Assembly (NCBI GenBank): GCA_017883265.1
Contig: JADGNX010000004.1
Span: 1-48,606, forward strand
Direction: 5' to 3'
Origin: Thermoanaerobaculia bacterium
GTDB lineage: Bacteria > Acidobacteriota > Thermoanaerobaculia > Gp7-AA8
DNA length: 48,606 nucleotides
In this document: positions 1 to 48,606 of the stretch, in pieces
Numbering within the stretch: position 1 is the stretch's first letter
How the letters are laid out: every line of letters starts with the position of its first letter
Program-made: the position numbers and the translations under genes
Notes under the pieces: model-generated
What the model was told of the DNA's origin: nothing
The model's input: the letters and a program-made list of their open reading frames with translations, nothing else
The model's database searches: none

Positions 1-230
1 GGGGCGCGGGCACGGGCGCGGGTGGGTCATTCTGTGGGACGTCGGGATTCGATGAGTTTCGGGAGCATCTGTGCGATGCGTTCCTGAAGGGCTTTGCGTC
101 ATCGGTCACGGCGGCATATTCAATCCCGCCAACCCTCTTCCGGTGTCGCCCCACGGCGTCCGCGAGTCTTGCCCGGGCCCGAGCCTGAGCCCGGTTTTGA
201 CTCTCAAATTTCGAATGTTTTTGTGTCGCA
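1..230. repeat. GC-rich palindromic repeat, copy 1 (cut by window edge)
   Basis: This gene-free stretch opens with hexamer-like GGGCGC/GGGCAC repeats and ends with the complementary type (CCCGGGCCCGAGCCTGAGCC near 172-191). Inside it, CGGGATTCGATGAGTTTCG (43-61) and TATTCAATCCCGC (117-129) are near-complements. The block CCCCACGGCGTCCGCGAGTC (about 149-168), the GC hexamers and the tail TCTCAAATTTCGAATGTTTTTG recur in the same order and orientation at about 1800-2075. The left end may lie outside the window. No protein-coding potential was recognised. Confidence 0.7.
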
Positions 231-281
231 CTAGCTACAACACATGATTCCAAATCCTGCGGGCTGCCCTACAATCGGTTC

Positions 282-602
282 ATGGGATCGGAGAGACGAC
301 GCACGCACCGCCATCAGGCGGCGCTTCCCGTGGAGTGGGAGAGCGGCCGCGGCGTGACCCGCGACGTGAGCATCGACGGCGTCTATTTCGAAGCCGAGCA
401 GGCTCCGGCCGACGCCCTGGCGGACGTCATTCTCAGCGTTCTGATCGAGGACGCCTTCCCCGATGTCGCGGCCCGCTTCCAATGCAGGGGGACGGTGGTC
501 CGGGTCGAAATGGAGGAGGACGGCAAGTATGGAGTCGCCGTCCACTTCACGTCGATCGACTTCAAGGGGAAAGACAAAGGCAACGGCGGTTCGCTGGGCT
601 GA
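282..602 (+). CDS. PilZ domain protein, likely cyclic-di-GMP binding
   Basis: A 106-residue single-domain protein. Both PilZ ligand motifs are visible: an arginine-rich RxxxR-type stretch at the N-terminus (RRRTHRH, residues 5-11) and D/NxSxxG as DVSIDG about 20 residues later, followed by beta-strand-rich sequence. Known PilZ domains bind cyclic di-GMP through these two motifs and pass the signal to a partner; no output domain is attached here. The gene lies 63 bp before an AI-2E-type membrane protein on the same strand, and the two together are bracketed by two copies of a palindromic repeat. The ribosome-binding site is weak. The partner protein and the controlled process are unknown. Confidence 0.85.
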   Translation: MGSERRRTHRHQAALPVEWESGRGVTRDVSIDGVYFEAEQAPADALADVILSVLIEDAFPDVAARFQCRGTVVRVEMEEDGKYGVAVHFTSIDFKGKDKGNGGSLG

Positions 603-665
603 GGGCTGCCTCGGGCTCAAGCGCGTCGACGAAGCGCGGCGCCGCTTGTGCAATAAGCTCTCCCT

Positions 666-1781
666 ATGGTCGAGAGCGAGCGCATTGAACTGCATATTCC
701 GTTCGTTACGATCCTCAAAATCGCTCTCTCGCTCCTCCTTTTCGCAGCGATCACCAGGCTGCTGCCGGTCATCATCACCCTGATCGTGGCGGTGCTCCTG
801 GCCGTCATGCTGCAACCGGTGGCTGACTGGCTCGTGGCACGCGGTGCCCGTCGCGGACTGGCTGTCGGTGCCATCGGATTCGTGCTGGTCGCGCTCCTGG
901 TCATGATTTTCGCCGTCATCGTTCCGGTCACGGCAGCACAGGTCTCGCAGTTCATGAAGAACCTGCCGGCCATCCAGGCCCAGGTATCCAAAGCCCTTCC
1001 CGGGGAGTCTTCGGTCATCCGCGCTCTGGCAGCCCGGCTCGATGATTTCAAGACCTCGTTCGATCTACAGGCGTGGATGCGTCGCGGCCTGACAGTCGGG
1101 GTGTACGCCCTGGAAGCGGTCACCGCGGTCCTGCTTGTCCTGGTGCTGACCATTTATTTTCTCCTCGAGGGACGCGATTTCTACGCCTGGCTGGTGAGCT
1201 ACGTGCCGAGACGGTTCCGGAATCGGGTGGCGGAGACGGCGGCCGAGGCGAGCAATGTCGTCATGGCCTATATGCGGGGTCAGGTCATCACCTCCGCGCT
1301 GTGTGGCATCTGGGTCTACGCCATGCTGATGCTCCTGCATGTTCCGGCCGCCCTGCCGCTGGCAGTCGTGGCCACCCTGGCCGACATCATCCCGGTGGTC
1401 GGCACGATCATCATGACGCTGCCCGGCGTGCTGGTAGCCTTCTCCGTCTCCCCTCTGGCCGCCTTCGAAGCGCTGGTGGGCTACCTGCTCTACCACCTGA
1501 TCGAAAACTACGTCGTCATTCCGCGGGTCTACGGAAAGCAGATGCGCCTGTCCACCATTGGCGTTCTCCTCTCGGTCACCATCGGCGGCTCTCTGCTCGG
1601 GATCGCCGGAGCCGTCCTGGCTCTCCCGTTCGTCGCCGCATATCCGATCATCGAGCGTCTCTGGCTCGGCAGCTACCTGGCGCCGGAGACGATCGAAGAC
1701 CACGCTGCGCTTCACGACGAGAATGCCGACAGCGAGACGACCGACGAGGTCCTCGGGACGACGACCGAGGGGGGACATTAG
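666..1781 (+). CDS. AI-2E family transporter (PerM/TqsA-like membrane protein)
   Basis: A 371-residue polytopic membrane protein. Hydrophobic segments cluster at residues 8-75, 145-165 and 215-325, with a hydrophilic section between them, as in the AI-2E/PerM family. The motif LADIIPVVGTII, followed further on by LIENYVVIPRVYG, is characteristic of that family. Members include exporters of autoinducer-2 and Na+/H+ antiporter-like proteins, so the substrate cannot be named. The C-terminal 35 residues are acidic and cytoplasmic. It follows the PilZ gene and may be cotranscribed with it. A palindromic repeat begins about 20 bp after the stop. Confidence 0.85.
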   Translation: MVESERIELHIPFVTILKIALSLLLFAAITRLLPVIITLIVAVLLAVMLQPVADWLVARGARRGLAVGAIGFVLVALLVMIFAVIVPVTAAQVSQFMKNLPAIQAQVSKALPGESSVIRALAARLDDFKTSFDLQAWMRRGLTVGVYALEAVTAVLLVLVLTIYFLLEGRDFYAWLVSYVPRRFRNRVAETAAEASNVVMAYMRGQVITSALCGIWVYAMLMLLHVPAALPLAVVATLADIIPVVGTIIMTLPGVLVAFSVSPLAAFEALVGYLLYHLIENYVVIPRVYGKQMRLSTIGVLLSVTIGGSLLGIAGAVLALPFVAAYPIIERLWLGSYLAPETIEDHAALHDENADSETTDEVLGTTTEGGH

Positions 1782-1799
1782 ATACTTGACGCTCAAGTC

Positions 1800-2075
1800 T
1801 GAGAATTTCTCTCTCAGAGTCAAAGACCGGGCTCGGGCTCGGGCACGGGTGGCTCACGCGGTCGGGCGGCGGGATTGATAGTTTCGTTGGTGTCCAATCG
1901 GTAATTCCCGATCGTTTCTTTTCTCGCAGGCAGAAAGATGATCGTGTGGAGAGACCGGGATATTCAATCCCGCGAACCTGCTTCGGGCGTCCCCACGGCG
2001 TCCGCGAGTCGTTCCCGGGCCTGAGCCCGCGCCCGAGCCCGGTTTTTGATTCTCAAATTTCAAATATTTTTGGCT
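1800..2075. repeat. GC-rich palindromic repeat, copy 2, fills the 298-bp gap
   Basis: The interval 1782-2079 holds no gene. It is a long imperfect palindrome. The left arm near 1818-1849 (GAGTCAAAGACCGGGCTCGG, then more GGGCNC hexamers) is mirrored by the right arm near 2014-2054, whose complement reads AATCAAAAACCGGGCTCGGG. Inner arms CGGGATTGATA (about 1870-1880) and TATTCAATCCCG (about 1961-1972) are also near-complements. The right half matches copy 1 at 117-225 closely, including CCCCACGGCGTCCGCGAGTC. The organisation resembles a MITE or a large REP-type element with no transposase. No target-site duplication could be assigned with confidence. Confidence 0.75.
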
Positions 2076-2079
2076 AGCT

Positions 2080-2571
2080 CTAGTTCGGAGCTCCAGGCTT
2101 CGCTTTCCCGATTGCTCCCACGTGCGCCTCGGCGGCCCGAAGATAGTCCGCCGGCGCGAGCAGAACCTGGGTCCCGCGGATCCCGGCAGAGACGGAGATG
2201 ACGTCGAAGAGCCCGATCGACTCGTCGGCATAGACAGGGTAGCGTTTTCTCGCCCCGAAAACTGTCACGCCTCCGCGAACGTAGCCCGTCAGGGGCTGCA
2301 CCTCTTTGAGCGGGACGGTATCGACTTTTCTGTCTCCGGTGAGTCGGGCGAGCGCTTTGAGGTCGAGCTCTCTGTCGCTGCCAACCACCGCGAAGCAGAC
2401 GCCGTTGCGGTCGCCGCGCACGACGAGAGTCTTGAAGACCTGCTCGGCCGCAAGACCCACCTTGGCTGCCACCGTCTCCGCCGTCAGATCGCTCTCATCG
2501 ACCTCATAGTCCCGAAGCTCATAGGCCACTCCAAGCGAATCGAGAAGGCGCACCGCGTTGGTCTTGCTCAT
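2080..2571 (-). CDS. ybaK: YbaK/EbsC family Cys-tRNA(Pro) deacylase
   Basis: 163 residues, the usual length of the single-domain YbaK/ProX editing family. These enzymes hydrolyse Cys-tRNA(Pro) made in error by prolyl-tRNA synthetase. The start MSKTNAVRLLDSLGV, the lysine in QVFKTLVV (around residue 46) and the segment PLTGYVRGGVTVFG with following basic residues are typical of YbaK. The lysine is the conserved active-site residue in this family. The gene lies downstream of the plsC-like gene on the same strand, separated by a 24-bp-arm hairpin at 2625-2686, so it may be transcribed separately. The stop is TAG at 2080. Confidence 0.88.
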   Translation of the reverse strand: MSKTNAVRLLDSLGVAYELRDYEVDESDLTAETVAAKVGLAAEQVFKTLVVRGDRNGVCFAVVGSDRELDLKALARLTGDRKVDTVPLKEVQPLTGYVRGGVTVFGARKRYPVYADESIGLFDVISVSAGIRGTQVLLAPADYLRAAEAHVGAIGKAKPGAPN

Positions 2572-2624
2572 CGAGCTTTACACACCACTAGCGAGGCTTT
2601 GCCTCAGACCGACGAGAGATTGTA

Positions 2625-2686
2625 CAAACCAGAAACCAGAAACCAGAAACCGGGAAAGGCCGTTCTGGTTTCTGGTTTCTGGTTTG
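2625..2686. repeat. Perfect inverted repeat made of AGAAACC heptamers, copy a
   Basis: Two 24-bp arms (2625-2648 and 2663-2686) are perfect complements around a 14-base loop. Each arm is a tandem array of the 7-mer AGAAACC (reading CCAGAAACCAGAAACCAGAA). It lies between the plsC-like stop and the ybaK start. There is no T-tract on either side, so it is not a canonical intrinsic terminator. A second copy with a compensated base change is at 33227-33287. Confidence 0.9.
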
Positions 2687-2729
2687 GAAATGCGACTCAC
2701 CTGCAACACATTCTTACTGGTCAAGACCA

Positions 2730-3476
2730 CTAGCGGCTCTCCTCCGGACAATGGAGGTCGCGGCGCCGGTCGAGATCCTCGCGCACGGCGCGCTTGAAGT
2801 TCTCCTCCCCGGCCCGAGCGATCATTTCCCGCATGTAGGCGCCGATCTCCACCTCCTCGAGCCGCATGCGGAGTCTCTTGAACGGACGGGGGGCCCGGCC
2901 GGGAATCTGTACATGGTGCAGTCCGCCGCTGTAGGCGATGAGCATCTTGCCGTGCTGCATGGCCTCGAGGATGTCGGCGATTCCGCCGCGAACGCTCATC
3001 GGCTGGCCGTTCAGATCGAGGCCGTTGGCGCGTTTCATCCGTCCCTCGGGAAGGATCACCACCATCGAATCGGGGTCGATCTTCTGCAGCGTCGTGAACC
3101 AGGTGTGATCGCGCTCGCGCGAGATCGGTACGACCTGGTTCGCCACGAACTTGAACAGCATCCCGACGAGCGGCCGGCTGGTGGTCTTGCTCGCTACAGG
3201 CACGACTCCATGCCGTGCAAGCCGCCAGCAGAAAGAGTTCGGCACTCCGCCGAGGAACAGCGGCTCGAAGAGGCTGGTGTGATTGAGAAAGGTGACGAGC
3301 CGGATGTCCTTCCACGGCTTCTGGTCGTAGGAGCCGACCCACTGCCAGTCCTGGCGATAGAAGAGCCGGCTCAGCCCCTTCACAAAGAGGAGAAGCATGT
3401 AGACCAGCGGTGTGCGGATCAAGCGGCTGGAGCCTAGCGAGAAGGCATTGCCATAGTCAATGCCGCGCCGGTACAC
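2730..3476 (-). CDS. PlsC-like lysophospholipid acyltransferase family protein
   Basis: 248 residues from a GTG start. It resembles 1-acyl-sn-glycerol-3-phosphate acyltransferases, which transfer an acyl chain to lysophosphatidic acid at the inner membrane. Motif I reads NHTSLFE around residue 66, the place where the family normally has NHxSxxD, so the catalytic-dyad aspartate is replaced by glutamate. A motif II-like VPISRERD and a motif III-like LPEGRMKR follow in the expected order. The true substrate is uncertain; these families also acylate other lysolipids. The 5' end overlaps or abuts the divergent gene starting near 3508, so promoters must lie within the coding ends. Confidence 0.75.
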   Translation of the reverse strand: MYRRGIDYGNAFSLGSSRLIRTPLVYMLLLFVKGLSRLFYRQDWQWVGSYDQKPWKDIRLVTFLNHTSLFEPLFLGGVPNSFCWRLARHGVVPVASKTTSRPLVGMLFKFVANQVVPISRERDHTWFTTLQKIDPDSMVVILPEGRMKRANGLDLNGQPMSVRGGIADILEAMQHGKMLIAYSGGLHHVQIPGRAPRPFKRLRMRLEEVEIGAYMREMIARAGEENFKRAVREDLDRRRDLHCPEESR

Positions 3477-3507
3477 GATCCACGGAAGCGGCGGTTACAA
3501 TCCCGCC

Positions 3508-4146
3508 ATGGCCGAAGACTTCCTTCCCTTGAGGTCCCGACGGGCGGAGCGAAAGGCGCGAAGCCAGAAGTACCAGCACCTGGCAGGCGCCGTGATTCTG
3601 CTGTTCAGCGCGGTGCCCGATCTGAAGCCAGGCAAACCTCATTTCATTCTGGCCTGCTGCGAAGTCGCTGCCGCAGTCGGCCTGATGGCGGCCGTGGCGA
3701 TCGAACGGAAGCACGCGCAACACGGTCATCAATCGAGTGTCGGATGGCTGGAGATCGCTGGCGGCGTCATGCTGACTGTTGAAGCGGTGGAGAAGACGCG
3801 AGGCCCTCACCACGTCAGTTTCGTGATCCTGCAGTTCCTGCTGCCGCTGGTGATGCTTCTCTTCGGAGTGTTCGGCGTGAAGCTCGGCAACTTCCGGACG
3901 GTGGCCGACCTTGGGGAACACTTCGGATTGCGGACGCGCTTCAGGCGACATCGCGTCGCCTGGAGCGAAGTGCGCGCCTATCGCATCACGCCTCGCTTTC
4001 TGGAGCTGGAGGGGGAAAACGGTCCTTTGCGGAGGATCAAGATCTCGGACATCGCAAACCGCACCGAAGCAGACACGTGGATGAGGGAACGATTTCAGGC
4101 TCGCGGCATCCCGGAAGCTGGTCAGGATGCGACCGCGTCGTCCTGA
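3508..4146 (+). CDS. Hypothetical membrane protein with C-terminal PH-like segment
   Basis: 212 residues from the ATG at 3508. An upstream start at 3460 is possible but would overlap the divergent acyltransferase gene. The protein has a basic N-terminus (RRAERKARSQ), about three or four hydrophobic segments (residues about 25-60, 75-95 and 110-125), then a soluble C-terminus. A run such as FRRHRVAWSEVRAYRI followed by FLELEGENGPLRRIKI looks like the beta-hairpins of bacterial PH or YdbT-type domains; this is a visual impression only. Function unknown. No clear ribosome-binding site precedes either start. It converges with the next gene. Confidence 0.6.
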   Translation: MAEDFLPLRSRRAERKARSQKYQHLAGAVILLFSAVPDLKPGKPHFILACCEVAAAVGLMAAVAIERKHAQHGHQSSVGWLEIAGGVMLTVEAVEKTRGPHHVSFVILQFLLPLVMLLFGVFGVKLGNFRTVADLGEHFGLRTRFRRHRVAWSEVRAYRITPRFLELEGENGPLRRIKISDIANRTEADTWMRERFQARGIPEAGQDATASS

Positions 4147-4153
4147 GGCGAGC

Positions 4154-4858
4154 TTATTTCTGAAAAGCCCGCCACATCTGCCATGTCGACAGCGCGATGC
4201 CTGCCGCCACGATTGCCGTCAACAGCTTGTGCTTGAGGATGAGATCGAGCGCGCTGACCGGCCGCTGCGCCGGCTGCTGCCCCCTGGGCGCCATGCCGAG
4301 CCGGGAGACGGGAGCCTCCGGGTGAAGCGCTGCCTCGACGTGCCCTTCGAAGTCACGGAGTGAGCGGACCTCCGAATCCTGCGAGACCGCCTGGCCCGTC
4401 TGCGTATCGACGAGAACGGCGTTGGTGGCGACCGAGGAGACGATGGGACTTCCCGCGGCGTCGCGATTGACGCTGTAAGTACCCTGATCGTAGTAGAGAA
4501 CCGACGGTCCGAGTCTCGATTGCTTCACGAAGAGAACGTTCTCGGCGCCGGGCTGAAATTGCGGCACGCCGATGGTGTGCTGGTGCAGGGAGCCGATGCT
4601 TCCTCCCGGCGTGGCCACCGTCACCTCGCTGGCCTGCGCCCCTTTGAAGGTCTTGCTCACGGCGAAGGTGGAGTAGGTGATGATCCACTTATGAGAGGTG
4701 TCCCATTCGGATCGGGTTCGGATGCATTTTCCCATCACGATGGAATCGGCATTGCCGACCTTCTCGTCGAAGGACACGGCCCGGGCGATCGATGCCTGGG
4801 CGGCGAGCGGCATGAGGATAAGGGCCGCGGCGGAGAGGATCCGAAGGAGATTTCGCAT
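4154..4858 (-). CDS. Hypothetical secreted protein
   Basis: 234 residues. The N-terminus (residues 1-22) is a typical Sec signal peptide, with positive charge, a leucine/alanine core and AQA before the likely cleavage site. The mature part begins with a segment (SFDEKVGNADSIVMGKCIR, then a region ending YSTFAVSKTFKG) of a type I associate with small secreted proteins of unknown function. A second hydrophobic segment near the C-terminus (about residues 208-228) ends in a few basic residues and could anchor the protein. I do not recognise a catalytic motif. The gene stands alone between convergent and tandem neighbours, and its role cannot be deduced. Confidence 0.7.
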   Translation of the reverse strand: MRNLLRILSAAALILMPLAAQASIARAVSFDEKVGNADSIVMGKCIRTRSEWDTSHKWIITYSTFAVSKTFKGAQASEVTVATPGGSIGSLHQHTIGVPQFQPGAENVLFVKQSRLGPSVLYYDQGTYSVNRDAAGSPIVSSVATNAVLVDTQTGQAVSQDSEVRSLRDFEGHVEAALHPEAPVSRLGMAPRGQQPAQRPVSALDLILKHKLLTAIVAAGIALSTWQMWRAFQK

Positions 4859-5007
4859 GGGTTCTCGAAGTTATTGTAACGATACCTAAGCAAGGGATGT
4901 TCCACAAAGTCGGATTCAGGGCACGAGCCTGCAGCCATTTTTCCCGCCGCGAGGGACGGGTCGCTTATAGCAAGCCCATCCGTATCCTATTTTCACCCCT
5001 TCACTCT
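4859..5007. other. Intergenic region with GTGAAG-type heptamer repeat
   Basis: No gene is seen here. The segment 4991-5007 reads TTTCACCCCTTCACTCT, which is the complement of the GGGTGAA/GAGTGAA heptamer repeats found at four other places in the window. The repeat runs into the stop codon of the iron permease-type gene (5008-5010). Confidence 0.55.
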
Positions 5008-5475
5008 TCATTCGGTCTGATGGACCTGGACCCGCGCGGCGTGTCTTCGCTCCGCTTCTTCGACGGAATGGGAGGCGGTCATCGAGCTGTCGCGTGCGGC
5101 GATGTGGGCCAGGCGTTCGTAGTAGGAGTGAAGGGTCTCCAGATCCTCCTCGCTGAGCCCCTCGATATCGATCAGGCGGTTGCTCGCTCCCTCCACAGCG
5201 GCCACTAGCTCATTGAGCTTCAACTGAATGGCCAGAGACTCTTTGTTCTGGGAACGCTGAATGAGGAAGACCATGAGAAAGGTGACGACGCTGGTGACCG
5301 TGTTCCAGGCCAGTTGCCAGGTATCGGAGTAGTGAAAGATCGGCCCGCTGGCGATCCAGACCAGTGTGGCCAGGAGGGCGAGGCTGAACCCCCAGCTCCT
5401 GCCGACCTGGTTGGTCACACTCTGCGCAAAGCGCTCCATCCATCCTCTGGTTCGCCGCTCGGTCAGACTTTTCAT
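5008..5475 (-). CDS. Low-affinity iron permease family protein
   Basis: 155 residues from the ATG at 5475, preceded at good spacing by AAGGAGA; a TTG six codons upstream is less likely. Two transmembrane segments lie at about residues 27-45 and 57-76. They are followed by the signature QRSQNKESLAIQLKLNEL and then an acidic IEGLSEEDLE region, which is the core of the low-affinity iron permease family. That name comes from fungal Fet4. In bacteria the biochemical role is not settled, and many members are small two-helix membrane proteins. The last codons lie within a heptamer repeat tract. The gene is monocistronic or follows the ABC permease loosely. Confidence 0.8.
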   Translation of the reverse strand: MKSLTERRTRGWMERFAQSVTNQVGRSWGFSLALLATLVWIASGPIFHYSDTWQLAWNTVTSVVTFLMVFLIQRSQNKESLAIQLKLNELVAAVEGASNRLIDIEGLSEEDLETLHSYYERLAHIAARDSSMTASHSVEEAERRHAARVQVHQTE

Positions 5476-5541
5476 GCTCGTCTCCTTCGTCAAGGAGGAA
5501 AGGATGACGGATGACCGGTGAAGAAGGAAGGAAGAGTCGGC

Positions 5542-7284
5542 TCATTCCGCCGCGACGATGTCCAGATCGTTGGCAACGTCGATGTTCTCGAAATGGCTCC
5601 CGAGGAATTGAACGGCCAGATAGATCTCGGCTACGAGCACGGCCGCCGCCGGACATGTGGCGATGGCCAGAGCTGCGCCGAAATCGGTCATCTGCCGGGC
5701 GATCCAGATCGCCGGAAGGAAGACGGCTGCGGCGGGAAGAAGCGCGAAACCCAGTGTCAGCAGATGGCCTCCCAACAAAACGAGACGCTGGCCGAACGGC
5801 GCAAAGCCGCGCGACTCTTCTCTCGATCGGGAGGCCCAGGCGGGGAAGAAGATGACGATCGCATTCTGGATGAGGAGCTGGATCACGACGATCGGCACGA
5901 GGACCAGCAGCGCGGCGATGACCGCTTCGGGCGAGGCCATGCGCGTAACGAACCGGCCTGGCGATCCGGATCCCCGGAGGAGCACGGCCGCTGTGATCAG
6001 CAGAGCGGACTGAATCGCTACGATCAGAGCAGCCGGCGCCGCGACCTCCGCGGCCACCAGGCGGGCGCCGGCGATCGGATAGCTCTTGATGACCTCGAGT
6101 CGGCGCAGGTCCATCCGCAGGTCGTTCCGGAACATCATCGGCCCGCCGATGGCCATGGCGGCGGCGAGCGAGAGCATGATCGAGCCCCACAGCATGAACA
6201 TGTTCGGATCGTTCATCCAGAACATTGCGCCAAGGGCTGCGAGCACGGTCAGGACCATGAGCAGCACGAAGATCCCGGAGATCCGGACTGCCGCCGTCAG
6301 ATTTTTCCAGATGATCGCGACTTCCGCCGGTCCGGTCGATGAGAGATGGAAAAGAGGCCTTGCCGAGCGCAGCGAAACCAGCTCGCCCGATCGGTACCCA
6401 GCCAGCCGCTGGACGCCGGCGGCCCTTCGTCTGGCTTTGGCGATCGAGCCTTCTTCGAACGAGACGTTGAGCTGTGCGGCCAGGAGAAAGAAGATCGACC
6501 CGAGGAGGAGAAGGCCGACTGCGCCAGCGAAGAGATGGGTGAGCGCAGCAGGGAAAAGAACCATGGCGAAGAGCCGCGGTATGAAGAAGAGAATACTCAG
6601 CGGAGCGCGGTGAAAGGGAGCGAAGAGCGGAGTGAGGGTGTTGGGCGAAAAGTTCTCCAGATGCTGCCCCATCAGCTTCAAATCGAGGCCGCCCATCTCG
6701 TGGTCGATTAGAAAGTAGATGGCATTGATCAGCACGATGACGATCACGCTGCGGGCTATGAAGCCGATGCCGCGCTGCCGGAGACGGGCCCGTCCCATGG
6801 CCACGAAGAGGAGGTACGTGTTCCAGACCGTGAAGGCCACCCAGACGCCGATGAACCTCGACCGCGGAAAGGCCAGGAATGTCATGATGGCGGAGCTCAG
6901 GAAGATCTGCGCCTGCGAGCGGATCATCTTGTAAGCCAGCAGTTGCCGGCGGGTCAGAGGAGCCGGAAAGAGGAACTGGATCTCCGAGGCGCTGAACTCG
7001 ATTCCGCCCGAATCGCCGGGAAGGGCCCACGCTCCGATCCCGAGAAGAATCACGAAGATGCCGACGCAGACGATTGCCATGTCCGGGGCCACACGGCGGA
7101 AGATCTCCGGCATACCGCGACCGACACCGATGCTCAGTGACCGGCGGCCGAACATCATTCCGAAGTAAAGAATCGCTGCAACTGCAGAGATTGCGTAGCG
7201 CGGCTCGCGGAGACGCCGCAGCCGCTGCAGGATGCGGTTCTTGAAAGAGTGTGTGGCCACAAAGATGAAGGCGCCGGCCGTCAC
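5542..7284 (-). CDS. ABC exporter permease subunit
   Basis: 580 residues from a GTG at 7284 that overlaps the TGA stop of the ATPase gene (GTGA at 7281-7284), which implies translational coupling. The product is very hydrophobic, with roughly a dozen membrane segments arranged in two halves joined by a soluble stretch around residues 270-330. The motif EFSASEIQFLFPAPLTRRQLL near the N-terminal third resembles the coupling region of putative ABC-2-type exporters that partner a CcmA-like ATPase. The substrate is unknown. The pairing with the upstream ATPase is certain from the overlap. No sequence here suggests antibiotic or metal specificity. Confidence 0.82.
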   Translation of the reverse strand: MTAGAFIFVATHSFKNRILQRLRRLREPRYAISAVAAILYFGMMFGRRSLSIGVGRGMPEIFRRVAPDMAIVCVGIFVILLGIGAWALPGDSGGIEFSASEIQFLFPAPLTRRQLLAYKMIRSQAQIFLSSAIMTFLAFPRSRFIGVWVAFTVWNTYLLFVAMGRARLRQRGIGFIARSVIVIVLINAIYFLIDHEMGGLDLKLMGQHLENFSPNTLTPLFAPFHRAPLSILFFIPRLFAMVLFPAALTHLFAGAVGLLLLGSIFFLLAAQLNVSFEEGSIAKARRRAAGVQRLAGYRSGELVSLRSARPLFHLSSTGPAEVAIIWKNLTAAVRISGIFVLLMVLTVLAALGAMFWMNDPNMFMLWGSIMLSLAAAMAIGGPMMFRNDLRMDLRRLEVIKSYPIAGARLVAAEVAAPAALIVAIQSALLITAAVLLRGSGSPGRFVTRMASPEAVIAALLVLVPIVVIQLLIQNAIVIFFPAWASRSREESRGFAPFGQRLVLLGGHLLTLGFALLPAAAVFLPAIWIARQMTDFGAALAIATCPAAAVLVAEIYLAVQFLGSHFENIDVANDLDIVAAE

Positions 7285-8039
7285 GGGTCTCTCCGCTGCG
7301 TTTCTTCGCTGTCGCTGGTGATTCGAAGGAAGGCGTCCTCCAGCGAAACCTCGCCGGAGCCGCGCGCGATCTGCCATTTCAGCTCGGCCACGCTGCCGAA
7401 AGCGACTCGCGTGCCGCCCTTGATGACCAGGATGACGTCGCAGAGCTCCTCGACCAGATGAAGGAGATGGGAGCTGAGGATCACGGCCGCCCCGGCCGCG
7501 GCGCGCTGGGAGATCGAGGCCTTCATCTTACGGATGCCGAGCGGATCGAGGCCGGTGAGCGGCTCGTCGAAGATCAACACGCGCGGTGAATGAAGGAACC
7601 CGCAGGCGATCATCAGCTTCTGTTTCATGCCGCGCGACAACTCACCGGGCAGAGCCTTCCGTTTATCCGAAAGCTCGAGCTCCCGCAGCAGCGGCTCGGC
7701 CCGCTCGCTGGCCCCTTCCACCTGATAGATGCGGGCTATGAACTGGAGGTGCTCTTCGACCGTCAGGTAATCGAAGAGACGCGGCTCGTCGGGCATGAAG
7801 GCCAGCTCGCGCTTCGCGGCGACGGAGTCTTCCCGAAGGTCGTGACCGCAGATCCGGATCTGGCCGCTGGTGGGAGGGTGGATTCCGGCCAGGGCGCGAA
7901 GCGTAGTCGTCTTTCCCGCGCCGTTCGGTCCGACCAGCCCGACGATCTCCCCCTCTTTGACCGAAAAGGACAGCTCATGCACCGCCACAAGAGACCCATA
8001 GCTCTTCGAGAGATTGATCACTTCGACCAGGTTGGACAT
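7281..8039 (-). CDS. ABC transporter ATP-binding protein
   Basis: 252 residues with all the landmarks of an ABC nucleotide-binding domain: Walker A GPNGAGKTTT (about residues 36-45), the signature ELSRGMKQK, Walker B VLIFDEP, and an H-loop in ILSSHLLHLVEEL. The LSRGMKQK form is typical of CcmA/ABC-2-type exporter ATPases. It hydrolyses ATP to drive the permease encoded immediately downstream, whose start overlaps this stop. It is divergent from the receiver-domain gene at 8115, with 75 bp between them for both promoters. Confidence 0.92.
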   Translation of the reverse strand: MSNLVEVINLSKSYGSLVAVHELSFSVKEGEIVGLVGPNGAGKTTTLRALAGIHPPTSGQIRICGHDLREDSVAAKRELAFMPDEPRLFDYLTVEEHLQFIARIYQVEGASERAEPLLRELELSDKRKALPGELSRGMKQKLMIACGFLHSPRVLIFDEPLTGLDPLGIRKMKASISQRAAAGAAVILSSHLLHLVEELCDVILVIKGGTRVAFGSVAELKWQIARGSGEVSLEDAFLRITSDSEETQRRDP

Positions 8040-8114
8040 GCGAGGCCATGATACGGCGGCGCATCAGGAGTTTCGCTCCGGTGTTGAGGAGCGGTCAGTT
8101 AGAATGCCTCGCTC

Positions 8115-8771
8115 ATGGCATCGCACCGGACCACATCTCGGCTGCCGCCGGGCATCGGCAAGTCGCCCCGAACTCCGGTTCTTCCGTCGATCTCCTCGCA
8201 CTTCAACATGATCGAGCCGGTCAAACCGCCGGCGCGAGGCGAAGCGGGGAAGCCACGTCCACGAACGGTGTTACCCCCACCGCGCTCGGCTCCGCGCAAG
8301 TCGCCTCCTGCGTCGAAGGCTTCCGCCTCTCCGCCACCCCGCGCAGCTGAGCGCCATGCTTCGGCGCCGGGTCAGGCCACGCCGGCCATCCTCATCATCG
8401 ACGACGATGTCGCCATTCGCGATCTTCTCCGGCGGGTCGTCAGCCGGAATGGATGGCACGCGGAGACTGCCAGTGACGGAGGCGAGGGCATCGAGATGAT
8501 CGGATCGGCAGCTCCCCCCGGGTACGCCGTGGTCCTTCTCGATCTGATGATGCCCAACATCAATGGCTTCGAGGTCATCGAGCACTTCAAGACTCACAAC
8601 CCCGCCATGCTGAGGCGCATCGTCGTCGTCACCGCGTCGCCGAGAGTCGATCGCGCCAGGATCTACTCGGAGCTCATCGGCGGTCTGATCGAGAAGCCCT
8701 TCGACATCACGGAGCTCGTCAGTTACCTCCAGCCGATCGTGGATGGGCTCGATTCCCCGGGGCGAACGTAG
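8115..8771 (+). CDS. Single receiver-domain response regulator with long basic Pro-rich N-terminus
   Basis: 218 residues. The C-terminal 125 residues form a receiver domain: the acidic cluster IIDDD (residues 94-98), phospho-acceptor Asp143 in VLLDLMMP, threonine in VVVTAS and Lys194 in IEKPF are all present. The first 90 residues are rich in Pro, Ala, Ser and Arg and look disordered. A second ATG at 8208 would remove about 31 of them. There is no DNA-binding output domain, so it probably works by protein contact, as in CheY- or Spo0F-like proteins. No kinase gene is adjacent. A bidirectional terminator follows the stop. Confidence 0.8.
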   Translation: MASHRTTSRLPPGIGKSPRTPVLPSISSHFNMIEPVKPPARGEAGKPRPRTVLPPPRSAPRKSPPASKASASPPPRAAERHASAPGQATPAILIIDDDVAIRDLLRRVVSRNGWHAETASDGGEGIEMIGSAAPPGYAVVLLDLMMPNINGFEVIEHFKTHNPAMLRRIVVVTASPRVDRARIYSELIGGLIEKPFDITELVSYLQPIVDGLDSPGRT

Positions 8772-8806
8772 CCTTTTTTCGCCGCCCCGCGGCCTGGGGT
8801 CGAACG

Positions 8807-8836
8807 AAAAAAGGCGGGCCTGCTGGCCCGCCTTTT
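8807..8836. terminator. Bidirectional intrinsic terminator
   Basis: A perfect 8-bp GC stem (GGCGGGCC/GGCCCGCC, 8813-8820 and 8825-8832) with a TGCT loop is flanked by six A on the left and four T on the right. It can therefore end both the receiver-gene transcript (plus strand) and the groEL transcript (minus strand, stop at 8861). Confidence 0.9.
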
Positions 8837-8860
8837 CGATGAATCGTCAGTGGAAAAATC

Positions 8861-10902
<2,042 letters not shown>

Positions 10903-10984
10903 AAGTGTATCTCCTTTCAGTAACTTGCCTTCGGTTGTGGATTGCGGAGTGCCCGCGATTGGGACGTGCTTCGTGAATGGTGTT

Positions 10985-11011
10985 TTAGCACTCAGCTGCT
11001 ATGAGTGCTAA
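10985..11011 (-). promoter_or_regulatory. CIRCE operator (HrcA binding site)
   Basis: TTAGCACTC-N9-GAGTGCTAA is a perfect match to the consensus CIRCE inverted repeat. It sits directly after the -10 box of the groES promoter, so a bound HrcA repressor would block groESL transcription until heat or misfolded protein titrates it. No hrcA gene is in this window. Confidence 0.97.
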
Positions 11012-11039
11012 CAATATGGCGCCATTTTTATTCTGTCAA
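11011..11039 (-). promoter_or_regulatory. Sigma70-type promoter of groES-groEL
   Basis: Reading the minus strand, TTGACA (11034-11039) and TATTGT (11011-11016) are separated by 17 bp. The last base of the -10 box abuts the CIRCE element, which is the classical arrangement. Confidence 0.9.
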
Positions 11040-11180
11040 GGCCTGTTTCTTGTCGCCTTCTTTCGCTCCTGCCAAAGTCATCCGGAAATCGAGTCGAAGC
11101 GGTGGCGGGCGCCTCCGCATCCCTCTCCTTCAACGCGCGCCTCGCTCAGTCGTCTTCAGACAGGAAATAGGAGGTTGTAC

Positions 11181-11753
11181 ATGAAACTTCTGGGATCACT
11201 GGCGCTGCTTCTGGTTCTGGCCGGGTGTGCTTCTGACCCGCAATCCGGGATGGGTGGGCGTGACGGCGACGATCGGGGTCGCCGGGCCGAGCCGCCCCGT
11301 GCCAGCATCGCACGCGACGCTATGGAACTGGCCTCGCTCCCTCCTGGCAACTGGTGGCGAAGCGATCGATTTGCCGGCGCCTTGAATCTCACCGATGCCC
11401 AGAAGCGACGACTCGATGAGCTCGACGCTTCTGCCGCGCCATCTCTTGCCGACTACAGGCGCATCACCGGTCAGGCGCAGCACGACCTGGCGACGCTCCT
11501 CGATTCGGAGCGTCCGGCCACGGCCGATGTCCTCATCGCCGGAGCGCGGGTTCGCGATGCACGGGATAAGGCGTTCGATGCCGAGATCCGGCACCTGGCT
11601 GATGTCCGCGATGTTCTTTCTCACGAGCAGTGGCTGGCTCTCGAGGATCAGATGCGGGCCATGCGCGATCAGCCCCGCGATAACGGACAGGGTCGCGGCC
11701 GTCGTGGCGGGATGGGGGGGATGGGCGGACGCCGGCCCGGCGGACCGTGGTAG
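11181..11753 (+). CDS. Lipoprotein with Spy/CpxP-like helical domain
   Basis: 190 residues from the ATG at 11181, with GGAGG upstream at good spacing. A lipoprotein signal peptide ends in LVLAGC (Cys16), so the mature protein is probably lipid-anchored in the envelope. After a glycine-rich linker, residues about 60-165 are helical and charged, with LTDAQKRRLDEL and LSHEQWLALEDQM. These resemble the LTxxQ motifs of Spy/CpxP and periplasmic heavy-metal-sensor proteins, a comparison made by eye. The C-terminus is a Gly/Met/Arg-rich tail (GGMGGMGGRRPGG). It is transcribed divergently from groES and convergently with the RND operon. Function unknown; an envelope stress or chaperone role is a guess. 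Confidence 0.75.
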   Translation: MKLLGSLALLLVLAGCASDPQSGMGGRDGDDRGRRAEPPRASIARDAMELASLPPGNWWRSDRFAGALNLTDAQKRRLDELDASAAPSLADYRRITGQAQHDLATLLDSERPATADVLIAGARVRDARDKAFDAEIRHLADVRDVLSHEQWLALEDQMRAMRDQPRDNGQGRGRRGGMGGMGGRRPGGPW

Positions 11754-11811
11754 GAAAGAGGAGCGCCTCCAGACGCCCGACGTCAAATTCTCTCGATCCG
11801 GCGTGGCGATG

Positions 11812-11849
11812 AAAAAGGCCGAGGGGCGACACGGTTGTGTCGCCCCTCG
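11812..11849 (-). terminator. Intrinsic terminator of the RND efflux operon
   Basis: A perfect 13-bp stem (11820-11832 with 11837-11849, loop GGTT) lies just after the RND stop at 11852. On the minus strand it is followed by GCCTTTTTC. It closes the tetR-tolC-MFP-RND operon and may also slow plus-strand transcription from the lipoprotein gene. Confidence 0.88.
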
Positions 11850-11851
11850 TG

Positions 11852-14800
11852 TCAGGCTGTCGGCTCGGGAAGCGGGTCGACGCGCCTCAGCATGGCTCCG
11901 ACCGGCGCTTCGTCGTGGCGCAATGCCGCGAACTCGTCGGCAATCGCATCACCGGATCCTCTGCGCCAGGTCCGGAGCCGCTCCATATAGAGGAAAAAGA
12001 CCGGGGTCACGAACAGCGTCAGGGTCTGGGAGAAGAGGAGACCGCCGACCACGGCGAGGCCGAGCGGGCGGCGCGATTCGGCGCCCGCGCCGATTCCGAG
12101 TGCGATGGGCAGAGTTCCCATGAGTGCGGCCATCGTGGTCATCATGATGGGCCGGAAGCGGACGACGCAGGCGTCATAGATGGCGCGCTCCGCCGTCTCC
12201 CCTTCCTTCTGCCGCTCGACGGCGAAGTCGACCATCATGATGCCGTTCTTCTTGACCAGACCGACCAGCATGATGATGCCGACGAATGCGTAGATCGACA
12301 GATCGACGTGGAAGAGCATGAGCGTCAGCAGAGCTCCGAACCCTGCGAACGGCAGCGCTGAGAGAATCGTGATCGGATGGATGAAGCTCTCGTAGAGGAT
12401 GCCGAGCACCATGTAGATGACGGCGATGGCCATGATTAGAAGCAGCCCCAGACCCTGGAGGGATGATTGGAAGGCCTGTGCGCTCCCCTGGAAGCCGGTG
12501 GTCACCGTGGGCGGCAACGTCGTCCTGGCCAGTTTGTTGATCTGCGCGATGGCGTCGCCGACCGACACGCCCGGTTTGAGATTGAACGAGATCGTGACCG
12601 AGGGTGACTGGCCGGAATGGTTGATGGTCAATGGGCCGACGCTCGGCTCCAGATGGGCGAACGAGCTGACCGGGACGAGCTCGCCCGAGGCCGCGCGCAC
12701 ATAGAGGAGCGAGAGCGAGTCTCGATCCTGCTGATACTTCGGATCGACCTCCATGATGACCTGGTAGGAATTGGTCGGCGCATAGATCGTGGAGATCTGA
12801 CGGGTGCCGAATCCCGAGTAGAGAGCATCTTCGATCTGATTGGTGCTGAGACCGAGCGCTGCGGCTCGATCGTGGTCGATGGTCACCGTGACCTGGGGAT
12901 TCCTGATCTGAAGATCGCTGGCCACGTCGACGAGGCCCGGGAGCTTCCGGACGGCCTCGACCATCTTTTGTGACGCGGCGTACAGCTCGTTCGTATCCGG
13001 CCCCTGCATGGTGTACTGATAGAGCGACTGACTCGAACGCCCTCCCAGTCGGATCGGCGGCGGGTTCTGCAGGTAGCAGCGAATCCCGGGGATGGCGTTC
13101 AGCTGGGGCCGTAGCTCATCCATGATCTGATCGACCGACAATTTGCGCTCTTTGCGTGGCTTCGTGCGTATGGAGATGATGCCGGTGTTTCCTCCGACCC
13201 GCGAGAAAAAGCCGGCCGTGTTCGGATCGCGAAGGACGATCTGCATGGCCTGCAGTTGATGGCGAACCATGTCATTGAACGAGATGCCCTGCGCGGCCTC
13301 GGTGGAGATGAAGATCTGATCCTGGTCCTCGCTCGGCAGAAAGCCCTTCGGGACCACCAGGTAGAGCCAGACCGTGCCGGCCAGAATGACCGCCGAGACG
13401 AGCAATGTCGTGAGCCGGTAATGAAGCACCGCTCGGAGCCCTCGCTCGTAAAGATGGAGCATCCCTTCGAAGAAGCGTTCGAATGTCTGATAGAGCCTGC
13501 CGTGGCTCTCTCCCTTGTGGGATTTGAGGAACTTCGCGCTCAGGAGAGGGGTGAGTGAGAGCGACACGAAGCCGGAGACGAGAATGGACGCGCCGATGGT
13601 CACGGCGAATTCGTGGAAGAGACGGCCGAGGATGCCGCCCATGAAGAGGATGGGGATGAAGACTGCAGCGAGGGAGATGGTCATGGAGATGATGGTGAAT
13701 CCGATCTCCTTCGATCCGCTGAATGCAGCCTCCATAGGCGGCTCTCCCATCTCCATATGCCGGACGATGTTCTCCAGCATGACGATGGCATCGTCGACGA
13801 CAAACCCAACCGAGAGCGTAAGAGCCATGAGCGACAGGTTGTCGAGGCTGTAGTTGAGCAGGTACATGACCGCGAACGTCCCGACAATGGACATCGGCAG
13901 CGCCAGGCTGGGAATGACCGTCGCGGAGACGTTACGCAGGAAGAGGAAAATCACCAGGATGACGAGGAAAAGGGTCAACACAAGGGTGAACTTGACGTCA
14001 TTGACCGAGGCGCGAATCGACTCGGCACGATCGCGGTGGATGTCGAGGTTGACCGAGGCGGGAAGCTGGCTTCGGAACTTCGGGAGGAGCGAGCGAATGG
14101 AGTCTGCCACTTCCACCGTGTTGGTCCCCGGCTGTTTCTGGATGGCCAGAATGAGGCCGCGCTTGTCGCGAAACCACGCCGCGGTCTTGTCGTTCTCGAC
14201 GCTATCGATGACGTTGGCGATCTCGCCGAGATGGACAGCGGATCCCTTGCGGTAGGCCACGGTCATCGGACGGTAGTCGGAGGCCTTGAAAAGCTGTCCG
14301 TTGGCCATGACGGTGAAGGCCTGGTACGGTCCGTTCACGATGCCGGTCGGAAGGTTCACGTTGCTGTTCGCAATGGCCGTGGACACTTCGTCGATGCCGA
14401 GGTTGTGGCTGGCCAGAGCCTTCGGGTCGACCTGCACCCTCACGGCGTATTTCTGAGCGCCGAAGACCTGGACCTGTGCCACGCCCGACACCGTGGAGAT
14501 GCGCTGAGCCATCATGGTCTCGCCATATTCATCGAGCTGGTAGAGGGGCATGCTGTCGCTGGTCAGCGCAAGGTACATGACCGGCTGATCGGCCGGATTC
14601 ACCTTGTTGTAAGAGGGGGGCGTCGGCATGTTCGGCGGAAGCTGGCGCGCTGCCGCGGCGATGGCCGATTGCACGTCCTGAGCGGCGGCGTCGAGATTGC
14701 GGCTCAGATTGAACTGGAGCGTGATCGATGTGGTCCCCAGTGAGCTGGCCGAAGTCATCGAATCGAGTCCGGCGATGGTGGAGAACTGCCGCTCCAGAGG

Positions 14801-14995
14801 CGTGGCCACGGCCGAGGCCATGGTGTCCGGACTGGCTCCCGGAAGCGAGGCGTTGACGTTGATCGTCGGAAAGTCGACGTTCGGAAGATCGCTCACCGGC
14901 AGCTGGCGATAGGCCATGGCGCCGAAGAGGACGATGGCGACCATGACCAGCGTGGTCATGACCGGACGGCGGATGAAGATGGCTGCGATATTCAT
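11852..14995 (-). CDS. RND efflux pump inner-membrane transporter (MdtB/MdtC-like, HAE1 family)
   Basis: 1047 residues, the full length of a proton-driven RND drug exporter. The start MNIAAIFIRRPVMTTLVM gives the first membrane helix. The paired aspartates in VGFVVDDAIVMLEN (helix 4 proton relay) are intact, and the two halves show the expected duplicated periplasmic loops with a second helix cluster near the C-terminus (MLVGLVKKNGIMMVDFA). Sequence style is closer to MdtB/MdtC than to AcrB. Known relatives export bile salts, novobiocin and other amphiphiles; the substrates here cannot be read from sequence. The ATG overlaps the TGA of the fusion-protein gene by 4 bp. A strong terminator follows. 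Confidence 0.95.
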   Translation of the reverse strand: MNIAAIFIRRPVMTTLVMVAIVLFGAMAYRQLPVSDLPNVDFPTINVNASLPGASPDTMASAVATPLERQFSTIAGLDSMTSASSLGTTSITLQFNLSRNLDAAAQDVQSAIAAAARQLPPNMPTPPSYNKVNPADQPVMYLALTSDSMPLYQLDEYGETMMAQRISTVSGVAQVQVFGAQKYAVRVQVDPKALASHNLGIDEVSTAIANSNVNLPTGIVNGPYQAFTVMANGQLFKASDYRPMTVAYRKGSAVHLGEIANVIDSVENDKTAAWFRDKRGLILAIQKQPGTNTVEVADSIRSLLPKFRSQLPASVNLDIHRDRAESIRASVNDVKFTLVLTLFLVILVIFLFLRNVSATVIPSLALPMSIVGTFAVMYLLNYSLDNLSLMALTLSVGFVVDDAIVMLENIVRHMEMGEPPMEAAFSGSKEIGFTIISMTISLAAVFIPILFMGGILGRLFHEFAVTIGASILVSGFVSLSLTPLLSAKFLKSHKGESHGRLYQTFERFFEGMLHLYERGLRAVLHYRLTTLLVSAVILAGTVWLYLVVPKGFLPSEDQDQIFISTEAAQGISFNDMVRHQLQAMQIVLRDPNTAGFFSRVGGNTGIISIRTKPRKERKLSVDQIMDELRPQLNAIPGIRCYLQNPPPIRLGGRSSQSLYQYTMQGPDTNELYAASQKMVEAVRKLPGLVDVASDLQIRNPQVTVTIDHDRAAALGLSTNQIEDALYSGFGTRQISTIYAPTNSYQVIMEVDPKYQQDRDSLSLLYVRAASGELVPVSSFAHLEPSVGPLTINHSGQSPSVTISFNLKPGVSVGDAIAQINKLARTTLPPTVTTGFQGSAQAFQSSLQGLGLLLIMAIAVIYMVLGILYESFIHPITILSALPFAGFGALLTLMLFHVDLSIYAFVGIIMLVGLVKKNGIMMVDFAVERQKEGETAERAIYDACVVRFRPIMMTTMAALMGTLPIALGIGAGAESRRPLGLAVVGGLLFSQTLTLFVTPVFFLYMERLRTWRRGSGDAIADEFAALRHDEAPVGAMLRRVDPLPEPTA

Positions 14996-16164
14996 GATGC
15001 CGATCCCACCGACTGCTTTACCTCCACCTTGCTCTTGGGCGTGAGGCGGAGTTGGCCGTCCATGACGACCGTTTCACCGGGTGTGAGGCCACTCTGGATG
15101 ATCGAGTCCTGCCCCACGGTCTGGAAGACGTTCACCGGCCGCATCTCGACGCCGTTGTCCGACTTCACCACATAAACATACTGCCCTTTCTGTCCCAGCT
15201 GCACGGCGCGGCTGGCCACGACGGTCGCTCCGGCGCGGGTCTGAAGAGTCATGCTGACATTGACGAATTGTCCCGGCCAGAGCGCGCGGTCGTGATTGGC
15301 GAAGGTGGCCTTGAGAGTGATCGTGCCGGTCTGCGGATCGACGGCGTTGTCGACGAAGCTGAGCGTTCCCCTGGCCACGGCCTGTCCGCTCTCCTTCGGC
15401 GTGGCGCTGACGGCGATGCCTGCTCCGCCGTGCGCTCGAATCGAGTTCAGCGCGCTTTCCGGAACGGCGAAGTTGACGTACACCGGAGCGACCTGGTTGA
15501 TCGTTACCAGCGAGGTCGTGTCGTTCGCTTTCACCAGGTTCCCGGCGTGTACCTGAAGGCTCCCCGTCCGGCCATCCATGGGAGAGCGGATATCGCAATA
15601 CGAGAGTTGGAGCTGAGCATTCTGAATCGTGGCTCGATCGGCAGCCACGACGGCGCCGGAAGCCTCGGCCGAGGAAGTGATCCTGTCGTACTCCTCATGC
15701 GTCACATAGTCCTTCTTGATCAGCTCGACGTAGCGTCTGGCCTGCGCTTCGGCGTTGCGAAGGCTGGCCTCGTCGCGGGCCAGGTTGGCCTGCGCCTCCG
15801 ACAGCGCGGCCTGATAAGGACGCGGATCGATCGTGAAGAGGCGTTGTCCCCGCGCTACGTCCTCCCCCTCCCGGAACCAGACGCGCTCGAGTTGTCCGTT
15901 GACCAGCGCCTTGACGGCCACGATCGAGAGCGGCTGTACGGATCCGATGGCCGATACCGAGATCGGCACATCGCGCTGTTCGACTTTTCCCACTGTCACC
16001 GGGACCGCTTCTTCTTTCGGCTTTTCCTTCGGTTTGGAGCAGGCCCCGATGCCGACGGCCAGCAGCGAAGTTGCCAGCAGAAGGCCGAGTCGTCTTCTCA
16101 TCATTGGTCTAGTCATCCTGATCATCATCGTCGTGTCCGTTGCGGTCGCTCCTGAAGGCATCAT
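14992..16164 (-). CDS. RND efflux periplasmic adaptor (membrane fusion protein)
   Basis: About 390 residues. I place the start at 16164 because its ATG overlaps the TGA of the tolC gene. A start at 16104 would put the lipoprotein signal (LLAVGIGAC, then SKPKEKPKEE) directly at the N-terminus and is equally plausible. The mature protein has the adaptor layout: a half-lipoyl region with VRGQ/VNGQLERVWFREGEDV, a coiled-coil hairpin rich in Ala/Glu/Arg, a second lipoyl half (IRSPMDGRTG), and beta-barrel and membrane-proximal domains. It links the RND pump to the outer-membrane channel in a trimeric or hexameric ring. The lipid anchor replaces a membrane helix. Confidence 0.92.
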   Translation of the reverse strand: MMPSGATATDTTMMIRMTRPMMRRRLGLLLATSLLAVGIGACSKPKEKPKEEAVPVTVGKVEQRDVPISVSAIGSVQPLSIVAVKALVNGQLERVWFREGEDVARGQRLFTIDPRPYQAALSEAQANLARDEASLRNAEAQARRYVELIKKDYVTHEEYDRITSSAEASGAVVAADRATIQNAQLQLSYCDIRSPMDGRTGSLQVHAGNLVKANDTTSLVTINQVAPVYVNFAVPESALNSIRAHGGAGIAVSATPKESGQAVARGTLSFVDNAVDPQTGTITLKATFANHDRALWPGQFVNVSMTLQTRAGATVVASRAVQLGQKGQYVYVVKSDNGVEMRPVNVFQTVGQDSIIQSGLTPGETVVMDGQLRLTPKSKVEVKQSVGSAS

Positions 16165-17636
16165 CGAAGGGTTCCGGTGGTTGCCGGCGTGCCAGCGGCC
16201 GCGGTCTCCGGCGTGAGGCTGCCCATTCCGTGCGCCAGTTGGGCCAGCGACAGCAGCCAGTCGGTGCGCGCCTGGACCTCCTGCGCGCGAGCGTTGGCCA
16301 GCGCCGACTCGGCCGTCAATACATCGAGAATCGTCCCCAGCCCCTCTTTGTACCGCCCGGTGGCGACGTCGAGCGATTGCTGCGCGCTGGTGAGAAGATC
16401 GCGGCTGGTTCGAACGCGTAGCGATGCGGTGCGAACGCCGAAGTACCCGGTCCATACGTCGAGGCCGATCTGCTGAGCCAGACCGCGAGTCTGCTCGTCT
16501 GCGATCTGGGCGTCCAGCTCGGCCACCCGGATGTCGTAGGCATTGCGGAAGCCGCTGAAGAGCGGAAACCGCAAAGCCACCACGGCCGACACCGGATTGA
16601 ACGAGTCGCCTGAGCCCGGATTGCCGACGAAGGTCGTTCCGATCGAAGAGCTCAGCCCGATCGAAGGCAGATAGCTGCTCCGCACTTCGGTGATACGGGC
16701 ACGTGCGCGCTCACCGGCCGCACGACTGGCGGCAAGATCGGGACGCTCCGCTGTGGCCCGAGCCAGCAACGACTCGATCGGCTCGGCCATCTCTGTGGCC
16801 GGAATGTCGGCGGGAAGCGTACCGAAGCTGAAATCGGTTTGCGGCGGCAGACCCATGAGGGTGGCGAGCGTTCCGGTGCCCACCTGAAGGCTACCGCTGA
16901 GCGTCTCGGCCGTCAGCCGCGCTTGAGAGTAGGCGGTCCTGGCCTGCAGAACGTCGGCGATCGTAGCCACTCCTGCACGATGCCGGGCTTCTGCCGCATC
17001 GAGGCTGGTCTGCAGCTCCTTGAGCGTGGCCTCCTGGGAAGCGACCAGAGCCTTCACCGCGAGCAGCTGGAAGTACGCGTTTTCCAGGTTGAGAATGACG
17101 TTCTGAATCGTCGCATTGTGGAGGAAATCGGCCGCGATGAGAGTCTGCCGGGCCTCCTCCACCACCGCAGCGCGCCCACCAAAATCGAAGAGCAGGTAGG
17201 TAAGGGTGAGCGACGCTCCATACGTTGTCGGCGTTGAGGCATTGGTCAATGTTGCAGCCTGGCGGCCGGCGCTGACGGCGAGATCGACCTGAGGGAGAAA
17301 TGCCGACCGCTCTGATCCCAGCTGTTCTTCCGCCGCACGCGCCTGCAGCCAGGCCGTCCGCGTGGAGGGATTGTTGGCCAGAGCTATGTCGATGGCCTGC
17401 GCCAGGCTGAGGGCCATTCCCGCCTTGTAGCCGGGAGGAAAGGCAGGGGCCACGGATGATCGGACCGGCGGGGATGCGTTCGCCGGCGGCGTCCACGGGA
17501 TCTCGGGAGCGGGCGAGGCGCCCGGACCGACATGTTGCGGCGCCAGAAGCGGCAGCCTGCGCGTCACCTCGGCGCATGAAAGCGTCAGCAGCGCGGCGCC
17601 GAGAGCGACCGCCATTGGGAACGATCTGCCAGTCAA
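16161..17636 (-). CDS. TolC/NodT-type outer-membrane efflux lipoprotein
   Basis: 491 residues. The signal peptide ends in LLTLSC, giving a lipidated cysteine as in the NodT/OprM branch. Two outer-membrane efflux (OEP) repeats follow, each with long Ala/Gln/Leu-rich helices, for example the first around LALANNPSTRTAWLQARAAEE and the second around ESLLARATAERPDLAASRAA. The trimer forms the exit duct of the pump encoded downstream. It overlaps tetR upstream and the adaptor downstream by 4 bp each, so all four genes should be translated from one mRNA. Confidence 0.92.
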   Translation of the reverse strand: MTGRSFPMAVALGAALLTLSCAEVTRRLPLLAPQHVGPGASPAPEIPWTPPANASPPVRSSVAPAFPPGYKAGMALSLAQAIDIALANNPSTRTAWLQARAAEEQLGSERSAFLPQVDLAVSAGRQAATLTNASTPTTYGASLTLTYLLFDFGGRAAVVEEARQTLIAADFLHNATIQNVILNLENAYFQLLAVKALVASQEATLKELQTSLDAAEARHRAGVATIADVLQARTAYSQARLTAETLSGSLQVGTGTLATLMGLPPQTDFSFGTLPADIPATEMAEPIESLLARATAERPDLAASRAAGERARARITEVRSSYLPSIGLSSSIGTTFVGNPGSGDSFNPVSAVVALRFPLFSGFRNAYDIRVAELDAQIADEQTRGLAQQIGLDVWTGYFGVRTASLRVRTSRDLLTSAQQSLDVATGRYKEGLGTILDVLTAESALANARAQEVQARTDWLLSLAQLAHGMGSLTPETAAAGTPATTGTLR

Positions 17637-18286
17637 GAAGCGATCCTCCGAGCCACGCGCGGCGTGGACGGCCTAGTTCGGATGCCGGTCAGAAAGATCT
17701 CCGATACGAGCGCCGCATCCTCTGCCACGGGCGTGCGGTCCTCGGTCAGAAGGCGCTGATTGACGATGCCGAAGTTCGCGTCGAGAAATATGGCCGCAGT
17801 CTTCTGCGGGTCGACCGCCCGAAATATACCCGCTTCGATCCCCGCCGCGATGACGTCTGCCACACTCGACTGCATATGCCGGTATCGCTCGCTTTGAAAA
17901 CGGCTGCCGTAAACGCGGGTGGACGTGCGCTCATAGAGAAGGATGCGGAACAGATCCCGCCGGTCGTCGAAGTACGTAAGGTAGCGCGAAGAGAACGCTT
18001 CGAGTTTCCGGTCGGCAGCGACATCGGCGGCCAGCGCTTCATCGAGCCGGGCCAGCATCGGCGAAAGAGCCGACTCCCTGACTGAGTCGAGGAGCTCCTG
18101 CTTGTCCCGGTAGTGGAGGTAGACAGTCCCTTTGGCGATTCCGGTTTCCTGCGCCACGCGCTCCATCGTCACTGCAGCCAGGCCGTCGCGGCACATGAGG
18201 CGGATCACTGCCTCCTGAATGCTCCGTCGCTTGTGGGCCTGCCAGAGTGTGGATGAGGTGGTTTTCGGCTGTGGTTCGATAGTCAT
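17633..18286 (-). CDS. TetR/AcrR family repressor of the efflux operon
   Basis: 217 residues from the ATG at 18286. The N-terminal helix-turn-helix is clear: IQEAVIRLMCRDGLAAVTM, then VAQETGIAKGTVYLHYRDKQ (about residues 25-70), the usual TetR signature. The C-terminal ligand and dimerisation domain is divergent, as expected. It is the first gene of the efflux operon, overlapping tolC by 4 bp. The start codon lies inside a perfect palindrome of TetR type (18285-18300), with a second copy at 18306-18321, so autoregulation of the whole operon is very likely. The inducer is unknown, presumably a pump substrate. Confidence 0.93.
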   Translation of the reverse strand: MTIEPQPKTTSSTLWQAHKRRSIQEAVIRLMCRDGLAAVTMERVAQETGIAKGTVYLHYRDKQELLDSVRESALSPMLARLDEALAADVAADRKLEAFSSRYLTYFDDRRDLFRILLYERTSTRVYGSRFQSERYRHMQSSVADVIAAGIEAGIFRAVDPQKTAAIFLDANFGIVNQRLLTEDRTPVAEDAALVSEIFLTGIRTRPSTPRVARRIAS

Positions 18287-18300
18287 GACCGCTCGGTCAT
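18285..18300 (-). promoter_or_regulatory. TetR-type operator O1, overlapping the tetR start codon
   Basis: ATGACCG-CT-CGGTCAT is a perfect palindrome with 7-bp arms. The TGACCG/CGGTCA core is typical of TetR-family sites. It includes the tetR ATG, so the bound protein would sit at the very start of the coding region. Confidence 0.8.
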
Positions 18301-18305
18301 AATAG

Positions 18306-18321
18306 ATTACCGTAAGGTCAT
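18306..18321 (-). promoter_or_regulatory. TetR-type operator O2, likely promoter-overlapping
   Basis: ATTACCG-TA-AGGTCAT is an imperfect copy of O1 with the same geometry. Its centre is 21 bp from that of O1, two turns of the helix, so two dimers could bind the same face of DNA. A weak -10-like TAATCT (minus strand) overlaps it, with GTGACG 16 bp upstream as a possible -35 box. Confidence 0.65.
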
Positions 18322-18404
18322 ATTCCGTCACGAAACGGTTGCGAAGGTCAGGGCTGAATCGGCTCGAGAGTTTCGGAAATGCGACGCTTGAAAGTGGACT
18401 CTTC

Positions 18405-19517
18405 TCACGCAATCGAGCTGAATGCGCTGAACTCCTGCTTCTGGGAGTCTGCCACCGCCTTGTAAGTGATCTTTCCCTTGTAGACGTTCAGCCCTTCGGC
18501 CAGTCCGGGATCGCGCGACAGGGCTTCCTTGAATCCGAGCCTGGCGATCCGTCGCATGTAGGGGAGCGTGGCGTTGGTGAGGGCGATGGTGGAAGTCCGT
18601 GGGAGTGCCCCTGGCATATTGGCAACACAATAATGGATGACGCCGTCGACCTCGTATGTGGGATTGGAGTGCGTTGTGGCGTGGGCCGTCTCGACGCATC
18701 CTCCCTGGTCGATGGCCACATCGACGATGACCGATCCTTTCTTCATCTCGTGGATCATGGCTCGGGTGACGAGCTTCGGTGCCGAAGCGCCTGGAATCAA
18801 CACCCCTCCGATGAGCAGATCCGCGCGTCTGCATGCCACTTCGATATGGGCCTTATTGGAGGCAAGGGTGGAAACGCGCCCGGAGAAGATGTCGTCCAGA
18901 TACCGGAGCCGATCGAGGTTCGTGTCGAGAATGGTCACGTGCGCGCCGAGGCCGACGGCCATCTTCGCGGCGTTGATGCCGACGATGCCACCGCCGATGA
19001 TCACGACGTCGGCGGGAAGCGTTCCCGGAACACCGCCGAGGAGAACGCCGCGGCCGCCGTTGGGCTTCTGCAGATAGTAGGCCCCGACATGGATCGACAT
19101 CCGGCCGGCGACTTCGGACATCGGCGTCAGTAGCGGTAGCGAGCCGCCACGGCCAGTGATCGTCTCATAGGCGATTCCGGTGATGTTCTTGTCGAGAAGC
19201 GCCCGCGTGAGATCCGGGACCGGAGCGAGATGGAGGTAGGTGAAAAGGAGCTGTCCGTTCTTGAGGCGCTTGAGGTCGACATCCACCGGCTCTTTGACCT
19301 TGACGATGATCTCGGCGGTGTCATAGACCTCATCGGCCGTGGCCAGAACGGTGGCCCCGGCTGCGGCATACTCTTCATCGGCGAAACCGCTGCCGTTTCC
19401 GGCCCCTTTCTGAACGAAGACCTCATGGCCGTCGACCGTCAGGTCGCGGACCCCGGCCGGAACCATTCCTACGCGGTATTCGTTGTCCTTCACTTCACTC
19501 GGCACGCCGATGCGCAT
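18405..19517 (-). CDS. ald: Alanine dehydrogenase
   Basis: 370 residues from the ATG at 19517, preceded by GGAG. It catalyses reversible NAD-dependent deamination of L-alanine to pyruvate and ammonium. The N-terminal [20 protein letters not shown] and [20 protein letters not shown] match the family; YLHLAP holds the catalytic histidine, and the Rossmann loop is [22 protein letters not shown] (about residues 170-191). [14 protein letters not shown] lies near the C-terminus. Length and order of domains are normal. It is the last minus-strand gene before tetR and is probably transcribed alone. Confidence 0.96.
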
Positions 19518-19690
19518 CTTGTCGTCTCCGTCTGCCTTGATGGCGCACCCGGCGCGCCTTTGCGGCGCGTATTCTAGCGCAGCGGTGTATGCGAATCGCC
19601 GTGCAACTCGACGGCGATTCACGAGGATCCACCGAGTGCATCAATGATGCCCTTCCGAGACCCTTTTTCACTTTGCGAGCGCGGCCGCTG
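19518..19690. other. Intergenic spacer, nothing recognised
   Basis: The 173 bp between ald and the metalloprotease gene hold no gene or clear terminator. The ald promoter must lie here, but no convincing -35/-10 pair is visible. Confidence 0.4.
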
Positions 19691-21166
19691 TCAGTGCCGC
19701 TTGAGCGAGTGTCGCCCTGTGATCGGTGGAGCGGGATCGCCGATGGCCCAGCCGATGTCCTTCAACTGATCGATGGTCAGGTCGACGCCGTGCGAGAGAT
19801 CGCTGTTGATGAACGGCTCCATGAGGAGATCGGGTACAGCGGAGATGTCGAAGTGATAGATCGACGATCCCTGCGACACGGTTGTCGGCGTGAAGACGTA
19901 GAGATTGCCGGCATCGTCGGAGCCGGCCCGAATCACCGTGCGCATCGTGGCGCTCACGCTGCCCGGAAGTTGCGCTTCCAGGAGCGCTCCGTAATCGCGC
20001 ATGACGCTGAACGCCGGGATGGTGATGGTGGAATCGGTCCCTCCCATCGTATTCGGCAGCCCCTCGTCGATGTTGTCGGCGACGATCGCGCCGACGGCCC
20101 CGGCGGTCTGAGCGTTCTTGACCTTGACCGTGAAGTTGCATCCGCTCCGATCGATCAGGGCGATCCTGCCGGCCAGGCTGGCGCTGTTGGTCGGAGCCGA
20201 ACAGCCGAAGTGACCCACCATTCCGCTCGCGTCGGGAGGATCGTTGACGACGACTACCGTGGCGCTGAATCCCGATACCGGCACCGGTCCGCTGAAGTCG
20301 GCGATCTGGCTGAGCGTTTGCCGGGCCACCGCGGAAGGCGAATCGAGGGTCATGACGGGGCCGCTGTGGAGGATCCCTGGGGCGGCGCTCCGGACCCACG
20401 GTCCATCCCAGACCAGATGCCCGCTCGTGCTGGATGCGGCACGCGTGGCGTCGGTCATCTGTGTCCAGTGAAGGCCGCTGGTCCGGTCCAGCATGAAGCT
20501 GTCCCATATGCTTGGATGGCCCGGAGCAGTGACGTTGCCGTTGGCATCGGTCGTCTGGCCCAGGAAAGCGCCTGATCCCGGATCGGTACCTCCGACAAAG
20601 CCGAGTCCATGGCCGAACTCATGGAGCAGGACGATCAGAAGGTCGATGTTGGTTCCGGCATTTCCATCGAGGCCGTAGTACCACTTCACACCGGTGAAGC
20701 AGCCGGTATCGATGGAGCTGTTGAACCGCGCGCTGATGGACTCGGCAGTCGTCGCGCTGAGGTGCTGCCCGGCAAGCTTGTCTCCGAGAGCGATCGGATA
20801 CCAGGTATCGGCGAGCGGCGCATTGGGGAAGCCGGCGACGTAGACCGTCGGCCCGGCGGCGCCGAGCGTGGCGCTGGTGGCGCTGCACGTGAGCGGGTCG
20901 AAATTCGCGCGAATGACGATCTCTACGTTGCTGTTGAGAAGGTTGGACCAGACATCCGCGGCCGCCTTGAACACGTTGAGCCGCTGCTGGCCGAGCGTGG
21001 TCCCCGCGTTGCCGCCGACCGGGGTGACCGCTGTCGTGTCGTTGAACCCTTCGTTGGGGCCGTCGTTGTTCTTGATCGTGATCGTGGCCTTTGCCTCGGC
21101 CACCGAGGGGAGAGTGGCTGCCGCGGCGAGCGAGAGAGTCAGGGCGATCAATGGAAAGCGATTCAT
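19691..21166 (-). CDS. Secreted PA-domain zinc metalloprotease-like protein
   Basis: 491 residues from the ATG at 21166, which has GAGG nine bases upstream; a GTG at 21181 overlapping the previous stop is the alternative. A Sec signal peptide ends near SVAEA. A catalytic-type HEFGHGLGF follows, a HExxHxxG form whose third ligand position is Phe or lies further on. Next comes a protease-associated (PA) domain, with VGHFGCSAPTNSASLAGRIALIDRSGCNF about residues 310-340, and near the C-terminus a Met-turn-like LLMEPF and a matrixin/leishmanolysin-like ending (TIDQLKDIGW). It probably acts outside the cell or in the periplasm on proteins. It is coupled to a small secreted-protein gene upstream. 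Confidence 0.78.
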   Translation of the reverse strand: MNRFPLIALTLSLAAAATLPSVAEAKATITIKNNDGPNEGFNDTTAVTPVGGNAGTTLGQQRLNVFKAAADVWSNLLNSNVEIVIRANFDPLTCSATSATLGAAGPTVYVAGFPNAPLADTWYPIALGDKLAGQHLSATTAESISARFNSSIDTGCFTGVKWYYGLDGNAGTNIDLLIVLLHEFGHGLGFVGGTDPGSGAFLGQTTDANGNVTAPGHPSIWDSFMLDRTSGLHWTQMTDATRAASSTSGHLVWDGPWVRSAAPGILHSGPVMTLDSPSAVARQTLSQIADFSGPVPVSGFSATVVVVNDPPDASGMVGHFGCSAPTNSASLAGRIALIDRSGCNFTVKVKNAQTAGAVGAIVADNIDEGLPNTMGGTDSTITIPAFSVMRDYGALLEAQLPGSVSATMRTVIRAGSDDAGNLYVFTPTTVSQGSSIYHFDISAVPDLLMEPFINSDLSHGVDLTIDQLKDIGWAIGDPAPPITGRHSLKRH

Positions 21167-21177
21167 GATCGTCATCC

Positions 21178-21645
21178 TCACTGGAGCGGCGCCGGCGCTG
21201 CGAGGGGAACTGCTGCGGGGCTGGCTGGTCCAGCGAGGAGCTTCCTCGCGGCATCGATGTTGTCGACGCAGAAGTGGCCGATGGTGCCGTCGGGTTTCCG
21301 AACGATGATGCTGACCATGGAGAAACGCCCCTGAAGATCGAGCAGCTTCGAGCCGGCCGTTCCGCTGGTGACTCGATCATCCGAGCGCCGGCCGAAGAGG
21401 CGCTCCAGGATCTGGTCGGTCGTGATGCTGCGGGCCTCGGGCGAGGTCGATGCCGGCGACGCGGTGCCCGCCGACGCTGCTCCCGGGACTGCGGCGGCCG
21501 GAACCGCAGCGATTGCCGCATTCGCAGATGAGTCAGCCGTACGCGAGACCGATTCTGCGGTCGCGGGGCAATCTGTGGAGTCGCCGAAGAGGGTGGTCGC
21601 GGCAAAGAGCAACGCCACGGGAATCAAAGAAGAGATCAATTTCAT
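21178..21645 (-). CDS. Small secreted protein, partner of the metalloprotease gene
   Basis: 155 residues. A Sec signal peptide (residues 1-21, ending in LFG) is followed by an Ala/Ser/Pro-rich linker to about residue 70 and then a compact charged segment with ITTDQILERLFGRRSDD, a beta-rich core (FSMVSIIVRKPDGTIGHFCVD) and a proline-rich tail. I recognise no family. The stop overlaps the possible GTG start of the metalloprotease gene by 4 bp, so the two are very probably cotranscribed. It could be a propeptide-like inhibitor or chaperone of the protease, but nothing in the sequence proves this. GGAG precedes the ATG. Confidence 0.65.
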   Translation of the reverse strand: MKLISSLIPVALLFAATTLFGDSTDCPATAESVSRTADSSANAAIAAVPAAAVPGAASAGTASPASTSPEARSITTDQILERLFGRRSDDRVTSGTAGSKLLDLQGRFSMVSIIVRKPDGTIGHFCVDNIDAARKLLAGPASPAAVPLAAPAPLQ

Positions 21646-21660
21646 GAGCGGCTCCGTTTT

Positions 21661-21848
21661 AAGAAAGAGTGAAGAGTGAAGAATGAAACGCGGTACCCTC
21701 GTTCACCCTTCACTCTTCCTTTTCTGGTTGTCCTTCCTTGTTACGTTGGTCCTGCGTTGCGCGTTGAAGGGTCAAGCGTGACTATGAAGGGTCAAGGGTC
21801 AAAACGCGTAGTTATTTCACCCTTCACGCTTCACTCTTCACCCTTCCG
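21661..21848. repeat. Intergenic heptamer-repeat tract with inverted arms
   Basis: Almost the whole gap between the secreted-protein gene and tdk is made of 7-bp units: GAGTGAA/GAATGAA near 21667-21687, the complement TTCACCC/TTCACTC near 21702-21718, GGGTCAA near 21769-21803, and again TTCACCC/TTCACGC/TTCACTC near 21816-21846. The first two blocks form 17-bp arms with two mismatches. It resembles the tracts at 4991, 25563 and 38514. Confidence 0.8.
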
Positions 21849-22445
21849 TCACACGGGCATCGTCAGTTGCACGTCCTGGTCTTCGACCGGCTGCGCCTTG
21901 TAGATCTCGTAACAGGCGCGGCAGCGCGCTTCGTAGGAGCTATCTCCGACTTCGACCTGGGCGTTGCCGCCCGAGAGGCGCTGTGAATAGTGGGCCGAGC
22001 CGCGGCATCGGACGCAGACCGCGTGCATTTTCGAGACCTCCTCGGCCACCGCCAGCAGCGCTGGCATCGGACCGAACGGCCTTCGCATGTAGTCCTGATC
22101 GAGGCCGGCGGCGATGACTCGGATGCCGGCGTCGGCCAGCTGCATGCAGACGTCCACCACACCGCTGTCGAAGAACTGGACCTCATCGATGCCGACGACC
22201 TGAACACCGATCTCGACTCGGGCCAGGAGCTGCTCGCTGGTGGGGACGGAAAACGCCTTCAGCCTCCGGTCGTCCCTGGAGACGACTTCTTCGGTGGCGA
22301 AGCGGTCGTCGAGGAGCGGCTTGAAGACTTGAACGCGCTGGCGGGCGATGACCGCGCGGCGCAACCGCCGGATGAGCTCCTCCGACTTGCCGGAGAACAT
22401 CCCTCCGGCGATGATTTCAATCCAACCGCCTTTGTAGGCTTCCAA
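21849..22445 (-). CDS. tdk: Thymidine kinase
   Basis: 198 residues from a TTG start with a G-rich Shine-Dalgarno. It phosphorylates thymidine with ATP in the nucleotide salvage pathway. The P-loop GGMFSGKSEEL (residues 14-24), the Walker B-like GIDEVQFF, the lasso region and the zinc-binding cysteines (CVRC near residue 144 and CRAC near residue 178) are all present, as in type II thymidine kinases. It ends in the heptamer-repeat tract. The ompA terminator lies just upstream. Confidence 0.95.
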   Translation of the reverse strand: MEAYKGGWIEIIAGGMFSGKSEELIRRLRRAVIARQRVQVFKPLLDDRFATEEVVSRDDRRLKAFSVPTSEQLLARVEIGVQVVGIDEVQFFDSGVVDVCMQLADAGIRVIAAGLDQDYMRRPFGPMPALLAVAEEVSKMHAVCVRCRGSAHYSQRLSGGNAQVEVGDSSYEARCRACYEIYKAQPVEDQDVQLTMPV

Positions 22446-22480
22446 GAGACCCCCGATGCCGTAGCGTGGGGGAGAATAAC

Positions 22481-22513
22481 AAAAAGCGCCCCCGCGACGA
22501 ATCGCGGGGGCGC
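22481..22513 (-). terminator. Intrinsic terminator of the ompA gene
   Basis: A perfect 11-bp GC stem (22486-22496 and 22503-22513, loop ACGAAT) is followed on the minus strand by TTTTTGTT. It separates ompA from the downstream tdk, so tdk needs its own promoter. Confidence 0.93.
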
Positions 22514-22541
22514 CGGGAGTGAACAGCTTTCGGACTTGTCT

Positions 22542-23975
22542 CTACGGGATGATGAGTCGAATCACGACACGGCGGTTGCGCAGGCGTCCTTCCGCAGTGG
22601 TGTTATCTCCGACCGGTTCCTGCCCGTCGCGTCCTTCCACCGAGATGCGTGTGGCATCGATTCCGTGGCGGCTGACGAGGTAGTCGCGAACCGCTTCGGC
22701 GCGACGACGGTCGAGGTCGGTGTTGGCACCGGTGTTCTCCCTGCCGTCGGTGTAGCCGATGACGATGGCGGTCGACGACGGTTCCTGCTTCATGCGTAGA
22801 GCGACGTCGTCGAGGATGGCCTTGGCGATGTTGGTCAGGCGCGCGGAGCCAGGCTCGAAATGAATCTCATCCGTGCGAAGCTCCTGAGGCACGTGCGGCG
22901 GTGCAACCGGCGGCGGCGGCGGAGGAGTCGGCGGCGGTGGTGGTGGCGGTGGCGGTACGTAGACTGGAGGAGGCGGCGGGGGAGGAGGCGGGGGCGCCAG
23001 ATGGAAGGGGGTAAAGGTGAGGCCCACCAGTCCGCTCAGGCCGCAGTCATCCAGCTCGGTGATCCGGCACTCTTTATGGTCGTTTCCGAACTTCGAAGCG
23101 TTCCATCGCGCTCCGGCGTTGAGGGCCCAACCGCTGGCGCCGAACCAGTGACGGAAGCCGGTCACGAGGAAGACAGGAGACTTCGCCTTGTGGTCGCCGC
23201 CGTTGTACCAGACGCTGTTGACTTCGCTGATCCAGTTCGTGGCGGCCCAGAAATGAATCGGGACATTGAGTCCACCGTCGAGACGGAGCTCATTCGGGAG
23301 GTCGACGGAGGAGCCGGTGTTGCTGTTCGCGAGGTCGCGTTTCCCCATGACGGCGTAGGTGCCGCTGAGGGTTCCGATTCCGCGGGTGTAGTGCAGACCG
23401 ATGCCATAGTTCGGGTTTCCGGTCGCGATGCCGCTGTTCTTGTCGCCCGTCGGTGCATCGACGAAGAGGGACAAGGCCAGCTTGGAGGTCGACATTGCCG
23501 GATCCATGAGGCCGAACTTGGTGGCCAGATGGAGATCGCCGACACCGCTGTCTGTGAAGCGGCCGATGTAGCGGAAGCCATTGATGTAGCCGGCGCGATC
23601 GCCGCCGCTGTTGGTGATCCGGTCGAAGGGAAGAGAGGCGGAAACGTCCCACCGATCCGTCAGGCCGTATCCGATCGAGGCGTTCAATCGGAAGAGGTCA
23701 TAGCCCATATCGTGAGGTGAGCGGGCGCTCGGTGGAGCGAAGTCGGGGGCCGGTGCGGCGAGAAGGCCCCAGTTGTTGTAATAGATGCCGAACGACCAGT
23801 CACCCCGGTGGAGCGTATCCGCTGTCACCGTATTGAAGAGGCCCATCTCACCAGTAGCAGTGGGGGCGACCGCACCACTCTGATCGGCGAACGTCAGAGA
23901 CTGAGCGAAGGCCCCGGGAACCAGGATCAGAAGACACAGGATTGCAAGGAGTAGCCGATGTTTCACACGCAACAA
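22542..23975 (-). CDS. OmpA family outer-membrane protein with polyproline linker
   Basis: 477 residues. The start is a TTG at 23975, six bases after an AGGAGG, which is a very strong site. A signal peptide ends near PGAFAQS. Residues about 30-310 form a beta-barrel or porin-like region with repeated aromatic strands. A linker of about 40 residues is made mostly of runs of proline with a few Val/Tyr/Thr. The C-terminal OmpA domain (from about residue 355: EIHFEPGSARL, then GYTDGRENTGANTDLDRRRAEAV) holds the Asp and Arg that bind peptidoglycan diaminopimelate. It should link outer membrane and cell wall. Its own terminator follows. Confidence 0.9.
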   Translation of the reverse strand: MLRVKHRLLLAILCLLILVPGAFAQSLTFADQSGAVAPTATGEMGLFNTVTADTLHRGDWSFGIYYNNWGLLAAPAPDFAPPSARSPHDMGYDLFRLNASIGYGLTDRWDVSASLPFDRITNSGGDRAGYINGFRYIGRFTDSGVGDLHLATKFGLMDPAMSTSKLALSLFVDAPTGDKNSGIATGNPNYGIGLHYTRGIGTLSGTYAVMGKRDLANSNTGSSVDLPNELRLDGGLNVPIHFWAATNWISEVNSVWYNGGDHKAKSPVFLVTGFRHWFGASGWALNAGARWNASKFGNDHKECRITELDDCGLSGLVGLTFTPFHLAPPPPPPPPPPVYVPPPPPPPPPTPPPPPPVAPPHVPQELRTDEIHFEPGSARLTNIAKAILDDVALRMKQEPSSTAIVIGYTDGRENTGANTDLDRRRAEAVRDYLVSRHGIDATRISVEGRDGQEPVGDNTTAEGRLRNRRVVIRLIIP

Positions 23976-23993
23976 TTCACACCTCCTAAAAGA

Positions 23994-24023
23994 TTCGCAC
24001 CGTACCGTCAGGCGACCTATAAT
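23994..24023 (+). promoter_or_regulatory. Candidate sigma70 promoter for the Omp85-like gene
   Basis: TTCGCA (23994-23999) and a perfect TATAAT (24018-24023) are 18 bp apart, in the 119-bp divergent gap. An 11-base match to the TetR operator sequence (ATGACCGAGCG, 24022-24032) overlaps the end of the -10 box. Confidence 0.45.
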
Positions 24024-24094
24024 GACCGAGCGTAACGCGATACAAAACGTGTGCCAAACGGAGCGACCAATCCTTCGTTAAAGACTTGAACATC

Positions 24095-25351
24095 ATGAGT
24101 TTACCACAACCTGAGCCTCGCAGCCGCAGATCCTGTCGCGTGGAGAATACGCTTTTGACAATCCGGATAGCTGCCCTCGTATCTCTTCTCTGTCTCGCCG
24201 TTCCTCCGGTTCTCCGTGCCCAGGAAGCGACCCCGCCGAGTAGCAGTGGAAGCCGCGACTCGCTCCCGTATGTCAACCTCTATCTCCCCGAGGGACAGGC
24301 CAGCGTCCGGCTTCGTAAATTGATCCGGAATGTGCTTTTCGAGAGCCAGATCGATTACAAGTTTGTCACCGGCGACATCTCGACCTTCCTACGCTATAAG
24401 TACTACGCCCGAGACTTCACATATAAGATCGCGGTGTTCGATAGCATCGGCTTCTCCGGCGTGCAGAGCAGCAGCCTCGATTTCGACCGCGTCCGCGGCG
24501 GACTGCTTCTCTTCGAGCTCCCGAGGAACTACAACGAGCGCTACTTCCTTCTTCTTCAGGATGACCGTTTGACCTTCGGCAACAGCGCCGACGCCGACAA
24601 CCGGAAGAACAACATCTATACGAAGATCGCGTACCAGTACGGGACCCCCTTCGACGAGCGGATGAACGCCATCGTCGGCGAATCGCGGGGCCGCATCACG
24701 CCGGTTCTCACCGCCTTCCGGGAGATCGGTCCGCAGAAGACGGGCATCGCGCTCGCTCTGACCGAGTCGGCACGGCTGGCCACAGGCGACTACCGCTACA
24801 CGAAGGTGGAAGGGGAGGCGCTGCGGCGCTGGGACACGACGCCTACCTCGTTCGTCGTGACTCGATTCCATCTCGGCACGATCCTCGGCAAGCAGGATCT
24901 CTGCGCTCTGTCCACCCCCCCGGCCACATGCATCGGCAAGACGATCGCTCAGGTCGACCGCTATAGCGTGCCTCGCTACGAGATGTTCAAGCTGGGCGGG
25001 CGCGACGCGCTGAAAGGCGTCAAGGATGATTCGAGCCTCGGTACGGACGAGCTTCACCTGACCAATGAGTATTTCGTTCCGGTCTTTCGCAACCGCGACT
25101 TCCGCAGCTGGATCCTGCACTGGAACACGCTGTACGGCATCGGCTACCTCGGCGTCGGCAACTTCGGCTTTTCCGCCTCCGATGTCGTGAAGAGCAGAAC
25201 CGCGGTCGTCGATGCAGGGCTGGGGACCGAGACAAGCCTGACGGTGCGCGACTTCGAAGTTCTCGTCAGCGTCATCGTGGCCAAGCCGTTTCACGCCCCG
25301 GACAATCTGAAAGGAAAGTCGATCCGCTTTTCCATCAAGACAGTGCGGTGA
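24095..25351 (+). CDS. Omp85/BamA-type beta-barrel protein without POTRA domains
   Basis: 418 residues from the ATG at 24095; a TTG nine bases upstream and a GTG at 24140 are alternatives. A signal peptide-like segment ends near VLRAQEA. There is no room for POTRA domains: strands begin at once. The C-terminal half carries the hallmark FKLGGRDALKGVKDD, corresponding to the R/K-G-x loop motif of BamA/TamA barrels, then alternating aromatic strands (LTNEYFVPVF, WNTLYGIGYLGVG) to the C-terminus. Such lone surface-antigen-type barrels have unknown partners. It is transcribed divergently from ompA. A small possible gene overlaps its 3' end on the other strand. Confidence 0.68.
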   Translation: MSLPQPEPRSRRSCRVENTLLTIRIAALVSLLCLAVPPVLRAQEATPPSSSGSRDSLPYVNLYLPEGQASVRLRKLIRNVLFESQIDYKFVTGDISTFLRYKYYARDFTYKIAVFDSIGFSGVQSSSLDFDRVRGGLLLFELPRNYNERYFLLLQDDRLTFGNSADADNRKNNIYTKIAYQYGTPFDERMNAIVGESRGRITPVLTAFREIGPQKTGIALALTESARLATGDYRYTKVEGEALRRWDTTPTSFVVTRFHLGTILGKQDLCALSTPPATCIGKTIAQVDRYSVPRYEMFKLGGRDALKGVKDDSSLGTDELHLTNEYFVPVFRNRDFRSWILHWNTLYGIGYLGVGNFGFSASDVVKSRTAVVDAGLGTETSLTVRDFEVLVSVIVAKPFHAPDNLKGKSIRFSIKTVR

Positions 25352-25557
25352 GCACTGGCCTGGTGCCCGTCGGCCCCCTTCCCCTCGGGGACTGAGCGAA
25401 CTTCGCTCGCCGTCGGCTCGTCCTCACTGCCCGTGGCCTGGTGGTGGAGATACACACGGCGCGTGAGCAGAAGGAGGGCGGCCACAAGTACGATCATGGC
25501 GGTCATGGCAGCCAGGCGGCGAAGCATGCTTCCAGAGCTTCGCAACCGACATGCCAT
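25291..25557 (-). CDS. Possible small membrane protein (doubtful)
   Basis: An open frame of about 88 residues from an ATG at 25557. It has one strong hydrophobic helix (around MIVLVAALLLLTRRVY) preceded by basic residues, which suggests an inner-membrane anchor. Against it: no ribosome-binding site, the 5' end abuts a heptamer-repeat tract, and the last 20 codons overlap the Omp85-like gene convergently. No family was recognised. Confidence 0.25.
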   Translation of the reverse strand: MACRLRSSGSMLRRLAAMTAMIVLVAALLLLTRRVYLHHQATGSEDEPTASEVRSVPEGKGADGHQASAHRTVLMEKRIDFPFRLSGA

Positions 25558-25562
25558 AGAAA

Positions 25563-25597
25563 GAGTGAAGGGCGAAGAGTGAGGGGTGAAAGTGAGG
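25563..25597. repeat. GGGTGAA-type heptamer repeat tract
   Basis: Units GAGTGAA, GGGCGAA, GAGTGAG and GGGTGAA follow each other with 7-bp spacing. The tract lies about 25 bp before the zinc-binding dehydrogenase start. Confidence 0.75.
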
Positions 25598-25621
25598 TGA
25601 CGCTGCATCTACAATGAAGCG

Positions 25622-26650
25622 ATGAAGGCGATCGTGATCCGCGAGCATGGCGGCTTCGAGAAGCTCGAGGCGGCGGAAGTGCCGGAGCCTCTCCTGGCTC
25701 CCGGCGAAGCGATGGTTCGAGTTCGCGCCGTTGCGCTCAACCATCTCGATATCTGGCTCCGGAGGGGCGTTCCGGGCCACAAGTTTCCACTGCCGATGAT
25801 CCCTGGTTCGGACGTCAGCGGCGTCGTCGAGTCCGTTCCCGCGGGGAGTTCGTTCGCGCCTGGCGACGAGGTGATCGTGGCCCCGGGCTACTCCTGCGGT
25901 CATTGCCAGGCTTGTCTCTCGGGGCACGATCCCCTCTGCCTTCAGTTCGGAATGTTCGGCGAATCCCGCGACGGGGGTTGTGCCGACCGGATCGCGGTTC
26001 CGGCCAGGAATCTCCTTCGCAAACCGGCGCGACTCTCCTTCGAAGAAGCGGCGGCGCTACCGCTCGACTTTCTCACCTCGTGGCACATGTTGATCGCACG
26101 AGCGGAGCTTCGGCCGGGCGAGACCATTCTCGTGCACGCCGGTGGATCGGGAGTGGGCAGCGCAGCGATCCAGATCGGCAAGCTGTGGGGCGCTACTGTC
26201 TATGCCACGGTGGGCTCGCCGGAGAAAGCCGCTCACGCCCTCGAGCTTGGTGCGGACGCCGTCATCGAGTACCGGACGGCCGACTTTCTCGCCGAGGTGA
26301 GGAAGCTGACCGCGAAAAGGGGAGTCGATATCGTCGTGGAACATGTCGGCGCCGACACGTTCGAGCGATCGGTTCGCTCGCTGGCCCGGGGCGGACGCCT
26401 GGTCACCTGCGGAGCGACCACTGGCTCCGACGTGACCCTCAACCTGAACCTGCTCTTTTTCAAACTGCTCTCGATTCTCGGCTCTACGATGGGTAGTCTC
26501 AGCGAGCTGCATGAAATCATGGGCCATGTGGAAAGAGGGCGGCTCCGCCCGGTAGTCGGGCGCGTTCTTCCGCTCGCAGCGGTGGCCGACGGACATCGCC
26601 TGCTCGAGGATCGAGCCGTCTTCGGCAAGGTGGTCCTGACGGTCCCCTGA
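25622..26650 (+). CDS. Zinc-binding medium-chain dehydrogenase / quinone reductase-like
   Basis: 342 residues of the medium-chain dehydrogenase/reductase superfamily. The structural-zinc loop is complete: CGHCQACLSGHDPLC, around residues 94-108. The usual catalytic-zinc cysteine is absent; the equivalent position reads NHLDIW, as in a subgroup that reduces quinones or enones. The Rossmann glycine motif is HAGGSGVGSAAIQIG (about residue 170). It therefore probably uses NAD(P)H on an unknown carbonyl or enone substrate. It is a single-gene unit, followed by a GC-rich palindromic stretch. Confidence 0.87.
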   Translation: MKAIVIREHGGFEKLEAAEVPEPLLAPGEAMVRVRAVALNHLDIWLRRGVPGHKFPLPMIPGSDVSGVVESVPAGSSFAPGDEVIVAPGYSCGHCQACLSGHDPLCLQFGMFGESRDGGCADRIAVPARNLLRKPARLSFEEAAALPLDFLTSWHMLIARAELRPGETILVHAGGSGVGSAAIQIGKLWGATVYATVGSPEKAAHALELGADAVIEYRTADFLAEVRKLTAKRGVDIVVEHVGADTFERSVRSLARGGRLVTCGATTGSDVTLNLNLLFFKLLSILGSTMGSLSELHEIMGHVERGRLRPVVGRVLPLAAVADGHRLLEDRAVFGKVVLTVP

Positions 26651-26699
26651 GGCGCCAGGACTGACCAACACTTCCCAAACGCATCCAGTCTTCCACCAC

Positions 26700-26825
26700 C
26701 GGAAGAGGCTGGGCGCGGGCTCGGGTCTCGGGCCGGGGAAAGGCACCTCGGTCAACTCAGGCAAACAACGTCCAACCGAATGATCCCACCGGGGGCCCGC
26801 GCCCGACCCCGACCCCGGCCTTTTC
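26700..26825. repeat. GC-rich hexamer inverted repeat, diverged relative of copies 1 and 2
   Basis: GGGCGCGGGCTCGGGTCTCG near 26711-26730 faces GGCCCGCGCCCGACCCCGAC near 26794-26813, giving an imperfect GC palindrome with a T-run after it (CCTTTTCG). It shares the GGGCNC hexamer composition of the 1-230 and 1800-2075 elements but not the inner CGGGATTGATA arms. The rest of the 230-bp gap to mutL (26651-26880) is unremarkable. Confidence 0.5.
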
Positions 26826-26880
26826 GTTACACTCTAAGAGACGAATCTCAGACTTCAGCTTCAAGAATCATCGACTGACC

Positions 26881-28710
26881 ATGCCGCCCATCCAGATCCT
26901 TCCGTCCGATCTCATCAATCAGATCGCCGCTGGCGAGGTGGTGGAGCGTCCGGCCTCGGTGGTCAAGGAGCTGGTGGAGAACGCGATCGACGCTGGAGCC
27001 TCGAGTATCGACCTCATCCTCGAGAATGGTGGCCGCAAGCGGATCGAGTTACGCGACGATGGCTGCGGAATGACGGCGGATGACGCTCTCCTGGCCATCC
27101 AGCGGCATGCCACGTCGAAGCTGACCTCATTCGAGGATCTCATCCGCGTCCGGACGCTGGGCTTCCGCGGCGAGGCTCTGCCATCGATCGCCAGCGTCTC
27201 GCGGTTCTCGATGGTGACCTATGACGGACGGAGTGAGCACGCCATCGAGATCGAGCACGATCCGATGACCGCGACGACGACCGACCGGCCCGCGGCGCGC
27301 GATCGTGGCACGACGGTGTCGGTGCGCGAGCTGTTCGAGAACGTCCCGGCACGCCGTAAGTTTCTCAAGAGCGCCGATGCCGAGTTCCGTTCCATCATCG
27401 CGGTCGTCACGTCGTACGCGCTGGCCTCTCCTCATCGCTCGTTCCGGGTCGAGCACAATGGACGATGCGTGCTCGACCTGCCGGCCGCTGCTTCTCTGCG
27501 CGACCGTGTAATCGCCGTTCTCGGCGATGAGATCGCGCCGCTGCTGGCCGAGATCGGGAGCGAGCACGAGGGTATTGTCGTGCGAGGCTTCGTCACCCGT
27601 GGCGTTCGATTCGGCAGCAGGCGCAATCAGTTCTTCTTCGTCAACGGCCGGCTGGTCAAGGATCGTGTTCTGACCCACGCCGCCAATCGGGCCTCAGAAG
27701 CCTTCGATTCCGACGGCTTTCCGGCTCTCGCTTTGTTCGTGGATCTCGAGCCGGAGCGCGTCGACGTAAACGTCCATCCGGCCAAGACGGAGGTCCGCTT
27801 TCGCGACTCCGGAGCCATTCACGTCCTCGTCGAGCACGCCGTCAAACGTGGCCTCGGTGGAGCGGAAGAAGGGAGTGCGCTGCTGGGTGGCGCGGCCTCT
27901 GACATCCTGGCGGAATCGTCTCCGGCGCTGGTGGCGGCTGGAGCGTACACTGGCGGCGAGCAGTCGCTCGATGGCTTAGCGCATCAGCGATCGTTCATTC
28001 CTCCCGCTCCCCAGAGCCCGCCCCTTTCCTGGCATCCCGCGGCCACTCCGCTCTTCCGCGACCGCACTGCCCTGGTGCAGCCGCCGCGTGAGCAGCCCAC
28101 TCTCACAGAGCCTGATGCGCCTCCCGACCTCGGCGATCTCCGCGGAAGGGTGATCGGTCAATACCGGATGAGCTACATCCTTCTGGACACCCCGGGTGGT
28201 CTTCGGCTCGTCGATCAACACGTGGCACACGAGCGCGTCCTCTACGACCGCTTCTTCGCCTCGACAGCCGGAACGGCAGTGGACAGCCAGCGTCTCCTTA
28301 CGCCGCATCTGGTTCAGACCGGCGCGGCGGAAGGAGCGGCCCTCGAATCTCACCTCGATGAGCTGCGGCTGGTTGGTTTCGAGATCGAGCGCTTTTCCGG
28401 CAATGCCTTTGCTGTCGCCGCCATTCCATCGCAGCTACTGCGGCACGATGTGGAAGCCTTCTTCCGCAAGCTCCTCGACGCCTCGCTGGACGAGAGGACC
28501 CCGCACCTTCATCGCCTCCGGGAGAAGGTCTGCGCCTCTCTTGCCTGTCAGGCCGCAATCAAGGTCCACCGCCAGCTGGGCGGAGAGGAGATGGCCTCTC
28601 TGGTCGCGCAGCTCCTCGATTCGTCGAATCCCTTCGCCTGTCCCCACGGGCGGCCGATCATCGTCGACATCCGCCACCTGGACATCGAGAAGCACTTCCA
28701 CCGGAAGTGA
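26881..28710 (+). CDS. mutL: DNA mismatch repair protein MutL
   Basis: 609 residues. The N-terminal GHKL ATPase motifs are intact: NQIAAGEVVERPASVVKELV with ENAIDAG (residues about 10-40), DDGCGM and GFRGEAL. The C-terminal domain contains DQHVAHERVLYD (Asp445) and CPHGRP, close to the metal-binding endonuclease motif DQHA-X2-E-X4-E of nicking MutL proteins. Here Ala is Val and the last Glu is Asp, so nicking activity is likely but not certain. MutL connects MutS mismatch recognition with strand removal. Its stop overlaps or touches the yraN start, forming a two-gene unit. Confidence 0.96.
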   Translation: MPPIQILPSDLINQIAAGEVVERPASVVKELVENAIDAGASSIDLILENGGRKRIELRDDGCGMTADDALLAIQRHATSKLTSFEDLIRVRTLGFRGEALPSIASVSRFSMVTYDGRSEHAIEIEHDPMTATTTDRPAARDRGTTVSVRELFENVPARRKFLKSADAEFRSIIAVVTSYALASPHRSFRVEHNGRCVLDLPAAASLRDRVIAVLGDEIAPLLAEIGSEHEGIVVRGFVTRGVRFGSRRNQFFFVNGRLVKDRVLTHAANRASEAFDSDGFPALALFVDLEPERVDVNVHPAKTEVRFRDSGAIHVLVEHAVKRGLGGAEEGSALLGGAASDILAESSPALVAAGAYTGGEQSLDGLAHQRSFIPPAPQSPPLSWHPAATPLFRDRTALVQPPREQPTLTEPDAPPDLGDLRGRVIGQYRMSYILLDTPGGLRLVDQHVAHERVLYDRFFASTAGTAVDSQRLLTPHLVQTGAAEGAALESHLDELRLVGFEIERFSGNAFAVAAIPSQLLRHDVEAFFRKLLDASLDERTPHLHRLREKVCASLACQAAIKVHRQLGGEEMASLVAQLLDSSNPFACPHGRPIIVDIRHLDIEKHFHRK

Positions 28711-28712
28711 TC

Positions 28713-29117
28713 ATGAGGGGTACGCGGGTCACTGCCCACGAGCTGGGCCACCGGGGAGAGCGTCGCGCCGTCTGGTACTTCCGGCTGCGCGGATATCGCA
28801 TCGTGGCGCGCAACCTTCGGACGGCAGCGGGGGAGATCGATCTCATCGTACGGCGCTTCGCCACGCTGGCCTTCGTCGAGGTCAAGACGCGTCAGAGCCA
28901 TGGGGCGGGCGCGCCGCACGAGGCGGTGGACCGCGACAAACAGCGTCGCATCTTCGCGCTGGCCGAGGACTTTCTTCGACGATACGACGCACGCAAATGC
29001 CGGATCCGCTTCGACGTCATATCCGCCTTCTGGGACGGACGCCGCATCGCGCTCACCCACTACGCCGACGCCTTCCGGCCGATGTCGGATCCGGCCAGGC
29101 CGTGGCAAATCCGCTGA
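28713..29117 (+). CDS. YraN family (UPF0102) endonuclease-like protein
   Basis: 134 residues from the ATG at 28713, where GGAAG lies five bases upstream within the end of mutL; a GTG at 28707 overlapping the mutL stop is possible. The core GEIDLIVRRFATLAFVEVKTR has the Asp and the Glu-x-Lys of a restriction-endonuclease fold, the UPF0102 hallmark. The GHRGE near the N-terminus is also typical. The cellular role of the family is not established; a link to DNA processing or repair is supported by the position after mutL. Confidence 0.88.
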   Translation: MRGTRVTAHELGHRGERRAVWYFRLRGYRIVARNLRTAAGEIDLIVRRFATLAFVEVKTRQSHGAGAPHEAVDRDKQRRIFALAEDFLRRYDARKCRIRFDVISAFWDGRRIALTHYADAFRPMSDPARPWQIR

Positions 29118-29124
29118 AGGTACA

Positions 29125-29943
29125 ATGCTGCATCCGTCCCTCATGAGCGTTACGCCGGTAGACACGTCGCTGTCGGATCGAACGGTCGTCACCATCGTTC
29201 GCAAGCATCACCGGCTCGTCCGGCTGGCGCACTGGCTCAATCTGCCGATCCTCTTCATGCTGGTTGTGAGCGGACTCGGCATCTACTGGGCTTCTCCGGT
29301 CTTTCTCCATCCGGCGGACCGCGTGACAGCAAGCCGGGACTATCTGGCCGACGCCGGCGCCGCGGTGGCCCGCCACCTCCCGAGCGACGTGCCGCGGGAC
29401 CAGCTGCGGTTCTGGTTCTATCGCCACTTCAGCGTCGGGGTGTATGCGCTGGCCCCGGCTCTCCGTCTGCATTGGCTCTTCGCCTATCTGTTCATGGGGT
29501 GTGGTCTCCTCTACCTCGCCGGCCTTGTCAACGGTGGCGGATACCGCTCCCTCATCCCGCGGCGGAGCGATCCGCGGGAGGCCCTGGCGATGATGCGCTA
29601 TTACTTCGGCCTCGTGCCGATGCGACTCGTCGGGCGCCCCTGGCTCCATCCGCGCGTCCACGGCAAGTACAACGCGCTCCAGCGCGGGGCCTATCTCTCG
29701 ATGCCGCTTTTCGGCCTGCTGGCGATGGCAAGCGGGTGGGCCATGCACAAGCCCGCCCAACTCGGCTGGCTCGAGCGCCTTTTCGGATCGTATGACGGCG
29801 CGCGCATCGTCCACTTCATCGCCATGTGGGTGTTCATAGCCTTCCTCGTCCCGCACATCGTCCTCGTCATCGGCGACGGCTGGGACACCATGCGCTCCAT
29901 GATCGTCGGCTGGTCGAAGCGGATTGGGGAGCCTCATGAGTGA
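29125..29943 (+). CDS. Cytochrome b561/Ni-hydrogenase b-type membrane protein
   Basis: 272 residues from the ATG at 29125, with AAGG five bases upstream; a second ATG at 29143 is possible. About five membrane segments carry well-placed histidines for heme: HRLVRLAHWLN near the N-terminus, HWLFAYLFMG, HGKYNALQRGAYLS and HFIAMWVFIAFLVPH near the C-terminus. This is the layout of b-type subunits that pass electrons between quinones and a periplasmic enzyme. The next gene, overlapping by 8 bp, encodes a Tat-exported molybdoenzyme, so this protein is most likely its membrane electron partner. Confidence 0.88.
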   Translation: MLHPSLMSVTPVDTSLSDRTVVTIVRKHHRLVRLAHWLNLPILFMLVVSGLGIYWASPVFLHPADRVTASRDYLADAGAAVARHLPSDVPRDQLRFWFYRHFSVGVYALAPALRLHWLFAYLFMGCGLLYLAGLVNGGGYRSLIPRRSDPREALAMMRYYFGLVPMRLVGRPWLHPRVHGKYNALQRGAYLSMPLFGLLAMASGWAMHKPAQLGWLERLFGSYDGARIVHFIAMWVFIAFLVPHIVLVIGDGWDTMRSMIVGWSKRIGEPHE

Positions 29944-31036
29944 TGAAGAGAAGACGCCCGAGGCGCCGCTTGCCGCGGAAGCAAAGACCGACCAGGTCCC
30001 CTCATCGCCCGATTCGCCGGTGATCGCGTCGGCGACAACGGAGTCCGAGCGGGAGTCGCTACCCGATTTGCCGGCAACGGAGTCATTCTCAGGATCCGAG
30101 CCGGAATCGGAGGAGGCGGATGGGGCGGCCATCCTCGACGAGACCATGTCAGTTCGCCGTTTGCCGCGGGGCCTCATCGCGCAGATCCTCGCTCCCGAAG
30201 ATGAGACTCCGGTATGGATCGACCCGAAGCGTCTCGGCCGCCAGAGCCGGCGCGATTTTCTTCTCTTCGGCGCCGCCACCGCCGTCTCCGCGGCCGGCGT
30301 CTGGTGGTTGCTTCCAGACGGAACGAAGCAGCAGTGGCTCTCACCTGCTGCGGCCTCCAGGATCGATTCGATCGAAGCGCGCTTCGGCGTTACGGGGCAG
30401 AGACGGGAACGGTTTCTGGGACGGGTCCTCACCTTCGACGATGACGTGGCCGAGGCTCTGTATTCCAGGAATCGGCGGGTGCGGGCATATCGCCCTTCGG
30501 ATGTCACACCGCTCCGAAACAACTACAACGGCCGGACTCCGACGGGCGGTTATCTCGTGTCGTGGAAGCTCACCCTGTCCGGACTTGCCACGGGGAAGGA
30601 AACGACGCTGACCGCCGGCGACCTCTCGCGATTTCCTGTCCGGGACCAGGTCACACGGCTCTGCTGCGTCGAAGGATGGAGCGCTGTCGCGTTCTGGAGC
30701 GGTATTCGGTTCGCCGAGTTGCTGCGCGCTTACCCGCCGGCCCCGGCGGCACGCTGGGCAGCGATCGAGTCGGCCGTCAACCTGGACGGCGCCGGACAGC
30801 CCGACCCGTATTACGTATCAATCGACCTCGATACGGCACTGCATCCGCAAACCCTTCTTGCCACAAAGCAGGACAACCGGCCGCTTTCGCTCGCCCACGG
30901 AGCACCGCTCCGGCTCGTGGTGCCGATGAAGCTCGGCCTCAAGAACATCAAAGCCGTCACTTCGATCCGTTACACCGCCGATGAGCCGCCCGACTACTGG
31001 AACGAGCGCGGCTACTCGAAGTACGACGGGCTCTGA
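29936..31036 (+). CDS. Tat-exported sulfite-oxidase-family molybdopterin enzyme
   Basis: 366 residues from the ATG at 29936, with GGGGAG five bases upstream. A Tat signal SRRDFLLFGAATAVSAAG lies far inside, with the RR at residues 105-106 after an acidic Ser/Glu/Pro-rich stretch; a later ATG at 30146 would leave about 35 residues before it. The mature domain has the molybdenum-ligand region LCCVEGWSAVAFW (Cys-x-Glu-Gly-Trp) and a C-terminal molybdopterin-binding part as in YedY/MsrP. MsrP repairs methionine sulfoxide, using the heme protein MsrQ. Here the partner is a b561-type cytochrome instead, so the substrate may differ. Confidence 0.86.
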   Translation: MSDEEKTPEAPLAAEAKTDQVPSSPDSPVIASATTESERESLPDLPATESFSGSEPESEEADGAAILDETMSVRRLPRGLIAQILAPEDETPVWIDPKRLGRQSRRDFLLFGAATAVSAAGVWWLLPDGTKQQWLSPAAASRIDSIEARFGVTGQRRERFLGRVLTFDDDVAEALYSRNRRVRAYRPSDVTPLRNNYNGRTPTGGYLVSWKLTLSGLATGKETTLTAGDLSRFPVRDQVTRLCCVEGWSAVAFWSGIRFAELLRAYPPAPAARWAAIESAVNLDGAGQPDPYYVSIDLDTALHPQTLLATKQDNRPLSLAHGAPLRLVVPMKLGLKNIKAVTSIRYTADEPPDYWNERGYSKYDGL

Positions 31037-31226
31037 TCCCATGGCCTGTTGACCGATTCCGTTTCTGCTCCTTCCAAGGCCGGCCGAGTCGCTCCGCGAC
31101 GCGACAAGAGCCACCAATGAAGATTCTTGTTCCGCGCCAGCCCGGCCCCTTGTCTCAACGATCAACCATCGAGCCAGGCGCCGCCTGATGCGGCGTTCCT
31201 CCGAAAGTGACTCGAGGAGGTTTGCA
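31037..31226. other. Intergenic region before the cysteine-rich LuxR regulator
   Basis: 190 bp without a recognisable gene. GAGGAGG six bases before 31227 is the ribosome-binding site that fixes the start of the next gene. No clear promoter boxes were found. Confidence 0.5.
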
Positions 31227-32027
31227 ATGCGGGAACTGACGTCCCCCGTTGCGGCTCCGACACCAGGCTGTCGGAGCTGCGATCTCGGTACTGTATGTTT
31301 CGACCCTTCCGCGGCCGAACACGCGCTTGTATCCAGAAAGAGGACCGAAGGCACACCGAGTCGTGTGGTTCTCTCGAGCGATCACCCGATCCTGCGCAGC
31401 GCTCTTCGTCTGCTGATCGACACCCGCGAGGGCTACGAGGTCTCGCTCGAGTGCGGGATCTGTCCGAATGCGCTCAGCCTCATCAGCGGTGGCGATATCG
31501 ACGTCCTGCTGCTGGAATTCGATCTCAACGACAACTCTCAGCATCGGCTGGCCGGACTGGAAGCCATTCTCGCCTCGGCGCCGTCACTTCCGGTTCTCAT
31601 CCTGACGACGGAGCCGGATGCCGAGGCCTGCTCTGCAGCCTTTCGATTCGGCGTTCGAGGGATCATCCTGAAGAGCAAGAAGCTGGACGACCTCTTCACC
31701 GCTCTCGACCGGGTCCGGCGTGGCGACACCTGGCTGGAGGGAGCGGCGCTGCACAAGCTTCTCGGCCAGAGCTCGAGCCAGAAGAAGGGTCCTGCCGAAG
31801 ACTCCCGGATCTCGCTTCTGACGCGGCGGGAGCGCGAGATCGTGAACGTGGTCGCTGCCGGAAGAACCAATCGGCAGGTCAGTCAGGCGCTCTTCATTTC
31901 GGATGTGACCGTCCGGCATCACCTCTGCACGATTTTCGACAAGCTTCGGGTCTCGAGTCGCGGGGAGTTGATCGTCTATGCCTATCGCAACGGTCTGGCC
32001 GATCGGAATTCTCTCAATGCCAACTGA
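31227..32027 (+). CDS. LuxR-type regulator with FNR-like cysteine motif and Asp-to-Glu receiver
   Basis: 266 residues. The ATG at 31227 has a very strong Shine-Dalgarno (GAGGAGG). The N-terminus has CRSCDLGTVC (Cys15, 18, 24: C-X2-C-X5-C), the exact spacing of the iron-sulfur cysteines of FNR. Residues about 46-165 are a receiver domain in which the phospho-accepting Asp is Glu97 (LLLEFDL); the conserved Thr and Lys remain, and a second pair, Cys76 and Cys79 (ECGIC), lies in it. A LuxR/NarL helix-turn-helix follows (LTRREREIVNVVAAG, then NRQVSQALFISDVTVRHHL). I infer a redox- or oxygen-responsive regulator that does not depend on phosphorylation; its targets are unknown. It follows the molybdoenzyme pair. 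Confidence 0.85.
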   Translation: MRELTSPVAAPTPGCRSCDLGTVCFDPSAAEHALVSRKRTEGTPSRVVLSSDHPILRSALRLLIDTREGYEVSLECGICPNALSLISGGDIDVLLLEFDLNDNSQHRLAGLEAILASAPSLPVLILTTEPDAEACSAAFRFGVRGIILKSKKLDDLFTALDRVRRGDTWLEGAALHKLLGQSSSQKKGPAEDSRISLLTRREREIVNVVAAGRTNRQVSQALFISDVTVRHHLCTIFDKLRVSSRGELIVYAYRNGLADRNSLNAN

Positions 32028-32253
32028 CCGTCGTTTTTCCTGACAAACGGCGGATTGCGCGCACCTTCCGATCGAGCGGCGGGCGTTTCGTCACAGCCTT
32101 TTCTGTTCTGACCGGCCCCCCGGCGTTGTCTCACCCACCACACCACCTTTGGAAAAAGGGTTGGGGGCGCTGTAGGTCCCCGACACAGAAACCGGCTGCA
32201 TCTGTCAGCTGCTTTCTCCCGCCCCCACCAAGTGGCCTCAGGCCTTGCGGGGC

Positions 32254-32269
32254 TGGCCGATGACATGCA
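32254..32269 (+). promoter_or_regulatory. Candidate sigma54 promoter before an unknown gene
   Basis: TGGCCG-N5-ATGCA has the GG and GC at the exact -24/-12 spacing of sigma54 promoters, though it matches the consensus only in part. It lies 50 bp before the ATG at 32319, in a 291-bp gap (32028-32318) that otherwise shows no gene. Confidence 0.3.
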
Positions 32270-32318
32270 AACTATTGGCTCCTGATGGAGCGCACACCTT
32301 CAGCAAGGAAAATGAGCC

Positions 32319-32921
32319 ATGAGCGTTTACAACCCCACATCCAGCAGAGTCCGAAGCGATCGCGCGCCGAGGATGGCGGAACCGCGAGCGGCCATCATCG
32401 CCACGTATGCGGAATGGACAGCCATGTCGGCTCTCCGCTCATCGGCCCCGATCCGGTCGCGCAGCGATGTTTACAGAGCGCTGCGAGCCGTCAACTTCAA
32501 GGTGCTGTTCGATATGAGCCTTGGACCGATCGGCCGGGACGACTTCGATGAGTGGCACGAAGAGGCCGCGCGCGCGATGCTGGCACGTGAGCCGCGACTC
32601 ACGGTCGGCTGGGCCACGAAGATCCTGAACGTTTACCTGAAAACCCGCGTGTACGTGGCGGCCGAAGGACGCGAAAATCTGATGGACATGATCCATCCTC
32701 CAATCGACGGCGGCTTGTGGCTCGGTCTGTCGAGACAATTCGCCGGTCAGCCCGAGATTCTGGCCATGACGAACTGCGTCTCGCGCATCAAAGGCATCGT
32801 CGACTACGACTGCTATCGCCGGATCATCGACGGATGCCTCGCCGCCGCCGCACTGCTCGCGTGCAGGCTGATCGAGGTCGAGCAGCTGTGGACCGGCACG
32901 GAGTTCTCTCAATCGGCCTGA
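32319..32921 (+). CDS. Conserved-looking hypothetical protein
   Basis: 200 residues. The start has AAGGAAA upstream. It has no signal peptide or membrane helix until a hydrophobic stretch near residues 174-182 (AAALLACRLIEVE). The central part GWATKILNVYLKT and the motif MIHPPIDGGLW look like conserved blocks of a cytosolic protein, but I do not recognise the family with certainty. There are no catalytic motifs that I can name. It is preceded by a long gap with a candidate sigma54 site and followed by three GCAGACG heptamers and a tRNA gene on the other strand. Confidence 0.7.
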   Translation: MSVYNPTSSRVRSDRAPRMAEPRAAIIATYAEWTAMSALRSSAPIRSRSDVYRALRAVNFKVLFDMSLGPIGRDDFDEWHEEAARAMLAREPRLTVGWATKILNVYLKTRVYVAAEGRENLMDMIHPPIDGGLWLGLSRQFAGQPEILAMTNCVSRIKGIVDYDCYRRIIDGCLAAAALLACRLIEVEQLWTGTEFSQSA

Positions 32922-32927
32922 CGAAAA

Positions 32928-32948
32928 GCAGACGGCAGACGGCAGACG
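32928..32948. repeat. Three tandem copies of the heptamer GCAGACG
   Basis: GCAGACG occurs three times without a break just after the stop of the hypothetical gene, followed by a partial unit (GCGCAG). The unit length is 7 bp, as in the other intergenic repeats of this window, but its sequence is different. Confidence 0.85.
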
Positions 32949-33002
32949 GCGCAGATTGATTCGCGCGCCGACAGCTCTTCAGCCTCCGTGAAGTCGGATT
33001 GA

Positions 33003-33041
33003 AAATGAGAAGCGCCTGAACCGGCATCGGCTCAGGCGCTT
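33003..33041 (-). terminator. Likely terminator of the tRNA-Gly transcript
   Basis: A perfect 10-bp stem (33010-33019 and 33032-33041) with a 12-base loop lies 15 bp downstream of the tRNA on the minus strand. It is followed by TCTCATTTTC, a weak T-tract. Confidence 0.6.
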
Positions 33042-33055
33042 CGATGGAATTGCGT

Positions 33056-33130
<75 letters not shown>

Positions 33131-33144
33131 GAATGAGTCAGCGT

Positions 33145-33174
33145 AGAGTAGCGGCGCCGGAGCGACGCTGTCAA
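33145..33174 (-). promoter_or_regulatory. Sigma70-type promoter of tRNA-Gly
   Basis: On the minus strand, a perfect TTGACA (33169-33174) and TACTCT (33145-33150) are 18 bp apart, and the tRNA 5' end lies 14 bp after the -10 box. The short leader fits a stable-RNA promoter. Confidence 0.75.
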
Positions 33175-33226
33175 GCCGGTTCGCCGGTCGAAACCGGGTC
33201 ATTGGGTTCGGGTATTCCGCAGCCGA

Positions 33227-33287
33227 CAAACCAGAAACTAGAAACCAGAACGTCTCTTCTAGTTTCTGGTTTCTAGTTTCTGGTTTG
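33227..33287. repeat. Perfect inverted repeat of AGAAACC heptamers, copy b
   Basis: Two 24-bp arms (33227-33250 and 33264-33287) are perfectly complementary. Relative to copy a at 2625, the middle unit reads AGAAACT instead of AGAAACC, and the facing arm carries the matching change, so the hairpin is preserved. An extra TTCTAG unit lies in the loop. It begins five bases past the ntrX stop and could help end that transcript. Confidence 0.92.
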
Positions 33288-33291
33288 GTCC

Positions 33292-34638
33292 TTACGGTCT
33301 TTCGACTGTGATCCCGTAAGCGTGCAGTTTACGGTAGAGGTTCGAGCGCTCCACGCCGAGGGCATCGGCGGTGCGGCTGACGTTGCCGGCGAAGTCGCGC
33401 AGGCGGGAGAGGATGAACTGCTTCTCGAACTCGTCGCGCGCTTCGCGGAGCGTCGCATCGTGCGCGATCGTCGTCGAAGACTCGCGCCGCGCTGCGAGCT
33501 CGATCTCCTCCGGCTCGACGAGGTCGTTCGGCGAGAGGATGGCCAGCCGCTCGATCACGTTGCGCAGCTCGCGGACGTTGCCCGGCCAGTCGTGCCCGCG
33601 CAGCCGTGACTGCGCCCCTGCCGAGAGCCTCTTCGGGGGTTGTCCACTCTCGGCGGCGAAGCGCCGGAGGAAGTAGTCGGCCAGAAGGACCACGTCGCCG
33701 CTCCGCTCGCGCAGCGGCGGAACATGGATCGGGATGACCGCCAGGCGGTAATAGAGGTCGCTGCGGAATCGTCCGGCCTCGATCTCCGATTCCAGATTCT
33801 TGTTCGTGGCTGCGATCACCCGGACGTCGACGGTGATGGTCTGCTGGCCTCCGACTTTTTGAAATGTCTGCTCCTGCAGGACGCGCAGCACCTTGGCCTG
33901 CGTCTTCACGCTCATGTCAGCGATTTCGTCGAGAAAGAGCGTCCCTCCGTCGGCCAGCTCGAACTTCCCTTTCCGGTCCTCGGTGGCGCCGGTAAACGCT
34001 CCGCGGCGGTGACCGAACAGCTCCGACTCGATCAATTCCTCGGGAATCGCCGCGCAGTTGACGTCGATGAAGGAGGCCTCGCCTCTGGCCGAGAGCCGGT
34101 GGAGCGTCCTGGCCACGATCTCCTTTCCGCTGCCATTCTCTCCACTGATCAGGACGCGACTATTCGATGGGGCGGCGCCGCGGATCTGCTGATCGAGCTT
34201 CTTCATGGCGTCGCTCTCGCCGATGAGGAGCTCTTCGAGTGTCAGATGCTGCTTGAGATCCCGCACCTGCTCGCGCAGCTTTCGATCGGCCACAGCGTGA
34301 TTGACGGTCAGGAGGACTCGCTCGAGCGAGAGCGGCTTCTCCAGGAAGTCGTACGCCCCCAGACGCGTAGCACGCACGGCGGTGTCGACGTTTCCATGTC
34401 CGGAGATGACTACGATCGGCGGCGCACCGACGGCGCGCAGGCGCTCGAGGACGCTCAGGCCGTCGATTCCTGGAAGCCAGAGGTCGAGGATGATGAGATC
34501 GAACTCCTCCCGCGCGAACTGGGCCAGCCCCTCCTCGCCCGAGCCGCAGAGAAACGTCTTGTGTCCTTCGTCGTGAAGGATGTTGGCGAGCGTGGTCCGG
34601 ATGCCGCTCTCGTCGTCGATGATGAGGATCTTGGCCAT
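33292..34638 (-). CDS. ntrX: NtrC-family sigma54 response regulator (NtrX-like)
   Basis: 448 residues with three domains: a receiver (acidic pair IIDDE, phospho-acceptor Asp52 in LIILDLWLP, Lys101 in EKP), a AAA+ domain with Walker A GENGSGKE, the sigma54-contact loop GAFTGA, Walker B GGTLFLDEIADM, and a Fis-type helix-turn-helix at the end (RTADALGVERSNLYRKL). It should activate sigma54 promoters when phosphorylated by the NtrY-like kinase encoded 5 bp upstream. It is the last gene of the lpxC-DUF4390-ntrY-ntrX set. NtrX is chosen over other NtrC-type names because of this partner. Confidence 0.9.
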   Translation of the reverse strand: MAKILIIDDESGIRTTLANILHDEGHKTFLCGSGEEGLAQFAREEFDLIILDLWLPGIDGLSVLERLRAVGAPPIVVISGHGNVDTAVRATRLGAYDFLEKPLSLERVLLTVNHAVADRKLREQVRDLKQHLTLEELLIGESDAMKKLDQQIRGAAPSNSRVLISGENGSGKEIVARTLHRLSARGEASFIDVNCAAIPEELIESELFGHRRGAFTGATEDRKGKFELADGGTLFLDEIADMSVKTQAKVLRVLQEQTFQKVGGQQTITVDVRVIAATNKNLESEIEAGRFRSDLYYRLAVIPIHVPPLRERSGDVVLLADYFLRRFAAESGQPPKRLSAGAQSRLRGHDWPGNVRELRNVIERLAILSPNDLVEPEEIELAARRESSTTIAHDATLREARDEFEKQFILSRLRDFAGNVSRTADALGVERSNLYRKLHAYGITVERP

Positions 34639-34643
34639 GGGCT

Positions 34644-36797
34644 TTACGCCGGCAGTTCGATCTCGAAGCGCGTTCCCTTCGGCTGGTTGTCGTGAACGGA
34701 GATACGGCCGTCATGGTCGTTGACGATACGGTGAACGATGGCCAGCCCGAGGCCCGTGCCGCGCCCCTTGGTGGAAAAGTAGGGAAGGAAGAGCTTTTCC
34801 TTGTCGCTGTCGGGAACGCCGCGGCCCTGGTCGGCCACGTCGATGATGATTCTGCGAGCACGCCTGCGCGCGGTGATCCGGACAGTGCCGTGGTCGGTGG
34901 CCTCGATGGCGTTGCTCAGGAGGTTGACCAGAGCGCGGCGGATCTGTTCGGGATCGACCACCACCTCGATCGAGGGATCGACGTCGATGGCCACGGTGAC
35001 GCCCGGTTTCACGTCGTGGTAGAGCGCCGCGGCCTCGGCCGCGATGTCCGCCAGCCGGGCCTGACGCAGGTGGACGGCAGGCATCCGGGCGAAGCGCGAG
35101 AACTCGTCGACCATCCGCTTCAGATGATTGACCTCGCTCACGATGGTGCCGCAGCCCTCGTCGACTGCGGCAGCGGTGTCCGCATCTCCGTTCCGATACT
35201 TCTTGGCGATCCGTTCGGCCGAAAGCTGAATCGGGGTCAGCGGGTTCTTGATCTCATGAGCGATTCTCCGCGCGGCTTCGTTCCACGCGGCCAGTTTCTG
35301 GGCCTGAACGAGCTGGGTGGAATCTTCGATGGCTACAACCCATCCCTTCTGTCCGGCAGCCGATTCCAGACGGGCCGCCGACACTTCGAGGTAACGCAGC
35401 TCGCCGCCGCGGATGAGCGTCACTTCGCGGGTTCGCATCTGACGCTCGTCGAGATGTCTGAGGACGTCGCCCAGAACGGCGAGATCGCCCGAGAGGACTT
35501 CGTCGAGCGATGCGCGCGGCGCGAGCTTGTCGATCTGCAGAATCCGCAGCGCGGCCGGATTGCTCGAGAGGATCTCGAGGGCCTCGTTGAAGGCGATGAT
35601 GCCGGTCGAGACGCTGTCGAGCACTGAGAAGAGATAGGCGCGCTGATCGTCCAGACGCCGGTTGAGCTGTTGCAGCACCTCGTTCGAATCGGTCAGCGCT
35701 TCTCTTTGCGATTCGATCTGCTGCGACATCTGATTGAACGAGTCGATGAGGCGTCCCAACTCGTCGGTTCCCGACACGTCGATGCGATGGCCGTAGCCTC
35801 CCTCTGCCAGCCGGGTCGTGGCCTCTGCCAGAGCCTTGATGGGGACTGTGATTCGCCGGGAAGCGTAGATCGAAGTCCAGAGTGTGAAGAAGAGAATGGC
35901 CAGGGTGACCGCAAGGAAGAGAGATGTCTGCGAGGCCTTGAGGGCCGGGCGTTGCGAGTCCAGCTGCTGGAAGCTCTTGTGAGCGATGACGTTCTCGTCG
36001 ATCATCCGGCCTATGGTGTCGGGGATGAAGACACCGGCCAGAGCGGTCAGTCTTTCCTTCGACCCCCCCGCCACCGGCACCGCGCAGCGGATCCATTTGC
36101 CGCTGTTTCCGATGTCGATCTTCTGCTCGAAGCCGCGAGTCATGACGTCGTCGAAGAAGTGCTGCGGCGGCTCTCCGATCTCCTGCAGCGGTGCTCGCGG
36201 ATTGGCCACCAGTCCGATGATGGCGCCATCGCGGTAAACGCCGACGACGTCGACGTTGTGAAACTCCCGCACGTGCGCCAGGACCTTATCCGTGCGCGCC
36301 GGGTCACCGATCCCCTCGCTTGCGGCGATCTCTCTGGCGGCCGAGAGGGCCTCGGCAGCCATGCGTCCCTGGGCGGCCGCGGCGATCGCTTCGCTGTTCT
36401 GCAGCAGCGTTCGCACTGCCGGGTTGAACCACCGGTCGATGGAGACCCGCAGCAGATCGGAGGCGAACAAAAAAAGGATGACTACAGGGACGAGCGATGT
36501 GGCCACCCAGGTGATGACCAGGCGGGTCCGGAAACGCGAACCGACGATTCCGCGTTGCCGTTCGAGGATCAGTTTGACCACTCCCCGCAATATTACGAAG
36601 ACGATGCCGAGAATGAGGATGAGATTGATGTCGAAAAGAACGAAAAGAAGCACCCGGCTGCTCAGCGCTTCAGGGGAAAGCTCCTTGGCTTTCTGAATGA
36701 GGTAATAGACCAGCGAGGTGACCGCGAGGATCAGCAGAGGCAGCGCGATGATGAATCGCGGATCCTTGCGATACCGAAGTATCTCCTGCGGCTTCAT
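34644..36797 (-). CDS. ntrY: NtrY-like membrane sensor histidine kinase
   Basis: 717 residues from the ATG at 36797, which overlaps the stop of the DUF4390 gene by 4 bp. Several N-terminal membrane helices (residues about 15-115) and a periplasmic or sensory loop are followed by another helix near 300, a HAMP domain (RITVPIKALAEATTRLAEGG), a PAS-like region (VLDSVSTGIIAFNEALEI), the HisKA box with phospho-acceptor His514 (IAHEIKNPLTPIQLSAERI), and a HATPase domain with N, G1 (DQGRGVPD) and G2 (GTGLGLA) boxes. This is the NtrY layout. It should phosphorylate the NtrX-like protein; the signal is unknown. Confidence 0.92.
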   Translation of the reverse strand: MKPQEILRYRKDPRFIIALPLLILAVTSLVYYLIQKAKELSPEALSSRVLLFVLFDINLILILGIVFVILRGVVKLILERQRGIVGSRFRTRLVITWVATSLVPVVILFLFASDLLRVSIDRWFNPAVRTLLQNSEAIAAAAQGRMAAEALSAAREIAASEGIGDPARTDKVLAHVREFHNVDVVGVYRDGAIIGLVANPRAPLQEIGEPPQHFFDDVMTRGFEQKIDIGNSGKWIRCAVPVAGGSKERLTALAGVFIPDTIGRMIDENVIAHKSFQQLDSQRPALKASQTSLFLAVTLAILFFTLWTSIYASRRITVPIKALAEATTRLAEGGYGHRIDVSGTDELGRLIDSFNQMSQQIESQREALTDSNEVLQQLNRRLDDQRAYLFSVLDSVSTGIIAFNEALEILSSNPAALRILQIDKLAPRASLDEVLSGDLAVLGDVLRHLDERQMRTREVTLIRGGELRYLEVSAARLESAAGQKGWVVAIEDSTQLVQAQKLAAWNEAARRIAHEIKNPLTPIQLSAERIAKKYRNGDADTAAAVDEGCGTIVSEVNHLKRMVDEFSRFARMPAVHLRQARLADIAAEAAALYHDVKPGVTVAIDVDPSIEVVVDPEQIRRALVNLLSNAIEATDHGTVRITARRRARRIIIDVADQGRGVPDSDKEKLFLPYFSTKGRGTGLGLAIVHRIVNDHDGRISVHDNQPKGTRFEIELPA

Positions 36798-37363
36798 GGG
36801 CCGGGGGCCTCGCCGGATACGCGAGCTTCTCTCCAGTGCGTGGCGACCTCCCACGGAACCACGTACATCAGCCAGCCGCGCATCACGTCCGCCTTGACCC
36901 GCACTTTGACTTTGTATGGACGACGGTTTCCTATGTCGAAGAGATCGGCCTCTTCGATGGTGGTCATGCGCCGCTCCAGCGCGCCGAGGTCGTTGAAAGT
37001 CTCCGAGCGGACCAGACGGCGGTCCCGCCGGTAGTTGAGGAGGTATTCCTGGGTGCGCGAGTTGAAGGTGGCAATCACTTCGATCCGCGATCTCCCCAGT
37101 CCTTCATCGAACCAGTTTGGCCGGTCGCGGAAAATCTCGATGATGTAGGTAAAGCTGGTGGGAATGCCGCTCTGCAACCCTTTGATCAGTTGCGGGTCGT
37201 CGAACGCGTCATGGAGAGCGAAACGGACGGTCACCAGACCGTGCGCCGCATTGGCGGTCAGATCGACGATCCTCGGCTCGGCTGCCGACGCTGTGGTGGC
37301 CAGGAGCAGAGCAGCGAGAAGGAAAGGGAAGAGCCTGCGCACGGTGTGTGGCTTTTTTACCAC
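36794..37363 (-). CDS. DUF4390 domain secreted protein
   Basis: About 189 residues; the start is uncertain, with GTG at 37363 or at 37342. A signal peptide (RRLFPFLLAALLLATTASAA) is followed by a single beta-rich domain with RIVDLTANAAHGLVTVRFAL, a WFDEGLGRSRIEV segment and a C-terminal GWLMYVVPWEVATHW, typical of DUF4390. The family is always found upstream of ntrY-like kinases in several phyla, so a role in sensing, for instance delivering a signal to the kinase's periplasmic part, is likely but not proven. The stop overlaps ntrY. Confidence 0.8.
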   Translation of the reverse strand: MVKKPHTVRRLFPFLLAALLLATTASAAEPRIVDLTANAAHGLVTVRFALHDAFDDPQLIKGLQSGIPTSFTYIIEIFRDRPNWFDEGLGRSRIEVIATFNSRTQEYLLNYRRDRRLVRSETFNDLGALERRMTTIEEADLFDIGNRRPYKVKVRVKADVMRGWLMYVVPWEVATHWREARVSGEAPGP

Positions 37364-37424
37364 AGGTGCCGGGTGGAGCGCGAGCGGCCGGCGTCCCGCG
37401 CCGGCTACTCTTTGCGGGATGGTC

Positions 37425-38318
37425 TCACGCGAAGCTGCCGAAAGCAGCCGGAGGCGTGACCATCTCTCCTGCTTCCTGCCGGAGCTGGTTTCGGCTCGCT
37501 TCGAGAACTCGGGCCACAAATCGCGAATGAAGTGCATGTCCGGCCCGGTTCGCGGTGATCTCGCCGACGAGCGGGCGGCCGACCAGTGCCAGGTCGCCGA
37601 GAAGGTCGAGGATCTTGTGACGAACGAACTCGTCGCGGAAGCGGAGGGGACCGTTGATTACGCGCTGATCGTCGAGGGCGATGCAGTTTTCGACCGAGCC
37701 GCCTCGAGCCAGACCGGCTGCACGCAGCTTCTCGACCTCGCGCACGAAACCGAAGGTTCGCGCCGGTGCGATCTTCCGCGAAAAGCTGTCGTGATCGAGC
37801 TCGAACTGACACGACTGGCGCCCGATCGCGGGATGGGAGAAATCGATCTTGTAGCGCAGGACCAGCTTCCTCGACGGAACCATGCGGATGCTCTTGTCGC
37901 CATCGACGACTTCGATCGGCTCGTCGATGCGGAGAACTCCGATCTCCTCATTCATCCGGCGGACGCCGGCGGCGTCGATGAGATGGATGAAGGGAAGGGC
38001 GCTGCCGTCGACGATGGGCACTTCCGGACCGTCGACATGGATGTCGAGGTCGGTGATGCCGCTGGCGACGACCGCTGAGAGGAGGTGTTCGACGGTTCCG
38101 ACCGCGACGTCGTCACGACCGACCGTCGTGGCATACTCGAGGGCCGTGGTGCTGGCCTGCAGGGCCGGAATGCGCATGTTATGGAGGTCGGCACGAACGA
38201 AGGTGATCCCGCTTCCTGCATGGGCCGGTTTCAGCTCCAGGCGCGTATAGATTCCCGAATGGAGTCCGATTCCGGTGATTCCGACGGCTGCATTGATTGT
38301 CTTGCGATGTACGTGCAT
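37425..38318 (-). CDS. lpxC: UDP-3-O-acyl-N-acetylglucosamine deacetylase
   Basis: 297 residues, the normal single-domain length. It catalyses the committed zinc-dependent step of lipid A synthesis in the cytoplasm. The zinc motif EHLLSAV (about residues 77-83), the HKILDLLGDLAL block (His about 235, Asp about 239) and the SFSRKIAPARTFGF segment are intact. Its presence shows that the organism makes lipopolysaccharide. An AAGGA site precedes the ATG. About 60 bp separates it from the DUF4390 gene, so all four genes may share a transcript. The 3' region overlaps nothing. Confidence 0.97.
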   Translation of the reverse strand: MHVHRKTINAAVGITGIGLHSGIYTRLELKPAHAGSGITFVRADLHNMRIPALQASTTALEYATTVGRDDVAVGTVEHLLSAVVASGITDLDIHVDGPEVPIVDGSALPFIHLIDAAGVRRMNEEIGVLRIDEPIEVVDGDKSIRMVPSRKLVLRYKIDFSHPAIGRQSCQFELDHDSFSRKIAPARTFGFVREVEKLRAAGLARGGSVENCIALDDQRVINGPLRFRDEFVRHKILDLLGDLALVGRPLVGEITANRAGHALHSRFVARVLEASRNQLRQEAGEMVTPPAAFGSFA

Positions 38319-38650
38319 GGGTCCTTCAAATCCTCACAGATCACAACTGACAACGACCGGAGGAGCGAAGGGAGTGCCACGGTTGGATCGTGTGGGATAT
38401 CAGTGCTAAGTCACGCTCACAGAAGATATTAGCTGCGATTCCTCATCGCCGCTGTTATCACTAACTGTAGTGAGTGTGGGTCAGTAGTGTGGCGGAAAAG
38501 CCACAATGAAGAAAGAGTGATGGGTGAAGGGTGAAGGTTGAAGAGTGAAGGTGAAGAAGCAAAGTGGAACGGAACAACCCGGCCACAAGGAGGAGTGAAA
38601 GAGGGACGGGTGAAAGAGTGAAGAGGCTGAGAAGATGAAGAGCGCGATTC
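38319..38650. other. 332-bp gap with GGGTGAA heptamers and a palindrome
   Basis: No gene is seen between lpxC and smpB. The part near lpxC must hold its promoter, but only a weak TAATAT is visible. TCACTA-N4-TAGTGA at 38458-38473 is a perfect small palindrome, a possible operator. From 38514 to about 38555 five or more GGGTGAA/GAGTGAA/GGTTGAA heptamers follow in tandem, and related GAGTGAA/GGGTGAA units recur near 38592-38624. Confidence 0.7.
38514..38624. repeat. GGGTGAA heptamer tandem repeat tract
   Basis: GAGTGAT, GGGTGAA, GGGTGAA, GGTTGAA and GAGTGAA are in perfect 7-bp register, with further scattered units to 38624. Unlike the tract at 21661, no inverted arm is present. Confidence 0.85.
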
Positions 38651-39124
38651 TCACCGCATGCCTTGCTTGATCGCGGCCGCCGTTTCGCGGGCCGCCTCGC
38701 GGGTCTTCTCGCTCTCGCGCTTGTCGTGAAGCTTCTTGCCTCGCACGACGGCGATCTCGGCCTTCGCCCGCCCTTTCCTGAAGTACATGCGGAGGGGAAC
38801 GATAGTCAGCCCCTTCTCGACCACATCTGCGAACAACTTGATCAGCTCGCGCTTATGGAGAAGGAGCTTCCGCGTTCGTTCCGGTTCGTGGTTCTCGCGG
38901 TTGCCGTGGCTGTAGGGAGAGATGTGGAGGCCGAAGAGCAGCGCTTCACCGTTCTTGAAGATCACATAGGCGTCTTTGAGGTTGGCCCGACCGTCCCGCA
39001 GCGACTTGACCTCCGTCCCCGTCAGGACCAGGCCGGCCTCGTGCTTGGAGAGGATGTGGTAGTCGTGGAACGCCTTCTTGTTCGATGCGATGAGGCGTTC
39101 GTCTGGATTGTCCGGCTTCGCCAT
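38651..39124 (-). CDS. smpB: SsrA-binding protein SmpB
   Basis: 157 residues, full length. It binds tmRNA and brings it to stalled ribosomes for trans-translation. The N-terminal ASNKKAFHDYHILSKHEAGLVL, the TEVKSLRDGRANLKDAY block and the basic C-terminal tail (KLHDKRESEKTREA) that enters the ribosome mRNA path are typical. It lies 22 bp downstream of the type II GAPDH gene on the same strand, so they may be cotranscribed. No tmRNA gene is in this window. Confidence 0.97.
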   Translation of the reverse strand: MAKPDNPDERLIASNKKAFHDYHILSKHEAGLVLTGTEVKSLRDGRANLKDAYVIFKNGEALLFGLHISPYSHGNRENHEPERTRKLLLHKRELIKLFADVVEKGLTIVPLRMYFRKGRAKAEIAVVRGKKLHDKRESEKTREAARETAAAIKQGMR

Positions 39125-39146
39125 GGGGCGGTGATTCTAACCCCCT

Positions 39147-40202
39147 TCAGATTTCCCGGAAGATGTACGGCCGCAGCACCTCGATGTTGTCATCGAGCTT
39201 CTTCGGATCGAGATAACGCAGTGTGGCCGCGACGGATGAGAGAAGCGAGTTGCCGTCCTGCGGCGTGTAGCAGAAGCCGACTACCTTGCGGGAGGAGGGG
39301 ACGGCCAGAGTGGAGATCGGGATGACGGTCGTTGAGAGGATGCGTCCGAAGTAACCGTGGTCGCGGCCGAAGGAGAAGATCTGGTTCGACGACCGCTTGT
39401 TCGTGATGGCCACCCGTGGATTGTTGCGCAGGAGAGCCTTGACCTCTTCCAGCCTCGTCTCCTCGGTCAACTCCAGATCGAACCAGAGGGTGTGCATGTA
39501 CTGGGTGTTGATCTTGATCGCGGACGAGTAGAGGTTCAGCTTCTCGCCGAGGGTGGCAAACAGGTGATAGGAATCGCGTGCGTGGTGCGTCCCGAATTCC
39601 GGATCGTCATGCTTGCCGGCCTCCGGCGCGGCCAGAAAAGATTTGGTGTCGGATACGTCATTGGCCCGGCGCATACAGACGAAGCGTCCGCTCTCCAGGC
39701 CGACCTTTCCGCTGCGCATGGCGATGGTCTGGATGAGGACCGAGATGTTGTGGGTGTTGCATGAAACGATCTGGATGAAGCGGTCGTCAGCATCGATGGC
39801 CTTGTCGTTGATGCCGCGGGCGTACGGCTTGCCGAAGCCGAACTCGGATCCCTGGGCCAGGAAGCCGCGCGGGCCCTTGATCCGATCGTAATACCTGGCC
39901 TTCATGGCGTTGCCTGCGGGAGTGCAGTCGACGACCACAGTGGCGCGGGCCAGAGCCTCCTCGTGCTCGAAGGAGACCCGGTGTCCGAGGGCTTCGAACT
40001 CGCCTCGGGCCTGCTCGTCGACGACCAGCTTGGCTCCCTTGCGGATCAGGTGCTCGACCATGGCCCGATCGTCGGCCTTCGGAGTCCGCTTGTGAAAGGT
40101 CACCTCATCGATGTTCCACTTCTCCTTGAAGTCGGTGAAGAGTCCGATCAGCGGCTCGCCGATGGTGCCCGTGCCCACCACATGAACGATGCTCTTGGCC
40201 AT
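39147..40202 (-). CDS. Type II (archaeal-type) glyceraldehyde-3-phosphate dehydrogenase-like protein
   Basis: 351 residues, with GGGAG upstream of the ATG. The sequence does not match the bacterial GapA form. Instead it shows the archaeal type II features: N-terminal Rossmann GTGTIGEPLIG, VVVDCTPAGNAMK, the catalytic cysteine region IVSCNTHNIS (Cys148, where archaeal enzymes have SCNTTGL), and then RRANDVSD with a following HH-x2-D as in archaea. It would oxidise glyceraldehyde-3-phosphate with NAD(P) to 1,3-bisphosphoglycerate. Such genes are scattered in a few bacterial phyla, and the true substrate should be tested. It precedes smpB. Confidence 0.85.
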   Translation of the reverse strand: MAKSIVHVVGTGTIGEPLIGLFTDFKEKWNIDEVTFHKRTPKADDRAMVEHLIRKGAKLVVDEQARGEFEALGHRVSFEHEEALARATVVVDCTPAGNAMKARYYDRIKGPRGFLAQGSEFGFGKPYARGINDKAIDADDRFIQIVSCNTHNISVLIQTIAMRSGKVGLESGRFVCMRRANDVSDTKSFLAAPEAGKHDDPEFGTHHARDSYHLFATLGEKLNLYSSAIKINTQYMHTLWFDLELTEETRLEEVKALLRNNPRVAITNKRSSNQIFSFGRDHGYFGRILSTTVIPISTLAVPSSRKVVGFCYTPQDGNSLLSSVAATLRYLDPKKLDDNIEVLRPYIFREI

Positions 40203-40420
40203 AGTTGCTCCCGTGAGGCCGGGATTGTAAAGCAGTGATTCCCGATCGTGATCAGCGATTCACTCTGGCCCGCACCCCGCTGCCGTTCGAAACCCGTGGC
40301 GACCGATGGCCGGCTGGTCGAGAGGAAGGAGCCTGAATCACACCCGCGAAAGCATCAAGCCCTCCCGAATCGGCGCCTGGCTTGACCCCTCTGACAGCCC
40401 TTCGCTACAGTGGCCCGCCT
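40203..40420. other. Divergent intergenic region between GAPDH-like gene and accD
   Basis: 218 bp with no gene. It must contain promoters for both directions, but no convincing -35/-10 pair was found by eye. Confidence 0.4.
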
Positions 40421-41269
40421 ATGTCATGGTTCCGGAAGGAGAAGAAGCCGAAAGAGCCGGTCGAGCAGCGCCCCGTCACCATTCCTGAGGGTCTCTGGAT
40501 CAAGTGCGAGGATTGCAAGGAGATCGTCTACCGCAAAGAGGTGGAGCAGAACCTCAATGTCTGCACCCGCTGTGGCTACCACTTCCGCCTGACTGCCGCA
40601 GAGCGCTTCGAGATCCTTTTCGATGACAGCCATTTCAAGGAGTTCGCCGGAAACATCCGCTCGGGCGATCCCCTCGAGTTCCGCGATACGAAGCGCTACC
40701 GCGACCGGCTCAAGGTCTACCAGCAGCGGGTGGGACAGGGGGACGCGGTTCGCTGTGCCGAAGGATCCCTCGAGGCCATGCCGGTCGTCATCTGCGCCAT
40801 GGAGTACGCATTCATGGGCGGCTCCATGGGATCGGTCGTCGGCGAGAAGATCACGCTGGCCGCCGAGCGGAGCGTGGAGAAGAAAGAGCCGCTGATCGTG
40901 GTCTCCTGTTCCGGCGGAGCGCGCATGCAGGAGGGAATCCTCTCGCTCATGCAGATGGCGAAGATCTCCGCTTCGCTTCATCGCCTGGCTGCCGCCGGTC
41001 TGCCCTACATCTCTGTACTCACCGACCCGACGACCGGTGGAGTCACGGCCTCGTATGCCATGCTGGGCGATCTGAACATCGCAGAGCCGAAGGCCCTCAT
41101 TGGCTTTGCCGGTCCCCGTGTCATCGAGCAGACCATTCGCCAGACGCTGCCCGAAGGCTTCCAGCGCTCGGAGTTTCTCGTCGAGCACGGAATGGTCGAC
41201 ATCATCACCCCGCGGGCTGAGATGAAGCCAACCATCGGCCGTTTTCTCCGCATGTTCAACGCGCACTAA
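40421..41269 (+). CDS. accD: Acetyl-CoA carboxylase carboxyltransferase subunit beta
   Basis: 282 residues from the ATG at 40421. It forms, with AccA, the carboxyltransferase that makes malonyl-CoA for fatty acid synthesis. The N-terminal zinc ribbon is complete (CEDC near residue 28 and CTRC near 47). The crotonase-like core has MEYAFMGGSMGSVVGEKI, VVSCSGGARMQEGI, and LTDPTTGGVTASYAMLGD, the glycine-rich acyl-CoA site. It is followed after 7 bp by folC, a frequent gene pair. Confidence 0.97.
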   Translation: MSWFRKEKKPKEPVEQRPVTIPEGLWIKCEDCKEIVYRKEVEQNLNVCTRCGYHFRLTAAERFEILFDDSHFKEFAGNIRSGDPLEFRDTKRYRDRLKVYQQRVGQGDAVRCAEGSLEAMPVVICAMEYAFMGGSMGSVVGEKITLAAERSVEKKEPLIVVSCSGGARMQEGILSLMQMAKISASLHRLAAAGLPYISVLTDPTTGGVTASYAMLGDLNIAEPKALIGFAGPRVIEQTIRQTLPEGFQRSEFLVEHGMVDIITPRAEMKPTIGRFLRMFNAH

Positions 41270-41276
41270 CGCCGGT

Positions 41277-42626
41277 TTGACTGGAATCACGACTGAATCC
41301 GCCTTCGACGACGCCGTCCGCTACCTCGATTCACTGCAGGGAAGCGGTATCCGGCCGGGCCTCACCCGCATGCGGAAGATCCTCGCCGCGCTCGCTGCTC
41401 CGCAGCATGCAGTTCCCTCGGTGCTCGTCGCCGGAACCAACGGGAAGGGGTCGACCTGCGCGACACTTGAGTCGATCCTGCGGGCCTCCGGTTACCCTGT
41501 CGGGTTCTACAGCTCCCCGCATCTCATCGACCTGCGGGAGCGCTGGAGGATCGGGGGCCAGCCGATCGATCCGGCTCTCTTCGTCGACGCCGTCGACCAC
41601 CTCCGCCGGGGAGCATCGCGCGCCGGCATGGTGCCGACTTATTTCGAAGCGCTGACTCTGGTCGCGTTTCTGGCGTTCAGGGATGCAGGGTGCGACATCG
41701 CTGTCCTGGAAGTAGGCATGGGTGGCCGGCTCGACGCCACCAACGTCGTCCGGCCGATGGTCTCCCTCATCACCGCAATCGGCTTCGATCACATGGAGTA
41801 TCTCGGGCGGACCATCAGAGCGATCGCCCGGGAGAAGGCAGGCATCATTCACCGGCATACCGTCGCGGTCACGTCGAATGTCGATCCGCAGATCCTCGAG
41901 GTTCTGGGGCGGCGCGCAGCGCGTTTCGACGTGCCGCTGCATCTCGCGGCCCAGGAAACGAAGGGGGAGACCGTTGGTGAGTCCGACACCTCACAGACAA
42001 TCCGGCTGGTGACGCCCACTCGCAGCTACGAGCTTCAGACACCGCTGCGCGGCCCCCATCAGATCGAGAACATCGCATTGGCAGTCCGCGCTGCGGAGGA
42101 GCTGTCGGTCCGCTTCGAGGCCATCCACCCCGCCGCCATCGCCGCGGGCGTTGCCAGGACTGAATGGCGCGGGCGCCTCGAGCGCGTCGCGCTGAGGCAG
42201 AAGACCTTCTGGATCGACGGAGGTCACAATCCCGGCGCGGCAGCAGCCATCGCCTCCTTCATCGACAGCAGCATCGCCGCGCCGCGCCTTCTCGTCTTCG
42301 GCATCATGGCGGACAAGGACGTCGAGGCCGTGACGAAGATTCTGATGCCCCGCTTCACCCGCGTCATCACCACCGAGCCGTATCCTCCGCGCTCGGCCAG
42401 CGCCGCGGCATTGGCCGAGCTGGCGCATTCCTACGGCATCGAGGCGGAGTCCGCCCCGCTGGTCAACGATGCACTCGAGGCGGCCCTGGCCGCGCCGGAG
42501 CCGACGGTCGTCGTCTGCGGCTCGCTCTATCTGGCTGGTGCGGCGCTCGATTTCCTCAATCGCCATGACGCGGCTCCGACGGCTGCGAGGACCGTCGACA
42601 GGAACCACGCCGCCGCCACGAGGTGA
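41277..42626 (+). CDS. folC: Folylpolyglutamate synthase / dihydrofolate synthase
   Basis: 449 residues from a TTG start seven bases after the accD stop. It adds glutamate residues to folates, and in many bacteria also makes dihydrofolate. The P-loop VLVAGTNGKGSTCATL (about residues 46-61), the omega-loop ATP region DLRERWRIGG and the EVGMGGRLDATN block are intact, and DGGHNPGAA is seen in the C-terminal domain. The last 100 bp overlap convergently with the 3' end of the yfhO-like gene. Translational coupling to accD is likely. Confidence 0.95.
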   Translation: MTGITTESAFDDAVRYLDSLQGSGIRPGLTRMRKILAALAAPQHAVPSVLVAGTNGKGSTCATLESILRASGYPVGFYSSPHLIDLRERWRIGGQPIDPALFVDAVDHLRRGASRAGMVPTYFEALTLVAFLAFRDAGCDIAVLEVGMGGRLDATNVVRPMVSLITAIGFDHMEYLGRTIRAIAREKAGIIHRHTVAVTSNVDPQILEVLGRRAARFDVPLHLAAQETKGETVGESDTSQTIRLVTPTRSYELQTPLRGPHQIENIALAVRAAEELSVRFEAIHPAAIAAGVARTEWRGRLERVALRQKTFWIDGGHNPGAAAAIASFIDSSIAAPRLLVFGIMADKDVEAVTKILMPRFTRVITTEPYPPRSASAAALAELAHSYGIEAESAPLVNDALEAALAAPEPTVVVCGSLYLAGAALDFLNRHDAAPTAARTVDRNHAAATR

Positions 42627-44761
42627 CGATGCCGGCCGAAGGTGATCGTCACGCGCCACGAGCCGGCGGGGACGATGACCCCCAGGCGATCGAGATCGAC
42701 CGGCAGGGTGCGGAGCGTGAGGACGGATTCAGACGATCCGGTCGTGCCTCGAACCGCCACTGCCGTCCAGGCGCTCCAGTAGCTCTCGCCGAGACGGAGA
42801 AGGGCCTCTCCATCGCAGACCACGGTTAGATTGATGCGGCCGTCGGATCGGGTGAGCGACGTTACCCGACCGGCGGCCAAACGCCGGCCGGGCGCCGGGA
42901 TGACGGCATCGACGCCGGGGCGGAAGGAGGGAGTCTCGATGGCCTGGACGGCCTCCTGAACCGAGTGGGCCGGCAGAGCGTTGGCGATGAAACAGGCATC
43001 GGGTACCGTTCCGAGGACTGCGACGATGGTCGGAAATGCGCGCCCCGACGCGTCGGCGTGGCTGACGATTGCTTCGCATCCCGAAAGGGCGGCGTAGCGT
43101 GCGGCAAGCCACGGCGGAGCGGCCGAGAATCGCTCGTGCGCGATGCGCGAAAGAAACGAGTACATCCCCTCCGGCGATCGGTCGAGGGCGTAGCGGATCC
43201 CTCCGGCCATGCCGAACAGAGGATGGATCAGCCGCGCCCGGGTCCGGTATTCGTCGCGCGTCGTGATGGCAGAGGGGAGAGACAGCGATTCATTCGCCGT
43301 AACGACGACGCGGTGTCCTTCGAGCGCGCTCGCCGCTGCCAGCCCCTCGCGATACGGTGCATAGCGATCGATCGGCAGTGACCTGACGCCCCAGTAGACG
43401 AGTGGGAAGAGCATGAGGATGGCGATGCGTGAATTCGGCAACAGTGGGAGGGCCCGGACCATCAAAGCGCTGGCTGCTGCTGCCACGGCGATGGCTGCGA
43501 CCGCATCGAGAGACCCTTCCCTGCTTCGCTGAACCAGATCGAAAGCCACGAGCGGCAGAGGAAGCGCGCATGCCAGGAGGAGAAGCGGACGGCGCCCGGC
43601 CGTCGTCAGCCATCCGCCGACGAGGACGAATAGCGCCACGATCAAAGGGAGCGCCAGTTTCTCGGGATAGCGGCCGAGGCGGAGTACGCCGATCGAATCG
43701 ACTGCGGCGCGAACGATCGGGTTGCTGCTCCCGAGCGCCAGAAAAAGCATGGCCGCGGCGAGGAGCTGATAGCGCCGGGCCGCACTCTTCCGGAAGACCG
43801 CCGGGATGACCGCTCCGCCGACGAGGAGCGATGCGAAAAGCGGAGGGTATTGGCCGGGGGCGGGGTGAAAGCCGTGCACGCCGAGATCGGTGATCAGACC
43901 ATGAAATGGACCGGCGACCACCTCGGCAATCCTCCACGGCGGCAGCGAGGCCGCCAGCACTGAGCGGGACGAGAAGGGGTGAACGCTGCGCTCGACCTCG
44001 TGCGAGATCTCGCTGAAGGCGATGAGCTGCGGCGAAACGATCCCGATGGCTGCGACGATGGCCAGCGAGCCGAAGATCGCCAGTCGCGCAACGGGTGTCG
44101 GGCGCGAAGGATTCGCAGCAGCGTCCGGCAGGTCGGACGCCAATGCGCTCTCATGGCGAGCGCTCGCCCAGCCGGCGATGAAGATGATTCCGATCCCCGC
44201 TGCCGCGCCGCCAACAGTGACCGGCTCGCCGGCCAGACCGAGCAGTCCACAGGCGCCGCCGAGGCCGAGGCTCTCGCGAAACGAGGGGCGCCGGATGAAG
44301 CGTTCCGCGCAACAGAAGGCCAGAGGGACAAGCGCTACTGCGGTGATGAGGTTGTAGAACGCCGTGGCGGAGATGGCCAGGCCGCTGATTGCGTAGAGAA
44401 AGGCGACAAACGACGATGCCGGCTCGCTGCTGCCTGTCTCACGGCAGAGCGCGCGCATCGCCAGGAACGCGAGAGCGAGATGGAGCAGGAAATGGAGATT
44501 GAAGGCGACGTGAGACGGGAAGAGTAGATAAAGGATGTTGTCCGGATAGAACGTCAGCGCGTTCGGGTTTCCCGCGAGAGGCTGACCTCCTCCTGCGCCG
44601 GAGTTCCAGAAGGGGATTTCGGCATTCCGGTATGCGATTGCCGAGACGGCCTTGAGCGGGAAGTGCGTCGAGAAATTGTCGCGGAAGTAGAAGAGGCCCC
44701 AGGAGCTGATCGCAGCGGCTGCCAGGATGGCCAGCGTGGCCAGAAGTGCTCTCTTCAGCAT
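42527..44761 (-). CDS. YfhO-like polytopic membrane protein (GT-C-type fold)
   Basis: 744 residues with about a dozen membrane segments and a C-terminal periplasmic domain. The first loop carries the typical YfhO sequence: FWNSGAGGGQPLAGNPNALT followed by FYPDNILYLLFP. YfhO in Gram-positives is linked to glycosylation of lipoteichoic acid; in Gram-negatives its substrate is unknown, and such proteins are thought to be lipid-linked sugar transferases. The gene is opposite to folC with a 100-bp 3' overlap, and divergent from glyA. A signal-anchor-type first helix follows the ATG. Confidence 0.82.
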   Translation of the reverse strand: MLKRALLATLAILAAAAISSWGLFYFRDNFSTHFPLKAVSAIAYRNAEIPFWNSGAGGGQPLAGNPNALTFYPDNILYLLFPSHVAFNLHFLLHLALAFLAMRALCRETGSSEPASSFVAFLYAISGLAISATAFYNLITAVALVPLAFCCAERFIRRPSFRESLGLGGACGLLGLAGEPVTVGGAAAGIGIIFIAGWASARHESALASDLPDAAANPSRPTPVARLAIFGSLAIVAAIGIVSPQLIAFSEISHEVERSVHPFSSRSVLAASLPPWRIAEVVAGPFHGLITDLGVHGFHPAPGQYPPLFASLLVGGAVIPAVFRKSAARRYQLLAAAMLFLALGSSNPIVRAAVDSIGVLRLGRYPEKLALPLIVALFVLVGGWLTTAGRRPLLLLACALPLPLVAFDLVQRSREGSLDAVAAIAVAAAASALMVRALPLLPNSRIAILMLFPLVYWGVRSLPIDRYAPYREGLAAASALEGHRVVVTANESLSLPSAITTRDEYRTRARLIHPLFGMAGGIRYALDRSPEGMYSFLSRIAHERFSAAPPWLAARYAALSGCEAIVSHADASGRAFPTIVAVLGTVPDACFIANALPAHSVQEAVQAIETPSFRPGVDAVIPAPGRRLAAGRVTSLTRSDGRINLTVVCDGEALLRLGESYWSAWTAVAVRGTTGSSESVLTLRTLPVDLDRLGVIVPAGSWRVTITFGRHRHLVAAAWFLSTVLAAVGAASWRLRKSSAAPAR

Positions 44762-44892
44762 GGGAAGGGAGCATTATGTCGCGCTCCTCGCCGTCTGACC
44801 TATGCGGTTTGATGACAACCCCGGGCGCGCCGTCATAAGATCGCAGGAGCGCCGCTCTTTCCGAGGGAGCGCGAACGGGGAGAGACCGACCG

Positions 44893-46173
<1,281 letters not shown>

Positions 46174-46203
46174 CCGGCCGATCGCCGGTAAGTCTGAGCT
46201 CCC

Positions 46204-47841
46204 ATGTCCCGCCGTGCCGCCGTCGTTCTGCTCCTTTACGCGGTGCTGGCCGTCGTCGTCATCCCGGTATTTCCGCATTTCGTTTCGCCGAACGAGGTGA
46301 GTCGCTGGGTGCTGGCTGCGGCTCTGGTCGACCGTCAATCGGTTGATGTGACAGCTTACGCGCCCCTCGTTGGGAGCCGCTTTGAAGATCTCTCGCAGGT
46401 CGGCGGGCGGCTCTACTCGAACAAGGCGCCGGGAGGGACACTGGTCGGCCTACCTGGCTATGCCGTGGCCCGGCTTGTTGTCGGTCCTGCCTCGGGAGCG
46501 ACGATGCGCATCAGCCTGACGACGATGCGCCTCTGCGCCGCGACTGTCCCTGCCCTCTTTCTCGGCTTTCTCTTCATTCGCGCGGGGGTGCGGCTCGGAG
46601 CCACTGACGATCGCATCGCTTTCGCCCTCTGCATCCTATTCTTCGGCACTCCGCTCTTCGCCTACGGCCTTCTGAACTTCGCGCACGCTCTCGGCGCTGC
46701 GGGCCTCTTCGGATCGTGGGTCCTGCTTTTTACCGTTCCGCGCTACCCGGAGGTCGCACCGCAGTCAGAGTCCGCCGGTCGGCGCGACACGATTCCACTC
46801 CTCGACCGCCAGCCGCAGCTTGCCGCCGGCGCGTTGATCGGTCTGGCCGTGCTTTCCGAATATCCGGCGGCCGTGGCTGCGGTCGTGCTGCTGGCATGCG
46901 CGCTGCCGCGGCTGCGAGCAGCGGGTCTCATCAAGGTGGCCGCTGGCGGGGCGCCGTTCGCCATCATCCTCGGTCTATACAACGCGCGGGCGTTCGGCAG
47001 TCCTTTCATCCTCTCTTCGGGAAATGAGAGGAGCCCCGAGTTTCGAGCGCTGGCCAGCCATGGCCTGTTCGGGATCGGGCTGCCATCGCTGTCCAATCTG
47101 CTGGGCCTCCTGGCCGATCCGGGGAGGGGACTCTTCGTCTTCTCTCCTGTGCTGCTCGTGGCCCTCGCTCTGTTGCCTTCCATGAGACGGCGCATCGACC
47201 GCGGGGCGTTCCTCGCGCTGACGCTCGCCCCGCTCGCTCTTCTACTGACCTACGCCGGCTACCCGAACTGGCACGGTGGGTGGACCGTCGGTGGGCGTTA
47301 CCTCGTCGCGGTCATGCCGTTCCTCGTAGCGCCACTTCTCGTCCGCCCGGAGGCCGCCCGCTCCTCGCGGCAACCTTTGGCCATCGAGCCGGCACTGGCC
47401 GGCGCTTCGATTCTCGCGGTCGTGCTCACCTCGCTCGTCTTTCCCTTCGTGCCCAATGCCTTCCACTGGCCGTGGGCTTCTTTTGCCATGCCGATCCTCA
47501 TGCGCGGCTATGTGGCCCCCAACCTCTTTCATCTGATCTCAACGCCGCTGGCGCTCGTCGTTCCGTTCGCGCTCTCTATGGCGGCATTGATGACTGGCGT
47601 CGAGCGGAGGTGGTGGCTGAGCGCTCTCGCCGGTGCCGTGCTCTGGATGGCGATCGGGATGGCCGGCTCGCGCCAGCCGACGCTCGGTGAGCGGCTTCAG
47701 CTCGGCTATGTCGAAGAGGTCTACTTCGAGCGCAACGGCTCGCTGGAGGAAGCAGCTCCTCCCGACCTCGGCGTTCCACCGCGCCTCAGGCTGCGCGAGG
47801 GGAATGAGCTGCGACTGCCACCGCCGTCCTGGCCCTTCTGA
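46204..47841 (+). CDS. Polytopic membrane protein, glycosyltransferase-like, function unknown
   Basis: 545 residues with about 10-12 membrane helices. The first periplasmic loop reads VSPNEVSRWVLAAALVDRQS and then YSNKAPGGTLVGLPGYA, a layout like the first loop of GT-C mannosyl- or arabinosyl-transferase-type proteins (the GT39/GT87 groups), where an acidic residue in the loop is catalytic. Here GSRFEDLSQV may fill that role; this is inference. It faces the GT2 gene convergently, with one base between stops. Both probably serve cell-envelope glycan or lipid-linked sugar metabolism. Confidence 0.7.
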   Translation: MSRRAAVVLLLYAVLAVVVIPVFPHFVSPNEVSRWVLAAALVDRQSVDVTAYAPLVGSRFEDLSQVGGRLYSNKAPGGTLVGLPGYAVARLVVGPASGATMRISLTTMRLCAATVPALFLGFLFIRAGVRLGATDDRIAFALCILFFGTPLFAYGLLNFAHALGAAGLFGSWVLLFTVPRYPEVAPQSESAGRRDTIPLLDRQPQLAAGALIGLAVLSEYPAAVAAVVLLACALPRLRAAGLIKVAAGGAPFAIILGLYNARAFGSPFILSSGNERSPEFRALASHGLFGIGLPSLSNLLGLLADPGRGLFVFSPVLLVALALLPSMRRRIDRGAFLALTLAPLALLLTYAGYPNWHGGWTVGGRYLVAVMPFLVAPLLVRPEAARSSRQPLAIEPALAGASILAVVLTSLVFPFVPNAFHWPWASFAMPILMRGYVAPNLFHLISTPLALVVPFALSMAALMTGVERRWWLSALAGAVLWMAIGMAGSRQPTLGERLQLGYVEEVYFERNGSLEEAAPPDLGVPPRLRLREGNELRLPPPSWPF

Positions 47842-47842
47842 C

Positions 47843-48606
47843 TTACGGTCTTGTGGAGGCCCTTCGATTCGGCAGTCCAGAAGCGCTGGAGGGGATGACG
47901 GGAGCGCCGGCGCGGTCGCGGAAGATGCGGTGCGAGTAGATGTGCTTCTTGTGCAGCTTGTAGAAGAACATCGTCTTGAGGATGCTGAGGCCGTATCGCA
48001 CCGAGCGCCAGAAGCCGATCTGCGAGGCTTCGTCGAAGTAGCGCGTGGAGATCGGTACTTCCCGGATCAGCAGATTCTTGGCCACACCCTGAGCGATGAT
48101 CTCGGTGTCGAATACGAAGTTGTCCGAGTTGGCTTCGAAGTTCACGGTATCGAGGTAGCGCTTCGAATAGGCCCGGAAGCCGGAATGATATTCGGAGAGG
48201 AAGATGTAGAAGGTGGCGTTTTCCACCATCGTCAGAAAGAGATTGGCGACGTACTTCCACTTCGGCATGCCCCTTTCGATGGGGCGTCCTCCGAGCATGC
48301 GCGAGCCGAAGACGGCATCGGCATCGCCGCGAAGCAGCGGCGCCACGAGCTGCGGGATGATCTTGGGATCGTATTGATGGTCGGGGTGGACCATGACCAT
48401 GATCTCTCCCCCCATCTCGTCCATGGCCGTCCGGTAGCAGGTCTTCTGATTGCCGCCGTATCCGCGATTCTGAGGGTGCACGATGGTTCGGATGCCGAGC
48501 TCCCGAGCGAGCTCGACGGTACGGTCGCGCGAGCGGTCGTCCACCAGAAGAATATCGTCCACCCACTCTTTCGGGATGTCCTCGTAAGTGGCGTGCAGCG
48601 TCTTCT
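47843..48606 (-). CDS. GT2 family glycosyltransferase (DPM1-like), 5' end beyond window
   Basis: At least 254 residues; the frame is open to the window edge with KTLHATYEDIPKEW before the VDDILLVDD block, so the true start is outside. The GT-A fold shows in ILLVDDRSRD, the nucleotide-sugar loop NRGYGGNQKTCY and the metal-binding HPDHQYDPK (DxD equivalent). This subgroup resembles dolichol- or polyprenyl-phosphate mannosyl/glucosyltransferases, which supply lipid-linked sugars to GT-C enzymes such as the neighbour at 46204 or the YfhO-like protein. The basic C-terminal tail (RAGAPVIPS, ending NRRASTRP) shows no membrane helix. Confidence 0.88.
   Translation of the reverse strand, partial: KTLHATYEDIPKEWVDDILLVDDRSRDRTVELARELGIRTIVHPQNRGYGGNQKTCYRTAMDEMGGEIMVMVHPDHQYDPKIIPQLVAPLLRGDADAVFGSRMLGGRPIERGMPKWKYVANLFLTMVENATFYIFLSEYHSGFRAYSKRYLDTVNFEANSDNFVFDTEIIAQGVAKNLLIREVPISTRYFDEASQIGFWRSVRYGLSILKTMFFYKLHKKHIYSHRIFRDRAGAPVIPSSASGLPNRRASTRP

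Follow-up and report, generated by a model that had tools for sequence, protein, structure and literature searches.

Introduction

Glyceraldehyde-3-phosphate dehydrogenase (GAPDH) is conventionally seen as comprising two phosphorylating types. Type I enzymes (GapA, GapB) are usually reversible, and Bacillus subtilis GapB, a functional analogue of the enzyme proposed here, is an NADP-dependent gluconeogenic GAPDH. Archaeal type II GAPDH, for which several structures are available (PDB 1b7g, 1cf2, 2czc, 2yyy), combines a GxGxxG motif with DCTP, an SCNT motif bearing the catalytic cysteine, RRxxD, HHxxD and an MH histidine. Haloarchaea harbor both types side by side and use gapII for gluconeogenesis and gapI for glycolysis (PMC10817205). 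Bona fide type II GAPDHs, with an SCNTTS motif, also exist in Bacteria, for instance in Acidobacteriota (L127-L132) and on a plasmid of Croceicoccus marinus (L134), where a phosphoenolpyruvate synthase gene lies nearby. A tblastn search of plasmids returned just two weak matches, both to type II GAPDH.

The window analyzed here is a stretch of 48,606 nucleotides from a Thermoanaerobaculia bacterium (contig JADGNX010000004.1). A sequence-only reading had described one of its genes as an archaeal-type (type II) GAPDH beside smpB, possibly gained horizontally and possibly gluconeogenic. We find that this gene represents a separate bacterial family of type-II-GAPDH-like enzymes, on which a literature search found nothing.

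Results

The gene and its locus

The open reading frame and the GTGTIG, DCTPAG, SCNT and HHARD motifs of the sequence-only reading are all present, and so is the adjacent smpB (Table 1). The reading frame is far beyond chance, as orthologues sharing 51-81% identity occur in 70 of the 297 genomes sampled from the phylum, its AlphaFold model reaches a pLDDT of 92, and dN (0.14-0.19) is far below dS (0.84-0.94), which gives a dN/dS of about 0.16-0.22 and denotes purifying selection.

Table 1. Features of the type-II-GAPDH-like gene and of its two neighbors in the window.
Feature	Position	Strand	Remarks
Type-II-GAPDH-like dehydrogenase gene	39147..40202	minus	ATG start, 351 aa
Rossmann glycine-rich motif GTGTIG, residues 10-15	40158..40175	minus	Gly10, Thr11, Gly12, Thr13 and Gly15 invariant in 151 members, a set whose selection pattern took in part of this motif
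Lys38-Arg39-Thr40, directly after strand β2	40083..40091	minus	Lys38 in 151/151, Arg39 in 138/151; candidate NADP(H) 2'-phosphate recognition
DCTPAG, residues 92-97	39912..39929	minus	DCTP common to archaeal and bacterial type II GAPDH
SCNTHN, residues 147-152	39747..39764	minus	Predicted catalytic Cys148; His151-Asn152 where type II GAPDH has Thr-Gly/Ser
Arg178-Arg179	39666..39671	minus	151/151; counterpart of type II RRxxD by alignment, candidate phosphate site
HHARD, residues 206-210	39573..39587	minus	Counterpart of archaeal HHxxD by alignment
His237 (MH, residues 236-237)	39492..39494	minus	151/151; counterpart of the MH histidine of archaeal type II GAPDH by alignment
smpB	38651..39124	minus	NF003843, 209 bits; 22 bp downstream of the gene, same strand
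accD	40382..41269	plus	TIGR00515, 407 bits; divergent upstream neighbor

We infer no functional link between the gene and smpB or accD. This neighborhood is kept only within the taxonomic family of the window and thus gives no functional clue; the locus has no gluconeogenic neighbors. Elsewhere, the genome of the window encodes a GlpX fructose-bisphosphatase, and no match to isocitrate lyase was found in it. In close relatives (L048-L055), the gene points away from smpB and shares the direction of accD, the opposite of the arrangement in the window, which suggests an inversion of this single gene at its original site. A scan of the window locus revealed no flanking inverted repeat that explains the inversion, and promoter and terminator scans added no information.

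Distant homology to type II GAPDH

The best NCBIfam match of the protein was the type II GAPDH model NF003251, with 84.9 bits for a cut-off of 185, and TIGR01546 matched with 60.8 bits for a cut-off of 232.9. Three bona fide bacterial type II GAPDHs scored 440-454 and 320-358 bits with these respective models. Overall, identity to type II GAPDH is about 20-29%, with scores of 61-90 bits against the cut-offs of 185 and 232.9. Pfam returned Gp_dh_C (20.1 bits, cut-off 24.4) and Semialdhyde_dh, both sub-threshold, and nothing else. The asd_B aspartate-semialdehyde dehydrogenase models gave 14.5-15.9 bits, short of their cut-offs of 324 and 223.

The archaeal GAPDHs were nevertheless the sole solved structures found with significance by sequence (PDB E-value of 1e-16 with the family profile), and hhalign aligned the family to bona fide bacterial type II GAPDHs with 98.7% probability and an E-value of 2.5e-16. 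The AlphaFold model, built from 52 family members, has a pTM of 0.90. A Foldseek search with this model placed archaeal type II GAPDH chains at all of ranks 1 to 6, with TMq values of 0.77-0.81. Next came type I GAPDH and erythrose-4-phosphate dehydrogenase, which share the superfamily fold and the Cys/His chemistry, but at TM values of about 0.6-0.66. Unlike type I GAPDH, the protein has no match to the N-terminal domain PF00044 and lacks the SCTTN motif, which bears out the absence of bacterial GapA features reported from the sequence.

The protein shares a remote ancestry and its predicted fold with type II GAPDH and, by the curated bit-score cut-offs, falls outside that family. Of the earlier assignment to archaeal type II GAPDH, the homology and the catalytic residues stand, whereas membership does not. 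An IQ-TREE phylogeny, with bacterial type II GAPDH as the only outgroup, agrees: rather than clustering with known type II sequences, the family formed its own 100/100 clade, with branch lengths of 5.6 and 4.4 substitutions per site between it and bacterial type II GAPDH. Inside this clade, the sequences mostly group by phylum or class. Judged by sequence, this is a separate, so far unnamed bacterial family of type-II-GAPDH-like enzymes.

Active site and candidate cofactor residues

Conservation was assessed in 151 deduplicated family members, in which Lys38, Arg178, Arg179, Asp210 and His237 are invariant and His206 and His207 nearly so. Cys148, Thr150, His151 and Asn152 are also invariant, in a set that was picked on SCxTHN and so provides no independent evidence for those residues. 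They are equally constant in two alignments made without our motif filter, one of which drew mostly on a scan that had VSCNTHN among its two patterns. The histidine after CNT, seen earlier as a variation near the active site, is indeed present, yet His-Asn at this position is a family-invariant feature and not a private variation of the window genome. Within the Rossmann motif, Ile14 is replaced by Val in 4 of the 151 members.

Three constant features depart from type II GAPDH. The family has GTGTIGEP where type II has GYGxIGKR, HN after CNT where type II has T(G/S), and near the C-terminus a TPQDGN motif whose Gln315, Asp316, Gly317 and Asn318 are invariant in the 151 members; here the PE(N/T)xDAIRA of type II becomes TPQDGNSLLSSV. 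Because of the His-Asn pair and this last replacement, the phosphate or substrate pocket may differ from that of type II GAPDH.

In the AlphaFold model, strand β2 spans residues 33 to 37. The invariant Lys38 and the usual Arg39-Thr40 that follow it suggest a preference for NADP(H), whereas the bona fide bacterial type II GAPDHs read here carry an acidic residue at this place (VSDV). The latter, which also have SHQxPD, belong to the same fold family but are a different gene. Both kinds are found together in two genomes (G062, G114) and apparently in a third (G090), where the match is weak. A more distant relative, at L272 and L273 (genomes G657 and G615), has SCNTHA in place of SCNTHN and scores about 190 bits with the family profile; for the copy at L273, neither NCBIfam nor Pfam gave a match.

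Distribution and coexistence with type I GAPDH

A pattern scan of genome contigs detected at least 553 relatives, and the family is found in Acidobacteriota, Actinomycetota (Acidimicrobiia), Planctomycetota and Myxococcota. Orthologues occur throughout the taxonomic family, class and phylum of the window. The gene is present in 54 of 148 genomes of the class to which G327 belongs, assumed to be Acidimicrobiia (31 of the 54 are of 0.7-1.1 Mb), and in 34 of 246 genomes of the G340 phylum, assumed to be Planctomycetota. In the G339 phylum, assumed to be Myxococcota, 237 genomes yielded about 11 close and two distant relatives.

Following the suggestion that a classical gapA be sought, we found one on another contig of the window genome (G000:C373, PF00044, 124 bits), which rules out that the gene is the sole GAPDH of the organism. 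Type I GAPDH was likewise present in 22/22 carriers of one set and 33/35 of another; the two assemblies that gave no match (G439, G474) may be incomplete. We also considered that genomes of about 1 Mb might lack type I GAPDH, which would prove the function by necessity. These genomes retain type I, and most small genomes of the 35-carrier set have two such genes in tandem. In several Acidimicrobiia of about 1 Mb (L196-L198 and others), the tandem pairs a canonical GapA with a divergent type I paralogue (VGFGRIGRD...); each of these genomes thereby has three GAPDH-fold genes.

Gene neighborhoods in other carriers

Outside the window, the gene is repeatedly found next to genes of central carbon metabolism. 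In the Acidimicrobiia clade, aceB-aceA lies directly upstream on the same strand in 16 of 28 loci, encoding malate synthase A (774 bits) and isocitrate lyase (754 bits), and in five loci glpX (GlpX fructose-bisphosphatase, 348 bits) sits between this pair and the gene. A divergent regulator, weakly RamB-like, is present in 12 loci of the clade. In Acidimicrobiia of about 1 Mb, a pyruvate phosphate dikinase (PPDK) gene (1247 bits) is adjacent and divergent in all six loci read. Two of these small genomes (L220, L221) have aceA-aceB after the gene, the reverse of the order in larger genomes, and the coordinates place aceA likewise in five more. In another (L217), a glycerate kinase gene comes next after the gene. 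In a genome of the Myxococcota group (G709), a class I fructose-bisphosphatase gene (451 bits) starts 15 bp downstream.

Different surroundings were observed in other Acidobacteriota. Of 12 such loci read, hprK is the divergent neighbor in seven, and the rapZ/EIIA/EI genes adjoin in three more; etfBA or fabF lies on the opposite side in many. In L228-L238, a block of hprK, rapZ, EIIA and PTS EI genes lies by the gene, again with etfBA or fabF opposite, and may be a carbon-control locus. In Thermoanaerobaculia-type loci (L057-L126), the gene is followed by an RNase-Z-like metallo-β-lactamase gene in 15 cases and by an RlmD-like methyltransferase gene in 26. Across the phylum, isocitrate lyase tends to co-occur with the family: it was matched in 48 of the 70 carriers and in 47 of the 227 other genomes (odds ratio 8.4, kinship ignored).

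Discussion

To our knowledge, gluconeogenesis has just one step that uses an NAD(P)-linked aldehyde dehydrogenase, that of GAPDH. Genes for two unrelated fructose-bisphosphatases, for PPDK and for the glyoxylate shunt are linked to the gene across distinct lineages and in differing orders, and this linkage points to gluconeogenesis. We therefore favor, at a probability of roughly 60%, a Cys/His-dependent gluconeogenic GAPDH, probably NADP(H)-linked, that works beside GapA; a gluconeogenic role was already among the options of the sequence-only reading and remains plausible. The enzyme would combine the type II GAPDH fold with Cys/His-dependent aldehyde dehydrogenase chemistry. It would catalyze the reductive step from 1,3-bisphosphoglycerate to glyceraldehyde 3-phosphate with NADPH, while the classical type I GapA alongside would serve glycolysis. 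This reading draws on the fold, the homology, Cys148 and His237, the arginine pair, HHxxD, the coexistence with type I GAPDH and the repeated glyoxylate-shunt and gluconeogenic linkage in other carriers; the GlpX of the window genome and the haloarchaeal division of labor are in keeping with it. From these we infer the actual substrate, the cofactor preference, the direction in vivo and the role in the organism of the window, whose locus has no telling neighbors. Counting against a GAPDH role are the great sequence distance from any characterized enzyme and the type I GAPDH already there, often with a second paralogue, and, for the organism of the window, the missing gluconeogenic neighbors and isocitrate lyase match.

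The sequence distance and the nearly constant presence of type I GAPDH lend some weight to a different substrate, a reading that is rather unlikely but not negligible. The type II fold and cysteine chemistry would be kept, and the enzyme would act during growth on acetate or fatty acids on another aldehyde or acyl phosphate of C2-C4 carbon metabolism, such as erythrose 4-phosphate or a glyoxylate-derived semialdehyde. The chief arguments for another aldehyde are the family-specific HN after CNT and the changed motif near the C-terminus; the very long branch, the glycerate kinase gene of L217 and the retention of the gene as a third GAPDH-fold gene by genomes of about 1 Mb can be read in the same way. 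On the other hand, the arginine pair and HHxxD of the type II active site are retained, and the PPDK, GlpX and class I fructose-bisphosphatase neighbors flank the gluconeogenic GAPDH step. A broader proposal, which we put forward tentatively, is that the family forms a third GAPDH-like class, neither type I nor type II, serving either gluconeogenesis with NADPH or a novel step on a C3/C4 acyl phosphate or aldehyde that joins the glyoxylate shunt to sugar synthesis.

The divergent hprK-rapZ-PTS neighborhood of many Acidobacteriota might instead suggest that the GAPDH-fold protein is a regulator or moonlights and has scarcely any dehydrogenase activity or none, acting for instance as a sensor of redox or carbon status linked to HprK, RapZ or the PTS. 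The strict conservation of the catalytic Cys, the His and the Rossmann motif, together with the enzyme gene clusters that surround the gene in Acidimicrobiia and G709, makes this improbable. As for origin, archaeal type II GAPDH is both the nearest solved structure and the nearest named family, as would be expected of a true type II enzyme gained horizontally by the lineage of the window. We nevertheless consider such a gain very improbable and abandon the earlier suggestion, given that the gene sits in a bacterial clade of its own that is widely distributed. A recent archaeal acquisition is disfavored by scores far under both curated type II cut-offs, by the 100/100 clade of the bacterial sequences surveyed, and by orthologues that extend across the family, class and phylum of the window and three further phyla.

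The family is found in about a quarter of the sampled Acidobacteriota and over a third of the sampled Acidimicrobiia, and is kept even in genomes of about 1 Mb. Since its members score under the curated Pfam and NCBIfam cut-offs, metabolic reconstructions probably overlook it. If the functional inference holds, its gluconeogenic setting resembles that of haloarchaeal gapII (PMC10817205). Many uncultured soil and aquatic bacteria would then use one fold for the glycolytic and another for the gluconeogenic GAPDH, much like haloarchaea.
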